Positions 1 through 64,000 of a DNA stretch of 64,000 bases are shown here, in pieces (the first letter of the stretch is position 1; each line of letters starts with the position of its first letter). Made by a program: the position numbers and the translations under genes. The stretch is from assembly GCF_000455345.1 (NCBI RefSeq), contig NZ_HG315690.1, forward strand, positions 124,001-188,000, in the 5' to 3' direction. This DNA is from Halopiger goleimassiliensis. Its GTDB lineage: Archaea; Halobacteriota; Halobacteria; Halobacteriales; Natrialbaceae. Under the pieces are notes generated by a model. It was not told the origin of the DNA and made no database searches. It saw nothing but the letters and a program-made list of their open reading frames with translations.

Positions 1-911
1 AGGCCGCCGAACTCCTCGTGTGCGCCCGCGGTCCCGGCGACGGGATCGAGATAGCCGTGTTCCTGTTCGAGCAACCAGACGCCGCTGATAGGGAGATCGA
101 GCAGATCGCTGCCCGCGTGGACGGCGATGGCACAGATCTCTTCGGGATCGTCGGACTCGAGGAGCCAGCGCGTGACCTCGTGCAGCGAGGCGGCGACGCG
201 TTCGTACTCGTGGCGGTCTGTCACGTCCCTGATGACGACGGCGACCGTCGCCGTGTTGTCCTCCACGGGGACGACGCGGAACTCGCCCATCCGTTCGATC
301 CCGTCGTCGTCGGTGAACGGGATCTCGAGTTGACGCCCCTCCGCGGTACCGATGTCGACGTCGGTGATCGCGCGCCCGAGTTCGATGGCGTCGCCGTCGT
401 CGATGGCGGCGAGTTCGGGGACGACCTCGACGTGTTCGCCGACGAGGGCGTCGCGGTCCTCCCCGAGGAACCCCTCGAGGGCGTCGTTGACGGTGACGAT
501 CTCCCGGTTCCGATCGAGCGTGAACACGCCATCGTTGATGGCCTCGATGACGGCGGCGTGCTGGGCCAGCGTGGTCTCCTGGCGCTTCCGGTCCGTGATA
601 TCGCGCATGAAGACCGACAGCCCCGACTCGGAGGGGTAGGCCCGCGTCTCGAACCACGTCTCGACCTGCGTGTGATAGATCTCGAAGGAGACGGGAACCT
701 GCTCGTCCATCGCCCGGTGGAAACCGTCGGGGAACTGCGTCTCGACGGTCTGGGGGAACTCGTCCCACATCACTCGGCCGATCAGCTCCTTGCGCGAGCG
801 CTCGAGCAAGTCCTCGGCCCGTTCGTTGAGATACGTAAAGCGGAAGTCGGTGTCGAGGGCGAAGAAGGCGTCCGTGACGCGGTCGACGACGGGGATCGAG
901 TGCGGCGTCAC
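1..911 (-). CDS. PAS/PAS/GAF signal-transduction protein, 3' end cut by window edge
   Basis: A GTG start at 911 follows a GGGGTGAGGAG ribosome-binding stretch, and an in-frame TGA two codons further upstream rules out a longer protein. The visible 303 residues hold a first PAS domain (about 1-115, ending YPSESGLSVFMRDITDRK), a second PAS domain (about 116-245, ending VVIRDVTDRHEYE) and the start of a GAF-like region (EICAIAVHAGSDLL). Such haloarchaeal proteins usually end in a histidine kinase or a bacterioopsin-activator HTH; the output domain lies outside the window, so its class is unknown. The first PAS resembles the first two PAS domains of the histidine kinase at 53.3 kb. Confidence 0.85.
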   Translation of the reverse strand, partial: MTPHSIPVVDRVTDAFFALDTDFRFTYLNERAEDLLERSRKELIGRVMWDEFPQTVETQFPDGFHRAMDEQVPVSFEIYHTQVETWFETRAYPSESGLSVFMRDITDRKRQETTLAQHAAVIEAINDGVFTLDRNREIVTVNDALEGFLGEDRDALVGEHVEVVPELAAIDDGDAIELGRAITDVDIGTAEGRQLEIPFTDDDGIERMGEFRVVPVEDNTATVAVVIRDVTDRHEYERVAASLHEVTRWLLESDDPEEICAIAVHAGSDLLDLPISGVWLLEQEHGYLDPVAGTAGAHEEFGG

Positions 912-1096
912 GACTCCTCACCCCCCGCCGACCCCGTGACGCGATTCGTTCTCTCCGGAGAACGACCACCTGTGTGACCCATCGGCTGCCAGTACTGTTC
1001 CGTTTCGGTAAGCGGGTATTTCAGTGTCGCGGCCACGGTCGACGATCGAGCAGCGGCCGTCGTGGCGAACGCCCGGTCGATCGAGGAGCCCGTCAT
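908..1096 (-). CDS. Possible 62-aa hypothetical protein
   Basis: This frame opens 15 nt after the acetyltransferase stop and its TGA overlaps the GTG of the PAS gene by four bases, which is the geometry of a translationally coupled gene. The product is rich in Ser, Thr and Arg and is not clearly acidic like its neighbours, and I recognise no domain. It may be real or may be the untranslated gap between the two flanking genes. Confidence 0.22.
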   Translation of the reverse strand: MTGSSIDRAFATTAAARSSTVAATLKYPLTETEQYWQPMGHTGGRSPERTNRVTGSAGGEES

Positions 1097-1111
1097 GCCG
1101 ATCGACTCGAT

Positions 1112-2350
1112 TCAGAAGAACTCCCCGAGGTAGACGGTCGTCGACGGGAAGAGCGCATCGAGCGTCTCCAGTGCCGTCCCCGAGTCGACCGTCAGGTCGC
1201 CCGTCCGCTCGAGAGTGCTCGCGGACCGCGTACCGACGACGAGTTGCGAGAGGGCGGCCACGTCGAGGCTGACGTCCGCCCGATCTTCGGCCGTCGGCTC
1301 GCAGGCGGCCGTTCCGTCGCTCACGGATAGCTCGAACGTACCGCGGTTCCAGTCGGCGAGCGGGTCGTCGACGGCGAACGTGATCGAGGCGTCGACGTCG
1401 GGATAGGCCAGCGCGGAGAGCGTCGCCGCGACGTCGACGATCCGGACCATCGGCCCCGTCTCGAGCGTCGTCTCGACCTCGTCGGGGTCGGCGACGGTCG
1501 CGTGAAACGGTTCGCTTTCGGGCAGTTGGAACTCGACCCGGGCGACTTGCGAGTCGTGATCGGCACAGAACGCGAGCAGGGAGAGCAACGCCTCGTGGTC
1601 GGCAGCGACGAGTTCGTCGACGGCCATCGTCCGACCGTCGTCTGACTCGTCGGCGGTTCGATTCGTGATCGCGTACACGAGGTAGCCGCGAACCGTGCCG
1701 TCGCGTTCGTACGCGTAAACGTACGGATCGTCGTCGTGGCCGGCGAAGACCCGGTGTCGCCACCACGATTCGTCGCGCTCGAGCGCGAGGGCGTGGCGCT
1801 TCCGATACTCCTCGTAGACGGGTTCGAGCTCTCCGTACTCGTCGGCCGTGAGTCGGCGGTACCGACCGGATGCGGAACCGTCAGTGTCCGACTCGAGTCG
1901 ATCGCGGGCGAAGGACAGGACGGACGGCGCGCACTCGTGGACGGCGATCCGGTTTGCCGCCTCCCAGCCGTACTGCCGGTAGAAGGCGTACTGGAACGGC
2001 CAGAGAACCGAGAACCGACAGTCCCGGTCGCGGTACTCCGCGAGCGACGCCTCGAGCAGTCGCCGCACGTACCCCTGCCGGCGGTGTTCGGGTGGCGTTG
2101 CGACGGACGCCAACCCGGCCGTGGGGTGATCCTCGCCGCGAACGTGGGCGGCGAGCCAGTAGTGCCGACAGACGCACCGGGGGTCGTCGCCGTCGTCCGG
2201 GAAGATCCCGCGTCGCTCGCCCATTCGCGCCCGCGGCGTGTCGTGTTCGTCGGGGTCGTACGGCCTCGGCCCTGCCTCGGGCCGGAAGGCGTACTGTCGG
2301 TACCGGTGAAAGAGCGCCCGTTCGTCCGGGATCGGACGGTAGTCGACCAT
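1112..2350 (-). CDS. Eis-like GNAT N-acetyltransferase with SCP2-type C-terminal domain
   Basis: The 412-aa protein matches the length and architecture of the Eis family: an N-terminal GNAT fold with the acetyl-CoA loop RRQGYVRRLL at residues 90-99, a second GNAT-like half (about 160-290), and a C-terminal SCP2-like domain ending in Phe-Phe. In characterised Eis enzymes the C-terminal carboxylate takes part in catalysis, and the chain here ends at the equivalent place. Substrate is unknown; amine acetylation is expected from the family. A TATA-like element about 26 nt before the ATG suggests a leaderless transcript. The PAS sensor gene lies downstream on the same strand. Confidence 0.85.
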   Translation of the reverse strand: MVDYRPIPDERALFHRYRQYAFRPEAGPRPYDPDEHDTPRARMGERRGIFPDDGDDPRCVCRHYWLAAHVRGEDHPTAGLASVATPPEHRRQGYVRRLLEASLAEYRDRDCRFSVLWPFQYAFYRQYGWEAANRIAVHECAPSVLSFARDRLESDTDGSASGRYRRLTADEYGELEPVYEEYRKRHALALERDESWWRHRVFAGHDDDPYVYAYERDGTVRGYLVYAITNRTADESDDGRTMAVDELVAADHEALLSLLAFCADHDSQVARVEFQLPESEPFHATVADPDEVETTLETGPMVRIVDVAATLSALAYPDVDASITFAVDDPLADWNRGTFELSVSDGTAACEPTAEDRADVSLDVAALSQLVVGTRSASTLERTGDLTVDSGTALETLDALFPSTTVYLGEFF

Positions 2351-2608
2351 ACGAACTCGAGGGCGGGCGACCGGGAAAACTGTTCGTGACTCGGCGATTA
2401 CTCAGTCGATGACAGTTCGGTAACTCAGCGCCCAGAAGCGATCGAACGGCGAACCGTTCCGAACGGAATCCTGTCGCTCGAACGGACCGACGTCGTTCCA
2501 AAGACGTATTACTCCCCTCGCGAGAGGAGAGCCAAAGCGCAACGGTGATCGCGGGAGGTCGCTCACATCGGCATCCATCCCGTTCACAACCGCTACGTCT
2601 CGTTACCC

Positions 2609-3037
2609 ATGGATTCCCTGTTACGATTCTTGAGGCGATACGTCGCTCGCAGTCCCGATCCGGACGCGTACAGCGTCTACGCGTCGTTCCCCGCACTGCG
2701 AACGGACCGTCCGGGGATCGGGGCGGTTCGGAACCGGATCGACGACCTCGAGTACGCCTGCGAGGGGCGACTCGACGTCACCGTCACGAGGAAACGACTG
2801 GTTGTACGGACCGATGCGGTCGCGTCCGAGCAGTTCGACCGGGACGCGTTCGGGCGCTTCCTCGACGGCGTCGAGACGCTCTACGGCGACCGCTACGACG
2901 TCGTCCACTACGCGAAGTCCCGCGAGTGCGATCGCGGACTCGAGAAATCGCACGTCGTCGTTCCGGTCAAACCGCTCTTCGCCGAACCGAGCGAAGCGCG
3001 GAAACCGGAACCGGAACGATCCGTCTCCGTCGACTGA
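2609..3037 (+). CDS. Conserved haloarchaeal hypothetical protein, 142 aa
   Basis: A soluble 142-aa protein starting MDSLLRFLRRYV. It has an alternating strand/helix pattern and a short basic N-terminal helix, but no metal motif or transmembrane segment. I do not recognise the family. It is divergent from the acetyltransferase across a 258-nt gap and convergent with the channel gene, its stop lying about 10 nt from that gene's end. The tail after residue 125 is low-complexity and charged. Confidence 0.7.
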   Translation: MDSLLRFLRRYVARSPDPDAYSVYASFPALRTDRPGIGAVRNRIDDLEYACEGRLDVTVTRKRLVVRTDAVASEQFDRDAFGRFLDGVETLYGDRYDVVHYAKSRECDRGLEKSHVVVPVKPLFAEPSEARKPEPERSVSVD

Positions 3038-3046
3038 CCGCCGCGG

Positions 3047-3799
3047 TCAGTCGTCGTCGCCGCTCGGACTCGGACCGGCACCCGGCCCGCGCTGGTCGGA
3101 CTGGGACAGCGACGGCGTTCGACTCGCCCAGTCACCGATGTTCTCCGCGACGTACTCGCGGCCGCCGAGGCCGAACGAGACGCCGACGCCGATCGCGACG
3201 GCGGCGGCCAGTCCCCACGCGAGCGCGCGAGCGAACACGTAGAGGATCCCGACGTCGATCCCCATCGTATCGAGGCCGATCACGATCGCGGTGAAGTACA
3301 GGAAGATCCTGACGCCGTTGGCGAACGCTCCGGTGAACGCCGTCTGGGTCGCCGCCTGCGTCCGTTCGATGACGTCGCCGATGAAGTCTGCCACGACGAA
3401 CCCGAGGACGATGACGCCGATCCCCGCGATGAGCAACGGGAGGTACGTTACCGCGGTGGCGATCCACTCGGAGAGCGCCGGAATCGCGAGCACGTTCGAC
3501 GCCGCGAGGATCGCGACGGCGTAGACGAACCACTTCGTGAGCGTGCCGAACGCGTTCGACACCGCGCTCTCGGTTCCGCCGAGCATCCGTCCGAGCGGCG
3601 TTTCGAGGACCATCCGGTCGAGTTCGACGCGATCGGTGATGCGCGCAACGATGCCGGCCGCGACGCGTCCGAGAACCCAGCCGATGAGGAGGATGACCAG
3701 CGCGCCGATCAACCGGGGTGCGAACGTGACCATCTCGGCGATTGGGTCCTGGAGGTAGTCGGGCACCTGTACCTGCTGTAGCGGTATTTGTGAAACCAT
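3047..3799 (-). CDS. Small MscS-related membrane protein (conserved TM-helix family)
   Basis: The 250-aa product has four or five hydrophobic helices, roughly at residues 22-50, 78-100, 112-140 and 160-215, with the short repeat pattern of the 'conserved TM helix' family of MscS-like proteins. The last helix ends in a GLGGREYVAENIGDW stretch that resembles the MscS pore helix, but the chain stops soon after it, so the cytoplasmic beta domain of true MscS is missing. The ATG at 3799 was chosen over the GTG immediately upstream. Role is probably membrane tension or ion related, inferred from the family only. Confidence 0.8.
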   Translation of the reverse strand: MVSQIPLQQVQVPDYLQDPIAEMVTFAPRLIGALVILLIGWVLGRVAAGIVARITDRVELDRMVLETPLGRMLGGTESAVSNAFGTLTKWFVYAVAILAASNVLAIPALSEWIATAVTYLPLLIAGIGVIVLGFVVADFIGDVIERTQAATQTAFTGAFANGVRIFLYFTAIVIGLDTMGIDVGILYVFARALAWGLAAAVAIGVGVSFGLGGREYVAENIGDWASRTPSLSQSDQRGPGAGPSPSGDDD

Positions 3800-4495
3800 C
3801 ACCTCGAGCGTGTCTCGCGACGTTCTTTGTAATAGAGCGGGTACGAAATTGATTTATTTCTTATATCTCGGGGGCATGGGTGGTAGGTTCGTGGAACCGT
3901 CTGTTACGGGGATTTGCAGGGAGGGGTGACTCTCGGCCACTCGTGATTTCGCCGCTCGGAGTCGACATCGCTGCCGGACGGCGTTTCGCCGATATCGCGG
4001 TGCTGCCGCCGATAACAGGCAATTGTGCGGCGGCAACCGTCCGGGCATTCGCTGGTGTGACGCCCGCGAACGGACCGTCACTCGCGCGGCAGCCAGGACC
4101 TATCGGACGGCAGTCAATGACAGTCAAATGGGAGGATAGTCGAATCAGGCTCTCGAGGCGGAACGCGCCGCCAGAATCGTTCGTCCGGTGAAACACACCC
4201 GCTTTCGAAGCGGATATGCCCACTGAACCGTATCCGCCGTTTTCAGCCACTATACTCCCAATTCTTCCCGAATGCCAGTTCGAGACTCCCGGGAACGTGC
4301 CGTCGTGAGTAATCCGGTATTACGTCGACCCGGCCGAGTTGGCAACCTGTCGCCGAACTTCGTCGCCGATTACTCCCGACGCGTGTCGTCACTCGCTCAC
4401 GATCCCGCTCGAGGCGGCAGCGACTCCCCGCAGACGGACTTTCGACCGACCTCCCGACGACCGGTCGGGCCGAACGCTCGACAACCGGTGTCGAG
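3800..4495 (+). other. 696-nt intergenic region, possible repeat element, no convincing gene
   Basis: Both strands are open over much of 3861-4250, with overlapping frames of about 130 and 103 codons, yet both predicted products are basic, Arg/Pro-rich and unlike the acidic proteome. A short hairpin CCGCTTTCGAAGCGG lies at 4199-4213. AT-rich sequence at 3845-3870 may be a promoter. I found no terminal inverted repeats. This could be a decayed or non-autonomous mobile element or plain intergenic DNA. Confidence 0.4.
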
Positions 4496-5653
4496 TCAGA
4501 CGTGATCGCCGACGAACGCCTCGAGTCGGTTCATCGCCTCTCGGAGGTCGGGAAGCCCGGTCGCGTAGGAGACACGGAGGTGGCCCTCGCCGTCGGTCCC
4601 GAAGACGTCGCCGGGGACGACGGCGACGCCCTGTTCGCGAAGCGCGTCTTCGGCGAACTCCTCGGCGGTGAACCCCTCGGGGACCTCGGGGAAACAGTAG
4701 AACGCACCCTTGGCCTCGAAGACGTCCATGCCGATCTCCCGGAATCGCGAGAGGACGAACCGCCGACGCCGATCGTACTGGTCGACCATCTCGCGGACCT
4801 CGTCGTCGCAGGAGTCGAGCGCCTCGAGGGCGGCGTACTGGGCCGTCGTCGGCGCTGAGAGCATCGTGTACTGGTGGATCTTGTTCATCGCACCGATGGC
4901 GTCGGCCGGGCCGAGCGCGTAGCCGAGTCGGAGGCCGGTCATCGCGTGGGCCTTCGAGAAGCCGTTGAAGACGATGGTCCGCTCGCGCATCCCCTCGAAG
5001 GTCGCGATCGAGGTGTGCTCGCCCTCGTAGGTCAGTTCGGCGTAGATCTCGTCGGAGAGGACGACCAGGTCGTGCTCGCGCGCGAACGCGGCGATCGGCG
5101 CGAGGTCCTCGGCGCGCATGATCGCGCCAGTCGGGTTGTTCGGATAGCAGAGTACGAGCATGTCAGCCTCGTCAGCACCGGCCCGCTCGAGCGCCTCGAC
5201 GGTGAGCCGGAAGTCGTCTTCCTCTCTCGTCGGGACGGGGAGGACCTCGCCGCCGGCGAAGATCGCGCCCGGTTCGTAGGAGATGTACGACGGCTGGGCA
5301 ATGGCCACGGTGTCGCCGGGGTCGACGAACGCGCGGAAGGCGAGATCGACCGCCTCGCTCGCGCCGGCGGTGACGATGATTTCCTCGTCGGGGTCGTAGC
5401 CCAAGTCGAACCGGTCGGCCACGTAGCCCGCGATCGCCTCCCGAAGGTCGCGTCTCCCGCGGTTCGCGGTGTAGGAGGTCTTCCCCTGCTCGAGCGAGGT
5501 GATCGCGGCGTCGCGGGCGGCCCACGGGGTCGCGAAGTCGGGCTCGCCCACGCCCAACGAGATGACCTCGTCGCGTTCCTCGGCGATCTCGAAAAAGCGG
5601 CGGATTCCGGACGGGGGAACCTGTCGGACCCGCTCTGAGAGTTCGAAGCTCAT
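4496..5653 (-). CDS. Pyridoxal-phosphate class I/II aminotransferase (aspartate-aminotransferase-like)
   Basis: A 385-aa fold-type I aminotransferase. Visible motifs are the GVGEPDFATPW substrate loop near residue 35, CYPNNPTGA near 168, the DEIYAEL cofactor aspartate near 203, and FSKAHAMTGLRLGY near 233, whose Lys forms the Schiff base with PLP. An Arg near the C-terminus (LRVSYA) would bind the substrate carboxylate. The ATG lies six bases after the stop of the Lrp-type regulator, so the two are almost certainly cotranscribed. Aspartate, alanine or aromatic substrates cannot be told apart from sequence. Confidence 0.93.
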   Translation of the reverse strand: MSFELSERVRQVPPSGIRRFFEIAEERDEVISLGVGEPDFATPWAARDAAITSLEQGKTSYTANRGRRDLREAIAGYVADRFDLGYDPDEEIIVTAGASEAVDLAFRAFVDPGDTVAIAQPSYISYEPGAIFAGGEVLPVPTREEDDFRLTVEALERAGADEADMLVLCYPNNPTGAIMRAEDLAPIAAFAREHDLVVLSDEIYAELTYEGEHTSIATFEGMRERTIVFNGFSKAHAMTGLRLGYALGPADAIGAMNKIHQYTMLSAPTTAQYAALEALDSCDDEVREMVDQYDRRRRFVLSRFREIGMDVFEAKGAFYCFPEVPEGFTAEEFAEDALREQGVAVVPGDVFGTDGEGHLRVSYATGLPDLREAMNRLEAFVGDHV

Positions 5654-5659
5654 GGTCGG

Positions 5660-6145
5660 TCAGGGCGAGAAGGAGAGGCGGTCGTCCTCGTCGCCGTCGC
5701 CGAGTTCGATCCCTTGCTCCTTGTAGGAGGTCATCACGTAGTGGGTGACGGTCTGGGTGATCTCGGGGACGGGCGCGACCTTCTCGCTGATGAACTTCGA
5801 GACCTCGCGAATGGAGTCGCCCTCGACCTCCATGTCGAAGTCGTAGTCGCCGCTGACCAGCCGCAAGGCCTTGACTTCGGGGAAGCGTGCGAGGCGCTCG
5901 GCGATGTCGCCGTAGCCGGTCTCACGGTCGAGTTCGACGTTGAGTTCGACCTCGGCCCGGACCGTCTCCTCCTCGAGTTTGTCCCAGTCGACGACCGCCC
6001 GGTAGCCGCGGACGACGCCTGCGCTCTCGAGTTCCTCGATCGCTGCCTCGACCTCGCTCTCCTCGAGGTCGGTCATCCGCGCGATGTCGGCCGTCGTATA
6101 CCGCGCGTTCTCACGGAGCAACTCGAGCACCTCGCGTTCGCTCAT
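5660..6145 (-). CDS. Lrp/AsnC family transcriptional regulator
   Basis: The ATG at 6145 gives a 161-aa protein of normal family length. It has an N-terminal winged HTH (residues 1-50, with ARYTTADIARMTDLEESEVEAA) and a C-terminal RAM/AsnC ligand-binding domain (about 65-145, containing VSGDYDFDMEV). Lrp proteins form octamers that bind amino acids and control amino-acid metabolism genes. Here it is the first gene of a bicistron with an aminotransferase, so a plausible job is amino-acid-responsive control of its own operon and perhaps of the divergent dehydrogenase. Confidence 0.93.
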   Translation of the reverse strand: MSEREVLELLRENARYTTADIARMTDLEESEVEAAIEELESAGVVRGYRAVVDWDKLEEETVRAEVELNVELDRETGYGDIAERLARFPEVKALRLVSGDYDFDMEVEGDSIREVSKFISEKVAPVPEITQTVTHYVMTSYKEQGIELGDGDEDDRLSFSP

Positions 6146-6279
6146 ACCAACGCGAAGCGCGACCGCGAGTAAAAACGTTGTTCTTCCGTCTCGTTCCCCG
6201 AGAGATCGCCGCCTCGCGACGCACACACAGGGCCTGGCTTTAACCGCCGCCTGAGTGAGGGTCGGACCGTGATCCCGCA

Positions 6280-7449
6280 ATGAAGGCACTCACGTGGCAC
6301 GGCGAGAAGGACGTCCGCGTCGAGGAGGTGCCCGACCCCGAGATCGTCGACCCGACCGACGCGATCGTCGAGATCACGGCGACCGCGATCTGTGGCTCCG
6401 ACCTCCACCTCTACAACGGCTACATGCCCGGCATGCGCGAGGGCGACGTCATCGGCCACGAACCGATGGGCGAGGTGGTCGAGGTCGGCGAGGAGGTCGA
6501 CCGCCTCGAGGTCGGCGACCGGGTCGTCGTCCCCTTTACGATTAGCTGTGGCTCGTGTTGGTTCTGCCAGGAGGAGCTGTACTCGCTGTGTGACAACTCG
6601 AACCCGAACGCGGAGGTCGCCAGCAAGGCGATGGGCCACTCGCCGGCGGGCCTGCTGGGCTACTCGCACATGCTCGGCGGCTTCGCCGGCGGACAGGCGG
6701 AGTACCTGCGGGTCCCCTACGCCGACGTCGGCCCCGTGAAGGTCGACTCGGGCCTCGCGGACGAACAGGTACTGTTCCTCTCCGATATCTTCCCGACGGG
6801 CTACATGGCCGCTGAGAACGCCGACATCGAGGACGGCGACACGGTCGCCGTCTGGGGTTGTGGGTCGGTCGGCCAGTTCTGCATCCAGAGCGCCTGGATG
6901 TTCGGCGCGAACCAGGTGATCGCCATCGACCGGATTCCGGAACGCCTCGAGATGGCGAGCGAGCACGGCGACGCCGAGACGATCGACTTCGAGCACGAGG
7001 ACGTATACGACCGCCTGCTGGCGATGACGGGCGGTCGCGGCCCGGACGCCTGCATCGACGCGGTCGGTACCGAAGCCCACGGCATCGGTCTCGAGGGGAT
7101 CACGGACAAGGTGAAACAGGAGATCCACCTGCAGGACGACCGCCCGTACGTGCTCCGCGAGGCTATCAAGTGCTGTCGGAAGGGTGGCACGCTCTCGATA
7201 CCGGGAGTCTACATCCGGGAGTCGGACAACGTCCCCTTCGGCCCGCTGATGAACAAATCGCTGACGGTGAAGACCGGTCAGACGCACGTCCAGCGCTACC
7301 TCAATCCGTTACTCGAGAAGATCGAGGACGGCGAGATCGATCCCTCGTTCGTCGTCACCCACCAGGCCGACCTCGAGGACGGCCCCGAGATGTACGAGAC
7401 GTTCAACGAGAAGGCCGACGACTGTATCAAGGTCGTGATGACCCCCTGA
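6280..7449 (+). CDS. Zinc-dependent alcohol/formaldehyde dehydrogenase-like protein (MDR)
   Basis: A 389-aa medium-chain dehydrogenase. The catalytic zinc site is indicated by [10 protein letters not shown] (Cys38) and the GHEPMGEV motif (His61-Glu62). A structural-zinc lobe is seen as [15 protein letters not shown]. The NAD-binding Rossmann motif is [11 protein letters not shown]. The long insert before the Rossmann fold and the [15 protein letters not shown] region are typical of glutathione-independent formaldehyde dehydrogenase relatives. It is divergent from the Lrp gene; a TATA-like TTTAAC lies at about 6238-6243. Confidence 0.9.
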
Positions 7450-7488
7450 CGGGGGTGTAGGGCGGCCGTCGCTCGAGCCCGATCGGGG

Positions 7489-8088
7489 TCACCGGTAGTT
7501 CTTGAAGAGCAACGCCCGCACGTCGTCTTTGGTCTGGACGTCCTCTGTCGAGCCGTCGGGCAGGGTGACGGTGTATCGGTAATCCGCCGAATCCGACTCC
7601 TCCCACTTGTCGTTGTGGGTCTCGAGCAGGCTCATCATCTCGTCGAGCATGTCGTCGTCGTCGGCCGCGCCGCCCTCGCCGTCCCCGTCGTCGCTCTCGT
7701 CGTCCGTTTCGTCGTCGGCTTCGTCCGTCGAACTCCCCGCAACGTCGTCGCCGGAGTCGTCGGGCACGGAGTCGTCGACGTCCGCGTCGGAGGCATCGCC
7801 GTCCGATCCGGGGTCGGTCTCGGCCGTCTCGTCGTACGTGATCTCCTCGAGTTCGTTCGGGTCGGGGTCGCCGTCGATCGCGGCACCGACCGACGCCGCG
7901 ACGTCGTCGGCCGCGGAGCTTTCGACGTCGACGTCGAGATCGACCTCGTCGGCGAGGTTGTCGATGAGAAACTGCACGGCGTCCTGTTCCCGGACGAAGC
8001 CGTACTTGCCGACGACGTCCGCGGCGATCTCTTCGCGAAGCTTCTGGATGTACTCGTACTGCTCGTCCGTGACCTCGAGCGTTTTCAT
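7489..8088 (-). CDS. Haloarchaeal hypothetical protein with CopG-like N-terminus and acidic linker
   Basis: The 199-aa product has a conserved-looking N-terminal segment (1-50, MKTLEVTDEQYEYIQKLREE) resembling ribbon-helix-helix style haloarchaeal proteins. Then follow about 90 residues that are nearly all Asp, Glu, Ser, Thr and Ala, and finally a folded C-terminus of about 55 residues ending TKDDVRALLFKNYR. A TATA-like CATATTTG in minus orientation sits about 26 nt before the ATG, so the transcript is probably leaderless. Function is unknown; a DNA-binding role is only suggested by the N-terminus. Confidence 0.75.
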   Translation of the reverse strand: MKTLEVTDEQYEYIQKLREEIAADVVGKYGFVREQDAVQFLIDNLADEVDLDVDVESSAADDVAASVGAAIDGDPDPNELEEITYDETAETDPGSDGDASDADVDDSVPDDSGDDVAGSSTDEADDETDDESDDGDGEGGAADDDDMLDEMMSLLETHNDKWEESDSADYRYTVTLPDGSTEDVQTKDDVRALLFKNYR

Positions 8089-8201
8089 ACGTCATGGATA
8101 TCGCGGGGGGTACAAATATGTGGGCCGTCCCGCTGGGCCGAGACGACGACCCGATTTCCGGGGACCGACTTCTTAAGGGATTTCGGGGAAAACGTCCGCG
8201 T

Positions 8202-8765
8202 ATGACCCTCGAACAATCGGACGCGGCACTCGAGGCTGGCGATCCGGCACCCGACTTCGAACTCGAGGGTGCCGACGGCGGGACCTACACGCTCGAGTCG
8301 TTCGCCGACAACGGGGCGCTGTTGGTCGTTTTCACCTGCAACCACTGCCCGTACGCGAAGGCGAAGTTCGACCTGTTGAACCAGCTCGCCGCGGAGTACG
8401 ACGAGGTGGCCGTCGTCGGGATCAACCCGAACGACGCCGAGGAGTATCCCGAGGATTCGTTCGAGACGATGCGGGAGTACGTCGAGGACGGTACCATCCA
8501 GTACGACGCCTACCTCAGGGACGAGAGCCAGGCGGTCGCCAGGGAGTACGGTGCGGTCTGTACCCCGGATCCGTTCCTCTTTGCGCGGGAGAACGGGACG
8601 TTCCGGCTGGTCTACCAGGGCCGACTCGACGACGCCCTGAACCCGGAGGACGAACCGACCCGCTTCCATATCCGCGAAGCGATCGAGTCCGTCCTCGCCG
8701 GCGAGTCGGTCGATCTCGAGTGGAAGCCGTCGCAAGGCTGTTCGATCAAGTGGACCGACGACTAG
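8202..8765 (+). CDS. Thioredoxin-fold redoxin (AhpC/TSA-like)
   Basis: A 187-aa protein with the thioredoxin-like N-terminus PAPDFELEGADGG, the redox motif FTCNHCPYAKAKFD (CxxC near residues 47-50), YGAVCTPDPFLF in the second half and the conserved tail PSQGCSIKW. This pattern marks a widespread redoxin family whose partner is usually not known; reduction of peroxides or disulfides is expected. The ATG at 8202 is about 28 nt after a TCTTAAGG TATA-like box, which supports this start over longer alternatives. Confidence 0.9.
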   Translation: MTLEQSDAALEAGDPAPDFELEGADGGTYTLESFADNGALLVVFTCNHCPYAKAKFDLLNQLAAEYDEVAVVGINPNDAEEYPEDSFETMREYVEDGTIQYDAYLRDESQAVAREYGAVCTPDPFLFARENGTFRLVYQGRLDDALNPEDEPTRFHIREAIESVLAGESVDLEWKPSQGCSIKWTDD

Positions 8766-9155
8766 CACCGTCGTCGGACGATCACAGGGGATCAGGTGGT
8801 CGCCGACCCCAGGTGAGTATCACGGACGCTCGAACCTCCGCCTCGTCGAAGCGCTCGAACGCTTTCTTGCCCGAGTACCCCATCTGGATCGCAGAGTCGC
8901 CGATGTGCTGGTAACGGCGGCGAAAACCGACGTGATCGAAGCGTGCCGTACCCTCTTCGATCGTAAGGGGGGCTCCACCGCCACATCACACCGCGTTCAC
9001 GACGCTCGAGCGGACGGCCGTCCGATCGCCGCCGCAAACGTCGACCGTGCGGTGTCGGCGCTCGAGGAGTCCGACGTGGGCACTGACCGGTCGAATCCGT
9101 AGACGGTCGGAAAAACGAATGCGTGGGAACGTGCAGGAGGGGTCGTTCGCGGTCG
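8766..9155 (+). other. 390-nt gap with one possible small decayed frame
   Basis: The plus-strand frame from about 8811 to 9102 reads like protein (for example LVEALERFLARVP and DVLVTAAKTDVIEACRTLF) but has no convincing ATG or promoter. A GTG at 8905 would give 65 residues ending at 9102. It may be the 3' remnant of a lost gene. No RNA gene or repeat was recognised here. Confidence 0.3.
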
Positions 9156-9635
9156 TTACTCGACGACGAGGTCGCCGACCTGCTGGAGCTCGTGGTAGGA
9201 GCAGATGTAGGTGGTCATCTCGCTGGAGGCTTCGAACTCGAGGGTCGCACTCTCGCCTTGGTCGCCGACGTCGTCGGTCTCCTCGAGGGTCTCGTCGTCG
9301 TCGTTACGGAGCTGGAGGTCGTGGGTTGCGCCGTCGCCGTTGGTCCACTCGATGGTGTACTCCTCGCCCTCCTCGAGGACGAGCGTCGGGTTCTCGACGC
9401 CGTCGATGTCGCCAGCAGTGCCTTCCCAGCCGGTGGTGTAGCCCTCGAGTTCGATCGTCTCGTCGGGCGAGATCTCGAACTCGTCGTCGCCGCCACCGGT
9501 GCTGTCGTCACCGTTACCGTCGCCGTTATCGTCGTCGCCGTTACCGTCGCCACCGCCGAGACAGCCAGCAGCGGTAATCGCGAGCGTCGAGGCTCCTGCG
9601 GCTTTCAGGACGGTTCGTCGCGTTCGTTTGGACAT
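9156..9635 (-). CDS. Cupredoxin (halocyanin-like) lipoprotein
   Basis: The ATG at 9635 gives 159 residues starting MSKRTRRTVLK, a twin-arginine signal followed by the lipobox ITAAGC with Cys25 as the lipidated residue. A Gly/Asp-rich tether (26-52) leads to a blue-copper fold. Copper ligands visible are His105 (ATHDLQL), Cys145 and His148 (ICSYHELQQVGD). The position normally held by the axial Met appears to be Gln152. Expected to be an extracellular membrane-anchored electron carrier. No redox partner is adjacent. Confidence 0.9.
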   Translation of the reverse strand: MSKRTRRTVLKAAGASTLAITAAGCLGGGDGNGDDDNGDGNGDDSTGGGDDEFEISPDETIELEGYTTGWEGTAGDIDGVENPTLVLEEGEEYTIEWTNGDGATHDLQLRNDDDETLEETDDVGDQGESATLEFEASSEMTTYICSYHELQQVGDLVVE

Positions 9636-9755
9636 ACTGCGTACGTCTCCGATAGGCGGCGCGACTCGTTGAAAAGGCGACTCGATTCCCACCGCGTGGG
9701 AGTGGGCGTGATCATGTTCGGGAGTACTAAACAACTCCGCTTCCGAGACGTCCGT

Positions 9756-10847
9756 CTATCGGCGTCGTGACCGCCGATACTGGACGGGCCACCGGTCGGC
9801 GGGATCCTCGGTGAAGCGTTCTGCAGCCTCGAGTCCGAAGTACGGGTTCCGGAGGAACTCCCGACCCACGAGCACGAGGTCGGCACGGCCGTTCCGAACG
9901 AGCGCCTCGGCCTGTTCGGGTTCCGTAATCCCGCCGACCGCGCCGACGGCCACGTCCGCGCCGTCGCGGATCGCTTCCGCGAACGGGACCTGGAAGTTCG
10001 GCCCGCCCGCGACGTCCTGCTCGGGGTGAATCCCGCCGGAACTGACGTCGACGAGATCGACGCCCAAGTCGGCCAGATCGTCGGCGAGACGCACCGAGTC
10101 CTCGAGCGTCCAGGACGCTCGGTCGTCGAGCCAGTCGGTGGCCGAGATACGGACGAAGACCGGCTTGTCGTCGGGCCAGACCTCCCGAACGGCTGCGGTC
10201 ACCTCCCGAACCAGCCGCGTCCGGTTCTCGAAGCTCCCGCCGTAGGCGTCATCGCGGCGGTTGGTCACCGGCGAGAGGAACTCGTGGAGCAGGTAGCCGT
10301 GGGCGGCGTGTACCTCGGCGATTTCGAAGCCCGCCTCTAGCGATCGGGCGGCCGCCGTCCGATACGCCTCGACGACCGCCTGCAGGTCGTCCTCGGTCGC
10401 TTTCGTGATCGCCGGCCGGTCGCCGGAGAACGGCGGATACGCGTCCGACGACGGGGAGAGGACCTCCCAACCGCCCTCCTCGGGCGACAGCGGCGTGTTC
10501 CCCTCCCAGGGGCGTCGTTTGCTCGCTTTGTGGCCCGCGTGGGCCAGTTGGATACCCGGCACGGCACCCTGCTCGCGGACGAACGACGCGATCGGCTCGA
10601 GGGCAGCCGCGTGGTCGTCGCTCCAGATACCCAGATCCGCGGGCGTAATCCGGCCGCGTGGCTCGACAGCGGTCGCCTCGGTCATGACGATCCCGGCACC
10701 GCCGACGGCGCGGCTGCCGTAGTGGACGCGATGCCACTCGGTGGGGAGACCGTCGGCGTCACAGGAGTACTGGCACATCGGGGAGACGGCGAGGCGGTTC
10801 GGAATTCGGCTGTCGCGCAACGTCACCGATTCGAACAGGTTCGACAT
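9756..10847 (-). CDS. NADH:flavin oxidoreductase, Old Yellow Enzyme family (YqjM-like)
   Basis: A 363-aa TIM-barrel FMN enzyme. SPMCQYS near residue 25 carries the Cys typical of the thermophilic-like (YqjM) OYE subgroup. Also present are QLAHAGHKAS, the HAAHGYLLHEFLSPVTNRR active-site segment with paired His, and the phosphate-binding end GGITEPEQAE...RADLVLVGREFLRNP. It likely reduces activated C=C bonds with NAD(P)H; the physiological substrate is unknown. It is divergent from the BtpA-type gene with a 103-nt spacer. Confidence 0.93.
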   Translation of the reverse strand: MSNLFESVTLRDSRIPNRLAVSPMCQYSCDADGLPTEWHRVHYGSRAVGGAGIVMTEATAVEPRGRITPADLGIWSDDHAAALEPIASFVREQGAVPGIQLAHAGHKASKRRPWEGNTPLSPEEGGWEVLSPSSDAYPPFSGDRPAITKATEDDLQAVVEAYRTAAARSLEAGFEIAEVHAAHGYLLHEFLSPVTNRRDDAYGGSFENRTRLVREVTAAVREVWPDDKPVFVRISATDWLDDRASWTLEDSVRLADDLADLGVDLVDVSSGGIHPEQDVAGGPNFQVPFAEAIRDGADVAVGAVGGITEPEQAEALVRNGRADLVLVGREFLRNPYFGLEAAERFTEDPADRWPVQYRRSRRR

Positions 10848-10950
10848 ACCCGGTCGTTACGACCTCGGTCCGAAAACGGCCGCGGAGGGGGCGGCCCTTG
10901 CCGGGTATCGAACCGGGCCGACTTATGTCACGGGGATCGACACTCGGAGT

Positions 10951-11793
10951 ATGTCTTCGACCGACTTGCTCGAGCGATTGGGGACGGCCCGGCCCGTCGT
11001 CGGCATGGTCCACCTGCCGCCGTTGCCCGGCGCGCCCGCGTTCGACGGCGACCGCGAGCTACTCCGCCGTCGCGCTCGCGAGGACGCGCGTCGACTGGAG
11101 GCGGGCGGCGTCGATGCGATCGTGATCGAGAACTTTGGCGACGCACCGTTCTACCCCGACGAGGTGCCCCCCCACGTCGTCGCGGAGATGACGGCGATCG
11201 CCTCGGAACTGCGGGACGCCGTCGACGTCCCGCTGGGCGTCAACGTGTTGCGAAACGACGCCGAAGCTGCGCTCTCGATTGCCGCAGCGGTTGACGCCGC
11301 GTTCGTCCGGGTCAACGTTCACGTCGGCGCAGCAACGACGGATCAGGGACTGCTCGAGGGGCGAGCACACGAGACGCTCCGACTGCGCGAGCGCATCGCG
11401 GCGGACGTCGCGATCCTGGCCGACGTCCACGTCAAACACGCCACGCCGGTCGGCGATACGGGGCTCGAGCGGGCGGCGATGGAAACGGTCGAGCGCGGCC
11501 GTGCGGACGGCGTGATCGTCTCCGGTCCTGGCACCGGAACCGAGACCGCGCTCGCGGACGTCGAGCGCGTTGCAGACGCGCTCTCGAGCGGCGACGACGG
11601 TGACGGGGCTGCAGACGTCCCGGTCTTCGTGGGCAGCGGCGTCACGGCCTCGAGCGTGGCGGAGGTCTTCGCCGCTGGGGCCGACGGCGTCATCGTCGGC
11701 ACGGCGCTCAAAGAAGGCGGCGAGACCACGAACCCGGTCTCACGCGAGCACGTCGAACGGGTAGTGTCGGCCGCTCGAGCGGCCGACGAGTAG
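10951..11793 (+). CDS. BtpA/SgcQ family TIM-barrel protein
   Basis: The ATG at 10951 gives 280 residues. The start RPVVGMVHLPPLPGAPAF and the GGVDAIVIENFGDAPFY, NVLRNDAEAALSIAAA, FVRVNVHVGA and DGVIVGTALKEGG segments identify the BtpA family. Cyanobacterial BtpA is needed for photosystem I stability; archaeal members have no known role, and the fold resembles phosphosugar or nucleobase enzymes. A TATA-like ACTTATG lies about 28 nt upstream. Three bases separate its stop from the end of the convergent iron alcohol dehydrogenase gene. Confidence 0.88.
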   Translation: MSSTDLLERLGTARPVVGMVHLPPLPGAPAFDGDRELLRRRAREDARRLEAGGVDAIVIENFGDAPFYPDEVPPHVVAEMTAIASELRDAVDVPLGVNVLRNDAEAALSIAAAVDAAFVRVNVHVGAATTDQGLLEGRAHETLRLRERIAADVAILADVHVKHATPVGDTGLERAAMETVERGRADGVIVSGPGTGTETALADVERVADALSSGDDGDGAADVPVFVGSGVTASSVAEVFAAGADGVIVGTALKEGGETTNPVSREHVERVVSAARAADE

Positions 11794-11796
11794 CGA

Positions 11797-13113
11797 CTAC
11801 TCCCAGTTGTAGAGGGCGTCCCGGAAGATTTCCGCGGCGTCTTCCGTCGTCACGGGCCGCGGATTGCACCGCAGCAACCGTTGCTGGGTCTCGACGGTCT
11901 GGCTCGCGAGCCAGTCGACGTCGTTCTCGGTGATGCCAGCGAGTTCGTTGAGGCCGCTGGGGATCACGTTGAGGTCCTGCTGGAGGCGAACGTACTCCCG
12001 TCGGGCCTGATCGGCGGCCTCCCGGGTTCCCATGCCGTCGGTGTCCGCGCCGAGCATCTCGGCGACCTCGACGAACCGCTCGGGGTCGCTGGCGGCGTTG
12101 TAGCCGAGCGTGCTCGCCGGCGTCAGGACGGCGATGGTCTCCCCGTGGTAGGTGTGGTACTTGTTGCCGACTGGATACGCCATCGCGTGACAGAGCGTCG
12201 CGCCGGCCGTCAGACCGGCGATCGCCCCGAACAGCGCGCCCTTGAGCATGGCGGCGCGAGCCTCCACGTCGTCGCCGTTGTGGACGACCCGCCGGACGTT
12301 GCCCGAGAGCAACTCGATGGCCTTCTCCGAGAACAGCTCGGTGAGTTCGGTTCGTCCCGCGTAGACGGGTCGTTCGCTCGGATCCGACGCCCGCAGGAGA
12401 CCGTCGAACGGGTGCGTGGTGTAGCCCTCGATTGCGTGTCCGAGCGCGTCCATCGCCGTCTTGGCGGTCTGTTCGGCCGGGAGGGTCGTCGTGAACGTCG
12501 GATCGAGGACGGCCGCATCGGCCCGGACGTGATTGCTCGAGATGGCTTCCTTGATCTCCTTCTCCTCGACGGCGAAGATGCCCACGGGCGAGATTTCGGC
12601 ACCGGTGCCGGCCGTTGTGGGCATGAGGATCAGCGGCGGCCCCGACTCGGTGAGCGACTCGCCGTTCCCGGTCGGCTCGGCGATGTAATCGAGTACCTCG
12701 CCGCCGTTTGCCACCACTGCGCGGGTCCCCTTGGCTACGTCCATACAGCTGCCGCCGCCGAAGCCGAGGTAGAAGTCGTAGCCGTCTTCGCCCTCGTTCT
12801 CGCGGACGAACTCGATACAGCTATCGACCGTCTCGATCGACGGCTCGCGCTCGACGCCGTTCCAGACGGTGACGTCGTAGCCGGCGTCCTCGAGGTGGTC
12901 AGTGACCCGGTCTGCGTGGCCGACGTCGACCAGCGTCTCGTCGGTGACGAGCAGGCCGTGAGCCCCCTCGGTGACGCCCTGCCCGGCCAACTGGAAGCCC
13001 AGTTCCTCGACGGCGTCTCGGCCGAACCGGATCTCGGGCAGCTGGAGGTGCCAGACGGTTTCCGGTCCGAGTTCGTGATCCGCGGCGGAGACGGATCGGT
13101 CGTACCCCCTCAT
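11797..13113 (-). CDS. Iron-containing alcohol dehydrogenase, hydroxyacid-oxoacid transhydrogenase-like
   Basis: A 438-aa group III dehydrogenase. Visible are the NAD site FGGGSCMDVAKG, LMPTTAGTGAEISPVGIF, and metal-binding residues in DALGHAIEGY and LCHAMAYPVGNKYHTYHGE. The last motif is like the ADHFE1 (hydroxyacid-oxoacid transhydrogenase) branch. The start codon overlaps the stop of the upstream metallo-hydrolase gene by four bases (ATGA), so the two are translationally coupled. A shared pathway, such as oxidising the hydroxyacid released from a lactone, is inference. Confidence 0.9.
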   Translation of the reverse strand: MRGYDRSVSAADHELGPETVWHLQLPEIRFGRDAVEELGFQLAGQGVTEGAHGLLVTDETLVDVGHADRVTDHLEDAGYDVTVWNGVEREPSIETVDSCIEFVRENEGEDGYDFYLGFGGGSCMDVAKGTRAVVANGGEVLDYIAEPTGNGESLTESGPPLILMPTTAGTGAEISPVGIFAVEEKEIKEAISSNHVRADAAVLDPTFTTTLPAEQTAKTAMDALGHAIEGYTTHPFDGLLRASDPSERPVYAGRTELTELFSEKAIELLSGNVRRVVHNGDDVEARAAMLKGALFGAIAGLTAGATLCHAMAYPVGNKYHTYHGETIAVLTPASTLGYNAASDPERFVEVAEMLGADTDGMGTREAADQARREYVRLQQDLNVIPSGLNELAGITENDVDWLASQTVETQQRLLRCNPRPVTTEDAAEIFRDALYNWE

Positions 13114-13913
13114 CGTCCCCAGCCGTCACGGATCGCCTCGAACTGCTCGGCGTCGTGCCCGTAGACGACCTCGGCGTCGTGGCGTCGCTCGATCTCCTTG
13201 ATCCGGTGAATGCTCTCCTGCCACTCGGTCTTGCCCCAGAGGAGGCCAACGCCCAGCGGAGCCTCGTCCTCGTAGTTCGGTGCCTGATAGACCTGGTCAC
13301 CGGTGAACACGAGAGTCTGGTCGTCGAGGTGAACCACCGTCCCGGTCAGCCCCGGCGTGTGACCCGGGAACCGCACGAACTCGACGTCCTCGAAGCGTTC
13401 CTCGCGATCACGGTGGATGATCTCCCAGTTCAGGTCGTGATCGAAGTCCTCGAGAACGTACGCGCCGCTTCCCGCCTCGGTTTTCGCGCTGTAGTAGGCG
13501 AACTTCAACTCCTTCTCGTGGACGTACACGGGCACGTCCGTCCCCGCGAAGAACTCGAGGCCGCCCGCGTGATCCAGGTGCAGGTGTGTCTGGAAGACGG
13601 CGTCGATGTCGTCGATGCTGTACCCGGCTTGCTCGAGGTCGTCGTCGAGTCGGTGCTCGTGGGCGTCGTACGGGTAAAACGCCTGGACGAGGTCCTCCGG
13701 CCAGTGGCCGTCCAGCGCGTCGTGGTGGGAGCCGGTATCCCAGAGGATGGTCGCTTCGGGGTGATCGATGACGAGGTTCCAGACCGGGATCTCGTCGTAC
13801 TCGAGGTCCGGGTTCGGCTCGTCGTGGGTCCCGACCGTCCGTCCCTCGACCATGTAGTTCTGGTCGCACTCGAGGCCGCCGCGGTAGATGACGTCGATCG
13901 TTGCATCAACCAT
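13110..13913 (-). CDS. Metallo-beta-lactamase-fold hydrolase, N-acyl-homoserine-lactonase-like
   Basis: The ATG at 13913 gives 267 residues. The zinc motif is THLHLDHAGG (HxHxDH), followed by further ligands in FPGHTPGL, FTGDQVYQ and VYGHD. The order and the NLVIDHPEATILWDTG opening match the AttM/AiiA-type lactonase branch. Members open acyl-homoserine lactones or other lactones. It is the promoter-proximal gene of a two-gene operon with the iron-dependent dehydrogenase. True quorum-quenching activity cannot be read from sequence; hydrolysis of a metabolic lactone is an equal alternative. Confidence 0.88.
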   Translation of the reverse strand: MVDATIDVIYRGGLECDQNYMVEGRTVGTHDEPNPDLEYDEIPVWNLVIDHPEATILWDTGSHHDALDGHWPEDLVQAFYPYDAHEHRLDDDLEQAGYSIDDIDAVFQTHLHLDHAGGLEFFAGTDVPVYVHEKELKFAYYSAKTEAGSGAYVLEDFDHDLNWEIIHRDREERFEDVEFVRFPGHTPGLTGTVVHLDDQTLVFTGDQVYQAPNYEDEAPLGVGLLWGKTEWQESIHRIKEIERRHDAEVVYGHDAEQFEAIRDGWGR

Positions 13914-13988
13914 GTGAAATCGATCCACGGTACACGCCAACGTACCGTCAGTAATAGCTGCCGTCTCGACACGGTCTGTGAAACGAGA

Positions 13989-15236
13989 CTAGAACGACGT
14001 TCCGAGTATCAGGGGGCCGATCAGTACTCCCATCAGGTGGACGCGCCGCGCCCGCAGTCGAACGGGGACCAGTCCCACCACTGCCGCGACCAGGAATACG
14101 ACGATCCCGACGACTCCGGTGAACAGGTACGAGAGGACGACCAGAAGGCCGAGCACTGCGGCCGAAATCCGCCAGTACGGGACGTCGCCGACGAACGCGA
14201 GGTAGGCGTCCCCGACGGCGACGACGAGCACGAAGCCGATCACGCCGGCGAGGACGACTCCCGCGACGAGAACGGGCACTTCGAGCGGTACGCCGACCTC
14301 CTCGACGGCGACCATGACGCCCGTTCGGGGCTGGTCGATCGCGACGAGTGCGAACAGCGCGAAGATCGTGTTGGCCGTATCGACGCCGCTCGTCGCGACG
14401 ATGTAGCCGCGGTCGCCGGCGTCGCCGGGAACCAGCACCAGGACGGCAACGGCGGCGATGGCCGCAGAAATCCCGGGGATGTACCCGACGATCGCGCCCG
14501 CGAGCGCGCCAGCGAGCGCAGTGACTGCGACCAGCCGTCGAGACAGTCGTATCGAATCGCCGCGCTGGGAGGGGACGCCGCCCCCGAAGACGGCGTCGAT
14601 CAACACCGGCGCGCCGAACAGGCCGGCAAACAGCGGCGCGAGGGTTCCGCCGGCCTCGAGCGGTGCGTTCGGCGAGAGATCCAGCGTCAGCACTCCGAGA
14701 CAGGTCGCCAGTGAAAAGGAGAAGGTCGCCACGAGACGGGCGCGCCAGGTGGGTTCCGAAGCGATCAACGCGACGGCCACGGCTGCGAGCAGGAGCGGCA
14801 GGTTGGCGCGAACCGTCGGATAGACGGTCGTCACGCTCCAGGTCACCGGAATCGCCAGCGGCACTGCGGCGACGACGGCGAGCAGGCTCCCGATAGCCGA
14901 CAGCCGGATGGCTTCGTGGCCCCGGCCCGCGAGGACCATCCGGTGTCCAGGCAGTGCGGTCACGGCCATCTCCGCGTCGGGAACCCCGAGGGCCATCGCC
15001 GGGACCGCGTTCAAAAAGGTGTGGACGACCCCCGCCGCGAGCATCGCACAGCCGACGAACAGCGGCGGCCCGGGAACGGCGGTGGCGAACCCCGCGAGCA
15101 ACAGCGCGAAGTTGTTGGCGTGCAATCCCGGAACGAGGCCGCTACAGCATCCCAGCAACGCTCCCGCGAACACCCATCCTACCACCTGCAGCGTGAAGAC
15201 GGGATCGACGACGACCTCGAGTCCGGAGCCGACCAT
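13989..15236 (-). CDS. TctA-family membrane permease
   Basis: A 415-aa protein with about ten to twelve hydrophobic segments and the TctA signature layout: an N-terminal GLVPGLHANNFALLLAGF loop and a repeated IVGYIPGISAAIAAVAVL loop in the second half (internal pseudo-symmetry). Bacterial TctA works with TctB and the periplasmic TctC to import tricarboxylates, but no TctB or TctC gene is adjacent, as is usual in archaea. A TATA-like GTTTAAAT about 27 nt before the ATG indicates a leaderless mRNA. Confidence 0.85.
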   Translation of the reverse strand: MVGSGLEVVVDPVFTLQVVGWVFAGALLGCCSGLVPGLHANNFALLLAGFATAVPGPPLFVGCAMLAAGVVHTFLNAVPAMALGVPDAEMAVTALPGHRMVLAGRGHEAIRLSAIGSLLAVVAAVPLAIPVTWSVTTVYPTVRANLPLLLAAVAVALIASEPTWRARLVATFSFSLATCLGVLTLDLSPNAPLEAGGTLAPLFAGLFGAPVLIDAVFGGGVPSQRGDSIRLSRRLVAVTALAGALAGAIVGYIPGISAAIAAVAVLVLVPGDAGDRGYIVATSGVDTANTIFALFALVAIDQPRTGVMVAVEEVGVPLEVPVLVAGVVLAGVIGFVLVVAVGDAYLAFVGDVPYWRISAAVLGLLVVLSYLFTGVVGIVVFLVAAVVGLVPVRLRARRVHLMGVLIGPLILGTSF

Positions 15237-15491
15237 TCGTCGATTCTGGCCCGGGGTTCGGATTTAAACCCGCGGCTCGCGACGTTCGATCGGTCGGGGC
15301 CGATCGGACCGACCTGACTGGGCAGAACGGTTTCCCCCTGAGTGGCCGAACCGATCGCTATGACAGACAGTTCGCTCGAGCCAGTACTTCTGCTTGCCCT
15401 TCTCGGAACTCGAACGGCTCCTTCGTATTCGTGGTACCGCCACCCCGCCGCGATGGCCACACCCACAGCTGGATAGCTTTCGTCGACGTCG

Positions 15492-15497
15492 AAAAAA
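15492..15497 (-). terminator. Oligo-T transcription termination signal after rpl12
   Basis: Six consecutive T on the minus strand, 29 nt after the rpl12 stop codon and after GC-rich sequence, fit the U-tract style of archaeal termination. The remaining sequence to 15236 holds no convincing gene; a 38-codon frame from 15360 on the plus strand is too short to support. Confidence 0.45.
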
Positions 15498-15525
15498 CGC
15501 GTTCTCGAACGGCTCGTGATCCGAC

Positions 15526-15876
15526 TTAACCGAAGAGTTCGCCGAGGCCCTCGCCACCGGCGTCCTCGTCTTCGTCGTCGTCCTCGTCCGTCGTGTCCGG
15601 CACGTCGGACTCGCCTTCTTCCTCCTCCGCGGCTTCGTCGCCTTCGTCCGCAGCGGCACCAGCGGCCCCACCAGCGGCAGCACCCGCAGCGGCGGGTGCA
15701 GCAGCGGCCTCCTCGACGGCCTCGTCGATGTCGACGTCCTCGAGCGCGGCGACGAGCGCCTTCACGCGGGACTCTTCGACGTCGACGCCGGCGGCGTCGA
15801 GCACGTCCGTGAGGTTGTCTTCGTTGATCTCTTCGCCCGATTCGTTCAGGATGAGTGCAGCGTATACGTATTCCAT
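15526..15876 (-). CDS. rpl12: 50S ribosomal protein P1 (archaeal L12)
   Basis: A 116-aa stalk protein starting [22 protein letters not shown]. It has a helical dimerisation domain (1-58), an Ala/Gly-rich hinge (about 59-80) and an acidic tail ending [10 protein letters not shown] that recruits translational GTPases. P1 dimers bind the C-terminal half of L10/P0. The gene is the last of rpl1-rpl10-rpl12, 24 nt downstream of rpl10. Confidence 0.98.
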
Positions 15877-15900
15877 TGTTGTATCCTCCGTTGGTCGTGA

Positions 15901-16947
15901 TTAGCCGAACATCGCACCGAGCCCTTCGCCGCCGGCGTCGTCGTCATCGTCGTCTTCGTCTTCGTCGGCGGCCTCGTCGGCCTCGGCGTCGTCTTGGTCG
16001 TCTGCCGATTCGTCCGTGTCCTCGTCGGCCTCGACGGCCGGCTCAGCAGCGGGTGCCTCGACGCCCTGTAGCTCCTCGGGCAGAGCCTCCTCGTCGTCGA
16101 TCTGGGCCGCGAGCGCACGGACCTGTGCGTCGGCCTTGGTAACGAGGTCGGGCATCAACTCTTCGTCCTCGATCGCGGCGTGCAAACCGAGGCTCTTGGC
16201 TTCGCCCGTGGCCTTGGCGACGAGCGTCGGGACCGTCGTCGTGGTCGGGTACTCCGCGTTGACCGCGAGGTTCCGAGCACGCGCGGCGGCCGTCCGAACG
16301 TCGCTCTCGTAGGCCTCGACATCGATGTCGAGGTCCTCGGGTCCGAAGAGGACGCCGTCGGCGATGACGGCGCGCAGGTCGAGGCCGACCTCCTTCGGTT
16401 CGATTCCGAGTTCGTTGAGGACGTTCGCCACGTCGGCGGGAACTTCCTCGCCGGCCTCGAGGACCGTCGAGTCCTCCATGACCTGGATCGAACCGTCCTC
16501 GATCCGTGCGTTCGCGCCGATGCTCTGGAGTTCGCCGACGAACGGCCCCGGATCGACGCCCGTGTCCCCTTCGGGGATCACGATGTCGTTCGGAGCGACC
16601 TCGCCCTCGTTGATCGGTGCGGGCGTCTTCGATTCCTCGAGTTCCTTGTAGAGCGCGAAGGGGTTGTCGTTCGTCGCGACGAGCCCGACGTGGCCCTCGA
16701 CTTCGTCGACGAGGCCGTCGTAACCGGCGGCCTCGAGCGCGCGGATCTGCAGGGTGTTACGGCTGACCCGCAACTCGGCGGTGCCGTAGAGATCGCGGCG
16801 CATATCCTGCAGTTGCTTCGAGGGGATACCGGTCAGACCGACGATGCCGACGCTGTCGTAGTCCTCGAGGAGATCGGTGAGCTCCTCGACTTCCTCTTTC
16901 TTCCACTGGGGAAGGTTCTCGGTTTTGCGATCTGCCTGTGCGCTCAT
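15901..16947 (-). CDS. rpl10: 50S ribosomal protein L10 (P0), stalk base
   Basis: With the ATG at 16947 the protein is 348 aa, normal for archaeal P0. It has the rRNA-binding N-terminal domain ([19 protein letters not shown] ... [15 protein letters not shown] ... ELRVSRNTL), the archaeal/eukaryal insertion domain (about 105-185), the P1-binding helices, and a long Asp/Glu linker ending [10 protein letters not shown]. That tail nearly matches the P1 tail, as expected since both bind elongation factors. The start lies one base after the rpl1 stop, so translation is coupled. Confidence 0.98.
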
Positions 16948-16948
16948 G

Positions 16949-17581
16949 TTAGACCACCTCAACGGACGGGCCCATCGTCGTCTTCACGTAGACGGCGTCG
17001 ATGTTCTGGGGCCCCTTCTCGAGGTCGGCGTGCAGGCGTCGCAGGATGACGTCGATGTTGTCGGCGACCTCCTCGGCGTCCATTGCTTCGGAACCGACCA
17101 GCGTGTGGAACGTGCGTCGGTCACCCGAGCGAAGCTGCACGGTGTTTTTGAGCCGGTTGACGGTCTCGACGACGTCCTCGTCGGGCGAGAGCGGGTCCGG
17201 CATCTTCCCCCGGGGACCGAGGATGGTACCCAGGTGCCGGGCGACGTCTTGCATCATCGCCTCCTCGGCGATGAAGAAGTCCGTCTCGTCGGCCATATCC
17301 TTGGCTTCGTCGTCGTCAAGGTCGGCCACGTCGTCCTCCGAGAGGACCTCGTCCGCGACCTCTTCGGCGCGGACGGCGGTCTCACCTTCGGCGATAACGA
17401 CGATGCGCGTCTCCTGTCCGGTACCGGACGGGAGCACGACGGACTCGTCAACACGGTTCGACGGTTCGTTCAGGTCAAGGTCGCGCAGGTTGATCGCGAG
17501 GTCGACCGTCTCGGTAAAGTTCCGATCCGGCGCTTCCTCGAGTGCGCGACTTACTGCTGTTTCGATATCCGAATCTGCCAT
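16949..17581 (-). CDS. rpl1: 50S ribosomal protein L1
   Basis: A 210-aa L1 with the conserved [14 protein letters not shown] loop near residues 117-130 and the C-terminal [10 protein letters not shown] segment that contacts 23S rRNA. It is the first gene of the stalk operon. In methanogens and halobacteria L1 represses its own operon by binding a structure in the mRNA that mimics its rRNA site; the structured leader directly upstream (17582-17645) fits that scheme. A GGAGGTG ribosome-binding site precedes the ATG. Confidence 0.98.
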
Positions 17582-17590
17582 CGTTCACCT

Positions 17591-17640
17591 CCGTAGTACG
17601 CAGGACGCTCCTACGGGTCAGTGAAACAGGCAAGGCCTGT
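17591..17640 (-). promoter_or_regulatory. rpl1 mRNA leader with two hairpins, likely L1 autoregulatory site
   Basis: In the roughly 64-nt untranslated leader a hairpin with CCGTAG/CTACGG arms (17591-17616), which also contains an inner AGGA-GCG-TCCT stem, runs directly into the GGAGGTG ribosome-binding site. A second hairpin with ACAGGC/GCCTGT arms lies at 17626-17640. The first would mask the ribosome-binding site. L1 leader control is established in archaea; that this exact hairpin is the site is inference. Confidence 0.5.
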
Positions 17641-17667
17641 CTCTGTTGAAGCAAGAAGCATCGCGGA

Positions 17668-17675
17668 CTTAAACC
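17668..17675 (-). promoter_or_regulatory. TATA box of the rpl1-rpl10-rpl12 operon
   Basis: GTTTAAG on the minus strand. Transcription should begin about 25 nt downstream, near 17645, giving a leader of about 64 nt. This contrasts with the leaderless rpl11 transcript. Confidence 0.5.
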
Positions 17676-17871
17676 CGTCGAACTGGATTCCCGATCGATG
17701 CCACTTCTCGCGCTCCCGGAACCCGAATTACCGGATCGGTATCGGCACCTCTCGTACGTGGGATCAAAAAACCATACCGGCTAAAATCGATGGCCACAGG
17801 GTTCGTGTCGGATAATAGTCCAATCACGTTGAGCAAAACTTCTATGTGCAGTGATGGTGAAACGTAGGATA

Positions 17872-18474
17872 ATGTGGCCGTTAAATTTATACGTGGGTGA
17901 GGCGGTTGGGAACGACCTCACCGGAACGCTCGCCTCGAGCGACCTGGTCGCGATCTACCAGTCGCTCGGACCAGTCGAACGGGCGATCGGACAGTTCGTC
18001 GCGACGCTCATCGTGGCGGCGGTACTCCTCGGTCTGGTACAGGGTGCCGGAACCCGGGCCGTCGAAAAGAGCCGACGGAGTCCCGTAATTTCGATCTGTA
18101 TCGGGACGCCAGGGGTCTTCGTCCTCTCCGCGCTGGGGACTGCTGGCTACCTCATTCTCGACTCGAGCCTCGGGCTCTTCTTCGGAATGTTGTTCTTGCT
18201 GGTCTCGGCCGCAGTCCTTCCGGCGGGGCTGGTAATCGGTGTCGTCGGTATCGGAACCGGCATCGGCGCACGGCTCGGACGGGACGGATTGCCGGCTGGC
18301 GTCGTCGTCGGCAGTATCCTGGCAGGTCTCGTCGGAGTATCGATTCCCGCGACCGCAGGCTTCGGAGTCATCGCGGCGGCGCTTGGAACCGGTGCCCTCG
18401 CTCGGGTCCTGTTCGGCGGCGGAAACGTCTCGAGCCCCGACGATCGAACCGTCCCCCCGGCGAACAAGATTTAA
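17872..18474 (+). CDS. Multi-pass membrane protein of unknown function
   Basis: About 200 residues with five or six hydrophobic segments, including FVATLIVAAVLLGLVQGAG, VFVLSALGTAGYLIL, LFFGMLFLLVSAAVLPAGLVIG and a Gly-rich final pair. The tail after residue 185 is polar. Several starts are possible (GTG 17851, ATG 17854, ATG 17872); none has a strong ribosome-binding site. It lies alone between the two ribosomal protein units, facing the other way. I do not recognise the family. Confidence 0.65.
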   Translation: MWPLNLYVGEAVGNDLTGTLASSDLVAIYQSLGPVERAIGQFVATLIVAAVLLGLVQGAGTRAVEKSRRSPVISICIGTPGVFVLSALGTAGYLILDSSLGLFFGMLFLLVSAAVLPAGLVIGVVGIGTGIGARLGRDGLPAGVVVGSILAGLVGVSIPATAGFGVIAAALGTGALARVLFGGGNVSSPDDRTVPPANKI

Positions 18475-18827
18475 CCCGTCTCAAATCGAGTCGTCGCGCT
18501 CGCGTTGATGGCAGTTCGCTCGGCGCATCGTCGGACGCGAGCTCGAACTGAAATCGAACACGTTCACGCCCGTATCGAAACCCTCTTACATCCGCGACGG
18601 GGGTGCCCTCGTCGCCGCTCGAGATGCTGTCTTGACTTCCACACGCGTGCCCGCAAACATCATGCTGGTGGCGTGTACACTCCACCCTGTCAGCGGTCAC
18701 CTGGCCGTGTAAAACCGCGACGGCAGAGGAGTCCCCTCGAAACGTCCCGAGGCACGGGACGGAAGGGAGCGACGTACATGGCTCCCCGGAACTGGCTCCG
18801 AAAACCGTCCGGATCCGCAGAAGACAG
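18475..18827 (+). other. 353-nt convergent gap between membrane gene and rpl11, no gene seen
   Basis: This stretch lies between two convergent genes. It contains short GC hairpins but no recognisable tRNA, no start with promoter, and no acidic-coding frame. Confidence 0.4.
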
Positions 18828-19307
18828 TTACGCTTCGACCAACACGTCGTCGTACTCGCCGTCGTCGACTCGCTCTTTGAACTCTCGAGCGTCGTTGCCC
18901 TCGATGGTGACGCCCATCGAGGCGCAGGTGCCGACGATCTCCTTCGCGGCGTTTTTCGTGTCGTAGGCGAGCAGGTCGGGGTGTTTCTGCTCGGCGATCT
19001 GCTTGACCTGGTCGATCGAGAGGTCGGCGACGAAGTCCTCCTGGGGTTCGCCGCTGCCGGTCTCGAAGCCAGCCTCGTCCTTGATCAGTTCCGCCGTCGG
19101 TGGGACACCGACATCGATCGAGAACGAGCCGTCGTCCTCGTAGTCGACGGTGACGGGCACTTCGGTGCCGTCGAACGCTTCGGTCTGGTCGTTGATCTCC
19201 TGGACGACCGCCTGGACGTCGACGGGCGTCGGTCCGAGCTCCGGACCGAGCGGCGGGCCGGGATCGGCCTGGCCACCCGGAACGAGCACTTCGATGGTTC
19301 CAGCCAT
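18828..19307 (-). CDS. rpl11: 50S ribosomal protein L11
   Basis: A 159-aa L11 with the N-terminal GGQADPGPPLGPELGPTPVDVQAVVQEIN segment that forms the base of the stalk and the C-terminal rRNA-binding domain (DLSIDQVKQIAEQK ... EIVGTCASMGVTIEG). It is a separate transcription unit 1.2 kb upstream of rpl1 rather than the operon leader found in bacteria. Confidence 0.98.
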   Translation of the reverse strand: MAGTIEVLVPGGQADPGPPLGPELGPTPVDVQAVVQEINDQTEAFDGTEVPVTVDYEDDGSFSIDVGVPPTAELIKDEAGFETGSGEPQEDFVADLSIDQVKQIAEQKHPDLLAYDTKNAAKEIVGTCASMGVTIEGNDAREFKERVDDGEYDDVLVEA

Positions 19308-19330
19308 ACCCGACAGAACCCGCGCGCGAG

Positions 19331-19337
19331 TTTTAAG
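19331..19337 (-). promoter_or_regulatory. TATA box of rpl11, leaderless transcript
   Basis: CTTAAAA on the minus strand is centred 27 nt before the ATG at 19307, so transcription should start at or next to the initiation codon. Confidence 0.55.
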
Positions 19338-19398
19338 GGTTGCTTTTTCGGGCAGTCAGGCCTGTGACGAGTTGGCGCACCCTCGAGCCCGCTCCGCG

Positions 19399-19707
19399 TT
19401 ACTCGACCGTGACGCTCTCGGCACGCCACTCCCCGAAGGACTCGAGGACGTCCGCCTCGTCGAAGCGTTCGATACAGGGAACGTCGTAGGGGTGCACCTC
19501 GAGCACTCGTTCCTTCAGCTGCGGGTACGCGTCGGCGGTCGTCTTCGCCAGCAACACGGCCTCGTCGTCGTGCTGGATGGCTCCGTCCCACCGGTAGACC
19601 GACGTCGTTTCCAGCCGGTTGACGCAAGCAGCGAGCCGTTCCTCGACGAGCGTTTCGGCGATTTCGTCGGCGCTGTCCGGTGGTGCCGTGACGTAGACGG
19701 TCGTCAT
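19399..19707 (-). CDS. cutA: Divalent-cation tolerance protein CutA
   Basis: A 102-aa protein of typical CutA length. The start MTTVYVTAPPDSADEIAETLVEE, LAACVNRL, SVYRWDGAIQ, EAVLLAKTTADAYPQLKERV and HPYDVPCI segments are all diagnostic. CutA forms a very stable trimer; its link to copper tolerance comes from enterobacterial genetics and the molecular function remains unclear. The gene sits between rpl11 and the HEWD gene on the same strand. Confidence 0.96.
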   Translation of the reverse strand: MTTVYVTAPPDSADEIAETLVEERLAACVNRLETTSVYRWDGAIQHDDEAVLLAKTTADAYPQLKERVLEVHPYDVPCIERFDEADVLESFGEWRAESVTVE

Positions 19708-19792
19708 CTAGCCGGACGATGCCGTCGGATAGACAAAAGGGCTTCTCGTGCGACCGTCGTGCCGGACCGATCGCTCGAGCACTCCGTCCGAC

Positions 19793-19984
19793 TCAGTCGC
19801 TACGTTCGACTACCGGGTTGAACGTGCCGTTGATGTCCCACTCGTGGAGACAGTGGGGATTGCCGGCCTGTTTGTCGCCGTCGTCGCGGACGATCTGCCA
19901 CGCTTCGAGGGATTCGTCCCAGTACTCTTCACGACCGCACCGTTCGCAAACGCGGGCCGTGGGTGCTCGTACCTCTGCGCTCAT
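19793..19984 (-). CDS. HEWD family zinc-finger-like small protein
   Basis: A 63-aa haloarchaeal protein with a CERCGREEYWDESLEAW zinc-knuckle half, a later Cys-His (PHCLHEWDINGTFNPV), and the HEWD motif that names the family. A TATA-like GTTATATG about 26 nt before the ATG suggests a leaderless mRNA. Function is unknown; nucleic-acid or protein contact through the zinc site is the usual guess. Confidence 0.88.
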   Translation of the reverse strand: MSAEVRAPTARVCERCGREEYWDESLEAWQIVRDDGDKQAGNPHCLHEWDINGTFNPVVERSD

Positions 19985-20161
19985 TGTCGGATGTGAGAAC
20001 CGAACACATATAACACTGTCCGTGTACGGTAAATCCTGCGTTTTCCCGTCAATGGAACTGGAAACGACGATGGTTTCGTCTACCGTCTTCCCGTCGTCCT
20101 CGCTTCAGCCCAGCGGGTCAACGGTGCGTTCGAGCGCTCGAAAAACGCAGCGAGGGACCGA

Positions 20162-22027
20162 TTATCCCATCAGGACCGGCGACGCGGGGTCCTCGTTACC
20201 CTCGTCGGCCGGCGTCTCAGCGCCGTCGGTGGGCTGGTCGTCATCGACCGGCTGTTCTTCCTGGTCGACTGGCTGTTGCTCCTCGTCGTCAGCGGGTGGC
20301 TGCTGGTCGTCAGCGGGCGGTTCTTCCTCGCTCACGGGTGGTTGATCGTCGTCAGCGGGTGGCTGCTGGTCGTCAGCAGGTGGCTGTTGGTCGTCAGCGG
20401 GCGTTTGATCGTCGTCAGCGGGTGGCTGGTCTTCGGTCATCGGCGGCTGCTCCTCGATCTGATCGATCGGTAGCAACGCGTCGAGGTCGTGGACGACGAA
20501 TACCGTCGCGTCTTCGACGGTCACGTGGAGGGGAGCATCGACGCCCATGGCGTCATCGGCGGACTCCTCCTGTTGGACGTCGGTTTCCTCGTCCATCTGA
20601 GCATCGTCCTGCTGGCCCTCGTCGAACGCGTCGCCGTCGTCGTCAGCGAGGTCGTCGGACTCCTCGTCGATGTCGTCCTCAACGTCTTCGTCGTCGACTT
20701 CGGCGTCATCGTCGTACTCATCCTCGTCAGTCGGCATCTGACCCATCATTTCGTCGTCGACCGGCATCTCGTCACCAGCCATCTGGGCGTCGTGGACCAC
20801 GAAGACGATCGCCTCCTCGATCGTCACCTCGAGGGCTTCCTCAACGGTCTCCTGACCCTCGAGCGGTTCCTGTTCCTCGAGTTGCTCCTGGGCGACTGCG
20901 TCGTCTTCATCCTCGAGCTGGTCGTCCTCCGCGACGTCGTCATCGTGGGCCTGGTCCGCAGTCTCCTCGTCGGCGTCCTCGCGATCGTCCCAGTCAGCGT
21001 CCGGCGCGTCCTCCATCGGAAGCTGCTGGTGTGCCATCAGGTGGACGAACTGGGCACTGTCGACGGTCACCTCGAGTTGCGTCTGGTGGACCATGACGCC
21101 CTCGTGACCGGCCTCGTCGACCGCGTCGGACTCGTCGAGCGTGTCGTCATCGGCCTGCTGGTCGTCCTGGGCGACGTCATCGGTCTGCTGGTCGTCTTGT
21201 TGTTGGGCCGGCGCTTCTTCGTCGTCGAGGTGCTGCTCGAATTCCTCGCCGAGTTCGTCGACGTGCACGAAGATCGTCGCCTCCTGGATCGTCACGTGAC
21301 GGTCGTCGCTATCCGCCACGTCGTCGACGGACGTGTCGTCTGATTCGACGTCGTCCGCATCCTCCTCGAGTTCGGTATCGTCAGCGTCGTCCTCGAGTTC
21401 GGTATCGTCAGCGTCGTCCTCGAGTTCGCTCTCATCTTCGAGGTCCCCCTCATCCGCTACGTCCTGGTCGTCCTCCTGGAGATCGGCGTCGTCGTCGAGC
21501 GCGTCCTCCGCGGCGGCGTCATCGTCCTGTTCGAGGTTGTCCTCCTCCTGGAGGTCGTCTCCGTCGTCGACGCCGGACTCCTCGTCGGGCGCGTCGTCGA
21601 CTTGATCGTGATCCATCGGCGCGTCGACCTCGTCGAGGACGACGAGGACGCTCGCGTGATCGACGGACAGGCCGTCAGCGGCCGTCTCGTCGCCGATCTG
21701 ATCACTCTCATCCGTCGTCTCGGGATCGTCTTGCTCGCCGACCGCCGAATCGGCGTCGTCCTCGAGTTCGGAGTCCGCATCGTCGACGGCGTCGTCCGCG
21801 TCATCGACCGGCTGTTCGTCCGTTTGCGCGTCGGTCGCTTGACCGTCGCGGTCATCGGTCGGATCGTCGACCACGACGACGATGTCGGCCTCTTCGATCG
21901 TCACCTGCCACTCGTCGTCGGCGTCGTCCACGTGTTCGTCGACGCCCGCCCCTGCGACGGCTGCGCCACTCGTTCCGACTATCATCAGTACCGCTACTGC
22001 TACGACCAGTGTGGTTCGTATGCTCAT
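20162..22027 (-). CDS. Secreted, extremely acidic 621-aa protein with six spaced beta-like repeats
   Basis: The ATG at 22027 gives a Sec-type signal peptide (TTLVVAVAVLMIVG ... AVAGAG). The mature chain consists of six short hydrophobic motifs of the form (L/V)xVTIEEAxxFVVHD at about residues 40-54, 120-132, 244-257, 318-333, 399-413 and 500-514. They are separated by 55-110 residue linkers that are overwhelmingly Asp, Glu, Gln and Ala. The C-terminus (528-600) is a run of PPADDQQ-type units. There is no C-terminal anchor, catalytic motif or Cys. The family is not known to me; an extracellular ion-binding or matrix role is speculation. Confidence 0.8.
   Translation of the reverse strand: MSIRTTLVVAVAVLMIVGTSGAAVAGAGVDEHVDDADDEWQVTIEEADIVVVVDDPTDDRDGQATDAQTDEQPVDDADDAVDDADSELEDDADSAVGEQDDPETTDESDQIGDETAADGLSVDHASVLVVLDEVDAPMDHDQVDDAPDEESGVDDGDDLQEEDNLEQDDDAAAEDALDDDADLQEDDQDVADEGDLEDESELEDDADDTELEDDADDTELEEDADDVESDDTSVDDVADSDDRHVTIQEATIFVHVDELGEEFEQHLDDEEAPAQQQDDQQTDDVAQDDQQADDDTLDESDAVDEAGHEGVMVHQTQLEVTVDSAQFVHLMAHQQLPMEDAPDADWDDREDADEETADQAHDDDVAEDDQLEDEDDAVAQEQLEEQEPLEGQETVEEALEVTIEEAIVFVVHDAQMAGDEMPVDDEMMGQMPTDEDEYDDDAEVDDEDVEDDIDEESDDLADDDGDAFDEGQQDDAQMDEETDVQQEESADDAMGVDAPLHVTVEDATVFVVHDLDALLPIDQIEEQPPMTEDQPPADDDQTPADDQQPPADDQQPPADDDQPPVSEEEPPADDQQPPADDEEQQPVDQEEQPVDDDQPTDGAETPADEGNEDPASPVLMG
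20285..20437 (-). repeat. PPADDQQ-type coding repeats at the 3' end of the acidic protein gene
   Basis: Imperfect units encoding PPADDQQ or PPADDDQ recur about seven times in this stretch. At DNA level the units share GTCGTCAGCGGGTGG on the plus strand. Copy number may vary between strains through slippage. Confidence 0.7.
21365..21418 (-). repeat. Perfect 27-bp tandem duplication in the acidic protein gene
   Basis: Two identical 27-bp units, each encoding nine residues of the ELEDDADDT type, lie head to tail; a third, diverged copy begins at 21419. The period is a multiple of three, so gain or loss of a unit keeps the frame. Confidence 0.85.
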
Positions 22028-22387
22028 GCCTCGCCGAACGGTCGGGTCCCCCGAACCGTAAACCGATGCTGTAATTCCAGTGATAAATGATCGAATTCCC
22101 CACGGAAACCGGTCGCTCACCGAAGTAAAATACTACTACGAGAGGGGCTCTCGAGTAAGATCACTGCCTAGGTGGGGATCGGACGTACACGGACGTCGGT
22201 AGTATCAGAACCTGGACTAGATCGGCTTATCGACTGAAATACGACCGCGATCAGCCCTAATCCGGCACTACCGAGGATGGAGAAGTCATCCCGACGGGGC
22301 AAGCGAAATAGCCCGTCAGATCGAATCTGAACCCGAAACCTCCCGGACCCAAGCGTCGGTTACCGACGGAGTCCGTCGGAACGTGGA
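22028..22387 (-). other. 360-nt gap: upstream region of the acidic protein gene
   Basis: AT-rich sequence at 22075-22140 (for example AAAATACTACTACG on the plus strand) probably holds the promoter of the acidic protein gene. The remainder to the pckA stop shows no gene or RNA that I recognise. Confidence 0.4.
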
Positions 22388-23899
22388 TCAGTAGACGGCG
22401 TCCGCGATCTCGTCCCGGAGGTCGTCGAACTGCGAGAGGTACTCGCGGCGCTCGGCCCGAAGGTCGGCGACGGCGTCGTCGTAGTCGGCGACGTGATCGG
22501 GGACGTAGTAGTCGTCGATCTCGAGACCGGGAACGGAGTCGGGGACGGTCAGGCCGGTGCGCTCGTCGTCGGTCCACTCGATCGTTCCGCGAGCGACTTC
22601 GGTGAGGATGGTGACCGATTCTTCGACGCCGACGTCGACGGACTGCTCGCCGAGATAGCCCGTGTTGAGTACGTAGCACTCGACGTCGAGATCGGAGACG
22701 AGGTCGTAGAAGACGTTGCCCTCCTCGCCTTCCGAGCCGATGATGAAGGGGTTCGTTCCGACCACGCGGATCGATTCGCCTGCCCGGGACGGATCGCCGG
22801 CGCTCGTCTCGATCGACTCTCCCAGCATGAACGCGACGGCCGCCTGCTCGGGCGTGAGTTTCGCGACCGGCGGCATCAGCGGGTTGCGGGTGATGAAAAA
22901 GACCTGATCCATCCGGTCGAGGTCGATGTCATCCGCCGCGCTCTCGAGTTCGTCGCGCTGGACGATGGCCCGGGAGTTGGCCGTGTAGCGATCCTCGTCG
23001 AAGTCGACGGTGCCGCCGTCGTCGACGGCGACGTTCTCGAGGATGGCCGACTCGTCGGTCGCGGCCGCGTACAGTTCGGGCTGTTCTGCCGGATCGAGGC
23101 CGATCGTCTTGATGAACAGTCCCTTCCCCTCGCTCCCGGCGACCGACCCGTCGGGGAGGAGCCCACAGACGTCGTCCTGGAGCATCACGGCGTGTTCGGG
23201 CTCCTCGAGCCAGCAGCCGTGGGAGGTCAGCGTCGACTTGCCGGTGGCCGACAGCCCCATGAACACCTGCCCGACGGTACGCAGGTCGCCATCCGCGTCA
23301 CGGACGCGAACGCGTTTGCTGCCGGCGTGGAGTCCGAGGCCACCCTCCTGCTTGATCCGGTACATGAACAGCCGGAGGAACGACTTCTTCGCCTCGCCGG
23401 TGTAGTCGCTGCCGAGAACGGCGGTGAACCCCTCGTCGGGGAGCACGCGGATCGCGGTGCCGTCGTAATCGGGGTCCTGAACCGTGAAGAGGTCGGGTTC
23501 GCGACCGTCGCTGGGTTCGAAGAGGTTCGCCCAGGCGAGAGCGATGCGGGCGTGGTCGACGGGAACGAACAGGCGGCAGCAAAACGACGCCTCGGGATGG
23601 CGTCCCATCAGCCGGTCGACGCAAACCATCTCGCGCTCCCCAGCGCGGTCGACGGCCTCGTCGACGAGTTCGTAGTCGCCGTCCGAAAACTCGTGGTCGA
23701 CGGCGTTTCGCGTGCGATCAGCACTACGGGACCGGTACTCGCTGACGTACGAGGGGGAACCGAACTCGGTGGTCGTCTCCTCGTGGGCGGCGAGTTCGCG
23801 GAGCGTCTCGAGCGACGGGTTGTACCGAACGTTCGACGCCGTCGATGGATCCGGAAGCTGTCGGACCAGCGGACGGGACTCCGTCCCGGTTTCGGACAT
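22388..23899 (-). CDS. pckA: Phosphoenolpyruvate carboxykinase (ATP)
   Basis: A 503-aa ATP-type PEPCK converting oxaloacetate to PEP with ATP, the entry step of gluconeogenesis. The kinase P-loop is GLSATGKST, followed by the metal-binding segment LQDDVCGLLPDGSVAGSEGKGLFIKT and later FITRNPLMPPVAKLT. The PckA-specific R-rich N-terminal substrate region is present (ASFCCRLFVP). It is shorter than bacterial enzymes of about 540 aa, which is usual for haloarchaea. A GTTTATGC TATA-like box about 29 nt before the ATG suggests a leaderless or very short leader. Confidence 0.95.
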   Translation of the reverse strand: MSETGTESRPLVRQLPDPSTASNVRYNPSLETLRELAAHEETTTEFGSPSYVSEYRSRSADRTRNAVDHEFSDGDYELVDEAVDRAGEREMVCVDRLMGRHPEASFCCRLFVPVDHARIALAWANLFEPSDGREPDLFTVQDPDYDGTAIRVLPDEGFTAVLGSDYTGEAKKSFLRLFMYRIKQEGGLGLHAGSKRVRVRDADGDLRTVGQVFMGLSATGKSTLTSHGCWLEEPEHAVMLQDDVCGLLPDGSVAGSEGKGLFIKTIGLDPAEQPELYAAATDESAILENVAVDDGGTVDFDEDRYTANSRAIVQRDELESAADDIDLDRMDQVFFITRNPLMPPVAKLTPEQAAVAFMLGESIETSAGDPSRAGESIRVVGTNPFIIGSEGEEGNVFYDLVSDLDVECYVLNTGYLGEQSVDVGVEESVTILTEVARGTIEWTDDERTGLTVPDSVPGLEIDDYYVPDHVADYDDAVADLRAERREYLSQFDDLRDEIADAVY

Positions 23900-24322
23900 A
23901 TGCAGTACACTCCAACATCCTGATGCATAAACCTGAAGGGTTTTGACCGCAGTGTGTCATGAGGTCCCCCGACATCAGCTATCGCATCACAATACGACGT
24001 TGTTTCTGGTGTGATGGGCAGTGATAGAACGTCACTGCCTATTGTCTAAAGTCGTACAGCTACGGATGAGTACTCGAGTCAGAAATAATATTCGAACCGT
24101 CTTGATCCCGACGATGTCGGCGCATTCGGCACGCCGTCACGATCGAGAAGCGACCTCGCGGATCGAAAAGCGACTCGAGGAGACGTCTTATCGATCTCCG
24201 ACCGTCGCTAACCGAGGCTGGAGCGGGACGGACACGTGCCGATCTCGGCTTCACTACTGAGGCGAAAAACTGGTGGTACTCGTACTACGAGGGGCGAACG
24301 CCGGCCCGCACGGCGACGTCGA
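23900..24322 (+). other. 423-nt gap upstream of pckA, no gene recognised
   Basis: It contains the pckA promoter near 23928 and relatively AT-rich sequence near 23985-24110. Several small frames are open, but none has a promoter, acidic bias or motif. Confidence 0.4.
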
Positions 24323-24454
24323 TCAATCGCGCACGGGTTCGACGTTTCGCATCTCGCCTCCACACCGCCGACAGGAGCCGAGTAACGCGTCCTCGGTGAC
24401 CTCGCGGTACGCACACTGGACGCACTCGTACTCGAGCGACTCCGTCGGAACCAT
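24323..24454 (-). CDS. Rubrerythrin-like zinc-ribbon microprotein, 43 aa
   Basis: A 43-aa frame starting MVPTESLEYECVQCAYREV has two CxxC knuckles (CVQC and CRRC) about 21 residues apart and ends NVEPVRD. This is the layout of the haloarchaeal rubrerythrin-like domain proteins, a single zinc or iron ribbon without the di-iron helical bundle. It has a paralogue at 25435-25575. Function is unknown. Confidence 0.8.
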   Translation of the reverse strand: MVPTESLEYECVQCAYREVTEDALLGSCRRCGGEMRNVEPVRD

Positions 24455-24636
24455 GTGTCTGAATTACTCGCGTTTCGTGTTAACTCTTTTCGTGGTGTGA
24501 AGATCCGTCGGTTCGAGCGGGATCACGGATTCGGCCTCCGAAGGACAAATATATTAGGGCAATTATACCACATATAACGATAATAGATATTTACGGATCG
24601 AGTTTATATGATGGTTCCTGAAAGACCCGGCTACAG

Positions 24637-24813
24637 ATGGCCGCAACCACGACCTGGACCGATCCGATCACCTGTCCTTTCTGTGGGGGCGAACTGGCCT
24701 CCCCCGGCGCGGGTTTCATGGACCACATCGACGAGAACGGCGACTGCGAAACGGAGTTCGAACGCTGGCGGCAGAATCTCGCGAGCGACCTCACCGGCGA
24801 GTGGTCCGGCTAG
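24637..24813 (+). CDS. Cys-rich microprotein (DUF7501-like), 58 aa
   Basis: A 58-aa frame starting MAATTTWTDPITCPFCGGEL with a CPFC knuckle, a later His (MDHIDENGDCETEF) and Cys that could complete a zinc site, and a Trp-rich end. A TTTATATG TATA-like box at 24603-24610 lies about 30 nt before the ATG, supporting this start and a leaderless mRNA. The family name is a recollection from similar haloarchaeal proteins and should be treated as tentative. Confidence 0.72.
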   Translation: MAATTTWTDPITCPFCGGELASPGAGFMDHIDENGDCETEFERWRQNLASDLTGEWSG

Positions 24814-24877
24814 TTCCTCCACAGGGGCGTTTCGCGAGGCGAATCGAATTCGTCCGACGTGAGTGTGCCGGGAGCGG

Positions 24878-25201
24878 TCACTCCTCGAGCGACTCCCGAT
24901 CGACGAACTTGTAGAACCGACTCGTGCGTCCGCCTTCCGTCTCGCTCTGGTAGACGAACGCGAGGTTCTCGTCGTCGAACTTCTCGAAGAACTGCTCCCA
25001 ACTGATCGGTTCGATCTCGCCGTGATCCCGCTGCGTATCGGGGAACTGCAGTCGGAGCAAGCCCGGATCGTCGCCGTCGGCCGTCGCCGCCACGTGTGCC
25101 GGCGATCCGCCGCGTTCCTCGACCCACCGTTTGATGGTCTCGTGGTCCGTCGTCGCCCGGCTGTGCTCGGCCTCGAGGTCGACGGAGTCGGACTCACTCA
25201 T
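24878..25201 (-). CDS. Conserved hypothetical protein (TTDHETIKRWVEERGG family)
   Basis: A 107-aa protein with the sequence pattern TTDHETIKRWVEERGGSPAHV ... GLLRLQFPD ... ISWEQFFEKFDDENLAFVYQ. Related proteins occur in both bacteria and archaea and are sometimes mislabelled as 1,4-alpha-glucan branching enzyme, though they are far too short for that activity. No catalytic motif is evident. The N-terminal 18 residues are acidic and variable. Confidence 0.8.
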   Translation of the reverse strand: MSESDSVDLEAEHSRATTDHETIKRWVEERGGSPAHVAATADGDDPGLLRLQFPDTQRDHGEIEPISWEQFFEKFDDENLAFVYQSETEGGRTSRFYKFVDRESLEE

Positions 25202-25434
25202 GGTGGATCACGTTCGAATCTCCGGACTGATTCCGTACGACAGTACTCCTTGCAATCGCCGGGACGTCGCCCCTCCCCGATGGACGCCGTCGACGGGTAC
25301 CTGCCGACGCGTGACCTCGAGAAGGTCGTACATTCGTCCAGTAATTAAGGACATATGTCCAGAAAAAGTTGTATGGATCACTGGGAAAGTGTTCCAACAC
25401 AACGCTTTTTCGTGTGAACTATCCCCCACGCGGT

Positions 25435-25575
25435 ATGGTCTTCAGTGATCCGTACACGCCCACCCGATCGTACTACGAGTGCCGCGAGTGTGGCTACCGG
25501 GAAGCCACCGACTCGCTCGCGTCCTGTCCGGAGTGTGACGGCCGGACGCGTAACATCGCCGTCCCGCGGGAGTAG
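25435..25575 (+). CDS. Rubrerythrin-like zinc-ribbon microprotein, 46 aa
   Basis: The ATG at 25435 gives 46 residues with two knuckles, CREC and CPEC, spaced as in the 43-aa paralogue 1 kb away, and a matching TRNIAVPRE tail. The start is after an AT-rich stretch (ACGCTTTTTCGTG) about 25-30 nt upstream. The pair probably arose by duplication; they face opposite directions. Confidence 0.82.
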   Translation: MVFSDPYTPTRSYYECRECGYREATDSLASCPECDGRTRNIAVPRE

Positions 25576-25637
25576 AGGCTCGAACGTAGCTCACGCGCGA
25601 TTTTCGGAGGGGGACGGAATCGGAGTCAGAGAGGGTG

Positions 25638-26102
25638 TCAGTCGAAATCCGGAAGGTCCTCCGGGGGTTCGTACTCGGCCTCCCAGTCGATGTACTCCTC
25701 CTTGAGGACGTCACAGACGATCTGTCCGAACGACGTGAGTTCGGCGTTGATCGCCGAGACGGTCCCCCAGGTGTCCAGGTCGGGATGATACTCCCGTTCC
25801 TGCCAGTCTTCGGGGATACCCGGCGCGTGATAGCCGACGCGGTCGGCGAAGTCGTCCCAGAAGAAGTCGAACGCCGCGAACAGGTCGAGGTCGCGAGCGA
25901 TTTCGTACTCGCGTTCCGCGAGATCGGTCTCCGCACGCCACTGTTCGAACGCCTCCTCCCAGGCCCCCTCCTCGAGGAACCCCTGGAGTTCCTCGCGTTT
26001 GTAATCGACCTCGTCGTCGGCGGCGACGGTCGCGTCCTCGTACTCGTTCGGATCGACGAACTCCAGTTCCGGCGGGTCGGGTGGTTCGACCTCGAGTCCC
26101 AT
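25638..26102 (-). CDS. Conserved haloarchaeal hypothetical protein, 154 aa
   Basis: An acidic, Trp- and aromatic-rich 154-aa protein. The middle (residues 40-110) is helical with EEAFEQWRAETDLAEREYEIARDLDLFAAFDFFW, and the C-terminal part reads AINAELTSFGQIVCDVLKEEY. There are no signal peptide or membrane segments. I do not recognise it. It is divergent from the SHOCT-domain membrane protein across 80 nt. Confidence 0.72.
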   Translation of the reverse strand: MGLEVEPPDPPELEFVDPNEYEDATVAADDEVDYKREELQGFLEEGAWEEAFEQWRAETDLAEREYEIARDLDLFAAFDFFWDDFADRVGYHAPGIPEDWQEREYHPDLDTWGTVSAINAELTSFGQIVCDVLKEEYIDWEAEYEPPEDLPDFD

Positions 26103-26182
26103 ACCTGTGGATTCGGCGGCACAGGGAAAAGGATTCGCTCGAGAACCCTACAATTATCCCCGAGCGGCCCGTAGCCGTCGGC

Positions 26183-26566
26183 ATGTCCAGTGGCCGGGAG
26201 TACAGTTTCGCGGAAATCTTCGCGATCAAGTTCGTCCTGGCGGACGTCATCATCATCGCTGCTCTGTTGCTCGCACCGGCGATCTACGCCGTCGCGATCA
26301 CCGCGCTGTTGGTCCTCAGTACGGTTCTCCTGTGGTATTTCACCGGCAGAGACGAGGATTCGACGACCGAAACCGAGACGGAGACGGCCGCGGACGCCGA
26401 CGAGAACGCCGTCGACCCGGTGACGGAACTTCAGCAGCAATACGCTGCGGGTGACATCTCGGAGGACGAGTTCGAGTCGCGACTCGATCGGCTGATCGAG
26501 TCGAACGAACGCGCCGAAGAAGCCGGGGTCGAGACGCGCGACCTCGAACTCGAGCGCTCGAGCTGA
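26183..26566 (+). CDS. Small membrane protein with C-terminal SHOCT domain
   Basis: A 127-aa protein with two close hydrophobic helices (about 9-50), a Thr/Glu-rich linker, and a C-terminal SHOCT-like short helical domain (LQQQYAAGDISEDEFESRLDRLIES). SHOCT domains are oligomerisation or targeting modules found at protein ends. The ATG at 26183 was chosen because it directly precedes the first transmembrane helix. Function is unknown. Confidence 0.85.
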   Translation: MSSGREYSFAEIFAIKFVLADVIIIAALLLAPAIYAVAITALLVLSTVLLWYFTGRDEDSTTETETETAADADENAVDPVTELQQQYAAGDISEDEFESRLDRLIESNERAEEAGVETRDLELERSS

Positions 26567-26655
26567 GGGGCCGCGACACCCACTGACCCCGCACGCCAGT
26601 CGGGGGACCTTCGCTATCCAAACACTGAATCGATAGCCGTCCGAACGACTCCCCA

Positions 26656-27438
26656 ATGACGGAGTACGAGGCGGTGATCCTCGACGTCGACGGGACGATT
26701 CTTCGTGGCGACGAGTTGCTCCCCGACACGCCGGCGGGCTTTCGAGCCCTCGAGGCGGCCGGCTGTGAACGACTGCTCTTCTCGAACAATCCGACGCGCG
26801 ATGGCACACACTACCGGGAGAAACTGGCTCCGCACGGCATCGACGTGGATCCGGAATCGGTGTTGACGTCGGCGTCCGTCTCGGCGGCGTACCTCTCGGC
26901 GACTCATTCCGGCGAGCCGGTCTTCCTCGTCGGTGAGGACCGTCTCGAGGCGATCCTCGAGGCTGCCGGCGTCGACCTCACGGACGATCCGGCCGCCGCC
27001 GAGGTCGTCCTCGGTTCGGTTACGACGGAATTCTCCTACTCGATGCTCCGGGACGCGCTCAGGGCACTCGAGGGCGACGTTCCGTTCTACGGCACGGACC
27101 CGGACACGACGATTCCCGTCGACGACGGTCGCATTCCGGGGTCGGGCGCGATCCTCGCAGCGATGGAAGCCGTCGCCGACCGAGAACCCGACGCGATCCT
27201 GGGGAAACCGTCGTCGGTCGCCGCGGAGACCGCGATCGACCGCCTCGAGGCCCCACCCGATCGGACGCTCGTCGTGGGGGACCGGCTCAACACCGACATC
27301 GCACTGGGCAACCGGGCCGGGATGGACACCGCCGTCGTTCTCACGGGCATCGCCGATCGGGACTCGATCGCGGCGTCGTCGGTCGACCCGGACTACGTCC
27401 TCGACTCGCTTGGCGACCTCGAGCGGGTTCTCGAGTGA
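26656..27438 (+). CDS. HAD-superfamily IIA hydrolase (NagD-like phosphatase)
   Basis: A 260-aa phosphatase. HAD motif I is VILDVDGTI (Asp nucleophile at residue 10), motif II is FSNNPT, motif III Lys is in LGKPSS, and motif IV is VVGDRLNTDIALGNRAGMD. The C2a cap between motifs II and III assigns it to HAD-IIA, like NagD and 4-nitrophenylphosphatases. The substrate, probably a sugar phosphate or nucleotide, cannot be read from the sequence. Confidence 0.92.
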   Translation: MTEYEAVILDVDGTILRGDELLPDTPAGFRALEAAGCERLLFSNNPTRDGTHYREKLAPHGIDVDPESVLTSASVSAAYLSATHSGEPVFLVGEDRLEAILEAAGVDLTDDPAAAEVVLGSVTTEFSYSMLRDALRALEGDVPFYGTDPDTTIPVDDGRIPGSGAILAAMEAVADREPDAILGKPSSVAAETAIDRLEAPPDRTLVVGDRLNTDIALGNRAGMDTAVVLTGIADRDSIAASSVDPDYVLDSLGDLERVLE

Positions 27439-27525
27439 TCGCGACGGCCGCGTGGCGATCTAACGAGGCTGGCGAAACCGTCGTCGACAGAATAGTTTAT
27501 CGGACAGAGTCACGAATAGAGACAT

Positions 27526-27765
27526 ATGGGAAACCTACCCACGTCCGGAGACGTCGATCAGGTTCGGAATCGAGTGACGAACGTCCTGCAGCGGGCACGG
27601 TACGCGGCGATCGGTGCCGCAATCGGTGCCGCGATCGGCGGCGTGTTCAGCCGTAGTGCCGCGAGTACCGGCGGTGCGATCGGCGGCCTCGTCGGCGCGG
27701 CGATCGCAGAGACGCGATGGACCGCCAGTTCGGTCCTCGAGGACGTTCGTGATCGAGACGAATAA
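27526..27765 (+). CDS. Glycine-zipper small membrane protein, 79 aa
   Basis: The central region (about 27-60) is a Gly/Ala/Ile-rich double helix with GAAIGAAIGGVFS and GGAIGGLVGAAIA, the spacing of a glycine zipper, which packs tightly in membranes. Flanking ends are polar. A TATA-like GTTTATC is about 29 nt before the ATG. It ends five bases before the convergent thioesterase gene. Function is unknown. Confidence 0.78.
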   Translation: MGNLPTSGDVDQVRNRVTNVLQRARYAAIGAAIGAAIGGVFSRSAASTGGAIGGLVGAAIAETRWTASSVLEDVRDRDE

Positions 27766-27770
27766 CCACG

Positions 27771-28214
27771 TCAGCCGTCCGATTCACCCTCGAGAGCAGC
27801 GGCCCTCAGTTCTTCACCGCGGTCCGTACTGACGGTCAGTTCCGGAACCGACGTCGGTCGGTTCTCCTCGTCGATCGCGACGTAGACGAAGTACGATTCC
27901 GTCGTCTGCTCGCGTTCGCGCGTTCGCAGATCCTCGCGTTCGGCGATCAGCCGAACCTTGACGCTCGAGCGTCCGGCGTCGTAAACGTAGGCCGTGATGT
28001 AGGCGGTGTCGCCGACGGAGATGGGCCGTTCGAAATTCATGCTGTTGACCCGTGCCGTCACGCAGGTCTCGCCGGAGAACCGCATCGCGGACATCGCCCC
28101 GACCTCGTCCATCCACTTCATCACGTTCCCCCCGTGCGCGGAGCCGAGCATGTTGGCGTGGTTCGGCTGTACCATCTCGCGGTTCTCCACGAGCGTCTCC
28201 ATCAGATCGGTCAT
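27771..28214 (-). CDS. Hotdog-fold acyl-CoA thioesterase (YciA/BFIT type)
   Basis: The ATG at 28214 gives 147 residues beginning MTDLMETLVENREMVQPNHANMLG. The NHANMLGSAHGGNVMKWMDEVGAMSAMRF segment is the hotdog helix with the catalytic acidic residue typical of the YciA/ACOT branch. ARVNSMNFERPISVGD and the SYFVYVAID strand follow. It likely hydrolyses medium- to long-chain acyl-CoA; range is unknown. It is divergent from the TraB gene. Confidence 0.9.
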   Translation of the reverse strand: MTDLMETLVENREMVQPNHANMLGSAHGGNVMKWMDEVGAMSAMRFSGETCVTARVNSMNFERPISVGDTAYITAYVYDAGRSSVKVRLIAEREDLRTREREQTTESYFVYVAIDEENRPTSVPELTVSTDRGEELRAAALEGESDG

Positions 28215-28351
28215 CAGTCCATTGTTCGTGACGAGGGGGATGAGTGTTCCCGTCTCGGGTAGCCTCACAGAGGGCGGCGTTCGAACCGGTCGCAAGCGGC
28301 GACGTTTTCGAGTCCGATACTGGTAAAAGCCGTCGCCGAGTTGACCCGCTA

Positions 28352-30127
28352 ATGAGCGATGCAGGCGACGCCGATGTGCCGGAGCCCCCCGACGCGCCGA
28401 GCGACGAGGAAGGGTCCGTGCACGTCCTCGGGACGGCACACGTCTCGCAGGCGAGCGTCGACGAGGTTCACGAAACTATCGATCGGGAGCGACCCGACGT
28501 CGTTGCGGTCGAACTAGACGAAGGCCGGTACCGCCAGATGAAGGGCGGGACGCCGGACGACATCGAGGCACAGGATCTCCTCTCGGGTAACACCGTCTTC
28601 CAGTTTCTGGCCTACTGGATGCTCTCGTACGTCCAGTCGCGGCTCGGCGATCAGTTCGACATCGAACCCGGGGCCGACATGCGCGCGGCCATCGACGCCG
28701 CGAAGCGAAACGGCAGCGGGGTCGCGCTGGTGGATCGAGACATTCAGGTGACCATCCAGCGGTTCTGGCGCCGGTTGTCGTTCGTCGAGAAACTGAAGAT
28801 GGTCGGCGGACTCGCGCTCGGCGTCACCAACCCCCGGTCGATCGGAATCGGAGTCGGCATAGCCCTCGGTATCGTCGTCGGCCTCGTCGCGACCGTCTTT
28901 ATCGCGCCGACCGTCGGGTTCGATCCTCTCGCGGCCGTCGGCCTCACCGATCCCACGCTGTTACAGTACGTCGGCACGGTCGGTCTGGGGGGTCTCGGTG
29001 GCCTGTTGCTCGGGTTGCTCTTCCTGCCCTCCCTGGATTCGGCCGCCCGCTATACTGGCGGAATCCTGGACGCGTTTTCGGCCAGACTGGTCGCCGGCGT
29101 CGGGATCGGGATCGTCGGCTGTCTCGCGCTGGTCGCGACGGAGACGTTCGTCGGGCCGCTCTCCGCCGGCCGGTTCGAGAACGCCGGCATCTACACCGTA
29201 CGGGCCGGGATCGGCCTCACCGCGGGACTCGGCCTCGGAGTCCTGCTCGGAACCGTGCTGGGGGTCGTTCTCCATCGGGTCGGCGGCGACGCCGAGCAGA
29301 TCGAGGAGATCGACATCGAGAAGATGACCGACGGCGACGTCGTCGCGGCGATGATGGAGGAATTCCGCCAGTTCAGCCCCCGTGGCGCGAACGCCCTGAT
29401 CGACGAACGCGACGCCTACATCGCCCACAACCTCCACGAACTCCGCCAGCAGGGGTACGACGTCCTCGCGGTCGTCGGAGCCGGCCACAAGGCCGGGATC
29501 GAACGCTACCTCGAGAACCCCGCGTCGCTCCCCTCGATGGAGTCCATCTCGTCGACGGCCTCGAGCCGCCGGTTCTCGCCGCTGAAGGTCTTCGGCTACC
29601 TCGTGATGATCGGGTTCGTCGCCTTCTTCTTCCTGTTGCTCATGGCGGGCGTCCAGGATACGTTCCTCCTCAAACTGTTCCTCGCGTGGGTGCTGTTCAA
29701 CGGCGTGTTCGCCTTTACCCTCGCGCGACTGGCGGGTGCCCGCTGGACGAGCGCCGGCGTCGGCGGCCTCGTCGCCTGGCTGACCAGCATCAACCCGTTG
29801 CTCGCCCCGGGCTGGTTCGCCGGCTACGTCGAACTCAAACACCGGCCAGTCAACGTCGGCGACATCCAGCGGCTCAACGACATCGTCGACGACACGGACC
29901 GACCCATCGACGAGGCCCTCGCCGAGATGTTCAACGTGCCACTGTTCCGGCTGATCATGATCGTCGCGCTGACGAACATCGGAAGTCTGATCGCGACGAT
30001 CCTTTTCGTGCTGGTCGTCCTGCCGTGGCTGGCCGGCCCCGAGTTCGGCGGCGTCGACGCCCTCCTGGCACAATTGCTCGAGGGAGCCCGGAACACGCTC
30101 GACCTGCTCTGGGGGATCCTCTCGTGA
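28352..30127 (+). CDS. TraB/PrgY-type membrane protein
   Basis: The ATG at 28352 gives 591 residues. The N-terminal TraB domain shows VHVLGTAHVSQASVDEV and VVAVELDEGRYRQM, and a later EFRQFSPRGANALIDERDAYIAHNL and VLAVVGAGHKAGI complete the Tiki/TraB-like fold. It is interrupted by a Gly-rich hydrophobic block (about 145-315) and followed by four or more transmembrane helices. Related TIKI proteins are membrane metalloproteases; PrgY inhibits a peptide pheromone. A coupled peptidase gene follows, so a proteolytic role at the membrane is plausible. Confidence 0.88.
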   Translation: MSDAGDADVPEPPDAPSDEEGSVHVLGTAHVSQASVDEVHETIDRERPDVVAVELDEGRYRQMKGGTPDDIEAQDLLSGNTVFQFLAYWMLSYVQSRLGDQFDIEPGADMRAAIDAAKRNGSGVALVDRDIQVTIQRFWRRLSFVEKLKMVGGLALGVTNPRSIGIGVGIALGIVVGLVATVFIAPTVGFDPLAAVGLTDPTLLQYVGTVGLGGLGGLLLGLLFLPSLDSAARYTGGILDAFSARLVAGVGIGIVGCLALVATETFVGPLSAGRFENAGIYTVRAGIGLTAGLGLGVLLGTVLGVVLHRVGGDAEQIEEIDIEKMTDGDVVAAMMEEFRQFSPRGANALIDERDAYIAHNLHELRQQGYDVLAVVGAGHKAGIERYLENPASLPSMESISSTASSRRFSPLKVFGYLVMIGFVAFFFLLLMAGVQDTFLLKLFLAWVLFNGVFAFTLARLAGARWTSAGVGGLVAWLTSINPLLAPGWFAGYVELKHRPVNVGDIQRLNDIVDDTDRPIDEALAEMFNVPLFRLIMIVALTNIGSLIATILFVLVVLPWLAGPEFGGVDALLAQLLEGARNTLDLLWGILS

Positions 30128-30756
30128 GCGTCCGGTCGCGTCGCTCCGATCCGGGCATCTCGTTCAGCGAGAAAGAGCTGTTCGACCTCGCCGCCGCCTG
30201 GATCGTGTTGAGCGTCGCGTTCGCGTTCCTGTTGGCCCCGTTCCACCGCAGCGAGAGCGTCTCGATCGATACGTTCCTCACCATGGTCGGGCCGAGTTTC
30301 CTGACCGTCGGCGTCGGCTTTCTCCTTCACGAACTCGGTCACAAGGTCGTGGCGATCGAGTACGGCCAACTCGCCGAGTTCCGTGCGGACTACGGGATGT
30401 TGTTCCTGGCGATGATCAGCGGCCTCGCTGGCTTCCTCTTTGCCGCCCCGGGGGCCGTCTACCACCGGGGCCGGGTCACGGTCAGGGAGAACGGCCACAT
30501 CGCGCTCGCCGGACCGGCGACGAACCTGCTGCTCGCCCTGTTGTTCTCGCCGTTCATGCTCTTTCCGGGCCTGATCGGGCTCGTCGGCCACCTCGGGATT
30601 CTGATCAACCTCTTCCTCGCGGCGTTCAACATGCTCCCGTTCGGCCCGCTCGACGGCCGGACGGTGCTTCGATGGAGCAAGCCCGCGTTCGCCATCGCGT
30701 TCGGCGGGAGCCTCCTCGTGTTGGCCGGCTTCCTCTATCTCTTCGGGTTCTGGTAA
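30124..30756 (+). CDS. M50-family membrane metalloprotease (site-2-protease-like)
   Basis: A GTG start at 30124 overlaps the TraB stop by four bases (GTGA). The 210-aa product is all membrane helices with the zinc motif FLLHELGHKVVAIEY (HExxH) and the third ligand region NMLPFGPLDG near residue 170, as in archaeal M50 peptidases. Site-2 proteases cut transmembrane substrates. The tight coupling suggests that TraB and this protease act together. An ATG start inside the frame would remove the first segment and is less likely. Confidence 0.9.
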   Translation: MSVRSRRSDPGISFSEKELFDLAAAWIVLSVAFAFLLAPFHRSESVSIDTFLTMVGPSFLTVGVGFLLHELGHKVVAIEYGQLAEFRADYGMLFLAMISGLAGFLFAAPGAVYHRGRVTVRENGHIALAGPATNLLLALLFSPFMLFPGLIGLVGHLGILINLFLAAFNMLPFGPLDGRTVLRWSKPAFAIAFGGSLLVLAGFLYLFGFW

Positions 30757-30815
30757 CCGACCGGCCCTCGCTCCGGACCGGTGACCTTTTGCTCGACCCC
30801 CGCGCTCGTTCCCAC

Positions 30816-31805
30816 ATGACCGAGCACGCCGACGAGGGGACCGATCGGCTCACCTACGCCGAGACGGGCGTCGACATCGAGGCCAGCGAGGACGCCACCG
30901 CGGCCCTGCTCGAGGCCTTCGGCAGCGACCTCCGGACCGAGTACGCCGGCCTGATCGACATCGGCGACCGCTACCTGGCGCTGGCGACCGACGGCGTCGG
31001 CACCAAACTCCTGGTGGCCGAGGCGGTCGACGACTACTCGACGATCGGTATCGACTGCATCGCGATGAACGTCAACGACCTCGTCGCAGCCGGCGTCGAA
31101 CCCGTCGCGTTCGTCGACTACCTCGCGATCGACGAACCCGACGAGGAGCTGACCAACGAGATCGGCGAGGGGCTCGCCGTGGGCCTCGAGGAGGCCGACC
31201 TCACCATGCTCGGCGGGGAGACGGCCGTCATGCCCGAGGTCGTGAAGGGGTTCGACCTCGCGGGCACCTGTGCGGGGCTCGCCGGGAAAGACGACGTGCT
31301 CGAGGGCGAGGCCGCGGTCGGCGACGCGCTCGTCGGCTTCCCGTCGAACGGCATCCACTCGAACGGACTCACGCTCGCTCGCGAAGCAGTGACGCGGGAG
31401 CACGAGTACACCGACCCGTTCCCGTACGACGACGAGCGATCGATCGGCGAGGAACTCCTGCGACCGACCCGGATCTACACCGACCTGCTCGAGCCGATGC
31501 GCGAGCACGAGGTCCGCGCGGCGGCCCACGTCACGGGCGGCGGCTGGACGAACCTGCTACGGATGGGCGAGTACGCGTACGTGATCGACGACCCGCTGCC
31601 GGCCCAGCCCGTCTTCGAGTTCGTCCAGGAGGAGGGCAACGTGACCGACGAGGAGATGCACCGCACGTTCAACATGGGCACCGGTTTCGTCGTCGCCCTC
31701 CCCGAGGATCGAGCCGCGAATCTCGTCGCCGAGACCGACGGACAGGTCATCGGGCGCATCGAGGAAGGCGATTCGGTCGAGATTCGCGGCCTCTCGCTGT
31801 GCTGA
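30816..31805 (+). CDS. purM: Phosphoribosylformylglycinamidine cyclo-ligase
   Basis: A 329-aa AIR synthetase, step five of purine synthesis: FGAM plus ATP gives aminoimidazole ribotide. Typical segments are LTYAETGVDIEASEDA, LALATDGVGTKLL, GIDCIAMNVNDLVAAGVEPVAFVDYLA, LTMLGGETAVMPEV, VGFPSNGIHSNGLTLAR, AAAHVTGGGW and FNMGTGFVV. The ATG at 30816 follows a short TATA-less gap after the M50 gene; a longer upstream start has no support. Confidence 0.97.
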   Translation: MTEHADEGTDRLTYAETGVDIEASEDATAALLEAFGSDLRTEYAGLIDIGDRYLALATDGVGTKLLVAEAVDDYSTIGIDCIAMNVNDLVAAGVEPVAFVDYLAIDEPDEELTNEIGEGLAVGLEEADLTMLGGETAVMPEVVKGFDLAGTCAGLAGKDDVLEGEAAVGDALVGFPSNGIHSNGLTLAREAVTREHEYTDPFPYDDERSIGEELLRPTRIYTDLLEPMREHEVRAAAHVTGGGWTNLLRMGEYAYVIDDPLPAQPVFEFVQEEGNVTDEEMHRTFNMGTGFVVALPEDRAANLVAETDGQVIGRIEEGDSVEIRGLSLC

Positions 31806-31834
31806 CGGACCAGATTCTCGCGAGGAGGAACGAT

Positions 31835-32233
31835 CTACTCGAGCGTCTCTTCCGAGATGGTATCCGGCAGCAAGTCGCCCAACCGGTACTCAGTGGGCGA
31901 TTCGCCCTCGCCTTCGTCACAGACGACCAGGAGATCGTCGTCGCAGAACTCTGCGAGCGTCTGACGACACATCCCGCAGGGAGTCACGCCGTCCCGTCGC
32001 CCGGAACTGACGGCGAGTCGGGAGAACTCCCGGTGGCCCGATTTCACCGCCTCGGCGATGGCGACCTCCTCCGCGTGGAGGCTGTTGCTGTAGTTCGCGT
32101 TTTCGATGTTGCAGCCGACGAAGACCTCGCCGTCGGCGGTCTCGAGCGCGGCACCGACCCGGTACTCGGAGTAGGGGACGTGTGCCGACGACTGGACGTC
32201 GCGGGCGGCCTCGAGAAGGTCCTGAATCACCAT
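31835..32233 (-). CDS. cdd: Cytidine deaminase
   Basis: The ATG at 32233 gives 132 residues, the normal length of homotetrameric cytidine deaminases. The zinc site is NSLHAEEVAI (here Cys or His ligand plus catalytic Glu) with PCGMCRQ supplying two Cys. VPYSEYRVGAALET at the N-terminus binds the nucleoside. It salvages cytidine and deoxycytidine to uridine forms. The gene is convergent with purM and lies downstream of the phosphohexomutase gene. Confidence 0.95.
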   Translation of the reverse strand: MVIQDLLEAARDVQSSAHVPYSEYRVGAALETADGEVFVGCNIENANYSNSLHAEEVAIAEAVKSGHREFSRLAVSSGRRDGVTPCGMCRQTLAEFCDDDLLVVCDEGEGESPTEYRLGDLLPDTISEETLE

Positions 32234-32295
32234 GTCCCCCGATACACGGAGGGAACGCAAGAAGGCACCGACCCGAAGACAACGATTGTCCGGCG

Positions 32296-33723
32296 TTACG
32301 AGGCGTCGGCGACGGCCGCTTCGATCACGTCCCGGGCGTTCGCGACGAGTTCGTCGACGCTCTCGCTCTCGGCGTAGAGCCGGACGTACGGTTCGGTCCC
32401 GCTCGGGCGGACGAGCAGCCAGGAGGCGTCGGGGAACTCGAGGCGGACGCCGTAGTCGGTGTCGACCGTCGCGTCGGGGAACGCGTCGGGAAGGCTCGTC
32501 TCGAGGGTCGCCATCACGGTCGATTTGTGGCGGTCGGGACAGTCGACGCTCACCTTTCGGTAGGGGCGTTCGGTGACCGGCGCTCTGAGCGTCTCGGTGT
32601 CGCCCGCTTGTGCGACGAGTGCGGCGACGGCGGCAGCGCTCGCGACGCCGTCGATCCAGCCCCCGAAGGCGGTGTGGATGTGCTTCCAGGGTTCGGCCGC
32701 GAAGACGACGGCGGTGTCGTCGTCCCCCTGGCGTCGTTCGCGGGCGATGCCCTCGTGGAGCGCGCCGAGGCGGACGCGCTCGACGCGCCCGCCGGCCTCG
32801 CGGACCCGCTCGTCGATCCGGGCCGAGGCGTTCGGGGTCGTGACGACGACCGGATCGTCAACGTCGCTTGCGGCGGTGTAGTGTTCGGCGACGACCGCGA
32901 GGATCGTGTCCTCGTGGATCACCTCCCCGTCTGGACCGAGGACGACGAGGCGGTCGGCGTCGCCGTCGTGTGCGAGGCCGAGGTCGAACGATCCGGCCCC
33001 CGCGGCCGTGTCGCTCGACCGTTCCGAGGCGGGTGACGCCTCGCCCGCCGCCAGGAAGTCGCTGAAGTCGGTCAGCGTCTCCGGCGTCGGTTTACTCTCG
33101 CGCGCGGGGAAGTGACCGTCAACGGAGGCGTTCAGCGCGACTACGTTCGCCCCGAGACGCTCGAGGACCTGTGGCGTCGCGAGCGCGCCGACGCCGTTGC
33201 CGCAGTCGACGGCGACCTCGAGGCCGTCGAGCGGGGTTCGGTCGCCGTGGGGGGCGAACCGCTCGCGGACGTAGGATTCGACGGCGTCACGGTACTCGTC
33301 GAGCAGCTCGAGGCGGCCGGACCGACCCCACCGATCCCACGCCGTCGGCGAATCAGCCTCGTCGGCGATCCGTTCCTCGATCGCCTTCTCGGCGTCTCGA
33401 TCGATCTCCTGGCCGTCGTCGAACAGTTTGATCCCGTTGTCGGCCGGCGGATTGTGGCTCGCAGTGATCATCACGCCGCGACGGCCCTGCGAAGCGTAGG
33501 CGAGCGCCGGGGTCGGCACCTGGCCGATCCGATACACGTCCGCGCCGGCGCTCTCGAGGCCGGCCTCCATCGCCGCGACGAGCGCGGGGCCGGTTTCGCG
33601 ACCGTCGCGACCGAGGACGAACGTCTCCCCCGGTTCGGCCGCGGCCTGGCCGACCGACAGCGCGAGCGACGGCGTGATCTCCTCGACGGGGCCCCGGATC
33701 CCGGCGGTACCGAACAAGGTCAT
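32296..33723 (-). CDS. Phosphomannomutase/phosphoglucomutase-type phosphohexomutase
   Basis: A 475-aa alpha-D-phosphohexomutase. The substrate-contact start GTAGIRGPVEE, the phosphoserine motif MITASHNPPADNGIK (Ser89), the metal loop LAHDGDADR near 260, the sugar loop AAEPWKHIHT (E-x-W-K-H variant) and the phosphate-binding tail VRPSGTEPYVRLYAE are all visible. It isomerises hexose 1- and 6-phosphates for glycan or S-layer synthesis; mannose, glucose or glucosamine specificity is not resolved. Confidence 0.93.
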   Translation of the reverse strand: MTLFGTAGIRGPVEEITPSLALSVGQAAAEPGETFVLGRDGRETGPALVAAMEAGLESAGADVYRIGQVPTPALAYASQGRRGVMITASHNPPADNGIKLFDDGQEIDRDAEKAIEERIADEADSPTAWDRWGRSGRLELLDEYRDAVESYVRERFAPHGDRTPLDGLEVAVDCGNGVGALATPQVLERLGANVVALNASVDGHFPARESKPTPETLTDFSDFLAAGEASPASERSSDTAAGAGSFDLGLAHDGDADRLVVLGPDGEVIHEDTILAVVAEHYTAASDVDDPVVVTTPNASARIDERVREAGGRVERVRLGALHEGIARERRQGDDDTAVVFAAEPWKHIHTAFGGWIDGVASAAAVAALVAQAGDTETLRAPVTERPYRKVSVDCPDRHKSTVMATLETSLPDAFPDATVDTDYGVRLEFPDASWLLVRPSGTEPYVRLYAESESVDELVANARDVIEAAVADAS

Positions 33724-33851
33724 ACCGGGTCGTTCCGGGAGGAACTATTTATATCATCGGAGAACGGTTTCTGGCGGTTCGAGTCGAAAACGAGACGGAC
33801 GCGACGAACTCGAGGGGAACACGGAGGTGAGACCGCCGCCGAACCGTCGCG

Positions 33852-34508
33852 TTATTCCGGTTGCTCGTCGATCAGGACCACGGCCTCGCCGTCGACGACC
33901 ATCGTCTCGCTGGCCTCGTTGTAAATCGAGGTCTCGAGTCGGTACTGACCGTCGCCGAGGTCCTCGACGACTTCGACGCGGGCGGAGACGCGGTCGCCGA
34001 TGGAGACGGGACCGCTGAACTCGAGGTCCTGCGAGAGGTAGATCGTCAGCCCCGGCAGTCGGGCGAGGGCGGCGCTGATCAGCCCGGAGACGAGCGTCCC
34101 GTGGACGATCCGCCCGCCGAACCGGGTTTCCTCGGCGAACTCGTCGTCGAGGTGCAGACGGTTGGTGTCACCGCTGATCTGTGCGAACGCACGAACGTCC
34201 GCTTCGGAGAGCGTCTTCTCGAAGGTGACGACGTCGCCGACGTCGATCTCGTCGGCGTCGTCGACGGTGCGGTCGAACTCCCAGTCGACGTCGGAGTGTT
34301 CGACCGACGGAATGGGGGCCGGGATCGGTTCGCCGGTCGACTGCGAGGGGGCGTCCCCGTTCGGACCGTTCGCGAAGGCGGCGGGGAACATCGTCGAAAC
34401 GGCGGCTCGGTTGGCGGCGGTCGCACTCTGGAGGAAATGCTGGGTCATCGCCGACCACGCGTTGGTCATGGCAGCGAGGTTCTCGCGCCCAGTGTTCGGG
34501 TATACCAT
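33852..34508 (-). CDS. MaoC-family (R)-enoyl-CoA hydratase, PHA locus
   Basis: The protein of up to 218 aa has an N-terminal phasin-like helical extension (MTNAWSAMTQHFLQSATAANR) and a C-terminal MaoC/PhaJ hotdog domain with the catalytic segment FAQISGDTNRLHLDDEFAEETRFGGRIVHGTL (Asp and His of hydratase 2). It would feed (R)-3-hydroxyacyl-CoA into the polymer. It is divergent from phaR, as in other haloarchaeal PHA clusters. The ATG at 34469 (MTNAWS) is an alternative start to 34508. Confidence 0.9.
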   Translation of the reverse strand: MVYPNTGRENLAAMTNAWSAMTQHFLQSATAANRAAVSTMFPAAFANGPNGDAPSQSTGEPIPAPIPSVEHSDVDWEFDRTVDDADEIDVGDVVTFEKTLSEADVRAFAQISGDTNRLHLDDEFAEETRFGGRIVHGTLVSGLISAALARLPGLTIYLSQDLEFSGPVSIGDRVSARVEVVEDLGDGQYRLETSIYNEASETMVVDGEAVVLIDEQPE

Positions 34509-34920
34509 CTATGGCGGGGTATGGCCGGGGGGGTTATGACTTCTTTGGCTGATCCAATCAGCCTTTACTTCCGCCGTGTCCCGCTAATCACTCGTTACGT
34601 TCGCCGAAAGAAACTACGCGTCTCGCCTTCTGACCGTGGGAACGGATTCTCGGGATCACCAGGCAGTGTCGACGATCCGTAATTGGGGGACCCGCAACGC
34701 ACGCGGTCGTGTTTCAAACACGAGTGACACGACTAGAGTGACGCGGGAACGGGTACGCGAGTGTGATTGCGAGCGTGCGTGCGGGCCAGACAGGTGAAGC
34801 GTCGAGACGAGAGCGGATCCGCTCGAGTTGCTGTCTCGAGCCGTCTACCTACTGCCCCATCTGATGCCATTGAGTGGTATTCAGTGGAAACGCTTATTAG
34901 CGGTCGGCTCGTTTACTCCG
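34509..34920 (+). promoter_or_regulatory. 412-nt regulatory region between maoC and phaR
   Basis: This divergent region holds no gene. It carries a perfect palindrome at 34707-34723 and the phaR TATA box (CTTATTA at 34893-34899), centred about 25 nt before the phaR ATG, so phaR is probably leaderless. A weaker AT-rich element (CAGCCTTTACTTCC near 34560) may serve maoC. Confidence 0.55.
34707..34723. promoter_or_regulatory. Perfect 17-bp palindrome TCGTGTTTCAAACACGA, candidate operator
   Basis: The two 8-bp arms are exact inverted copies around one central base. It lies about 200 nt upstream of phaR in the divergent PHA control region, a place where a dimeric regulator could act on both directions. 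No binding protein is assigned. Confidence 0.5.
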
Positions 34921-35244
34921 ATGATGACGGACGACTCCGATCGATCGCTCTGGTTCCCGCCCGCGATGTTCACCGAGCAGATGCAGGAGGCGGGCGAGCA
35001 GGTCGCCGAATCCCAGCAGGAGATGATGAAACGGTTGCTGCAGTCCACGTCGTCGACGCCGTTCGACGACGTGTCGCCGTTCGGTCCGATGAACATGGGA
35101 ACCGCGACGTTCAAGGCGCGGGTCCAGAGCGGCGGTCGGATCAGCATTCCCGAACCCGAACGGGACGCCCTCGACATCGAAGAGGGCGACATCGTCCAGA
35201 CCATCGTCGTCCCCGTCAAACGCAACCGAGAGGATCACTCATGA
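34921..35244 (+). CDS. phaR: PhaR-type AbrB/SpoVT-domain regulator of PHA genes
   Basis: A 107-aa protein (106 aa if the second ATG is used). The first half (1-58) is helical and resembles phasin-like segments (FPPAMFTEQMQEAGEQVAESQQEM), and the second half is an AbrB/MazE DNA-binding domain (TFKARVQSGGRISIPEPERDALDIEEGDIVQTIV). In Haloferax, PhaR is an AbrB-type repressor of the PHA locus that also associates with granules. The stop overlaps the phaP start by four bases. This composition supports the same dual role here. Confidence 0.9.
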   Translation: MMTDDSDRSLWFPPAMFTEQMQEAGEQVAESQQEMMKRLLQSTSSTPFDDVSPFGPMNMGTATFKARVQSGGRISIPEPERDALDIEEGDIVQTIVVPVKRNREDHS

Positions 35245-35726
35245 CCCAGAACCCAGTCACCGCCGTATTCGCCGCACAGCGCACCGCGATCGAACAGTCC
35301 CAGAACCTCACCCACGACGCCCTCGAGGCCCAGTCGGCCTCGTTCGGGGCGTTCGCCGACGCCGTCGAGACCCAGGGCGCGCTCCTCGAGTCCAACGCGG
35401 ACCTGACGAAGGGTACCGCCCACGCCTACCTCGATGCGCTCGAGGCCTCGCTGCCCGAGGAGGCCGCCGACTTCGACGAACTGCGCGAGTTCGTCGACGA
35501 GAGCGTCGACTCCGCGACCGAGGCCCAGAGCCAGTCGTTCGAGGCGCTGATCGAGGCCCTCGAGGAGTCCGAAGCCGCCTACGACGAGGTCGTCGCCAAC
35601 TACTCGGAGGTCGTCGACACGTCCTTCGACGCCTTCCTCGAGGCTCACGAGCAGGTCGAGGAGAACGTCGCCGCCGTCGCCGAAAACGTCGAGGAAGCCG
35701 CCGAAGAGATCGACGTTTCGGCCTAG
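35241..35726 (+). CDS. phaP: Haloarchaeal phasin, PHA granule-associated protein
   Basis: A 161-aa, almost wholly helical, acidic protein with no Cys and heptad-like repeats (QSQNLTHDALEAQSASFGAFADAVETQ and FEALIEALEESEAAYDEVV), as expected for a phasin coating PHA granules. The ATG overlaps the phaR stop (ATGA), so stoichiometric expression with phaR is likely. It is followed 45 nt later by phaE. Confidence 0.9.
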   Translation: MTQNPVTAVFAAQRTAIEQSQNLTHDALEAQSASFGAFADAVETQGALLESNADLTKGTAHAYLDALEASLPEEAADFDELREFVDESVDSATEAQSQSFEALIEALEESEAAYDEVVANYSEVVDTSFDAFLEAHEQVEENVAAVAENVEEAAEEIDVSA

Positions 35727-35771
35727 AACGACCACGCAGCCTTTTCACGCACGGTCTCAAATTATCGCCCA

Positions 35772-36323
35772 ATGTCAGATTCACAACAGCCCCAGCCGCA
35801 AAACTGGAACGCGTTCGTCGAACAGTGGAACGAACAGCTCCTCGAGTCCCTCGAGGACAACATGGAGGCCCAGGCGCAGTTCGTCGAGAGCTGGTCGGAG
35901 GCCGTCGGCGAAGCTACCGAGGAGAACGAGATCTCCGACGGCGTCGAGGGGTACGCCAAGGCCTACGAGACGTGGATGAACGCCTCCCAGCAGATGGTCG
36001 AGCGGATGAACGACCGGCTCGAGGGCGAGGACGTCGACGTCGAGGAGTTCCGGGACATCTGGCTGAACACGGCCAACGAAGCGTTCAAGGACGTCATGTC
36101 GACGACCGCCTTCGCGAAGATGACCGGCGAGACCGTCGGTGACGTCCTCGAGATGCAACAGCAGGCCGACGAGACGGCCCAAGAGACCCTGCGGACGCTC
36201 GGCTTCGCGACCGAAGACGACGTCGTCGAAGTCGGCGACCGCCTGGTCGAACTCGAGCGCCGCCAGCACGACGTCGAGCAAAAACTCGACCGCGTTCTCG
36301 ACCATCTCGAAGACGACCAGTAA
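35772..36323 (+). CDS. phaE: Class III PHA synthase subunit PhaE
   Basis: A 183-aa helical protein starting MSDSQQPQPQNWNAFVEQWNEQ with LWLNTANEAFKDVM-type and ETVGDVLEMQQQADE segments, and the C-terminal coiled coil DRLVELERRQHDVEQKLDRVLDHLE. Haloarchaeal PhaE is shorter than the bacterial one and is required for PhaC activity. The phaC ATG follows after a 3-nt spacer. Confidence 0.93.
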   Translation: MSDSQQPQPQNWNAFVEQWNEQLLESLEDNMEAQAQFVESWSEAVGEATEENEISDGVEGYAKAYETWMNASQQMVERMNDRLEGEDVDVEEFRDIWLNTANEAFKDVMSTTAFAKMTGETVGDVLEMQQQADETAQETLRTLGFATEDDVVEVGDRLVELERRQHDVEQKLDRVLDHLEDDQ

Positions 36324-36326
36324 ACA

Positions 36327-37901
36327 ATGAACCCCTACACAACCGCCCTGGACTTCCAACGGCAGGCCTGGGAGGCCGCGGCCGACCTGGCGGACAAGTC
36401 CCAGGTCGCCCCGGACCGCACCGAGACCATCGAAAACATCGAGGTGGGCCAGACGCCGAGCGAGGTCGTTTACGAGGAGAACAAACTCGAGTTGCTCCAC
36501 TATGAGGCACAGACCGAAGAGCAACACGACATTCCGATCCTCATCGTCTACGCGCTGATCAACAAACCGTACATTCTTGATCTCCAGCCGGATCGATCCG
36601 TCGTCCGCCAGCTGCTGGACGCCGGGTTCGACGTCTACCTGATCGACTGGGGCGAACCCTCCAAACTCGATCGATCGCTCTCGCTCGACGACTACGTCAA
36701 CCGCTACATCGACAACTGCGTCGACGTCGTCCGCGAGCGCTCCGGGCAGGACGAGATCAACATTCTGGGCTACTGTATGGGCGGCACGAAATCGGCCATG
36801 TACGCCTCGTTGTACCCCGAGAAGGTCAAGAATCTCGGACTGATGGCCGCCGGACTCTGTTTCGCCGGCGAGGGTGGCGTCCTCGAGCTCTGGGGAGCGG
36901 AAGACTACTACGATCCCGAGGCCGTCACCGAGACGTTCGACAACGTCCCCGCAGAGTTCCTCGATGTCGGGTTCGCGCTGATGGATCCCGTCGCGAACAA
37001 CGTGACGAAGTACGTCCGCTTCTACGACAACGTGGAGGACGAGGACTTCGTCGAGAACTTCGCCCGCATGGAGCGCTGGCTCGACGAGGGCATCGACGTC
37101 GCCGGCGAGGCCTACGAGGAGTTCATCCGCGACATCTACCAGGAGAACAAGCTCTACAACAACGAGCTCTACCTGGGTGGCGAGCACGTCGACCTCTCCA
37201 ACGTCGACATGCCCGTCCTCCAGATCGTCGCCGAGTACGACCACCTCATCCCGCCGGGGGCCTCGAAGCCGTTCAACGAGGTCATCGCCTCGGACGACAC
37301 CGAGATCATGGAGTTCGCGACGGGCCACATCGGGATGTCGGTCTCCTCGCGAAGCCACGCAGAACTCTGGCCGGACGTCTGCGAGTGGTTCGAGGAACGC
37401 TCGAACGGTACCGAGGTCGAGAGCGAACCCGAGACGCCCGAACCCAAGGAGACCGACGCGGCCCTCGCCGAGGACGTCGCCGGCGACGAGTCCGGCCCCG
37501 AGGACCTCACCGACGGCGGCTCCGGCCTCGAGCCGACGAGCGGAACCGACGCGCATCTGGACGCCGAAACGAGCGACCACCACGGCACCGACCGTTCCGA
37601 CGAGGAAATCGTCGAACGTGCCGAAGGCAACGTACAGGATGCACCCGCGGAACCGGGCGAGATGACCGTCGACGACGACGTGGCCGAGGAAGTGACCGAC
37701 GAGGAGTCGGCCATCGAGCAAGAAGAAGACGACCTGACAGCCCTCAATGGCGTCGGCCAGGCCTACGCCGAAGACCTCCACGAGGCCGGCATCGAGACGT
37801 TCGAGGAACTCGCCGCCGCCGACGCCGCGGAACTGGCCGCCGAAACCGGTATCTCCCCCAGCCGGATCGAAGACTGGATCGAACAGGCCGAAAACCGCTG
37901 A
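36327..37901 (+). CDS. phaC: Class III PHA synthase catalytic subunit PhaC with C-terminal HhH extension
   Basis: A 524-aa alpha/beta-hydrolase synthase polymerising hydroxyacyl-CoA. The lipase-like box is GYCMGG with Cys150 as nucleophile; Asp305 (AEYDHLIPP) and His334 (TGHIGM) complete the triad. The catalytic core ends near residue 360, the normal class III size. Then come an acidic, disordered linker (361-467) and a helix-hairpin-helix module (468-524, [20 protein letters not shown] ... [13 protein letters not shown]). Haloarchaeal PhaC proteins are known for longer C-termini; the folded HhH end is the odd part. Third in phaR-phaP-phaE-phaC. Confidence 0.95.
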
Positions 37902-38021
37902 GCGATCCCTTCCGATTCTTCCCGTGGTTATCGTCTCCGGCCGTGTCGGTCGCGACAGGCGTGACGCTCACTCCTGACTGTTCCGTCACTGACAGGTGGA
38001 CGTTCTGGTAGTTGACAGGTC

Positions 38022-38030
38022 ATTATATAC
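38022..38030 (+). promoter_or_regulatory. TATA box of phaB
   Basis: ATTATATAC is centred about 27 nt before the phaB ATG at 38054, so phaB has its own promoter and a leaderless or very short leader, separate from the phaRPEC transcript. Confidence 0.6.
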
Positions 38031-38053
38031 CGCCAGCGGTGGACAGGGGGCGT

Positions 38054-38797
38054 ATGTCCATGGATGGACGCACCTGCGTGATCACAGGGTCGGCACGCGG
38101 CATCGGCCGAGGGATCGCCGAATACCTCGGGCGGGAGGGCGCGAACGTGGTCGTCAACTACCGGTCCTCGGAAGGATCGGCACACGAGGCCGTCGATGCC
38201 ATCGAATCGGCCGGCGGGCAGGCTGTTCCAGCACAGGCGGACGTCACCGACCGCGACGAGGTCGAACACATGCGTGAGGTCTGTCACGAGGCGTTCGGCC
38301 CGGCGGACGTCCTCGTCAACAACGCCGGCATCACGGCCGATCAGCAGTTCACCGAGATGACCCGCGAGGAGTGGGACCGGGTCATGGACGTCAACCTCGG
38401 CGGCACGTTCAACTGTACCCAGGCGTTCTACGACGACATCTGGGAGGCCGAGGAGGGCCGGTTGATCAACATCTCGAGCGTCGTCGGCAAACAGGGCAAC
38501 TTCGGTCAGGCGAACTACGCCGCCGCCAAAAGCGGCATGTTCGGGTTCACCCGGACCATCGCGCTCGAACTCGCCCAGGGCGGATCGACGGCTAACTGCG
38601 TCGCACCCGGCTTCACGATGACCGACATGCTCGAGAGCGTCCCGGATACGGTCTTAGAGCGGATCATCTCGGGCATCCCGCTCGAGCGACTCGGCGAGGT
38701 CGAGGACGTCGCGGCGGTCGTTCGGTTCCTGGCGAGCGAGGAATCGTCGTACGTGACCGGCGAAGTGATCGACGTCAACGGCGGGATGGACCTCTGA
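38054..38797 (+). CDS. phaB: Acetoacetyl-CoA/3-oxoacyl reductase (SDR), PHA precursor supply
   Basis: A 247-aa short-chain dehydrogenase. The NADP site is TGSARGIGRGIAEYL, then NNAG at the end of beta-4, the catalytic Ser in NISSVVGKQG, YAAAK (Tyr-x3-Lys), and the FabG/PhaB-type end IPLERLGEVEDVAAVVRFLASEESSYVTGEVIDVNGG. The position 150 nt after phaC supports acetoacetyl-CoA reduction to (R)-3-hydroxybutyryl-CoA rather than fatty acid synthesis, which haloarchaea do not rely on. Confidence 0.92.
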   Translation: MSMDGRTCVITGSARGIGRGIAEYLGREGANVVVNYRSSEGSAHEAVDAIESAGGQAVPAQADVTDRDEVEHMREVCHEAFGPADVLVNNAGITADQQFTEMTREEWDRVMDVNLGGTFNCTQAFYDDIWEAEEGRLINISSVVGKQGNFGQANYAAAKSGMFGFTRTIALELAQGGSTANCVAPGFTMTDMLESVPDTVLERIISGIPLERLGEVEDVAAVVRFLASEESSYVTGEVIDVNGGMDL

Positions 38798-38905
38798 CAC
38801 GCGGGTCTCGACCGAGAACCACCCCCGGTGGTGAACCGGACGGAGCGAGCGCCGTTTCCACCTGATTCCGAAATGGTTAACTTTCTAACTTGATTTTCGA
38901 AGCAC

Positions 38906-39295
38906 ATGGAGCGACGAACTTTCATCCAATCGACGGTAGCGACGACCGCAACGGTTGCACTCGCCGGCTGTATCTTCGGCGGGGAGAAACTGTCGGCCGA
39001 ACTCGAGGACGGCGAGACGGAATCGTTCGAGGCCAGCGAGGGAGACGAGTACGAGGTTACCGTCGATGCGCAGACGGACGGGGCAGTCGACGTGGAGATC
39101 CAGTACGACGCGGAGCGATCGGCCGAGGAGATGGAAGATCAGGGGGACGTGATGGGCATGATGAACGGGTTGATGCAAGGTCCAGTGCTCGAGGAAACGG
39201 TCGAGGACGAGGAAACGTTCGATATCGAGATCGAAGGCGACGGCTACTACGAGGTCTCCGTCTCCGGCGGTACCGCGGACGTCACCGTCGCCTGA
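38906..39295 (+). CDS. Hypothetical Tat/lipoprotein, 129 aa
   Basis: The N-terminus MERRTFIQSTVATTATVALAGC combines a twin-arginine pair with a lipobox (Cys22), so the product is likely a membrane-anchored extracellular lipoprotein. The mature part is acidic and beta-rich, with an Met-rich stretch (EMEDQGDVMGMMNGLM) in the middle and a final DGYYEVSVSGGTADVTVA. A GTTAACTTT TATA-like box about 26 nt upstream suggests a leaderless mRNA. Function unknown. Confidence 0.8.
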   Translation: MERRTFIQSTVATTATVALAGCIFGGEKLSAELEDGETESFEASEGDEYEVTVDAQTDGAVDVEIQYDAERSAEEMEDQGDVMGMMNGLMQGPVLEETVEDEETFDIEIEGDGYYEVSVSGGTADVTVA

Positions 39296-39337
39296 TCGAC
39301 CGCGATAACGGGCTTCAATTCGGTCGTCGGAACGCCG

Positions 39338-39877
39338 TCACCGGTCGGCCTCCCGCTCGTCGGCCTGCGCCGAGACGTCAGTGCCCTCGGCCACCGACCG
39401 AATCGTGTCGTACTCGTCGTCGCTGTATGCGATGAACCGGACGTCCTCGAGTGCCTCCGGCTCGTAGCTGCTGAGTTCCTCGTCGATGATCCGGGCACCG
39501 TCCGCGAGGTCGAAGCCCGCGACGCCACAGCCGAGCGCCGGAATCACGAGGGAGCGACAGCCGAGTTCGTCCGCGCGCACGAGGCTGTTGCGGGTCGCCG
39601 ACCGGATGCTCTCCTCGGTCGCCTGTCCGTCGCCGTAGTGTGGCATCGCGGCGGCGTGGATCACGTAGTCGGCGTCGAGGTCGTAGGCGTCGGTGACCGC
39701 GACCTCGCCGAGGTCGACCGGTCCCTTCTCCATGGTCGCCTCGTTGATCTCCTCGCCGGCACCTCGTCTGAGAGCGCCGGCGACCCCGGAACCCATGCGG
39801 AGGCTCGTTCCGGCGGCGTTGACCAGTGCGTCTGCGGACTGTTCCGCGATGTCACCCTGGACGACCGCGTACTCCAT
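39338..39877 (-). CDS. Macro-domain protein (ADP-ribose/O-acetyl-ADP-ribose hydrolase-like)
   Basis: The ATG at 39877 gives 179 residues. VVQGDIAEQSADALVNAAGTSLRMGSGVAGALR is the macro-domain adenine and catalytic loop with the NAAG-type Asn, VAVTDAYDLDADYVIHAA follows, and VIPALGCGVAGFD is the diphosphate loop. Such proteins bind or cleave ADP-ribose derivatives. The extra 25-residue acidic tail is not part of the fold. The gene is divergent from a tiny gene behind DtxR-type operators. Confidence 0.9.
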   Translation of the reverse strand: MEYAVVQGDIAEQSADALVNAAGTSLRMGSGVAGALRRGAGEEINEATMEKGPVDLGEVAVTDAYDLDADYVIHAAAMPHYGDGQATEESIRSATRNSLVRADELGCRSLVIPALGCGVAGFDLADGARIIDEELSSYEPEALEDVRFIAYSDDEYDTIRSVAEGTDVSAQADEREADR

Positions 39878-40059
39878 AGCTGAATCGACGATCCGAGAGC
39901 GTTTGAACCTACGGCTGCCGTCGCCGGGGAACTGCGCGTCGACGCTGGGCCACGGCGGGACTCGAAGCCCCGAATCCGTCCTCGCAGACTGAATTTCGAA
40001 CATCCGGTACCAGTCCAGACCGGACGTTTCAACGCGTCTGGGCGTCGGCTCCCGGTTTC

Positions 40060-40099
40060 TTAGGCGGACCAAAACCTTTTTAGATTTAGGGTGGCCTAA
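40060..40099 (+). promoter_or_regulatory. Tandem DtxR-type operators flanking a TATA box
   Basis: A perfect inverted repeat TTAGGGTGGCCTAA (TTAGG-N4-CCTAA) lies at 40086-40099, between the TATA-like CTTTTTAG (40076-40083) and the start at 40109. A second copy with one mismatch, TTAGGCGGACCAAA, lies at 40060-40073 on the other side of the TATA box. TTAGG/CCTAA half-sites are those of DtxR/IdeR-type metal repressors. The placement fits repression by blocking TFB/TBP and polymerase. Confidence 0.65.
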
Positions 40100-40108
40100 T
40101 CCAACGTG

Positions 40109-40276
40109 ATGGACGTACCCGCCCGAAGGCAGGAATCGGACGCCGACGAGGAACCTCCCGAGCCGACGGCAGTCGTAACCAGCCACGAGACTCGCCCCGG
40201 AAACGTCGTCTTCACCGAACGGGGGAACTCCGACGGCTGGATCGCGACGGACCTGACCGTCGACCTCGAGCCCTGA
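40109..40276 (+). CDS. Haloarchaeal microprotein (DUF7331-like), 55 aa
   Basis: A 55-aa frame reading MDVPARRQESDADEEPPEPT, then VVTSHETRPGNVVFTERGNSDGWIATDLTVDLEP. The 'vvfte..nsdgWIatDltv' end resembles a family of very small haloarchaeal proteins ending in a conserved Trp-Ile motif; the DUF name is tentative. The ATG lies 29 nt after a TATA-like box, so the mRNA is leaderless, and two DtxR-type sites overlap the promoter. A metal-responsive microprotein is the inference. Confidence 0.72.
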   Translation: MDVPARRQESDADEEPPEPTAVVTSHETRPGNVVFTERGNSDGWIATDLTVDLEP

Positions 40277-40448
40277 ATCGGCGCAGCCGACGCCTCGGCT
40301 CCGTCGTCGGTACGCTCGGAGCCGCCGACACCCCTGAGCAGTCCGTCCAACTCTCGTTTCGCTCTCTACGTCGACCGTCTCGACGCTCGATTCCTGTCCG
40401 TGCTGCCGTCACTCGCGTCTTATCGCTTCGCCAATCACCGACGGCCGA

Positions 40449-41000
40449 TCACGTCGCGTCCTCGAGCAACAGTCCCAGATAGGAGGTCCGCACCTGATCG
40501 TCCGCGTCCAGTCCCAGTCGTTCGAGCACGTCGACGGCTCCCTCGCGGGCCGACTCGAGGGCGTCGCGGTCCTCGACGTCGGTCTCGACCTCGACGTACT
40601 CGCCGACGTCCGTGACCGCGTCCAGGGTGATCGTGTACTCCTCGAGCGCGTAGCGCTGGCGCTCCTTGCGGACCGTCGCGGCGGGTTCGAAGCCGAGGTT
40701 CGTCAGGACGGCGTCCAACGTCTCGCCGTCGCCGACGGTGGTTTCGAACTCCTCGCGACTCTTCGACTCCTCCTCGAGCAACGGTCCCTTGTAGGTGATG
40801 CGGGTCGTCGTCTCGTCGGCGTCGGGGGCCGACTCCCGACGGATCCGCAACGCCTCGTCCGTCTCGGGAAACGACCGGTGGGGCGCGTCGTAGTAGGTGT
40901 CGACCTGCACGACGGCCCGCGTCCGGTCCGCGCCGAGGGCCTCGAGGCGTTCCTCGACGACCTCGAGGTCGGCCGGGACCTTCAGTTCGATTTCGTACAT
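40449..41000 (-). CDS. cyaB: CYTH-domain protein (class IV adenylate cyclase / CyaB-like)
   Basis: A 183-aa CYTH protein. The signature ExExK is seen as YEIELKVP at the N-terminus, followed by VDTYYDAPHRSF, EALRIRRES, RITYKGP and a C-terminal YVEVET segment of alternating charged strands forming the triphosphate tunnel. Archaeal CyaB-like proteins act on triphosphates; adenylate cyclase versus thiamine-triphosphatase-type activity cannot be told apart here. It is divergent from the FKBP gene by 88 nt. Confidence 0.9.
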   Translation of the reverse strand: MYEIELKVPADLEVVEERLEALGADRTRAVVQVDTYYDAPHRSFPETDEALRIRRESAPDADETTTRITYKGPLLEEESKSREEFETTVGDGETLDAVLTNLGFEPAATVRKERQRYALEEYTITLDAVTDVGEYVEVETDVEDRDALESAREGAVDVLERLGLDADDQVRTSYLGLLLEDAT

Positions 41001-41088
41001 GGGGGAGGGGACGGGAAACGATCGTAAGTATCGGTCGTTCTCGGGCGAAAACGTCGTACTTAAATGTAGACGGCCGGACGTACCACGT

Positions 41089-42066
41089 ATGACCGAGGAA
41101 CAGGAGGCCGCATCCGAGGAGCAGGCCGATGACGTCGAGGAAGAAGTAGCAGACGAAGACGCCGCCGAAGCCGAGGGGCTGCAGGAGGGCGACTTCGTCG
41201 AACTCGAGTACACCGCCTACACCGCAGACGGCGAACAGCTTGTCGACACGACCGACCCCGAGGTCGCCGAGGAGGAAGGCGTCGACGACCAGGGCCAGGA
41301 GTTCAAGCCCCGAACGATCGTGCTGGGAGAGGGCCACATCTTCGAGGCCGTCGAGGAGGCCATCGTCGGCTCCGAAGCCGGCGACTCCGGCACCGTGACG
41401 GTCCCCGCCGAGGACGCCTTCGGCGAGTACGATCCCGACAACGTCGAGACCGTCAGCGCGGAGAAGATCGACGAGGACGACCGCTACCCCGGTGCGAACG
41501 TCACCGTCGACGGCAAGCAGGGCTACATCAGCACGATCATCGGCGGCCGCGCCCGCGTCGACTTCAACCACCCGCTGGCCGGCGAGGACGTCGAGTACGA
41601 GTACGAGATCGTCGACGAGGTCGACGATCGCGAGCAGCAGGCTGCCGGCCTCTTCGAGATGATGCTCGGCTTCGAACCGGAACTCTGGATCGAAACGGAC
41701 GAAGTCGAGGAGGAGGTCCCGGTCGAACCCGACGAGGACGAAGCTGACGAAGACGACGAACCCGCCGAACCCGAGTTCGAAACCGAGGTCGTCGAGAAGG
41801 AGTCGCTCTACGTCGAGGCGACGCCCCAGATGACGATGAATCAGCAGTGGATGATGGGCAAACAGCAGATCGGTCAGCAGGTCATCGACCAGGTCGGCGT
41901 CGACCGCATCGTCGTCCAGGAGGTCATCGACGGCATGGGCATGGGTGGCCTCGGCGGTATGATGGGCGGCATGGGCGGTATGGGCGGCGGCGACATCGAG
42001 GACGCTCTCGAGGACGCCGACGTCGATGCCGACGAGATCGTCGAAGAACTCGAAGGCGACGAGTAA
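41089..42066 (+). CDS. FKBP-type peptidyl-prolyl isomerase (SlyD-like), long archaeal form
   Basis: A 325-aa isomerase/chaperone. The FKBP domain (30-95 plus 165-180) is split by the IF chaperone insert (about 105-165: GEYDPDNVETVSAEKI ... VTVDGKQGYI ... RVDFNHPLAGEDVEYEYEI). An acidic linker (205-232) leads to a C-terminal archaeal extension. Residues 282-301 are almost only Gly and Met. The ATG is about 30 nt after ACTTAAATG. It assists folding in the cytoplasm. Confidence 0.95.
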   Translation: MTEEQEAASEEQADDVEEEVADEDAAEAEGLQEGDFVELEYTAYTADGEQLVDTTDPEVAEEEGVDDQGQEFKPRTIVLGEGHIFEAVEEAIVGSEAGDSGTVTVPAEDAFGEYDPDNVETVSAEKIDEDDRYPGANVTVDGKQGYISTIIGGRARVDFNHPLAGEDVEYEYEIVDEVDDREQQAAGLFEMMLGFEPELWIETDEVEEEVPVEPDEDEADEDDEPAEPEFETEVVEKESLYVEATPQMTMNQQWMMGKQQIGQQVIDQVGVDRIVVQEVIDGMGMGGLGGMMGGMGGMGGGDIEDALEDADVDADEIVEELEGDE

Positions 42067-42184
42067 CGCCGCAGTCGCCGAACGGTCGTCACGTCACTTT
42101 TCGACGGTTCCCATCGCCGCGATAGCTACCTCTGGGTTTCGATCGCGAGAATCGACGCCCGAGGAACTGCAGCAGTCGCGGTCG

Positions 42185-42388
42185 TTACCGACCGAGCAGG
42201 AGTTTGAGGCCGATTGCCCAGAACCCGCCGAAGAAGACGACGGCGGCGATCCCGGCGATCGCCTGGTCGGAAAACCCCAGCGGTGAGAGGACGACGCTCA
42301 GAAGTGGCAAGAGCGCGAAGAACGCGACGAGTCCGACCACAACCGCGACAGCCACGGTGAGCTGACCGACCAGTGCTCTGAACGCCAT
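42185..42388 (-). CDS. Small two-helix membrane protein, 67 aa
   Basis: Two hydrophobic helices (about 8-35 and 40-62) with a short loop and a KLLLGR end. The inner ATG at 42388 (MAFRALV) lies about 28 nt after an AAATTTTAG TATA-like box and is preferred as a leaderless start; the ATG at 42400 would add four residues. I do not recognise the family. Confidence 0.68.
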   Translation of the reverse strand: MAFRALVGQLTVAVAVVVGLVAFFALLPLLSVVLSPLGFSDQAIAGIAAVVFFGGFWAIGLKLLLGR

Positions 42389-42525
42389 TATCGAAAACAT
42401 ACAGCCACCACATCTAAAATTTCATAACACGCCGTCGGCACCGAAGTCTACTAGTCGCCTCGAGAATCGGCAGGTCTGTCCGGTACCCCGTCGCTCGATA
42501 CCGTCTGGAATCGAACGGGCGTCCG

Positions 42526-43590
42526 TTACACGTCCCGGTCGACGACGAACTCGGTGAACTCCCGGAGTTTCCGGCGCGTCGCCGGGTCGAAATCCACGTC
42601 GTCGATCGCCGTCCGTGCCCGCTCGGCCAACTCGAGCGCGCGCTCGCGGGCGTACTCGATGCTGCCGGCCTCTTCGAGGATCGAGAGGGCCTCGAGGACT
42701 TCCTCGTCGGTGTTTTCCGTCGCGGCCAGGATCTCTCGGAGGCGCTCGGCCCGTTCTGGTGGACTCTCCTCGAGAGCGTGGATGACGAGCAGCGTCTTCT
42801 TGCCCTCGCGGACGTCGTTACCGAACTCCTTGCCGAACTCGCCGGCCCGGCCCAGGGAGTTCTCCACGTCGAGGATGTCGTCGCCGATCTGGAAGGCGAC
42901 GGCGGTCAGTTCCGCGTACTCCGCGACGGCGGACTCGACCGCCGGGGGCTGGTCGGCGACGATTGCGGCCAGTCGGGCGACGATCCGGCCGAGACAGCCG
43001 GTCTTGCACGCACACATCTCGAGGTACTGGTCGGCGCTGATGTCGGGACTGCGTTCGTTGTGCCAGTGGATGTCCATCCCCTGGCCGAGGTGCGTCCGGT
43101 TGAGTTCGTACATCAGCATCTCGTAGGCCGCCAGGCGTCTCTCGGCGGGTAGGTCGGCCGGGTTCTCGGTCAGGATCTTCAGCGGCAAGAAGTACATCGC
43201 ATTGCCCGCGTTCAACGCGATGTCCTGACCGTAGAGCCGGTGAATTGCGGGTTCGCCGCGGCGTTTCGCGGCCCCGTCCTCGACGTCGTCGACGATGATC
43301 GTCCCGTTGTGCAGGATCTCCGGGATGCAAGCGTACGGGAGGTACTCGGTCGGCTCCTCGCCGAACCCCTCGACGAGGACCAGGAACAACACGGCCCGCC
43401 ACCGTTTCCCGCCGCGATCGAGCAACTCCCAGAGGGGATCCGCGAGCGCCCGCTGGATCGCCGTCGGATCGTACTCGTAGGTCGGATCGCCGAAGAACGA
43501 CTCGAGGTAGTCGGCGTCGATCTCCCGCGGCACGATGTCGGCGATCGCGTCGTCTATTACCGGCCGCCACTCGGCGAGCGTCTCCCGCAT
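42526..43590 (-). CDS. idsA: Polyprenyl (geranylgeranyl/farnesylgeranyl) diphosphate synthase
   Basis: A 354-aa trans-prenyltransferase making the C20 or C25 chains of archaeal lipids. The first Asp-rich motif is IIVDDVEDGAAKRRGEP, and the second is FQIGDDILDVEN. GKRWRAVLFL near residue 65 binds the IPP diphosphate. The N-terminal 50 residues are longer than in bacterial enzymes. The ATG at 43590 (MRETLAEW) was chosen; the one at 43617 adds nine residues. Product length depends on residues before DDxxD that cannot be judged here. Confidence 0.92.
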   Translation of the reverse strand: MRETLAEWRPVIDDAIADIVPREIDADYLESFFGDPTYEYDPTAIQRALADPLWELLDRGGKRWRAVLFLVLVEGFGEEPTEYLPYACIPEILHNGTIIVDDVEDGAAKRRGEPAIHRLYGQDIALNAGNAMYFLPLKILTENPADLPAERRLAAYEMLMYELNRTHLGQGMDIHWHNERSPDISADQYLEMCACKTGCLGRIVARLAAIVADQPPAVESAVAEYAELTAVAFQIGDDILDVENSLGRAGEFGKEFGNDVREGKKTLLVIHALEESPPERAERLREILAATENTDEEVLEALSILEEAGSIEYARERALELAERARTAIDDVDFDPATRRKLREFTEFVVDRDV

Positions 43591-43757
43591 ACCCGTTTCG
43601 AGCGCCGGGGGGCTCAAAAAGGTTCAGTTCCGTCTGTTCCGGAGACGGCCGTCTCGGCCCTCACGCGCCGCGTTCTCGACAGTTCGTCGACACCAGTTAC
43701 CGTTCGTGGCTGTCTCCATTCCAAAGGGGTATCCGGCTCCGGGTCAAGCCCGCGTAC

Positions 43758-45071
43758 ATGACCGACTGGATCGGTGACGTCTTCACGAGCGACGTCGGCT
43801 GGGACCACCTGGAACGGCTGGTCGATATCGGCGATCGGATGGCAGGCAGCGAGGGCGAACGCGAGGCCGCGGCGTTGACGCGGGATGCGCTCGCGGACGT
43901 CGGTGCACGTAACGTCCACCTCGAGCCCTTCGAGATCCAGGGCTGGAGCCGCGGCGACAGCGCCATCGTCGCCGACGGCGACGAACAGTCGTCGATCGCC
44001 CTGCCGCGCAGCCCATCCGAACGCGTTACCGGACCGCTGATCGACCTCGGGTACGGACTCCCCGCGGACTTCGAGGAACGTGACCTCGAGGGAGCGATCG
44101 TCATGGTTCGTAGCGACATCCCGGACTACTACGATCGGTACGTCCACCGGCGAGAGAAGTACTACCACGCCGTCGACGGCGGCGCAGTCGGCTTCGTCTA
44201 CCGCAACCACGTCGAGGGCTGTCTTCCGCCGACGGGAAGCGTTGGGACTGACGACGACCCGATCGGCGAGATTCCGGCCGTCGGCGTCTCGAGCGAGGTC
44301 GGGGCGCGGCTGGCACGGCGATGGGACGGCGAGGAGATCGAACTCCGCGTCGAGGCCGACGTCCACGAGGCACGGAGTCAGAACGTCCACGCCGAACTCG
44401 GTCCCGACACGGACGAGCGCGTCCTCGTGACGAGCCACGTCGACGCCCACGACATCGCCGAGGGAGCGCTCGACAACGGCGCGGGGACGGCGATGGTCCT
44501 CGAAATCGCGAACGCGCTCGCCGACCGCGAGGACGACCTCGAAACGAAGGTCGAGTTCGTCGCCTACGGTGCCGAGGAAGTCGGTCTCACCGGCTCCTCG
44601 AGACACGCGGAGACGACGGACCACGGGACGATCCGCGCCGTCGTCAACAACGACGGGGTCGTCCGCGGGCGAACCCTCGAGTTTACGACCCACGGGTTCC
44701 CCGAACTCGAGGCCGCCGCCGAACGCGTCGCGGACCGGTACGGACATCCGGTCCGGACGGTGCCACGGCTCGGCCCGCACAGCGACCACTGGCCGTTCGT
44801 GCAGTGGGGCGTCCCCGGCTACCACGTCATGAGCACAAGCGACGAAGTCGGTCGGGGCTGGGGCCACACCTTCGCCGACACGCTGGACAAACTCGAGAAA
44901 CGCGACCTGCGCGAACAGGCGATTCTGCTGACCGACCTCGTCGTCGACCTCGCGGCCGCCGACCGGTCGATCGAGCACCGCTCGAGCGAGGAGATCGTCG
45001 CGGATCTCGAGGCGCAGAACCTCGCCGAGGGGATGCGAATTACCGGCGACTGGCCGTACGACGAGGCTTAA
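43758..45071 (+). CDS. M28-family metallopeptidase (aminopeptidase-like)
   Basis: A 437-aa peptidase. A PA domain (about 85-190, GLPADFEERDLEGAIVMV ... AVGFVYRNH) precedes the M28 catalytic domain: SHVDAHDIAEGALDNGAGTAMVLE with His and bridging Asp, FVAYGAEEVGLTGS with the catalytic Glu-Glu pair, and VNNDG, and a late SDHWPFVQWGVPGYHVM His. There is no signal peptide, so it is probably cytoplasmic. It likely removes N-terminal residues from peptides. Confidence 0.93.
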   Translation: MTDWIGDVFTSDVGWDHLERLVDIGDRMAGSEGEREAAALTRDALADVGARNVHLEPFEIQGWSRGDSAIVADGDEQSSIALPRSPSERVTGPLIDLGYGLPADFEERDLEGAIVMVRSDIPDYYDRYVHRREKYYHAVDGGAVGFVYRNHVEGCLPPTGSVGTDDDPIGEIPAVGVSSEVGARLARRWDGEEIELRVEADVHEARSQNVHAELGPDTDERVLVTSHVDAHDIAEGALDNGAGTAMVLEIANALADREDDLETKVEFVAYGAEEVGLTGSSRHAETTDHGTIRAVVNNDGVVRGRTLEFTTHGFPELEAAAERVADRYGHPVRTVPRLGPHSDHWPFVQWGVPGYHVMSTSDEVGRGWGHTFADTLDKLEKRDLREQAILLTDLVVDLAAADRSIEHRSSEEIVADLEAQNLAEGMRITGDWPYDEA

Positions 45072-45118
45072 CGGGTCGAATCCGCACGCTTTTTGGCCGG
45101 AGCACGAAAGTCGAAGAC

Positions 45119-45991
45119 ATGCCCAGCGAGTGGGACCCGGAGGACGAGCCGGTCGTCGGCGTCGTCGAAGGCGGGCCAGCCGACGAGGATACCCCCACGA
45201 CCGACTCGAACGCGGACGACCCGACGGAGTCGTTCGACCGGGTCCTCGCAAGCGATGCGTTCGAAGCCGCGACCGCCGACGCCGACGTCGTTCGGGGTTC
45301 CCTCGAGGAGGTGCTCGCGGCAAACCCGACGCTACTCGTTGCCCAGGGAACCGCCACTCTCTCCGCAGTTTCGCAGTTCCGTCCGTCCGTACCCGTGCTG
45401 CCAGTCGGCTCCGTCCCCGGCATCGACGCGGTTCCCCCGGATCATCTCGCCGACCACCTCGAACGGACGCTCGCCGGAGCGGCTCGGCTCCGTCACCACG
45501 ACGTGTTGGCGATCGACGTCGACTGGCCGGAGGGGAGCGACACGACGGGTGCGGACAGCCTCGATCTCGAGCACGCGCTGTTCGACGTCACGCTCGTGAC
45601 GGCCGAACCGGCACGCATCTCGGAGTACGCCGTCTCCAGAGACGGCGAGCAACTCGAGACGGTACGTGCGGACGGAATCGTCGTCGCGACACCCGCTGGC
45701 AGTCACGGCTACGCGGAGGCCGTCGACGCGCCGCGACTGTCGCCAGCGGTCGAGGGAGTCGCCGTCGCGCCGATCGGTCCGTTCGTCACGAAGACCCGAC
45801 AGTGGGTTCTCCCGACCGACCTCGCGTGTTCGGTCGAACGCGACGAGGGGGACGTCAGGTTGGTCGTCGACGGCCGTTCGGTCGGGACCGTCTCGGTCGG
45901 TACCGAAGTCGCCATCTCGAAGGCCGGCACGCTCGCGGTACTCGCGCCGAGTACCACGAGAATCGCCGATCGCTCCGAGCGCGGTGGCTAA
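45119..45991 (+). CDS. NAD(+) kinase-like protein with altered catalytic motif
   Basis: A 290-aa relative of NAD kinase. The second half is clear: DGIVVATPAGSHGYAEAVDAPRLSP (residues 186-210) corresponds to the NAD-binding TPTGSTAY loop, followed by VAVAPIGPFV. However the GGDGT motif is replaced by VAQGTATLSAV at 74-84, so the Asp that kinases need is absent. The N-terminal 40 residues are an acidic extension. It is probably a non-catalytic or altered paralogue. It follows the M28 gene with a 47-nt gap. Confidence 0.82.
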   Translation: MPSEWDPEDEPVVGVVEGGPADEDTPTTDSNADDPTESFDRVLASDAFEAATADADVVRGSLEEVLAANPTLLVAQGTATLSAVSQFRPSVPVLPVGSVPGIDAVPPDHLADHLERTLAGAARLRHHDVLAIDVDWPEGSDTTGADSLDLEHALFDVTLVTAEPARISEYAVSRDGEQLETVRADGIVVATPAGSHGYAEAVDAPRLSPAVEGVAVAPIGPFVTKTRQWVLPTDLACSVERDEGDVRLVVDGRSVGTVSVGTEVAISKAGTLAVLAPSTTRIADRSERGG

Positions 45992-46068
45992 ACTCGTTCG
46001 AAAAACGGTGCTCTCGAGGGCGTCGACCGGCCGGCCTGAGCCACCAGCGCCCGCAGGGTATCGACGCG

Positions 46069-46311
46069 TTAGCTGTTGTACGGCTCTTCGTCCCGGTGGT
46101 GGTCCGGGTTCGCGTTCTCGAGGGCGTCGTTCTCCCGCTCTTTCGACTGGTGTTCGATGTCCTGTCGGCGCTGTTCCTCGTCCTGGCGCTCCCGCGCTTC
46201 CTTCTCCTCCTCGGTAAGTTCGTCGTCCTCCTCGTCCTGTGACCGTTCCTTCGCGAGTTCGACGTCCCGCCCGTGCTCGTCTTTCCCGGTCTCGTCAGTA
46301 TCGTTGGCCAT
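46069..46311 (-). CDS. Highly charged 80-aa hypothetical protein
   Basis: A small soluble protein made mostly of Glu, Asp, Arg, Lys and Gln (EEDDELTEEEKEARERQDEEQRRQD), predicted as one long charged helix, ending NPDHHRDEEPYNS. No Cys or hydrophobic core. Probably a disordered haloarchaeal adaptor; no function can be assigned. Confidence 0.68.
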   Translation of the reverse strand: MANDTDETGKDEHGRDVELAKERSQDEEDDELTEEEKEARERQDEEQRRQDIEHQSKERENDALENANPDHHRDEEPYNS

Positions 46312-46407
46312 AGTGATCCCGGCCGGGGCTACCGGGGAGCCGCGAAAAGGCGTTCGGCTTGCGACGGTCGGCCCGAGCATCCGCCGGCGTCGGGGTGCCG
46401 GCTCGGA

Positions 46408-47091
46408 TTACCAGGGCTCGCCCGAGGCGAGGTCGATCTCGCTGTCACCCTTCTCGGACGGACAGACGTCCGCGAGGACGCAGTCGTCACAGTCCGGGTT
46501 TCGGGCCGTACAGACCGCGCGGCCGTGATCGATACAGAGGTGGGTGAACTGCTGCCAGTACCCCTCCGGGACCAGTTCCATCAGTTCCTGCTCGATCGCC
46601 TCCGGTCGTTTCTCTTCCGTGAGCCCGAGTCGACGTGAGAGACGCTGTACGTGCGTGTCGACGACGATTCCCTCGACGACGTCGTGGCCGTGCTGGAGGA
46701 CGACGTTGGCCGTCTTCCGGCCGACGCCCGACAGGTCGGTCAGTTCGTCCATCGTATCCGGAACCTCGCCGTCGTGTTCCTCAACGATGGTCTCGCAGGC
46801 GCTTTTGATGTAGCCGGCCTTGTTGTTGTAGTAGGTGATCGAGTTGAGGTCCTCCGCGAGTTCCTCCTGAGGGACGTTCGCGTAATCCTCCGGGCCGTCG
46901 TACTTCTCGAAGAGGTGCTCGGTCTCCTGGTTGACCCGCTCGTCGGTACACTGGGCCGAGAGGATCACCGCGATCAGCAACTCGAGGCGGTTCGAGTACC
47001 GCAGCGAGATCGTCGAGTCGGGATACTCCGCCTCGAGTCGCTCGACGATCGTTTCGGCCTGTTCCGTTCGCGTATCACGTGGGGTCCCCAT
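46408..47091 (-). CDS. nth: Endonuclease III (Nth), DNA glycosylase/AP lyase
   Basis: A 227-aa base-excision repair enzyme for oxidised pyrimidines. The helix-hairpin-helix is LTDLSGVGRKTANVVLQHG with the catalytic Lys, then VVDTHVQRLSRRLGL with the catalytic Asp. The [4Fe-4S] cluster motif is C-x6-C-x2-C-x5-C (CTARNPDCDDCVLADVC). The ATG at 47089-47091 matches the normal N-terminus; longer frames upstream are unsupported. Confidence 0.97.
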   Translation of the reverse strand: MGTPRDTRTEQAETIVERLEAEYPDSTISLRYSNRLELLIAVILSAQCTDERVNQETEHLFEKYDGPEDYANVPQEELAEDLNSITYYNNKAGYIKSACETIVEEHDGEVPDTMDELTDLSGVGRKTANVVLQHGHDVVEGIVVDTHVQRLSRRLGLTEEKRPEAIEQELMELVPEGYWQQFTHLCIDHGRAVCTARNPDCDDCVLADVCPSEKGDSEIDLASGEPW

Positions 47092-47243
47092 GAGGGTGAG
47101 GTAGGAGCGCCCTCGTTTGAGGGTTCGGGTTTTCGTACGCCCGCGACGCGGGCGACTCGAGGACAGCCACTGGGCTGCGTGGCGTGTGAAGTCATCCGCG
47201 AAAAGTGAGGACGCTCCGTACGTAGTCGGTCGAGATCGGCTCC

Positions 47244-47612
47244 CTAGTTTTCGAACCGGTCCTTGTTTAGTACGAGGATCGCCAGGCCCGCTGCGCTGAG
47301 CAGCGTAAACAGGATCGAGAGGGCCATGAACGTCGCCCCGTCGATGATGATCGTGAGGACCCGGCGGGCAACGTCGAGACCGAAGACGGCGATCCCGAGC
47401 GATCCGGCCCACGGCTCGAGCGCGAACACGCCGTAGGCGACGGCGATGAAGCCGGCTCCGACGATCAGTGCGACGACGCCCTGGATTACGGCACCCATGC
47501 CGGCGAAGCCGCCGATCAAACTGAGAATGCCGCCGATGAAGAGGGACCATAGTCCAAGTGGCAATGCAAGTACACTGACAGCTGTTAGTGCTGACGTTCT
47601 ATCTTCTACCAT
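47244..47612 (-). CDS. Four-helix membrane protein, 122 aa
   Basis: Four hydrophobic helices (VSVLALPLGLWSLFIGGILSLIGG, VIQGVVALIVGAGFIAVAYGVFAL, SLGIAVFGLDVARRVLTIII, ALSILFTLLSAAGLAILVLN). A strong AT-rich TATA (ATATAATATATG) centred about 26 nt before the ATG at 47612 makes this the likely leaderless start rather than the ATG 12 nt upstream. Function unknown; similar four-helix proteins are common in haloarchaea. Confidence 0.75.
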   Translation of the reverse strand: MVEDRTSALTAVSVLALPLGLWSLFIGGILSLIGGFAGMGAVIQGVVALIVGAGFIAVAYGVFALEPWAGSLGIAVFGLDVARRVLTIIIDGATFMALSILFTLLSAAGLAILVLNKDRFEN

Positions 47613-48187
47613 AGTGGATGGCATATGAAGGGCATATATTATATCTACTGGCCGACTTCTTGCGATTCTTGGAACAGTGAGACTGGGTCCATAATTCATC
47701 TATATATGACAGGAGGATATGATTATGCCGAAGTGATAAATGAGATAACATATGTGGGTTGGAACGAGCATTTCTCTCCGCCGGACTCTCGGCTCGATCC
47801 GACCCACCCTCGTCGGACGAACGATCGTCACTCCACCCACCCTGGCGAGGTCGAGGGTGTTCTCCCCCGACGGGTACTGACCACATGTGAACGAACACCG
47901 GCGAGAGACCGCCGCTGAGGGAGCGATCCCGTTTCTGCTGTCGTATATCGTTCCCGAACAGATTTCATAACTATCAAATAATAGAAGAATAAAACCGTCT
48001 TATGCGCCTATCCGGCGCACACAGTAGTCCAGTGGACTTGCTGTGCCATGCCGGGCTAGCAGCCCGATACCACTGCTATCGGGAGGGAGCGAGCGTGAGC
48101 CGACGATACTGGACGTGAAATCAGGACTGGGTCGTTTGTCGGACGAATGCCGTGAACTTTATGCGACCGTCACGTCCGTGTGAGGGT
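47613..48187 (+). other. 575-nt intergenic region, AT-rich with a structured segment
   Basis: Sequence composition drops to well below the window average at 47630-47760 and 47965-48000. It contains the promoter of the membrane gene on the left and of mvaD on the right (AACTTTATG at 48156-48164). The part at 48000-48090 folds into several hairpins. No protein gene is supported. Confidence 0.5.
48000..48090 (+). ncRNA. Candidate structured small RNA upstream of mvaD
   Basis: An AT-rich promoter-like stretch ending AATAAAACC (about 47990) is followed by consecutive inverted repeats: GCGCC-TATCC-GGCGC (48004-48018), AGTCC-AGT-GGACT (48026-48038), CGGGCT-AGC-AGCCCG (48052-48066) and CCGATA/TATCGG (48064-48082). 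The last two share bases and are mutually exclusive, as in a switch. An ACA follows the first stem. Could be an H/ACA guide, a regulatory leader or an unknown RNA. Confidence 0.35.
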
Positions 48188-49171
48188 ATGAAAGCGACCG
48201 CGATGGCCCACCCCATCCAGGGCCTGGTCAAGTACCACGGGATGCGCGACGAAATCGAGCGCCTCCCCTACCACGACAGTATCAGCCTCTGTACGGCCCC
48301 TAGCCACACGCGGACCACCGTCGAGTTCTCGATGGACTACGACGAGGATCGGTTCGTCGTCGACGGCGAGGAACTCGAGGGGCGAGCCGCTGAACGCGTC
48401 GAGGCCGTCGTCGAGAAGGCCCGCTCGCTGTCCGACGCCGCCCACACGGTCTATCCCGTGCGCCTCGAGAGCGAGAACAGTTTCCCTTCGAACGTCGGTC
48501 TCGGTTCGTCCTCGTCGGGCTTCGCGGCCGCCGCGATGGCGCTGGCCGAGGCGGCGGAACTCGACCTCTCGCTGCCGGAAATCTCGACGATCGCTCGCGT
48601 CGGTTCGGCCTCCGCGGCTCGAGCCGTGACGGGTGCGTTCTCCCAGCTCCACACGGGTCTCAACGACGAAGACTGTCGCTCGCGGCGGATCCCGACGAAC
48701 CTTCACGAGGACCTGAAGATCATCGTCGGGCTGGTTCCCTACCACAAGGAAACCGAGGACGCCCACGAAGAGGCCGCGGACAGTCACATGTTCCAGGCCC
48801 GCAACGCCCACATCCACGAGCAGATCGCAGAAATGCGCGACGCCCTGCGTAGCGACGACTTCGAGCGGGCCTTCGAACTCGCCGAACACGACTCGCTGTC
48901 GCTCGCGGCGACGACGATGACCGGACCGTCCGGCTGGGTCTACTGGCAGCCGGCGACGCTCGCTATTTTCAACCGCGTGCGCGAACTCCGCGAGGAGGAA
49001 GACATCCCGGTCTACTTCTCGACCGACACCGGCGCGAGCGTCTACGTCAACACCACCGAGGAACACGCCGAGTTCGTCGAGGAGGAGATCGCCGACTGCG
49101 GCGTCTCGACGACCACCTGGGACGTCGGCGGCCCCGCACGGTTGCTGGACGAGGACGACCACCTCTTCTAA
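48188..49171 (+). CDS. mvaD: Phosphomevalonate decarboxylase (mevalonate-diphosphate-decarboxylase family)
   Basis: A 327-aa GHMP-type enzyme with HPIQGLVKYHG, the ATP loop NVGLGSSSSGFAAAAMAL and SASAARAVTGAFSQL. The Haloferax orthologue decarboxylates phosphomevalonate to isopentenyl phosphate in the haloarchaeal mevalonate pathway, and this protein shares that class's length and N-terminus; activity here is by homology. A TATA-like ACTTTATG about 28 nt before the ATG implies a leaderless mRNA. Confidence 0.93.
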   Translation: MKATAMAHPIQGLVKYHGMRDEIERLPYHDSISLCTAPSHTRTTVEFSMDYDEDRFVVDGEELEGRAAERVEAVVEKARSLSDAAHTVYPVRLESENSFPSNVGLGSSSSGFAAAAMALAEAAELDLSLPEISTIARVGSASAARAVTGAFSQLHTGLNDEDCRSRRIPTNLHEDLKIIVGLVPYHKETEDAHEEAADSHMFQARNAHIHEQIAEMRDALRSDDFERAFELAEHDSLSLAATTMTGPSGWVYWQPATLAIFNRVRELREEEDIPVYFSTDTGASVYVNTTEEHAEFVEEEIADCGVSTTTWDVGGPARLLDEDDHLF

Positions 49172-49219
49172 CCGTCCCCGTCGACAGCGTATTTGAGGGC
49201 CGAACCCCAACGTCGAGTC

Positions 49220-50335
49220 ATGCACGTCGTCGTCCTCGGCGCTGGCTACGCCGGACTGACGCTCACGCGGTTACTCGAAACCGAACTCCCCGACGACGTC
49301 GACCTGACGCTGGTCGATCGCTCGCCCGACCATCTCGTCCAGCACGAACTCCACCGGGTGATCCGTCGCCCCGAACTCGCCGACGGAATCGCGGTGTCCC
49401 TTCCCGCGGTACTCGAGCGAGCGACCGTCCAGGTCGGCGAGGTGGAGGAGATCGACCGCGCGGAACGTACTGTCACGCTCTCGAGCGGAACGCTCTCCTA
49501 CGACGTCGCGGCGATCTGTCTCGGGGCGCGCACGGCCTACTACGGTCTCGAGAACGTCCGCGAGCACGCGATACCGCTCAAATCGCTCTCGGACGCGCTG
49601 GCGATCCGCTCACGGGCGCGCGAGGTGCTGGCCGACGACGGCCACGTCGTAGTCGGTGGCGCTGGCCTCTCGGGCATCCAGGTCGCCGGGGAACTGGCCG
49701 CCCTAGTACGGGAGCAAGGCAGCGACGCGTCGGTGACGCTCCTCGAGCAACAGCCAGCGGTCGCGCCGTCGTTTCCGGCGGCGTTTCAGACGGCGACGGC
49801 GCGCGCGCTCGAAGAACAGGGAGTTATCGTCCGAACCGACGTCGCAGTCACGGGAGCCGGACCGACCCACGTCGCCGTCGACTCAGGCGACCGGCTTCCG
49901 TCTGACCTGTTCGTCTGGACCGGTGGCATCGCGGGCACGGCGGCGGTCGGCGACCGGCCGACGGTCGAAGCCGACCTGCGACTCGACGAGCGGACGTTCG
50001 CCTTCGGGGACGCTGTCCGCGTCGTCGACGCCGAGGGCACCGCCGTGCCAGCCAGCGCACAGGCGGCGGTCCGTCAGGCCCGGACGGCGGCGACGAACGT
50101 CCACCGGGTGGTCGACTCCGAGGACGCCGACCCGTCACTCGAGACGTTCACGTTCGACTCGCCGGGCTGGCTGGTCAGCGTGGGCGACGACGCCGTCGCG
50201 TACGTGGGCGGATCGGTACTGACCGGCCGTGCCGCAAAAGCGATCAAGGCGACCGTCGGCGTCGGCTACCTCTCAGCGATCGGTGCGCGGCGCAACGCCG
50301 CCGACGTGGCGTACAGCGAGTTGCGCTCCGATTGA
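49220..50335 (+). CDS. NDH-2-like FAD-dependent NAD(P)H oxidoreductase
   Basis: A 371-aa two-dinucleotide-binding flavoprotein. FAD binds at VVLGAGYAGLTLTRLLE (residues 3-19) and NAD(P)H at VVVGGAGLSGIQVAGEL (about 150-166); AFGDAVRV is the second FAD contact. The ILE/DLFVWTGGI region is typical of type II NADH dehydrogenases. The C-terminus lacks a clear membrane helix but ends amphipathic. It may feed electrons to menaquinone. It is separated from mvaD by 48 nt. Confidence 0.88.
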   Translation: MHVVVLGAGYAGLTLTRLLETELPDDVDLTLVDRSPDHLVQHELHRVIRRPELADGIAVSLPAVLERATVQVGEVEEIDRAERTVTLSSGTLSYDVAAICLGARTAYYGLENVREHAIPLKSLSDALAIRSRAREVLADDGHVVVGGAGLSGIQVAGELAALVREQGSDASVTLLEQQPAVAPSFPAAFQTATARALEEQGVIVRTDVAVTGAGPTHVAVDSGDRLPSDLFVWTGGIAGTAAVGDRPTVEADLRLDERTFAFGDAVRVVDAEGTAVPASAQAAVRQARTAATNVHRVVDSEDADPSLETFTFDSPGWLVSVGDDAVAYVGGSVLTGRAAKAIKATVGVGYLSAIGARRNAADVAYSELRSD

Positions 50336-50343
50336 TTACGCGG

Positions 50344-51321
50344 TCAGGTCCAGCGATCCAGGCCCGTCTGGGTGACGCTCTCCTCGATGCGCTCGAAGCC
50401 GCGGGCGACCTCGTCCGCGTCGACCGCCCACTCCTCGCAGACGTACTCCCGGGCGGCCTCGAGGTCCGGATCTAGCGTCGCGTCGAACTCGTACTCGTCG
50501 GTCACGTTCGGATCGCGGAACAGTTGCCTGACGCGGTCGCCGTACTCGACGCTGTCGCCGCGTGCCTCGAGCACGCTCCAGAGGTCGCCGTGTTCCGTGA
50601 TCTCTTTGATGGCCGTCTTCGGGCCGATCCCCGAGACGCCCTCGTTGAAGTCCGTGCCGATGAGGATTGCCGCGTCGATCAACTGCTCGAGGGTCAGGTC
50701 GTGGTGTGCCAGGGTGGCGTCGAGGTCCATCAGTTCGGGGTCGCCCTTGCTGGTCAACTGGCGCAGCGTCAGCGGCGCGCCGAACAGCAGGGCGTCGTAA
50801 TCTTCCGACCCCACGTAGTCCGCGTCGCCACGTCGAACCATGTGCGCCGCCTGGGCCTCGCCCTCGGCAGGGGCTTCGACGATGGGGACGTCCAGCAACC
50901 GGAGGAGTTCGCGGCTCGTCTCCTGGATCGTCGGCGTCAGCCGCTGCGTGCGCGACTCGAGCTGGGCGATGGCCACCTCGTCGCCCTCCTCGCGGGCCAC
51001 CTCGAGTTGCTCCTCGTAGCTCCGGCGTTGCTCCCGGCGGGATTCGATCTCGTCTTCCTTCAACTCCGAGGGGCCGCCGTCGAAGACCATTACCGGCGTG
51101 ACGTCGTTCTCGAAGAACTTCGGCAGCCCCTGGACGATGCCGACGAGGTTCGCGACCTCGGTGCCGTCGGCGGTCGTGTAGATCGAGCTATCGGTCCACT
51201 TGACGGTCGTGGTCAGGTACCGGTAGAGCCAGTTGTGCGCGTCGACCGCGACGACGCCCTCGACATCCGAGAAGGGGATCTCCTCGATGACCGCGATGTC
51301 GCGAAGTGCTGCGTTTCCCAT
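50344..51321 (-). CDS. fen: Flap endonuclease 1
   Basis: A 325-aa structure-specific nuclease for Okazaki fragment and repair flaps. [14 protein letters not shown] and [12 protein letters not shown] supply the first metal-binding Asp, [33 protein letters not shown] the Glu/Asp cluster, and [18 protein letters not shown] the helix-hairpin-helix. The last eight residues QTGLDRWT match a PCNA-interacting (PIP) box. It is divergent from nothing near; the GNAT gene lies upstream on the same strand. Confidence 0.96.
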
Positions 51322-51369
51322 CGGCGATCAGTAGGGAACGTCGGGATTTCAAACGTTGGCTTCCGACGA

Positions 51370-51942
51370 TCACTCCGCGGGCGTCGGCGGGTCAGTATCG
51401 CGCCGCGACGCCAGAAACGACTCCTCCTCGTCGGACAGGTCCCGCTCGCGAAACTCCTCGAGGCCTCGCTGATACCGCTCCGTCGCCGTTCGTCCGTCCC
51501 CGTCGTCGGCCGGCCGCGGGTACTCGAGCACCAGTTCGGCGATGCCGGTCGTCTCCCCGGTGTAGCCGAAGCCGGCCCGGTACAGCGCCTCGTAGGCGAA
51601 GGGATTGTTGACGGCGATCCGCAGACGGTCGTAACCGCGCTCGAGCGCCCGGTCGCGGACGAGTTCGGCGAGTCGGGGACCGATACCCTCGCCGCGCCGA
51701 TCGCGGGCGACGGTGACGTAGCGGAGCCACAGGACGTCCGCGTCGGTGCGATCCTCGTTGAACGCGATGGCCCCGACGATGTCACCGTCCTCGTCGTCTT
51801 CCTCACCCGCATCCGCCTCGCGAGCGACGGCCTTCCCGGTGTTCGTCATGACGAACTTGCCGGCGTAGCTGAACCGCCGATAATCGAGTCGGAGTTTCGG
51901 TCCGTCGGGCGGCCAGCCCAGCACCTCGAACTCGAGTGCCAC
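51370..51942 (-). CDS. GNAT-family N-acetyltransferase, leaderless GTG start
   Basis: A 190-aa acetyltransferase. RDRRGEGIGPRLAELV (Q/RxxGxG/A acetyl-CoA loop), LRIAVNNPFAYEALYRAGFGYTG and a final helical region are seen. The GTG at 51942 was chosen because a TATA-like ATTTTAGT lies 26 nt upstream, and no ATG lies at a suitable distance; an upstream ATG at 52059 would precede the promoter. Substrate is unknown. Confidence 0.87.
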   Translation of the reverse strand: MALEFEVLGWPPDGPKLRLDYRRFSYAGKFVMTNTGKAVAREADAGEEDDEDGDIVGAIAFNEDRTDADVLWLRYVTVARDRRGEGIGPRLAELVRDRALERGYDRLRIAVNNPFAYEALYRAGFGYTGETTGIAELVLEYPRPADDGDGRTATERYQRGLEEFRERDLSDEEESFLASRRDTDPPTPAE

Positions 51943-52064
51943 GGTCGGGGTTCGGCCCGCGGCGACTAAAATCCGGGGCACTCGTCCCCGGTACGACGGA
52001 TCTCCGGCCTCCCAACCGAGGAGGGACAAACCCTTATCCCGGGGTTCGTGGTAGCGCAATTGCT

Positions 52065-52610
52065 ATGGGAGCCGATACCACGACCGCGTTCGGGATCGAC
52101 AGTAGCTGGGGGTGGCCGATCGGCGGAGCGCTCGGGGGAGCGATCGCGGCGGCCGCGTTCGGCCTCGTGATGTGGCTCATGGACCCCGAGATTCTCGCCG
52201 TGGCGATTCCGGCAATCTACGGACTCGAGCCCGTCGGCGTCGTCGGCTGGACGATCCACGTCGCTCACGGGGTCGTCCTCGGACTGCTCTTTGGCTTCCT
52301 GGTTACCCGGGAGCCGATCCTGGGTATCGTGGCAACCTCGACCGAAACCGAGGCGCTCTCGCGAACGGGCATCGCCTTGCGCGTCGTCGGCGCTGGCTTC
52401 GTCTTCGGGCTGGCGGTGTGGGCGATCCTTCCACTACTCGTCCTGCCGGTCTGGCTCGAAGCCCTCGGCGTCGAAGCGGCGGCCGACTTCCCCGCGACGG
52501 CCGTCGAGAGCATGATCGGTCACCTCCTGTTCGGAACCGTCCTCGGATTGGTCTTTGCCGTGACTATCGACTTCAGGGATCGGCCGGCCCGGTCGCCGTT
52601 CGAGGAGTAG
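52065..52610 (+). CDS. Multi-pass membrane protein of unknown function
   Basis: A 181-aa protein with four or five hydrophobic segments: PIGGALGGAIAAAAFGLVMWL, VVGWTIHVAHGVVLGLLFGFLV (with a paired His), VVGAGFVFGLAVWAILPLLVLPVW and MIGHLLFGTVLGLVFAVTI (another His). Histidines inside two helices could bind metal or haem, but this is speculation. A TATA-like CTTATC lies about 30 nt before the ATG. Confidence 0.78.
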   Translation: MGADTTTAFGIDSSWGWPIGGALGGAIAAAAFGLVMWLMDPEILAVAIPAIYGLEPVGVVGWTIHVAHGVVLGLLFGFLVTREPILGIVATSTETEALSRTGIALRVVGAGFVFGLAVWAILPLLVLPVWLEALGVEAAADFPATAVESMIGHLLFGTVLGLVFAVTIDFRDRPARSPFEE

Positions 52611-52650
52611 CCGTTCGATCGCCTGCACCCGCCTCAACCCACTGGTCCGG

Positions 52651-53127
52651 TCAGAACCGGTTTCGCCACCGCTGAGTCCGCAACACTTCGTCTTTCATGG
52701 CCGAACAGTGTTCCCGCGCTCGTTCCGCCCCGAACTCGTCGGTCATGTCCTCGGTACACTCCTCCCAGGAGCCGCCGATGGACGACCAGTACGCGAGGAC
52801 GCTGTCCCGGTCCCAGCCCTCCGGGAGGGAGTCGAGTCCGTCGACGTCCTCGTCGACGACGCCGGTGAGGGCGTCACCGTCGGTTGGTTCCGGCTCGCCG
52901 TCCTCGAGATCGGTCGCCTCGAGCGCCGACGCGCGGTAGACGGCCGAGCCGACGGCCTCGAGGGCGACGACGTAGGCGGGCTGGTCGTCGCTCGCGTCGA
53001 CGCTCGTCAGGTCGTCCGTCCCCTGGGGAAACTCGAAGTCCTCGGTCAGGACGGCGGCGACGACGCCGGGACCGTCGGGCGTCGCTACCTCGTCGCCCTC
53101 GCTGTAGCGGGTGCTCGTCTCGCTCAT
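52651..53127 (-). CDS. Hypothetical protein with acidic linker and Cys-pair C-terminus, 158 aa
   Basis: The N-terminal 70 residues form a small beta domain (GDEVATPDGPGVVAAVLTEDFE ... PAYVVALEAVGSAVYRASAL). After a short acidic linker comes a helical C-terminus with LPEGWDRDSVLAYWSSIGGSWEECTEDMTDEFGAERAREHCSAMKDEVL, in which two Cys lie about 18 residues apart. No family is recognised. It is convergent with the preceding membrane protein gene. Confidence 0.75.
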   Translation of the reverse strand: MSETSTRYSEGDEVATPDGPGVVAAVLTEDFEFPQGTDDLTSVDASDDQPAYVVALEAVGSAVYRASALEATDLEDGEPEPTDGDALTGVVDEDVDGLDSLPEGWDRDSVLAYWSSIGGSWEECTEDMTDEFGAERAREHCSAMKDEVLRTQRWRNRF

Positions 53128-53290
53128 GTGCCCACGTAGGGTCCGGGGGTCGGTATACGTCGGCCCCGGACCTGCAAGGGTGGACTGCGGTCGCACCCGA
53201 AATCGGGTGCCCGTACGCTCCGCCGGCGGTTCGTCGCGTGCGATCCCCTCGCAGAAGCCCTTATACGCGTACCCGGACTAAAAACCACGA

Positions 53291-55918
53291 ATGACTAGCC
53301 CTCCGTTCGCGGACGTCGGCCCGGAGGATACTCCCCGCGTCCGTCAGCAGGCGGTCGTCGCCGAACTCGGCCAGCAAGCGCTCGAGACCGACGACCTCGA
53401 TCGACTGATGGACGACGCAACGACGGCGATCGTGGAGACGCTCGCGGCCGACCACGCGACGGTGCGTGAGCTATCGGACGGCGACGAACTCGTGGTTCGA
53501 CAGGGCACGAACTGTCCCGGGGATCGCGGCAACTCCGTGACGATGCCGACCGATCCGGACACCTGGTCGGGTCAGGCGTTGCGCTCCGACGCGCCGGTCG
53601 TCGTAGACGACCTACGGACGGAGACGCGGTTCTCCGAATCGACGTTGCCGGCCGACCACGACGTGGTGAGCGGCATCAGCGTCGTCATCGGATCGACCGA
53701 CGACCCGTGGGGCCTGCTGAGCGTCGGGACGACCGACCGCCGCGAGTTCACGGACCACGACGGGACCTTCATCCAGAGCGTCGCGAACGTCCTCGCCTCG
53801 GCCATCTCGAAGGTCCGAACCAAGGATCGACTGCGGGAACGGGAAGCCGAACTCGAACAGGTCTACGGCCGCGTCACGGACGGTTTTCTCGCGCTCGACG
53901 AGTCGTGGACGTTTACCCACGTCAACGATCGGGCCGAAACCATCCTGGGCGTCGATCGCGACGACGTCCTCGGCGAGGTAATCTGGACCGTATTTCCGGA
54001 ACTGGTCGGAACCGCTTTCGAGACGCACTATCGCGAGGCGATCGGTTCCCAGGAGCCGATCTCGATCGAAACGTACTACTCCCCGTTCGAGGCCTGGTTC
54101 GAAGAGCGGATCTACCCCTCCGAGAGCGGTCTCTCCGTCTATTTCAAGGACGTCACCGAGCAGAAACGGCTCGAGGAGGAACTCGAGCAGACGTTCGATC
54201 GGATCACGGACGCGTTCATCGGACTGGATCGAAACTGGGAGATCAGCTACGTCAACGATCACGGCACCGAGTTACTCGATCCCGACGACGAGGGACTCGT
54301 CGGACGGGACTTCTGGGACCCGTTCGAACCGGCGCTGGGAACCACCTTCGAAGAGGAGTACCGCGAGGCCATGGCGACCCAGGAGCCGACGTCGTTCGAG
54401 GCGTACTATCCGCCGCTCGATATCCGGTTCGAGGTCCACGCCTATCCCTCCGAATCCGGTCTCTCCATCTACTTCCGGGACGTCACCGAGCGGAAGCAAC
54501 GCGAGCGCGAACACGAACTGTTCAGAACGCTGCTCGATCACACGACCGACAGCGTGCTGGTCATCGATCCGGAGACGGCGCAGTTCATCGACGTGAACGA
54601 AACCGCCAGCCGTCGCCTCGGCTACGACCGGGAGGAACTCACCGATCTGACGGTGCCGGAGATCGAACGCCGGTTCGAGGACCTCGAGGCGTGGCACGAC
54701 CACGTCGAAGCCGTACGCGACGCGGGATCGATCACGGTCGAGGGCGTCCACGAGCGACGGGACGGAAGCACGTACCCGGCGGAGGTGAACGTCACGTACG
54801 TCGATCTCGATCGGGAGTATCTGGTCGCCATCGCACGAGACATCACGGACCGGCGGGAACGCGAGCGCCGCCTCAGGGAGTCCAAACAGCAGTACCGGAC
54901 GCTCGCCGAAAACTTCCCCAACGGCGTCGTTACCATGTTCGACGACGACCTCGAGTACGTACTCGCGGCCGGTCGAGCGTTCGACGACCTGCCGGTCGCA
55001 CCCACCGACGTCGAGGGCGAGTCGGTCCGAACCGTCTGGCCCGATCACGTCTCCGAGGCGATCGAATCCGCCTTCCACTCGGGACCGGACGGCCGGCCCC
55101 AGACGGTCGAAACCGAGTACGCCGGTCGGGACTGGGTCATCCACGTCGTCCCCATCGACGACCACGAGGGCAACGTCTTCGGCGGGATGACCCTCGCCCA
55201 GGACATCACCGAGCGCAAGGAGTACGAGCGCAAACTCGAGGAGTCGAACGAACGCCTCGAGCAGTTCGCCTACGCGGCCTCCCACGACTTACAGGAGCCG
55301 TTGCGGATGGTCACGAGCTACCTCCAACTGCTCGAACGACGGTACGACGACGTCTTCGACGAGGACGGCGAGGAGTTCCTCGCGTTCGCCGTCGACGGGG
55401 CCGAGCGGATGCGCGAGATGATCGACGGCTTGCTCGCGTACTCGCGGATCGATACCCAGGGTGACCCGCTCGAACCGGTCGACCTGAACGACCTGCTCGA
55501 GGACGTTCAGGAGGACCTCCAGATGTGCATCGAGGAGACCGACGCCCGGATTACGTCGGCCGACCTCCCGCGCGTCGAGGGCGATCCAACCCAGTTACGC
55601 CAGGTCTTCCAGAACCTGCTGTCGAACGCGATCCAGTACAGCGGCGACGACTCGCCGGTGGTCCACGTCGACGCCGAACACCGGGGTCGACGGTGGGAAC
55701 TCTCCGTTCACGACGAGGGGATCGGGATTCCCTCCGACCAGCAGGACCGGGTGTTCGAGGTGTTCCAGCGCCTGCACAGCCGTGAGGAACAGTCCGGGAC
55801 CGGCATCGGACTGGCGCTGTGTCGGCGTATCGTCGAACGCCACGGCGGTCGGATCCGACTCGAGTCCGAACCCGGCGAGGGATCGACGTTCTCGCTGACG
55901 CTGCCGGCGGCCGAGTGA
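53291..55918 (+). CDS. GAF-PAS4 sensor histidine kinase
   Basis: An 875-aa soluble hybrid sensor: GAF (about 20-180), PAS1 (186-297), PAS2 (298-408), PAS3 (409-530), PAS4 (531-648), HisKA with FAYAASHDLQEPLRM (phospho-acceptor His665) and HATPase with LLSNAIQYS (N box), DEGIGIP and GTGIGLALCRRIVERHGG. No transmembrane segment. PAS1 and PAS2 are close copies of each other. No receiver or regulator gene is adjacent, so its output partner is unlinked. Likely a cytoplasmic light, redox or ligand sensor. Confidence 0.94.
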   Translation: MTSPPFADVGPEDTPRVRQQAVVAELGQQALETDDLDRLMDDATTAIVETLAADHATVRELSDGDELVVRQGTNCPGDRGNSVTMPTDPDTWSGQALRSDAPVVVDDLRTETRFSESTLPADHDVVSGISVVIGSTDDPWGLLSVGTTDRREFTDHDGTFIQSVANVLASAISKVRTKDRLREREAELEQVYGRVTDGFLALDESWTFTHVNDRAETILGVDRDDVLGEVIWTVFPELVGTAFETHYREAIGSQEPISIETYYSPFEAWFEERIYPSESGLSVYFKDVTEQKRLEEELEQTFDRITDAFIGLDRNWEISYVNDHGTELLDPDDEGLVGRDFWDPFEPALGTTFEEEYREAMATQEPTSFEAYYPPLDIRFEVHAYPSESGLSIYFRDVTERKQREREHELFRTLLDHTTDSVLVIDPETAQFIDVNETASRRLGYDREELTDLTVPEIERRFEDLEAWHDHVEAVRDAGSITVEGVHERRDGSTYPAEVNVTYVDLDREYLVAIARDITDRRERERRLRESKQQYRTLAENFPNGVVTMFDDDLEYVLAAGRAFDDLPVAPTDVEGESVRTVWPDHVSEAIESAFHSGPDGRPQTVETEYAGRDWVIHVVPIDDHEGNVFGGMTLAQDITERKEYERKLEESNERLEQFAYAASHDLQEPLRMVTSYLQLLERRYDDVFDEDGEEFLAFAVDGAERMREMIDGLLAYSRIDTQGDPLEPVDLNDLLEDVQEDLQMCIEETDARITSADLPRVEGDPTQLRQVFQNLLSNAIQYSGDDSPVVHVDAEHRGRRWELSVHDEGIGIPSDQQDRVFEVFQRLHSREEQSGTGIGLALCRRIVERHGGRIRLESEPGEGSTFSLTLPAAE

Positions 55919-56201
55919 GAGGCTGCTCCGTAGTTCGCCGGGTCGTCTGCACGGCCGTGGAAGCCCTACTCGACTGTCCGATCCTCCCTGCAACTGCTCT
56001 TACCACGAGTGTTCCCACGTTGACGCTGGGCGAAGAGGACGAGCAGTATCGCCGGGGTTGCGCTTAGATCCGACGATCCGGCACTGAATCACGCTCGCAC
56101 GGAAACCGTGGATGGTGCTGCCGACGGTGGTTCCGTGTGATCGGTCTCGGGTGGTATATACAACCCCTCACCACTTCCGCAAGGGAGACGTTTATACGCA
56201 C

Positions 56202-56393
56202 ATGGCAGGCGACCAACGGACACACGAAACCTGCGAACAACCGATCGCGGAGCGACCGAAAGTAGCCGGGCGGTGTCGTGAGTGCGGTGCCGTCTACTCC
56301 GCCTGGATTCTTCCCGACGACACCGTCCACCCGATCGGGAAAAAGGGCGGCTGTCGGTGTGGTGCGGCGGAGTTCGAGGCGCTCTCGAGGTGA
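56202..56393 (+). CDS. Zinc-ribbon-like microprotein, 63 aa
   Basis: A 63-aa protein with CRECGAVYSAWILPDDTVHPIGKKGGCRCGAAEFE, where four Cys in a CxxC...CxC layout fit a small zinc ribbon. The first 22 residues contain one further Cys. The ATG at 56202 follows AT-rich sequence. It stands alone between the histidine kinase and tRNA-Gly. Function unknown. Confidence 0.78.
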   Translation: MAGDQRTHETCEQPIAERPKVAGRCRECGAVYSAWILPDDTVHPIGKKGGCRCGAAEFEALSR

Positions 56394-56483
56394 CGTCCGC
56401 TCCTCGAATGGTCACCGAATTGTTCGTGACAGGAACACGCGGGCCAGGATTCCTGGGGCTCACGGATTCGTTCGACGCAGGAA

Positions 56484-56554
56484 TGCGCGGACCGGGATTT
56501 GAACCCGGGCCATGAGCTTGGAAGGCTCAGGTCCTACCACTAGACCATCCGCGC
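56484..56554 (-). tRNA. tRNA-Gly (anticodon TCC)
   Basis: A 71-nt cloverleaf on the minus strand. The acceptor stem GCGCGGA/TCCGCGC pairs perfectly, the D-arm contains TAGTGGTAGGA, the anticodon loop is CTTCCAA (anticodon TCC), and the T-arm reads CCGGGTTCAAATCCCGG. No intron is present and CCA is not encoded. Confidence 0.97.
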
Positions 56555-56864
56555 TCGGTACGTTGCTTTCCGTCCGTCCACATTAAGACTCTTCTCATTT
56601 TCGCTCGCCCGGGCCGATGTCGCGGCGCACGGAATCAACGGGCGGCTCGGCGGCGTTCGACCGACGATCTCGAGCGTCCACAGGGAACCTGCCAGGCCTC
56701 GAGCCTCTCCGACTCGAGCAGGAGTCGCCCACGAGAACGGCGACCAAGGGGCGAAACGCCAGTAACTCGAAATCGGATAGTCGGTAATCGGTGCGGGCAA
56801 TCGAGACCGCTTCACCTCGCGGACAGCGGGCTAGTCGCGGCGACGACGGAGCTCACCTCGGCGG
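56555..56864 (-). other. 310-nt gap upstream of tRNA-Gly, no gene seen
   Basis: It holds the tRNA promoter region (TTAATGTGG near 56585 in minus orientation) and otherwise nothing I can support as a gene. Confidence 0.4.
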
Positions 56865-57812
56865 TTACCGCTCGAGGACGACACCCCCGGACCCGACGGC
56901 GACGGCGACCCCATTCTGGGTGATGGCCTGGAGGTTCTCGCCGACGGGCGTCCGGTTCGGGGTCCACTTCCCGTCGTCGCGTTCGAAGACGATGCCGCCG
57001 CTTCCGACGGCGTAGCCGTGACCGTCTTCGACCTCGATGTCCCGGAGTTCGGCGTCGCCGAGGCTCTCGGGCGTCCACGCGCTACCGTCGTACGCGAAGA
57101 CGGAGGCGTTGCCGCCCGAGACCCAGACGTCGTCGGCGGCGTCGCTGTCGAGGCCGTAGAACGTGACGCCGGCGTCTTCGATGCCGATTGGGTTCCACGT
57201 GACGCCGTCGTCGGTGGCGTAGACGCGGCCGTTCGTGTCGATGGCGTGGCCGGAGCGGTCGTCGTAGAACTCGATCCCGGTGAGGCCGGAGCCGCTGCCG
57301 GGGACCTCGTACTCCCAGGTGCCTTCTTCACCGTTGTCGAAGCTGTAGTGGACGGCACCGGAGTCGTCGGCAACGTAAACGTCCGCGTCACCCGCGGGGC
57401 CGGTGACGGCGACGTCGTTGAAGTTCGCGGTGTGGTCGTTGGGGGCCGAGCGGTCGACGAGGTTGCCCGTGACGACGTCGTACTCGCCGATTGCGCCGCT
57501 GGCACCGACGATCCAGAGCCGGTTGCCGTCGTCGGTAGTGTCGACGCCCAAGAGGTCGTTCCCGTTCCCGGTGGGGCCACCCTGCAGGACGACCTCCCAG
57601 CCAGCGTCGGTGCGTTCGATCACGAGTCCGCCGCTCGCGACGGCGTGTGCGTTCGTGGCCGTGTGCGCGACGTCGTGAAGGGTGCTGTCGAGGGGGGACT
57701 CCACGACCGTCCAGTCAACCGCTTCGTCGGCGGCCGCGGTCGCGGGAACCGTCACTGCGGCAAGCGATGCGCCTGCGATCTTCAGCGCGGAACGTCGCGT
57801 AAAGCGCGTCAT
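56865..57812 (-). CDS. Tat-exported beta-propeller protein (Ycf48/BNR-like)
   Basis: A 315-aa protein with the twin-arginine signal RFTRRSALKIAGASLAAVTV and a signal-peptidase site ATAAADEAV. The mature chain has about six or seven repeats of a DVYVADDSGAVHYS / VWVSGGNASVFAY / GYAVGSGGIVFERDD pattern, like Ycf48-type propellers. It is secreted or surface-located, perhaps for protein interaction. There is no lipobox. A CTTTTATGG TATA-like element and a perfect inverted repeat lie just upstream. Confidence 0.85.
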   Translation of the reverse strand: MTRFTRRSALKIAGASLAAVTVPATAAADEAVDWTVVESPLDSTLHDVAHTATNAHAVASGGLVIERTDAGWEVVLQGGPTGNGNDLLGVDTTDDGNRLWIVGASGAIGEYDVVTGNLVDRSAPNDHTANFNDVAVTGPAGDADVYVADDSGAVHYSFDNGEEGTWEYEVPGSGSGLTGIEFYDDRSGHAIDTNGRVYATDDGVTWNPIGIEDAGVTFYGLDSDAADDVWVSGGNASVFAYDGSAWTPESLGDAELRDIEVEDGHGYAVGSGGIVFERDDGKWTPNRTPVGENLQAITQNGVAVAVGSGGVVLER

Positions 57813-57853
57813 AGCGCATCCGGGGCTGGACGAGAGAGCTCCATAAAAGCGGG

Positions 57854-57870
57854 AAACGTTTCAGACGTTT
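57854..57870. promoter_or_regulatory. Inverted repeat AAACGTTTCAGACGTTT next to the propeller gene TATA box
   Basis: Six-base arms AAACGT and ACGTTT around TTCAG sit directly upstream of the TATA-like element (57843-57850) of the propeller gene. That is a typical place for an activator or BRE-overlapping regulator. No protein is assigned. Confidence 0.4.
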
Positions 57871-57992
57871 GATCGCCGTTCATTCTATTTATTTTATTTT
57901 CTAACTGGGGAAATTTGCACGAGAATAGTTCAAAACCGTTGTAAATAACCTATGGTAAGAATGCCCTTCATTCGGAGGGTTGACAAATTGGC

Positions 57993-58712
57993 TCACGGTG
58001 CTCCCGCGACGTCCGCGTAACAGTTCCCGCTCGAGAGTTCCCACTCGAGCAACTGCAGGTCGCTGGCTTCGAGTTCGCGCTCGAACTCCGCGGGGTCGTA
58101 GATGTGGTAGAACCGATCGACCGTCTCGCCGCCGGGGAGCGTCCACTCGAGCGTGGTGTCGAACCCATCGCTCCGGTCGAATCGGTCGTGGGCCGTCGAC
58201 CAGGCGCTGACCAGCGCCCGCCCGTCGGCCGCGAGGACGCGGGCGAGTTCGTCGAGGCTGGCACGCCGTATCTCCGGGCGGGGGAGGTGGTGGAGGGTCG
58301 CCACGTAGACGCCGATGGAGACGGCGTCAGTGGCCAGCGGCAGGGTCGCCGCATCCCCCTGGACCAGATCGACGGCAAACTCGCGTTCGGTCGCGCGGTT
58401 CCGTCCCGTCCGGAGGAGTTCGCGGCTGACGTCGACGCCGACGACGGACTCGAGGCCGTCGACGGAGGTCAGCAGTTCGGCGTGCCGGCAGTTGCCACAG
58501 CCGAGATCGAGCCCGACGCCCGGATCGTCGGTCGCCGCGATCCGCGGACCGTGACGGTCGACGAACGCCTCGACTTCGGGCCAGGCGTACTCGCGGGTCT
58601 CTGCGAAGTGGGCACCGATCCGGTCGTACGTCTCGCGAACGGCGGCACGCGTGCGATCGCTCCCCTGAGGTGGATCCTCGGGATCGCTCGCCTCGGTCGG
58701 GTCCTCGGCCAT
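57993..58712 (-). CDS. Class I SAM-dependent methyltransferase, Trm9/ALKBH8-like
   Basis: A 239-aa enzyme. YDRIGAHFAETREYAWPEVEAFV near residue 30 is the N-terminal helix seen in the Trm9/ALKBH8 tRNA wobble-uridine methyltransferase group; GVGLDLGCGNCRHAELL is SAM motif I, VVGVDVSRELL motif II, and VYVATLHHLPRPEIR motif IV. A role in wobble-uridine modification is suggested by the family, but no partner such as Trm112 is nearby. Confidence 0.87.
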   Translation of the reverse strand: MAEDPTEASDPEDPPQGSDRTRAAVRETYDRIGAHFAETREYAWPEVEAFVDRHGPRIAATDDPGVGLDLGCGNCRHAELLTSVDGLESVVGVDVSRELLRTGRNRATEREFAVDLVQGDAATLPLATDAVSIGVYVATLHHLPRPEIRRASLDELARVLAADGRALVSAWSTAHDRFDRSDGFDTTLEWTLPGGETVDRFYHIYDPAEFERELEASDLQLLEWELSSGNCYADVAGAP

Positions 58713-58774
58713 CACCGGTGGTCCGGGGAGAACGTGCAAAAAGCGTTCGAACGGCCCCGCCGACCCCCGGCCGA

Positions 58775-60871
58775 TCAGACGACGACGCCGAACAACAGCA
58801 CCGAGAGGGCGATCATGACGGCGGCGTGTTTGGCACCCGCGCGTACGTCGCCCGTGCTGAGTTGGCCGGCGATCAGTCCCGACAGCAGTCCCTGCACGAG
58901 GGTCGCGTGGTAAAACAGCGTCTCGTAGATCGCGAGGTCGTCGCCGGAGAACCCGTCGAGCCCGGAGATGTCCGCCGTTCCGGCCGCCATCTCGCCGACG
59001 GGGAGGTTGGGAAGGAGGTAGATCGTCAGCACCGTCACGATGAACAGGAACACGAGGTAGGAGACGTAGACGACGATCATGTACTCGACCATCACCTGCG
59101 CCCGCTGGCGTTTGAGGCGGCGATCCGCCGCGGCTTGCCGGGCACCGATCCGGAGGACCGTCGCGAGGTTGCCGCTGGCGTTCATCGCTTCTGTCAACAG
59201 CGTGACGACGCGGGAGACGGCCCGCGTGCGGACCCGATACTCGAACCGGCGAAGCGCCGTCGAGAGGTCGCTCCCCCAGCGGACGTCGGCCCAGACCCGA
59301 TCGAGTTCGTCGCTCAGCGGACCGAGATCGGAGCCGCGAACCCGGTCGATCGAGGTGACGATCGACGTGCCGGCGTCGTTGATGCTCGCGAGCCGGTCGA
59401 GCAGATCCGGAACCGCCGCCTCGACGGCGTCGATCCGCCGCCGGTGGAGTTCGTAACAGACGGCGAACGTCCCGAGGACGAACAGCGCCGCGACCGCTAC
59501 GACGTCGTCGACCGCGGAGACGTCGAACCCAGCGGCCGTGAACGCCGCCGGCAGCCGCCAGAGGACGGCCCCCACCGCGATCGGAACGGTGATCGCGAAC
59601 GTCACCGAGGGGCGCTCGAGCAGGGTCGACAGCGGGTTCGAGAGGACGTTCCGGAGCCGCTGGAGGGATCGGTAGTACCGGAGCCGTTCGACGTTGGCCC
59701 GTCCTCGCGCCGCGGCAGCCGCGTCGACCCCGCCGTCCGAGCGCAGCGCGGCCCGGGTGTCGGGAACGATCGTCTCCGGTCTCTCCGGGGAGGTCTGTCC
59801 GGGGATCAGCGATTCGGTTACGGTACTCAGGTAGATCACGAAGACGAGGTTTCCAAGCGGTAAGACGCCGTAGATCAGCGCTCGCATCGGACCGATGGTT
59901 CCGCCGACGGAGATGCCGATGACGAACAGGATCGTGATCAGAAAGAGCGGACCGGCGACGAGGACGGTCACGTACGCCTCCGCGAGGGTACCAAGCAGTC
60001 CGAGCGTCCGTTCCTGCTGGGATTCGGCTTCGTCCTGGTACTCGTGGTACTGGCGCTCGAGGAAGTCCGACAGGCGCTGTCCGCTCTGGAGGACGCTCAC
60101 GAGGTTCTCGGTGAACTCCCCGAACTGGGAACTCGGGGAGCGCCGTCCCATCTCCTGAAGCGCCGTCACGACGTCGACGCCGAAGGTGTCCATCTGTCGG
60201 ACGGCGACCCGGAACTCGGTCGCCGCCTCGCCGTAGGTGTCCTCCTGCCGGGCGACGATCCTGATCACGTCGGGGATCGCCATCCCGCTTCGCGAGAGCG
60301 CGTAGACGAACGCGATGGTCGAGGGCAGCGCCGCCTCGATCTGTCGTTTTCGCGCGTCGGCGACGTAGGAGGGATAGTACCACCGTAGCCAGTAGGTCAC
60401 CGTCCCGGTGATCGCACCGAGCGTGAAACAGGCGACCGCGACGAGTCCGAACAGTTCCCAGGCCGACAGCGCCGGCAACCCGCCGAGGTTCGCGAGGAAC
60501 TCGAGCGCGCCGGGCAGGGCCGCCCGCATCGTCTCGGGATCGATCGAGAGGACGTAGAGTAGCCCCCAGATGAGGTACAGTCCGAGGATCGACCCCGCGA
60601 TGGCGGCGACGGCGGCGTACAACATCGTCCGCGAGCCGTACTCGCGGTAGGTCGTCGGAAACTGACCAGCACGGAGGGCACGCTGACGATCCGGGTGTTC
60701 GCTTCTGAACTCGTCGATGTAACCGCCGAACGCCCGGATCGCGACGCGAGCGAGGACGCGGTCGACTCGGCGGGAGACGATGGCGAGGCCGATCGGCAGA
60801 CAGAGCAGGACGGCGACGAGCAGCGGCACGACCGTCGTCACCGCCACTCCGGGTGCGAACGGGCCGGTCAT
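58775..60871 (-). CDS. Archaeal type IV pilus-like assembly platform, two T2SSF domains (PilC)
   Basis: A 698-aa polytopic protein with two T2SSF domains (about 180-345 and 480-640), each with the GMAIPDVIRIVA- or GTSIVTSIDRV-type motif, plus paired membrane helices before, between and after. It forms the membrane core that anchors the pilus ATPase. It is the second gene of the operon, its start overlapping the ATPase stop by four bases. It stands without a local pilin gene. Confidence 0.93.
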   Translation of the reverse strand: MTGPFAPGVAVTTVVPLLVAVLLCLPIGLAIVSRRVDRVLARVAIRAFGGYIDEFRSEHPDRQRALRAGQFPTTYREYGSRTMLYAAVAAIAGSILGLYLIWGLLYVLSIDPETMRAALPGALEFLANLGGLPALSAWELFGLVAVACFTLGAITGTVTYWLRWYYPSYVADARKRQIEAALPSTIAFVYALSRSGMAIPDVIRIVARQEDTYGEAATEFRVAVRQMDTFGVDVVTALQEMGRRSPSSQFGEFTENLVSVLQSGQRLSDFLERQYHEYQDEAESQQERTLGLLGTLAEAYVTVLVAGPLFLITILFVIGISVGGTIGPMRALIYGVLPLGNLVFVIYLSTVTESLIPGQTSPERPETIVPDTRAALRSDGGVDAAAAARGRANVERLRYYRSLQRLRNVLSNPLSTLLERPSVTFAITVPIAVGAVLWRLPAAFTAAGFDVSAVDDVVAVAALFVLGTFAVCYELHRRRIDAVEAAVPDLLDRLASINDAGTSIVTSIDRVRGSDLGPLSDELDRVWADVRWGSDLSTALRRFEYRVRTRAVSRVVTLLTEAMNASGNLATVLRIGARQAAADRRLKRQRAQVMVEYMIVVYVSYLVFLFIVTVLTIYLLPNLPVGEMAAGTADISGLDGFSGDDLAIYETLFYHATLVQGLLSGLIAGQLSTGDVRAGAKHAAVMIALSVLLFGVVV

Positions 60872-62685
60872 GGGTCACGCGTCGGACTCCCGAGGTCCGA
60901 CTCGCCAGCGGAGCCGTCGATCAGCGGGTCGTACACCGGATCGGAACCCGGGTCGTCGTCTCCCTCGTCCTCGAGCAACTCGAGCACGGCGTCCGTGTCG
61001 GCGTAGTACTCGTTGACCATCGCGGTGAACCGCCGGTAGTCCGAGATGTCGTTGTCCCGCAGATACTGGAGGAACCGCTGGCGTTGCTGGAGTTCCGCCA
61101 GGAGTTCGGTCTGGCTCCAGCCGCGGTCATCCCGGATCTCCTCCAGGACGTGGCTGCCGTGGGATCGGAACGCGTCGGACTCGCTCTCCCAGGTGAACGC
61201 CGTCGAGTAGTCGAGTTCGCCGGTTCGCTGGTCGATCCCTTCGATCTCGGCGAGCACCCGGTTCCGGCGGACGCGACTGTCCTCGAGCCGGGTGAGCGTC
61301 TGGACCGAGAGGATGTCCAGACTCTGGACCATCGGCCGCGGAACGTTGATCGGCTCGTTCTCGAGGCGGTTGATCACCGTCTGGACCGAGTCGGCGTGCA
61401 TGGTCGAGTAGGTCGTGTGGCCGGTGTTCATCGCCTGGAAGAGGGTGATCGCCTCCTCGCCGCGGACCTCGCCGACGACGATGTACTCGGGGCGATGACG
61501 CAGCGCCGACCGGAGGAGGTCGTACATGGTGATGTCGGTCCCGTCGTGGGTGTGTTCGCGCGTGACCGACGAGAGCCAGTTGTCGTGGTACAACTGGAGT
61601 TCCCGGGTGTCCTCGATGGTCAACACCTTCGCCCGCGGCGGGATGAACATCGAGATGGCGTTCATGCTCGTCGTCTTCCCGCTGGCCGTTCCGCCCGCGA
61701 ACAGCAGGCTCTTGTTGTGTTCGATCGCGAGCCAGAGGTAGGCCATCTGCTCGACGCTGAACGTGCCGTACTCGAGAAGGTCGATCGGGGTAAAGGGCTC
61801 GTCGGCGTACTTGCGGACGGTAAAGGCTGATCCCCGCGGGGTGACTTCCTTTCCGAGGGCGAGTTCGGCCCGCGACCCGTCGGGCAGCGTCGTCTCGACC
61901 ATCGGATCGCCGATCGAAATGTGTTGGCCCGACTGCTGGGCGAGCCGAACGACGAACCGATCGAGTTCGTCCGCGTCGAAGACGACGTTGGTCTCGACGT
62001 CGGTGTACTCGTCGTGGTAGACGAAGATCGGCAGATCGTAGCCGTCACAGGAGACGTCCTCGACGTGCGGATCGTGCATGATCGGATCGAGACGTCCGTA
62101 GCCGCGGAAGTCCCGGTAGACGTAGTAGAAGAGGCGGTAGAACGTTGCCACGTCGACGTCCGCGCCGTACCGCTCGAGGTACTCGTGGACGGTCTCCCGG
62201 AGGAGGTCCTCGACGTCGTCGCGGCCCTCGTCGCGGTACAACAGCGGGTCGCGGACGTCCTCGGAGAGCGTCTCGAGGAGGGTACGTTCGTCTGGGCGGA
62301 GCGACGGCTCGACGACGTCGTACCGGTAGTGGTTGTTCTCGGCGTCGTAGCCGATAGTGACGAACGCGAACGGCGCGTTGACCCAGTAGCGATCCACTTC
62401 CTCGAGGCCGTCGATGCCGTCGAACTCGATCAACGGGCCGTGGACGGACGGATCGTACGCGACGAGGTCGATCCGCGATCCGCGGACCGCCTCGACGACG
62501 CGCCGGAACCGGCGACGGATTCGGTCGAACGCGGAGGCCGACGGCCCGTCCGCGACGGAGTCGGATTCCGGTTCATCGCGGTCCCGTGACTCCTCGTCAC
62601 CGTCGGCCGACGCCCCGTCGGGCGTCTCCGTCACCCCGACGTCCCCCAGTGCGTCGTTCGTCTCCCGCTCGTCGTGGTCAGTCAT
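60868..62685 (-). CDS. Type II/IV secretion system ATPase (PilB/VirB11-like)
   Basis: The ATG at 62685 gives 605 residues. An acidic N-terminal tail (1-55) is followed by the N-terminal domain and the ATPase core with Walker A FAGGTASGKTTSMNAI, the Asp box VLTIEDTREL, Walker B YIVVGEVRGEEA and the His box MNTGHTTYSTMHADS. It powers assembly of archaeal adhesion pili with the coupled PilC. A TATA-like TTTAAG near 62740 would place the transcript start after the ATG at 62721, favouring 62685. Confidence 0.94.
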   Translation of the reverse strand: MTDHDERETNDALGDVGVTETPDGASADGDEESRDRDEPESDSVADGPSASAFDRIRRRFRRVVEAVRGSRIDLVAYDPSVHGPLIEFDGIDGLEEVDRYWVNAPFAFVTIGYDAENNHYRYDVVEPSLRPDERTLLETLSEDVRDPLLYRDEGRDDVEDLLRETVHEYLERYGADVDVATFYRLFYYVYRDFRGYGRLDPIMHDPHVEDVSCDGYDLPIFVYHDEYTDVETNVVFDADELDRFVVRLAQQSGQHISIGDPMVETTLPDGSRAELALGKEVTPRGSAFTVRKYADEPFTPIDLLEYGTFSVEQMAYLWLAIEHNKSLLFAGGTASGKTTSMNAISMFIPPRAKVLTIEDTRELQLYHDNWLSSVTREHTHDGTDITMYDLLRSALRHRPEYIVVGEVRGEEAITLFQAMNTGHTTYSTMHADSVQTVINRLENEPINVPRPMVQSLDILSVQTLTRLEDSRVRRNRVLAEIEGIDQRTGELDYSTAFTWESESDAFRSHGSHVLEEIRDDRGWSQTELLAELQQRQRFLQYLRDNDISDYRRFTAMVNEYYADTDAVLELLEDEGDDDPGSDPVYDPLIDGSAGESDLGSPTRDP

Positions 62686-62934
62686 CGAAACACACCGAAC
62701 GTACGCGAGTTCTTCCGGCATATCGGGGACGCGGTGCCTTAAATGAGTGGGCCGAGCGACGAGGGCGGACTGGACGTTTCCGGGGCGGCCGCGTCGAACA
62801 ACGGAACACCTGAGACGATATACACCGGCTCGCGAGCGAGGTGTACAATGCCTTTCAGCGGCAACGATAGCACAGTCGTTCGACAGTTCGTGCGTTACGT
62901 TGATACGGTGGGAGCACTAACCGCTGTGTACGGA

Positions 62935-63411
62935 ATGAGGCGCGAGCACTTCACGCTGGTCGTCGACAACGTCGGCTGGGTCGAGACCGACGACGAACCG
63001 AGAAAACCCTCGGTATCGATCGAGTTCACCGGTCCGTCGACGATGCTCCGCGAGCGCCTGACCGGTCCCGACGGCGAGGTCCTCGACGCCGGCGAGACCG
63101 ACGTCGCACTGCGACTCCAGGACCCTCTCGACGACGCCACGGCGGGCGTGGTCAGCGTCACCAACCGCATCACCGGTGAGTTCATCCTCGAACTCAACGA
63201 GGACGCCGACGACGTCCTCCAGTTCATCTCGGCCGCCCGTGGCTACGGCGAGCGAACCAGCGACGACGAAGGCCGATACGAGGTCGAGATCACCCTCGAG
63301 GACGAGCCGGAGCCGTTCGTCACCTACGACAAACGCACCTTTCTGGTCTACGACGAAGACGGCAGCCTCCTGCGCCAGCACAGCCTGATCCCGAGCGGCG
63401 TCGAACTCTGA
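62935..63411 (+). CDS. DUF5793 family haloarchaeal protein
   Basis: The ATG at 62935 gives 158 residues starting MRREHFTLVVDNVGW, with PSVSIEFTGPSTMLRERLTGPDGEVLDAGETDVALRLQ in the middle and a beta-rich end. The whole length matches DUF5793 proteins of haloarchaea, which have no known function. It is divergent from the pilus ATPase gene and upstream of the ABC transporter operator. Confidence 0.85.
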   Translation: MRREHFTLVVDNVGWVETDDEPRKPSVSIEFTGPSTMLRERLTGPDGEVLDAGETDVALRLQDPLDDATAGVVSVTNRITGEFILELNEDADDVLQFISAARGYGERTSDDEGRYEVEITLEDEPEPFVTYDKRTFLVYDEDGSLLRQHSLIPSGVEL

Positions 63412-63440
63412 GTTCCAGCCCGATGGGAATGGACCGGCAG

Positions 63441-63466
63441 CTATAAGTGTTTTAGGCGTGCCTAAA
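63441..63466 (+). promoter_or_regulatory. TATA box plus perfect DtxR-type operator before ABC transporter gene
   Basis: The TATA-like CTATAAG is at 63441-63447. The perfect inverted repeat TTAGGCGTGCCTAA is at 63452-63465, extended by one more pair to TTTAGG-N4-CCTAAA. The operator lies between the TATA box and the expected transcript start near 63470, the usual place for a repressor. The start codon at 63502 then has a leader of about 32 nt. Confidence 0.7.
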
Positions 63467-63501
63467 GCCACTAGACGCCGGCGGACGCCGGGGAGCCGAC
63501 C

Positions 63502-64000
63502 ATGGCGAACGGACAACTACTGACGACGACCGAGGAACCGCGCCAGGAGGCCGACGAAAGCGGCGACGTCGTCCTCGAACTCGAGGACGTCGCGAAGGAG
63601 TTCGGCAACGAGGCGGTTATCTCCGAGCTATCCCTGTCCGTCCACGATGGTGAGATTCTCACGCTGCTCGGCCCCTCGGGCTGTGGCAAGACGACGACGC
63701 TCCGGCTGATCGCCGGCCTCGAGGAACCGACCCACGGACGCATCCGACTGCAGGACGACGACGTCGCCGGGAACGGACGGTTCGTCCCGCCCGAGGAACG
63801 CGGCGTCGGGGTCGTCTTTCAGGAGTTCGCCCTCTTTCCGCACCTCACCGCCCGTGAGAACGTCGCGTTCGGCCTCGATGACTGGCCAGCGGAGAAACGC
63901 GACGCCCGCGTCGAGGAGTTACTCGAGCTGGTCGGCCTCGAGAGCCACGGCGACCACTATCCCGACGAACTCTCCGGCGGGCAACAGCAACGGATCGCGC
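63502..64000 (+). CDS. ABC transporter ATP-binding protein, probable metal (iron) uptake, 3' end cut
   Basis: The visible 166 residues hold an acidic N-terminus (1-22), Walker A GPSGCGKTTTLR, the Q-loop VVFQEFALFPHLTARENVAF and the signature LSGGQQQRIA. The sequence is of the Fe(3+)/spermidine/thiamine (FbpC/PotA) ATPase type. A DtxR-type operator in its promoter suggests iron or manganese transport. Walker B and any C-terminal domain lie beyond the window. Confidence 0.9.
   Translation, partial: MANGQLLTTTEEPRQEADESGDVVLELEDVAKEFGNEAVISELSLSVHDGEILTLLGPSGCGKTTTLRLIAGLEEPTHGRIRLQDDDVAGNGRFVPPEERGVGVVFQEFALFPHLTARENVAFGLDDWPAEKRDARVEELLELVGLESHGDHYPDELSGGQQQRIA

Follow-up and report, generated by a model that had tools for sequence, protein, structure and literature searches.

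The microprotein gene and its promoter

The window analyzed here, a 64-kb stretch of the genome of Halopiger goleimassiliensis, encompasses a small gene whose promoter is bracketed by two predicted operators of the DtxR type. The features of the locus, with positions counted within the window, are the following.

40060..40073, + strand: site 1, upstream DtxR-type operator (predicted), TTAGGCGGACCAAA, one mismatch
40077..40084, + strand: TATA box, TTTTTAGA, between sites 1 and 2
40086..40099, + strand: site 2, downstream DtxR-type operator (predicted), TTAGGGTGGCCTAA, perfect, at -23 from the ATG
40109..40276, + strand: gene for a microprotein of 55 aa, DUF7331 (PF24018) subfamily, ATG at 40109, 55 codons plus stop
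39338..39877, - strand: neighboring gene for a macro-domain protein (PF01661), found upstream in synteny in many genomes of the host family and in that family only

The two sites, 26 bp apart from start to start, flank the TATA box TTTTTAGA, and the microprotein ATG follows the end of site 2 at a distance of 10 nt; the preliminary description had reported one perfect and one single-mismatch DtxR-type site around a TATA box at this spacing and, 10 nt farther, a gene of 55 codons, and all these positions were confirmed. An in-frame GTG at 40106 immediately precedes the ATG. The right half of site 1 overlaps the BRE-like CCAAAACC, and the mismatch of site 1 is itself conserved in the homologues (TTAGGYNNACCAAAA at -49), probably because of this overlap. 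From the distance between the TATA box and the ATG, a leaderless or nearly leaderless mRNA is predicted. Downstream, the closest gene lies on the opposite strand and there is no plausible co-directional gene nearby, so that the microprotein gene looks monocistronic; the macro-domain neighbor probably does not belong to the system. Across the 64-kb window, the motif occurs three times with at most one mismatch, compared with 0.14 sites expected, and none of 100 shuffles yielded three. The third of these sites, perfect (TTAGGCGTGCCTAA, 63452-63465), is followed, after 37 nt, by an ABC/TOBE ATPase gene that starts at 63502, a likely part of an Fe3+ transporter sharing this operator control.

Homologues of the microprotein are encoded in all 125 genomes of the host family and in 365 of the 391 sampled genomes of the class, and the median dN/dS is 0.26 (1167 pairs among 50 sequences of 55 aa); hence, this is a real gene, and its product is under purifying selection. 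The protein consists of an acidic, variable N-terminus and a conserved core, HETRPGxxVFTExxNxDGWIATDxxVDLE; in the alignment of the two clades of homologues, A (which includes the window gene) and B, the residues M1, E37, N40, G43, and W44 are invariant. The microprotein lacks cysteine altogether, and none is conserved in the alignment. A Pfam scan assigned the microprotein to DUF7331 (PF24018, function unknown) with 29 bits against a gathering cut-off of 27, whereas paralogue B of the same genome scored 19.2 bits, under the cut-off; a scan against NCBIfam gave no match. Two AlphaFold models were poor (mean pLDDT 72 and 64), with only a beta-hairpin, residues 23-37, predicted at modest confidence. 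Nothing meaningful was retrieved by Foldseek from the PDB (best E-value 7.2), and a profile search of PDB sequences produced a single match, with an E-value of 5.5. The microprotein region matches no Rfam family, and the reading as an RNA element was dropped on these grounds. No operators were found in the 150 bp scanned before the matches of the three other DUF7331 members of this genome that score above the cut-off (L017, L018, and L019; L019, encoded on the opposite strand, was scanned without re-orientation). The iron-linked proteins constitute a distinct subfamily of DUF7331, a family that the literature searched does not mention by name.

Operator conservation and the iron regulon

The preliminary description would have been refuted by a lack of operator conservation among haloarchaeal orthologues, and it passed this check. 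Of 185 distinct homologous genes, drawn from many families of haloarchaea, 184 have a site at the expected position that deviates from the motif by no more than one mismatch, compared with 1 of 185 control windows; the start codons for this count were picked without regard to the operators. Site 2 is perfect in 169 of these 185 genes, and site 1 is found with up to one mismatch in 109. The common layout, TTAGGYNNACCAAAA at -49, the TATA box, and TTAGGNNNNCCTAA at -23, recurs within the host family, in other families, and across a set of 80 loci, and clade B of the microprotein gene has site 2 only. The sole exception to operator conservation (L272) comes from a genome in which a strong DpsA match is missing as well.

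The genomic distribution of the motif points in the same direction. The whole 3.9-Mb genome contains 24 perfect copies versus 1 of the reversed pattern; when one mismatch is allowed, 31 motif sites compare with 35 of the reversed pattern, so that genome-wide only the perfect copies discriminate. These perfect sites are located mostly at iron and siderophore uptake genes, in addition to one DtxR-family gene. The genes closely 3' of them encode several Peripla_BP_2 lipoproteins, one SBP_bac_8 lipoprotein, a FecCD permease, an ABC/TOBE ATPase, a siderophore-type class-III aminotransferase, and a plastocyanin-like lipoprotein; a small Fe_dep_repress (DtxR-family) gene also starts closely after a perfect site. 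The genome contains four DtxR-family genes. Three features of the haloarchaeal DtxR-type iron regulon with the motif TTAGGNNNNCCTAA were found: an operator over the core promoter, here in the form of two sites bracketing the TATA box, the same motif before known iron-uptake genes of the same genome, and conservation of the operator before orthologues. Elsewhere in the genome there are five pairs of sites spaced 34-36 bp.

Two further loci with perfect sites were noted. At L003 (1947-2112), a perfect site precedes by 6 nt a 48-aa ORF without a Pfam match, which is perhaps a second iron-controlled microprotein or else a broken gene start. L015 (1940-2880) has a pair of perfect sites, 35 bp from one another, immediately 5' of a DUF7551/DUF7552 gene, a candidate for a further member of the iron regulon with unknown function.

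With the operators conserved across haloarchaeal families and the other perfect sites marking the iron regulon, the metal-type control proposed in the preliminary description is strongly supported and, judging from these comparisons, in all probability does govern the microprotein gene. For the same reasons, a role of the microprotein in the iron response, which had been suggested in the form of a 'regulator, chaperone or adaptor', is very likely. This suggestion named no target. The alignment contains no conserved Cys/His set for metal binding or redox chemistry, and a metal chaperone was for this reason rejected as the first-choice reading.

Linkage and co-occurrence with the ferritin DpsA

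Clustering of all ORFs near the 80 loci identified DpsA (ferritin-like, PF00210) as the most shared neighbor, present in 62 of the 80. Outside the host family, DpsA is found in 25 of 34 loci, and the next unrelated neighbor (DUF7547) in about 13. As the genomes are related and the 80 loci overlap the genome set of the host family, the statistical values are to be read as upper limits on the evidence. One genome from each of 60 other genera was sampled so that favorable cases could not be chosen. The microprotein gene was detected in 57 of these 60 genera, 56 of which also encode a strong DpsA (E < 1e-40); the three genera without the gene also lack DpsA. In 49 of the 57 genera, the microprotein gene and dpsA are at most 5 kb apart (median gap, 136 bp), compared with about 0.17 such pairs expected by chance. 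Of 53 linked pairs, 49 are convergent, 2 divergent, and 2 codirectional. Because convergent genes are not co-transcribed, this linkage represents association rather than contact.

The absence of the two genes is correlated as well. Among 20 genomes that lack the microprotein gene, strong DpsA is encoded in 4, only distant matches were obtained in 3, and none in 13; the 4 with strong DpsA belong to a single genus and have dpsA promoters without the site described below. Comparison of the 56 of 57 gene-positive with the 4 of 20 gene-negative genomes that have strong DpsA gives p = 6e-12 in Fisher's test, a value that, like any p value calculated from genomes that are not independent, overstates the certainty. 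The losses occur within genera that otherwise hold both genes; given that adjacent genes can be removed by a single deletion, co-loss counts for less than does co-retention in genomes with the two genes unlinked. In some genera, tandem, more distant DpsA-like genes are present beside the standard dpsA (L274 in G158 and L275 in G155; also G289, G290, G317, and G352), and several of these adjoin the microprotein gene.

The clade B microproteins pair with a separate clade of DpsA: one block in the microprotein tree and one in the DpsA tree comprise almost identical sets of loci. The genome studied here has pair B intact at C1:1352.4-1354.1 kb, whereas pair A, that of the window gene, is split: dpsA1, at C1:1861877, is separated from the microprotein gene by about 1.7 Mb of their common contig.

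L004 1926-3640 (G000:C1:1352425-1354140): pair B cluster, with two operators, small DtxR-family gene, microprotein B, Amphi-Trp-like ORF, and dpsA2

The microprotein B gene has its own perfect site at -23 and lies directly 3' of the small DtxR-family gene; dpsA2 is convergent with it, and the Amphi-Trp-like ORF between the two is under the Pfam cut-off.

The dpsA promoters provide a further connection. Among 163 dpsA upstream regions, 76 contain a TTTAGGNNNNCCAAA-like site with at most two mismatches, almost always at -68 to -71, compared with 0 of 163 in the control window and 0.9% in shuffled sequence. A TATA-like element lies 37 bp from the start of this site, the end of which is about 23 bp upstream of the TATA. 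Location of a site upstream of the TATA suggests activation of dpsA, and location over the start region suggests repression of the microprotein gene; from these positions we infer that the two genes are oppositely controlled. No clear TTAGG site was found in the dpsA1 promoter of this genome. In L215 and other loci of the host family, dpsA promoters without a TTAGG-type site often show another dyad, TTTCC...GGAAA, at this same distance of about 70 nt from dpsA, to which a different regulator might bind.

Together, the adjacency, the co-occurrence, the paired paralogues, and the related promoter site point to DpsA as the likely target of the microprotein, which the preliminary description had missed. 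A functional link between the two proteins appears very likely to us on this comparative evidence, and the partnership is a new finding.

Proposed mechanism, precedents, and alternatives

The best explanation of these observations, to which we assign a probability of roughly 0.5, appears to be an iron-repressed microprotein acting together with the ferritin DpsA. Under iron sufficiency, a DtxR-family regulator loaded with metal would occupy both operators and thereby mask the BRE/TATA region along with the start site, keeping TBP and TFB out, so that the microprotein gene is off; meanwhile, a regulator of the same family would, probably, activate dpsA through the related site 5' of the dpsA TATA box. 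Once iron becomes scarce, the regulator would leave, less DpsA would be made, and the short, nearly leaderless mRNA would yield the microprotein. The microprotein would then target pre-existing DpsA, most likely by binding, such that iron loading ends or stored iron is freed or, alternatively, the shell is turned over. Whether the microprotein acts against iron storage by DpsA in this manner is, in our judgment, an even call.

The nearest precedent in logic is the manganese response of Escherichia coli, where MntR has opposite effects on two proteins, repressing the small MntS and inducing MntP, which MntS has been proposed to inhibit (PMC4361602). In the proposed model, as in E. coli, a small protein would be repressed by a DtxR-family metalloregulator and made at metal scarcity, and the opposing arm would be induced by a regulator of that family; the microprotein and dpsA promoters carry related sites, at positions suggesting repression and activation. 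The differences are that the bacterial system deals with manganese and an exporter, whereas the opposing arm of the microprotein would be a ferritin; furthermore, there is no visible sequence relation to MntS, the Pfam scan of the microprotein having returned DUF7331 only. Another comparison is with Bfd, the bacterioferritin-associated ferredoxin, a small ferritin partner that mobilizes stored iron at iron deficiency (PMC7760384, PMC12363616). Bfd, however, contains an iron-sulfur cluster, and its partner is bacterioferritin rather than a Dps-type protein; the microprotein has no cysteine to hold such a cluster, so the redox route of Bfd is impossible for it, and the possibility that it is a Bfd was ruled out. 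In haloarchaea, the FerR/Idr/SirR/TroR regulons likewise feature DtxR-family control of siderophore and Fe-ABC genes, and ferR regulon signals are located upstream of the fhu genes of Haloferax volcanii (PMC11349517). In the literature searched on these regulons, to which the primary regulon papers do not belong, neither the microprotein nor a link to DpsA is mentioned. In Haloferax volcanii, we take dpsA to be HVO_0536 and idr to be HVO_0538, which would make HVO_0537, not mentioned in the literature searched, a candidate orthologue of the microprotein gene, as a lead only.

Several other explanations have to be weighed against this model. The microprotein could be an accessory factor of the DtxR-family regulator, for example an anti-repressor or co-regulator that exerts feedback on the iron switch. 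This would fit the position of paralogue B directly 3' of a small DtxR-family gene in this genome, the presence of a small DtxR-family homologue close 5' of clade-B genes in about ten genomes, and the fact that MntS was first spotted via its effect on MntR-dependent repression (PMC4361602). However, clade A, with the window gene, adjoins DtxR-family genes in isolated cases only, whereas DpsA adjacency is true of both clades, and we consider such a role unlikely. Similarly improbable, in our view, is an iron-sparing factor for another target, such as an uptake system or an iron-using enzyme, in which case the dpsA link would reflect shared iron biology without contact. Such a factor would be compatible with the operators, which put the gene in the general iron-uptake regulon, and with dpsA being unlinked in 8 of the 57 genera and in this genome, but no neighbor is shared as widely as DpsA, and the joint absence with DpsA and the pairing of paralogues indicate DpsA specifically.

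The prevalence of convergent pairs (49/53) with short gaps raises the possibility that the transcript rather than the protein is functional, with the derepressed convergent RNA lowering dpsA by antisense or transcriptional interference. The purifying selection on the protein, with core residues invariant over haloarchaea, and the persistence of codirectional, divergent, and unlinked arrangements, including that in this genome, along with the absence of an Rfam match, make this highly improbable. The opposite effect on DpsA would draw on the same linkage and co-occurrence evidence and on the DNA-protecting roles that Dps proteins generally have: the microprotein would aid DpsA, for example as a subunit or chaperone by which DpsA is converted, during starvation, from a store of iron into a protector of DNA. 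This, too, seems very unlikely: if the same regulator family activates dpsA, as the site positions suggest, production of the microprotein would coincide with the lowest production of DpsA.

Under the preferred model of an iron-repressed microprotein working with DpsA, a broader claim can be put forward only tentatively, at somewhat less than even odds: DtxR-repressed DUF7331 proteins might be a previously undescribed haloarchaea-wide class of ferritin-control microproteins that, without an iron-sulfur cluster, bind a Dps-type ferritin and switch it from storage to release or turnover, in two co-inherited pairs. The microprotein gene with its operator is present in nearly all haloarchaea examined, usually beside dpsA, and its product probably helps the cells to halt iron storage, or to recover iron, when iron is short. 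To our knowledge, the return of iron from Dps-type ferritins is poorly understood; a microprotein that almost always accompanies DpsA, is apparently controlled by an iron regulator, and is usually encoded beside dpsA would offer a genetic handle on this process in tractable archaea. DUF7331 would thereby gain a testable function, and DtxR-family regulators of archaea may, like MntR in E. coli, control microproteins.
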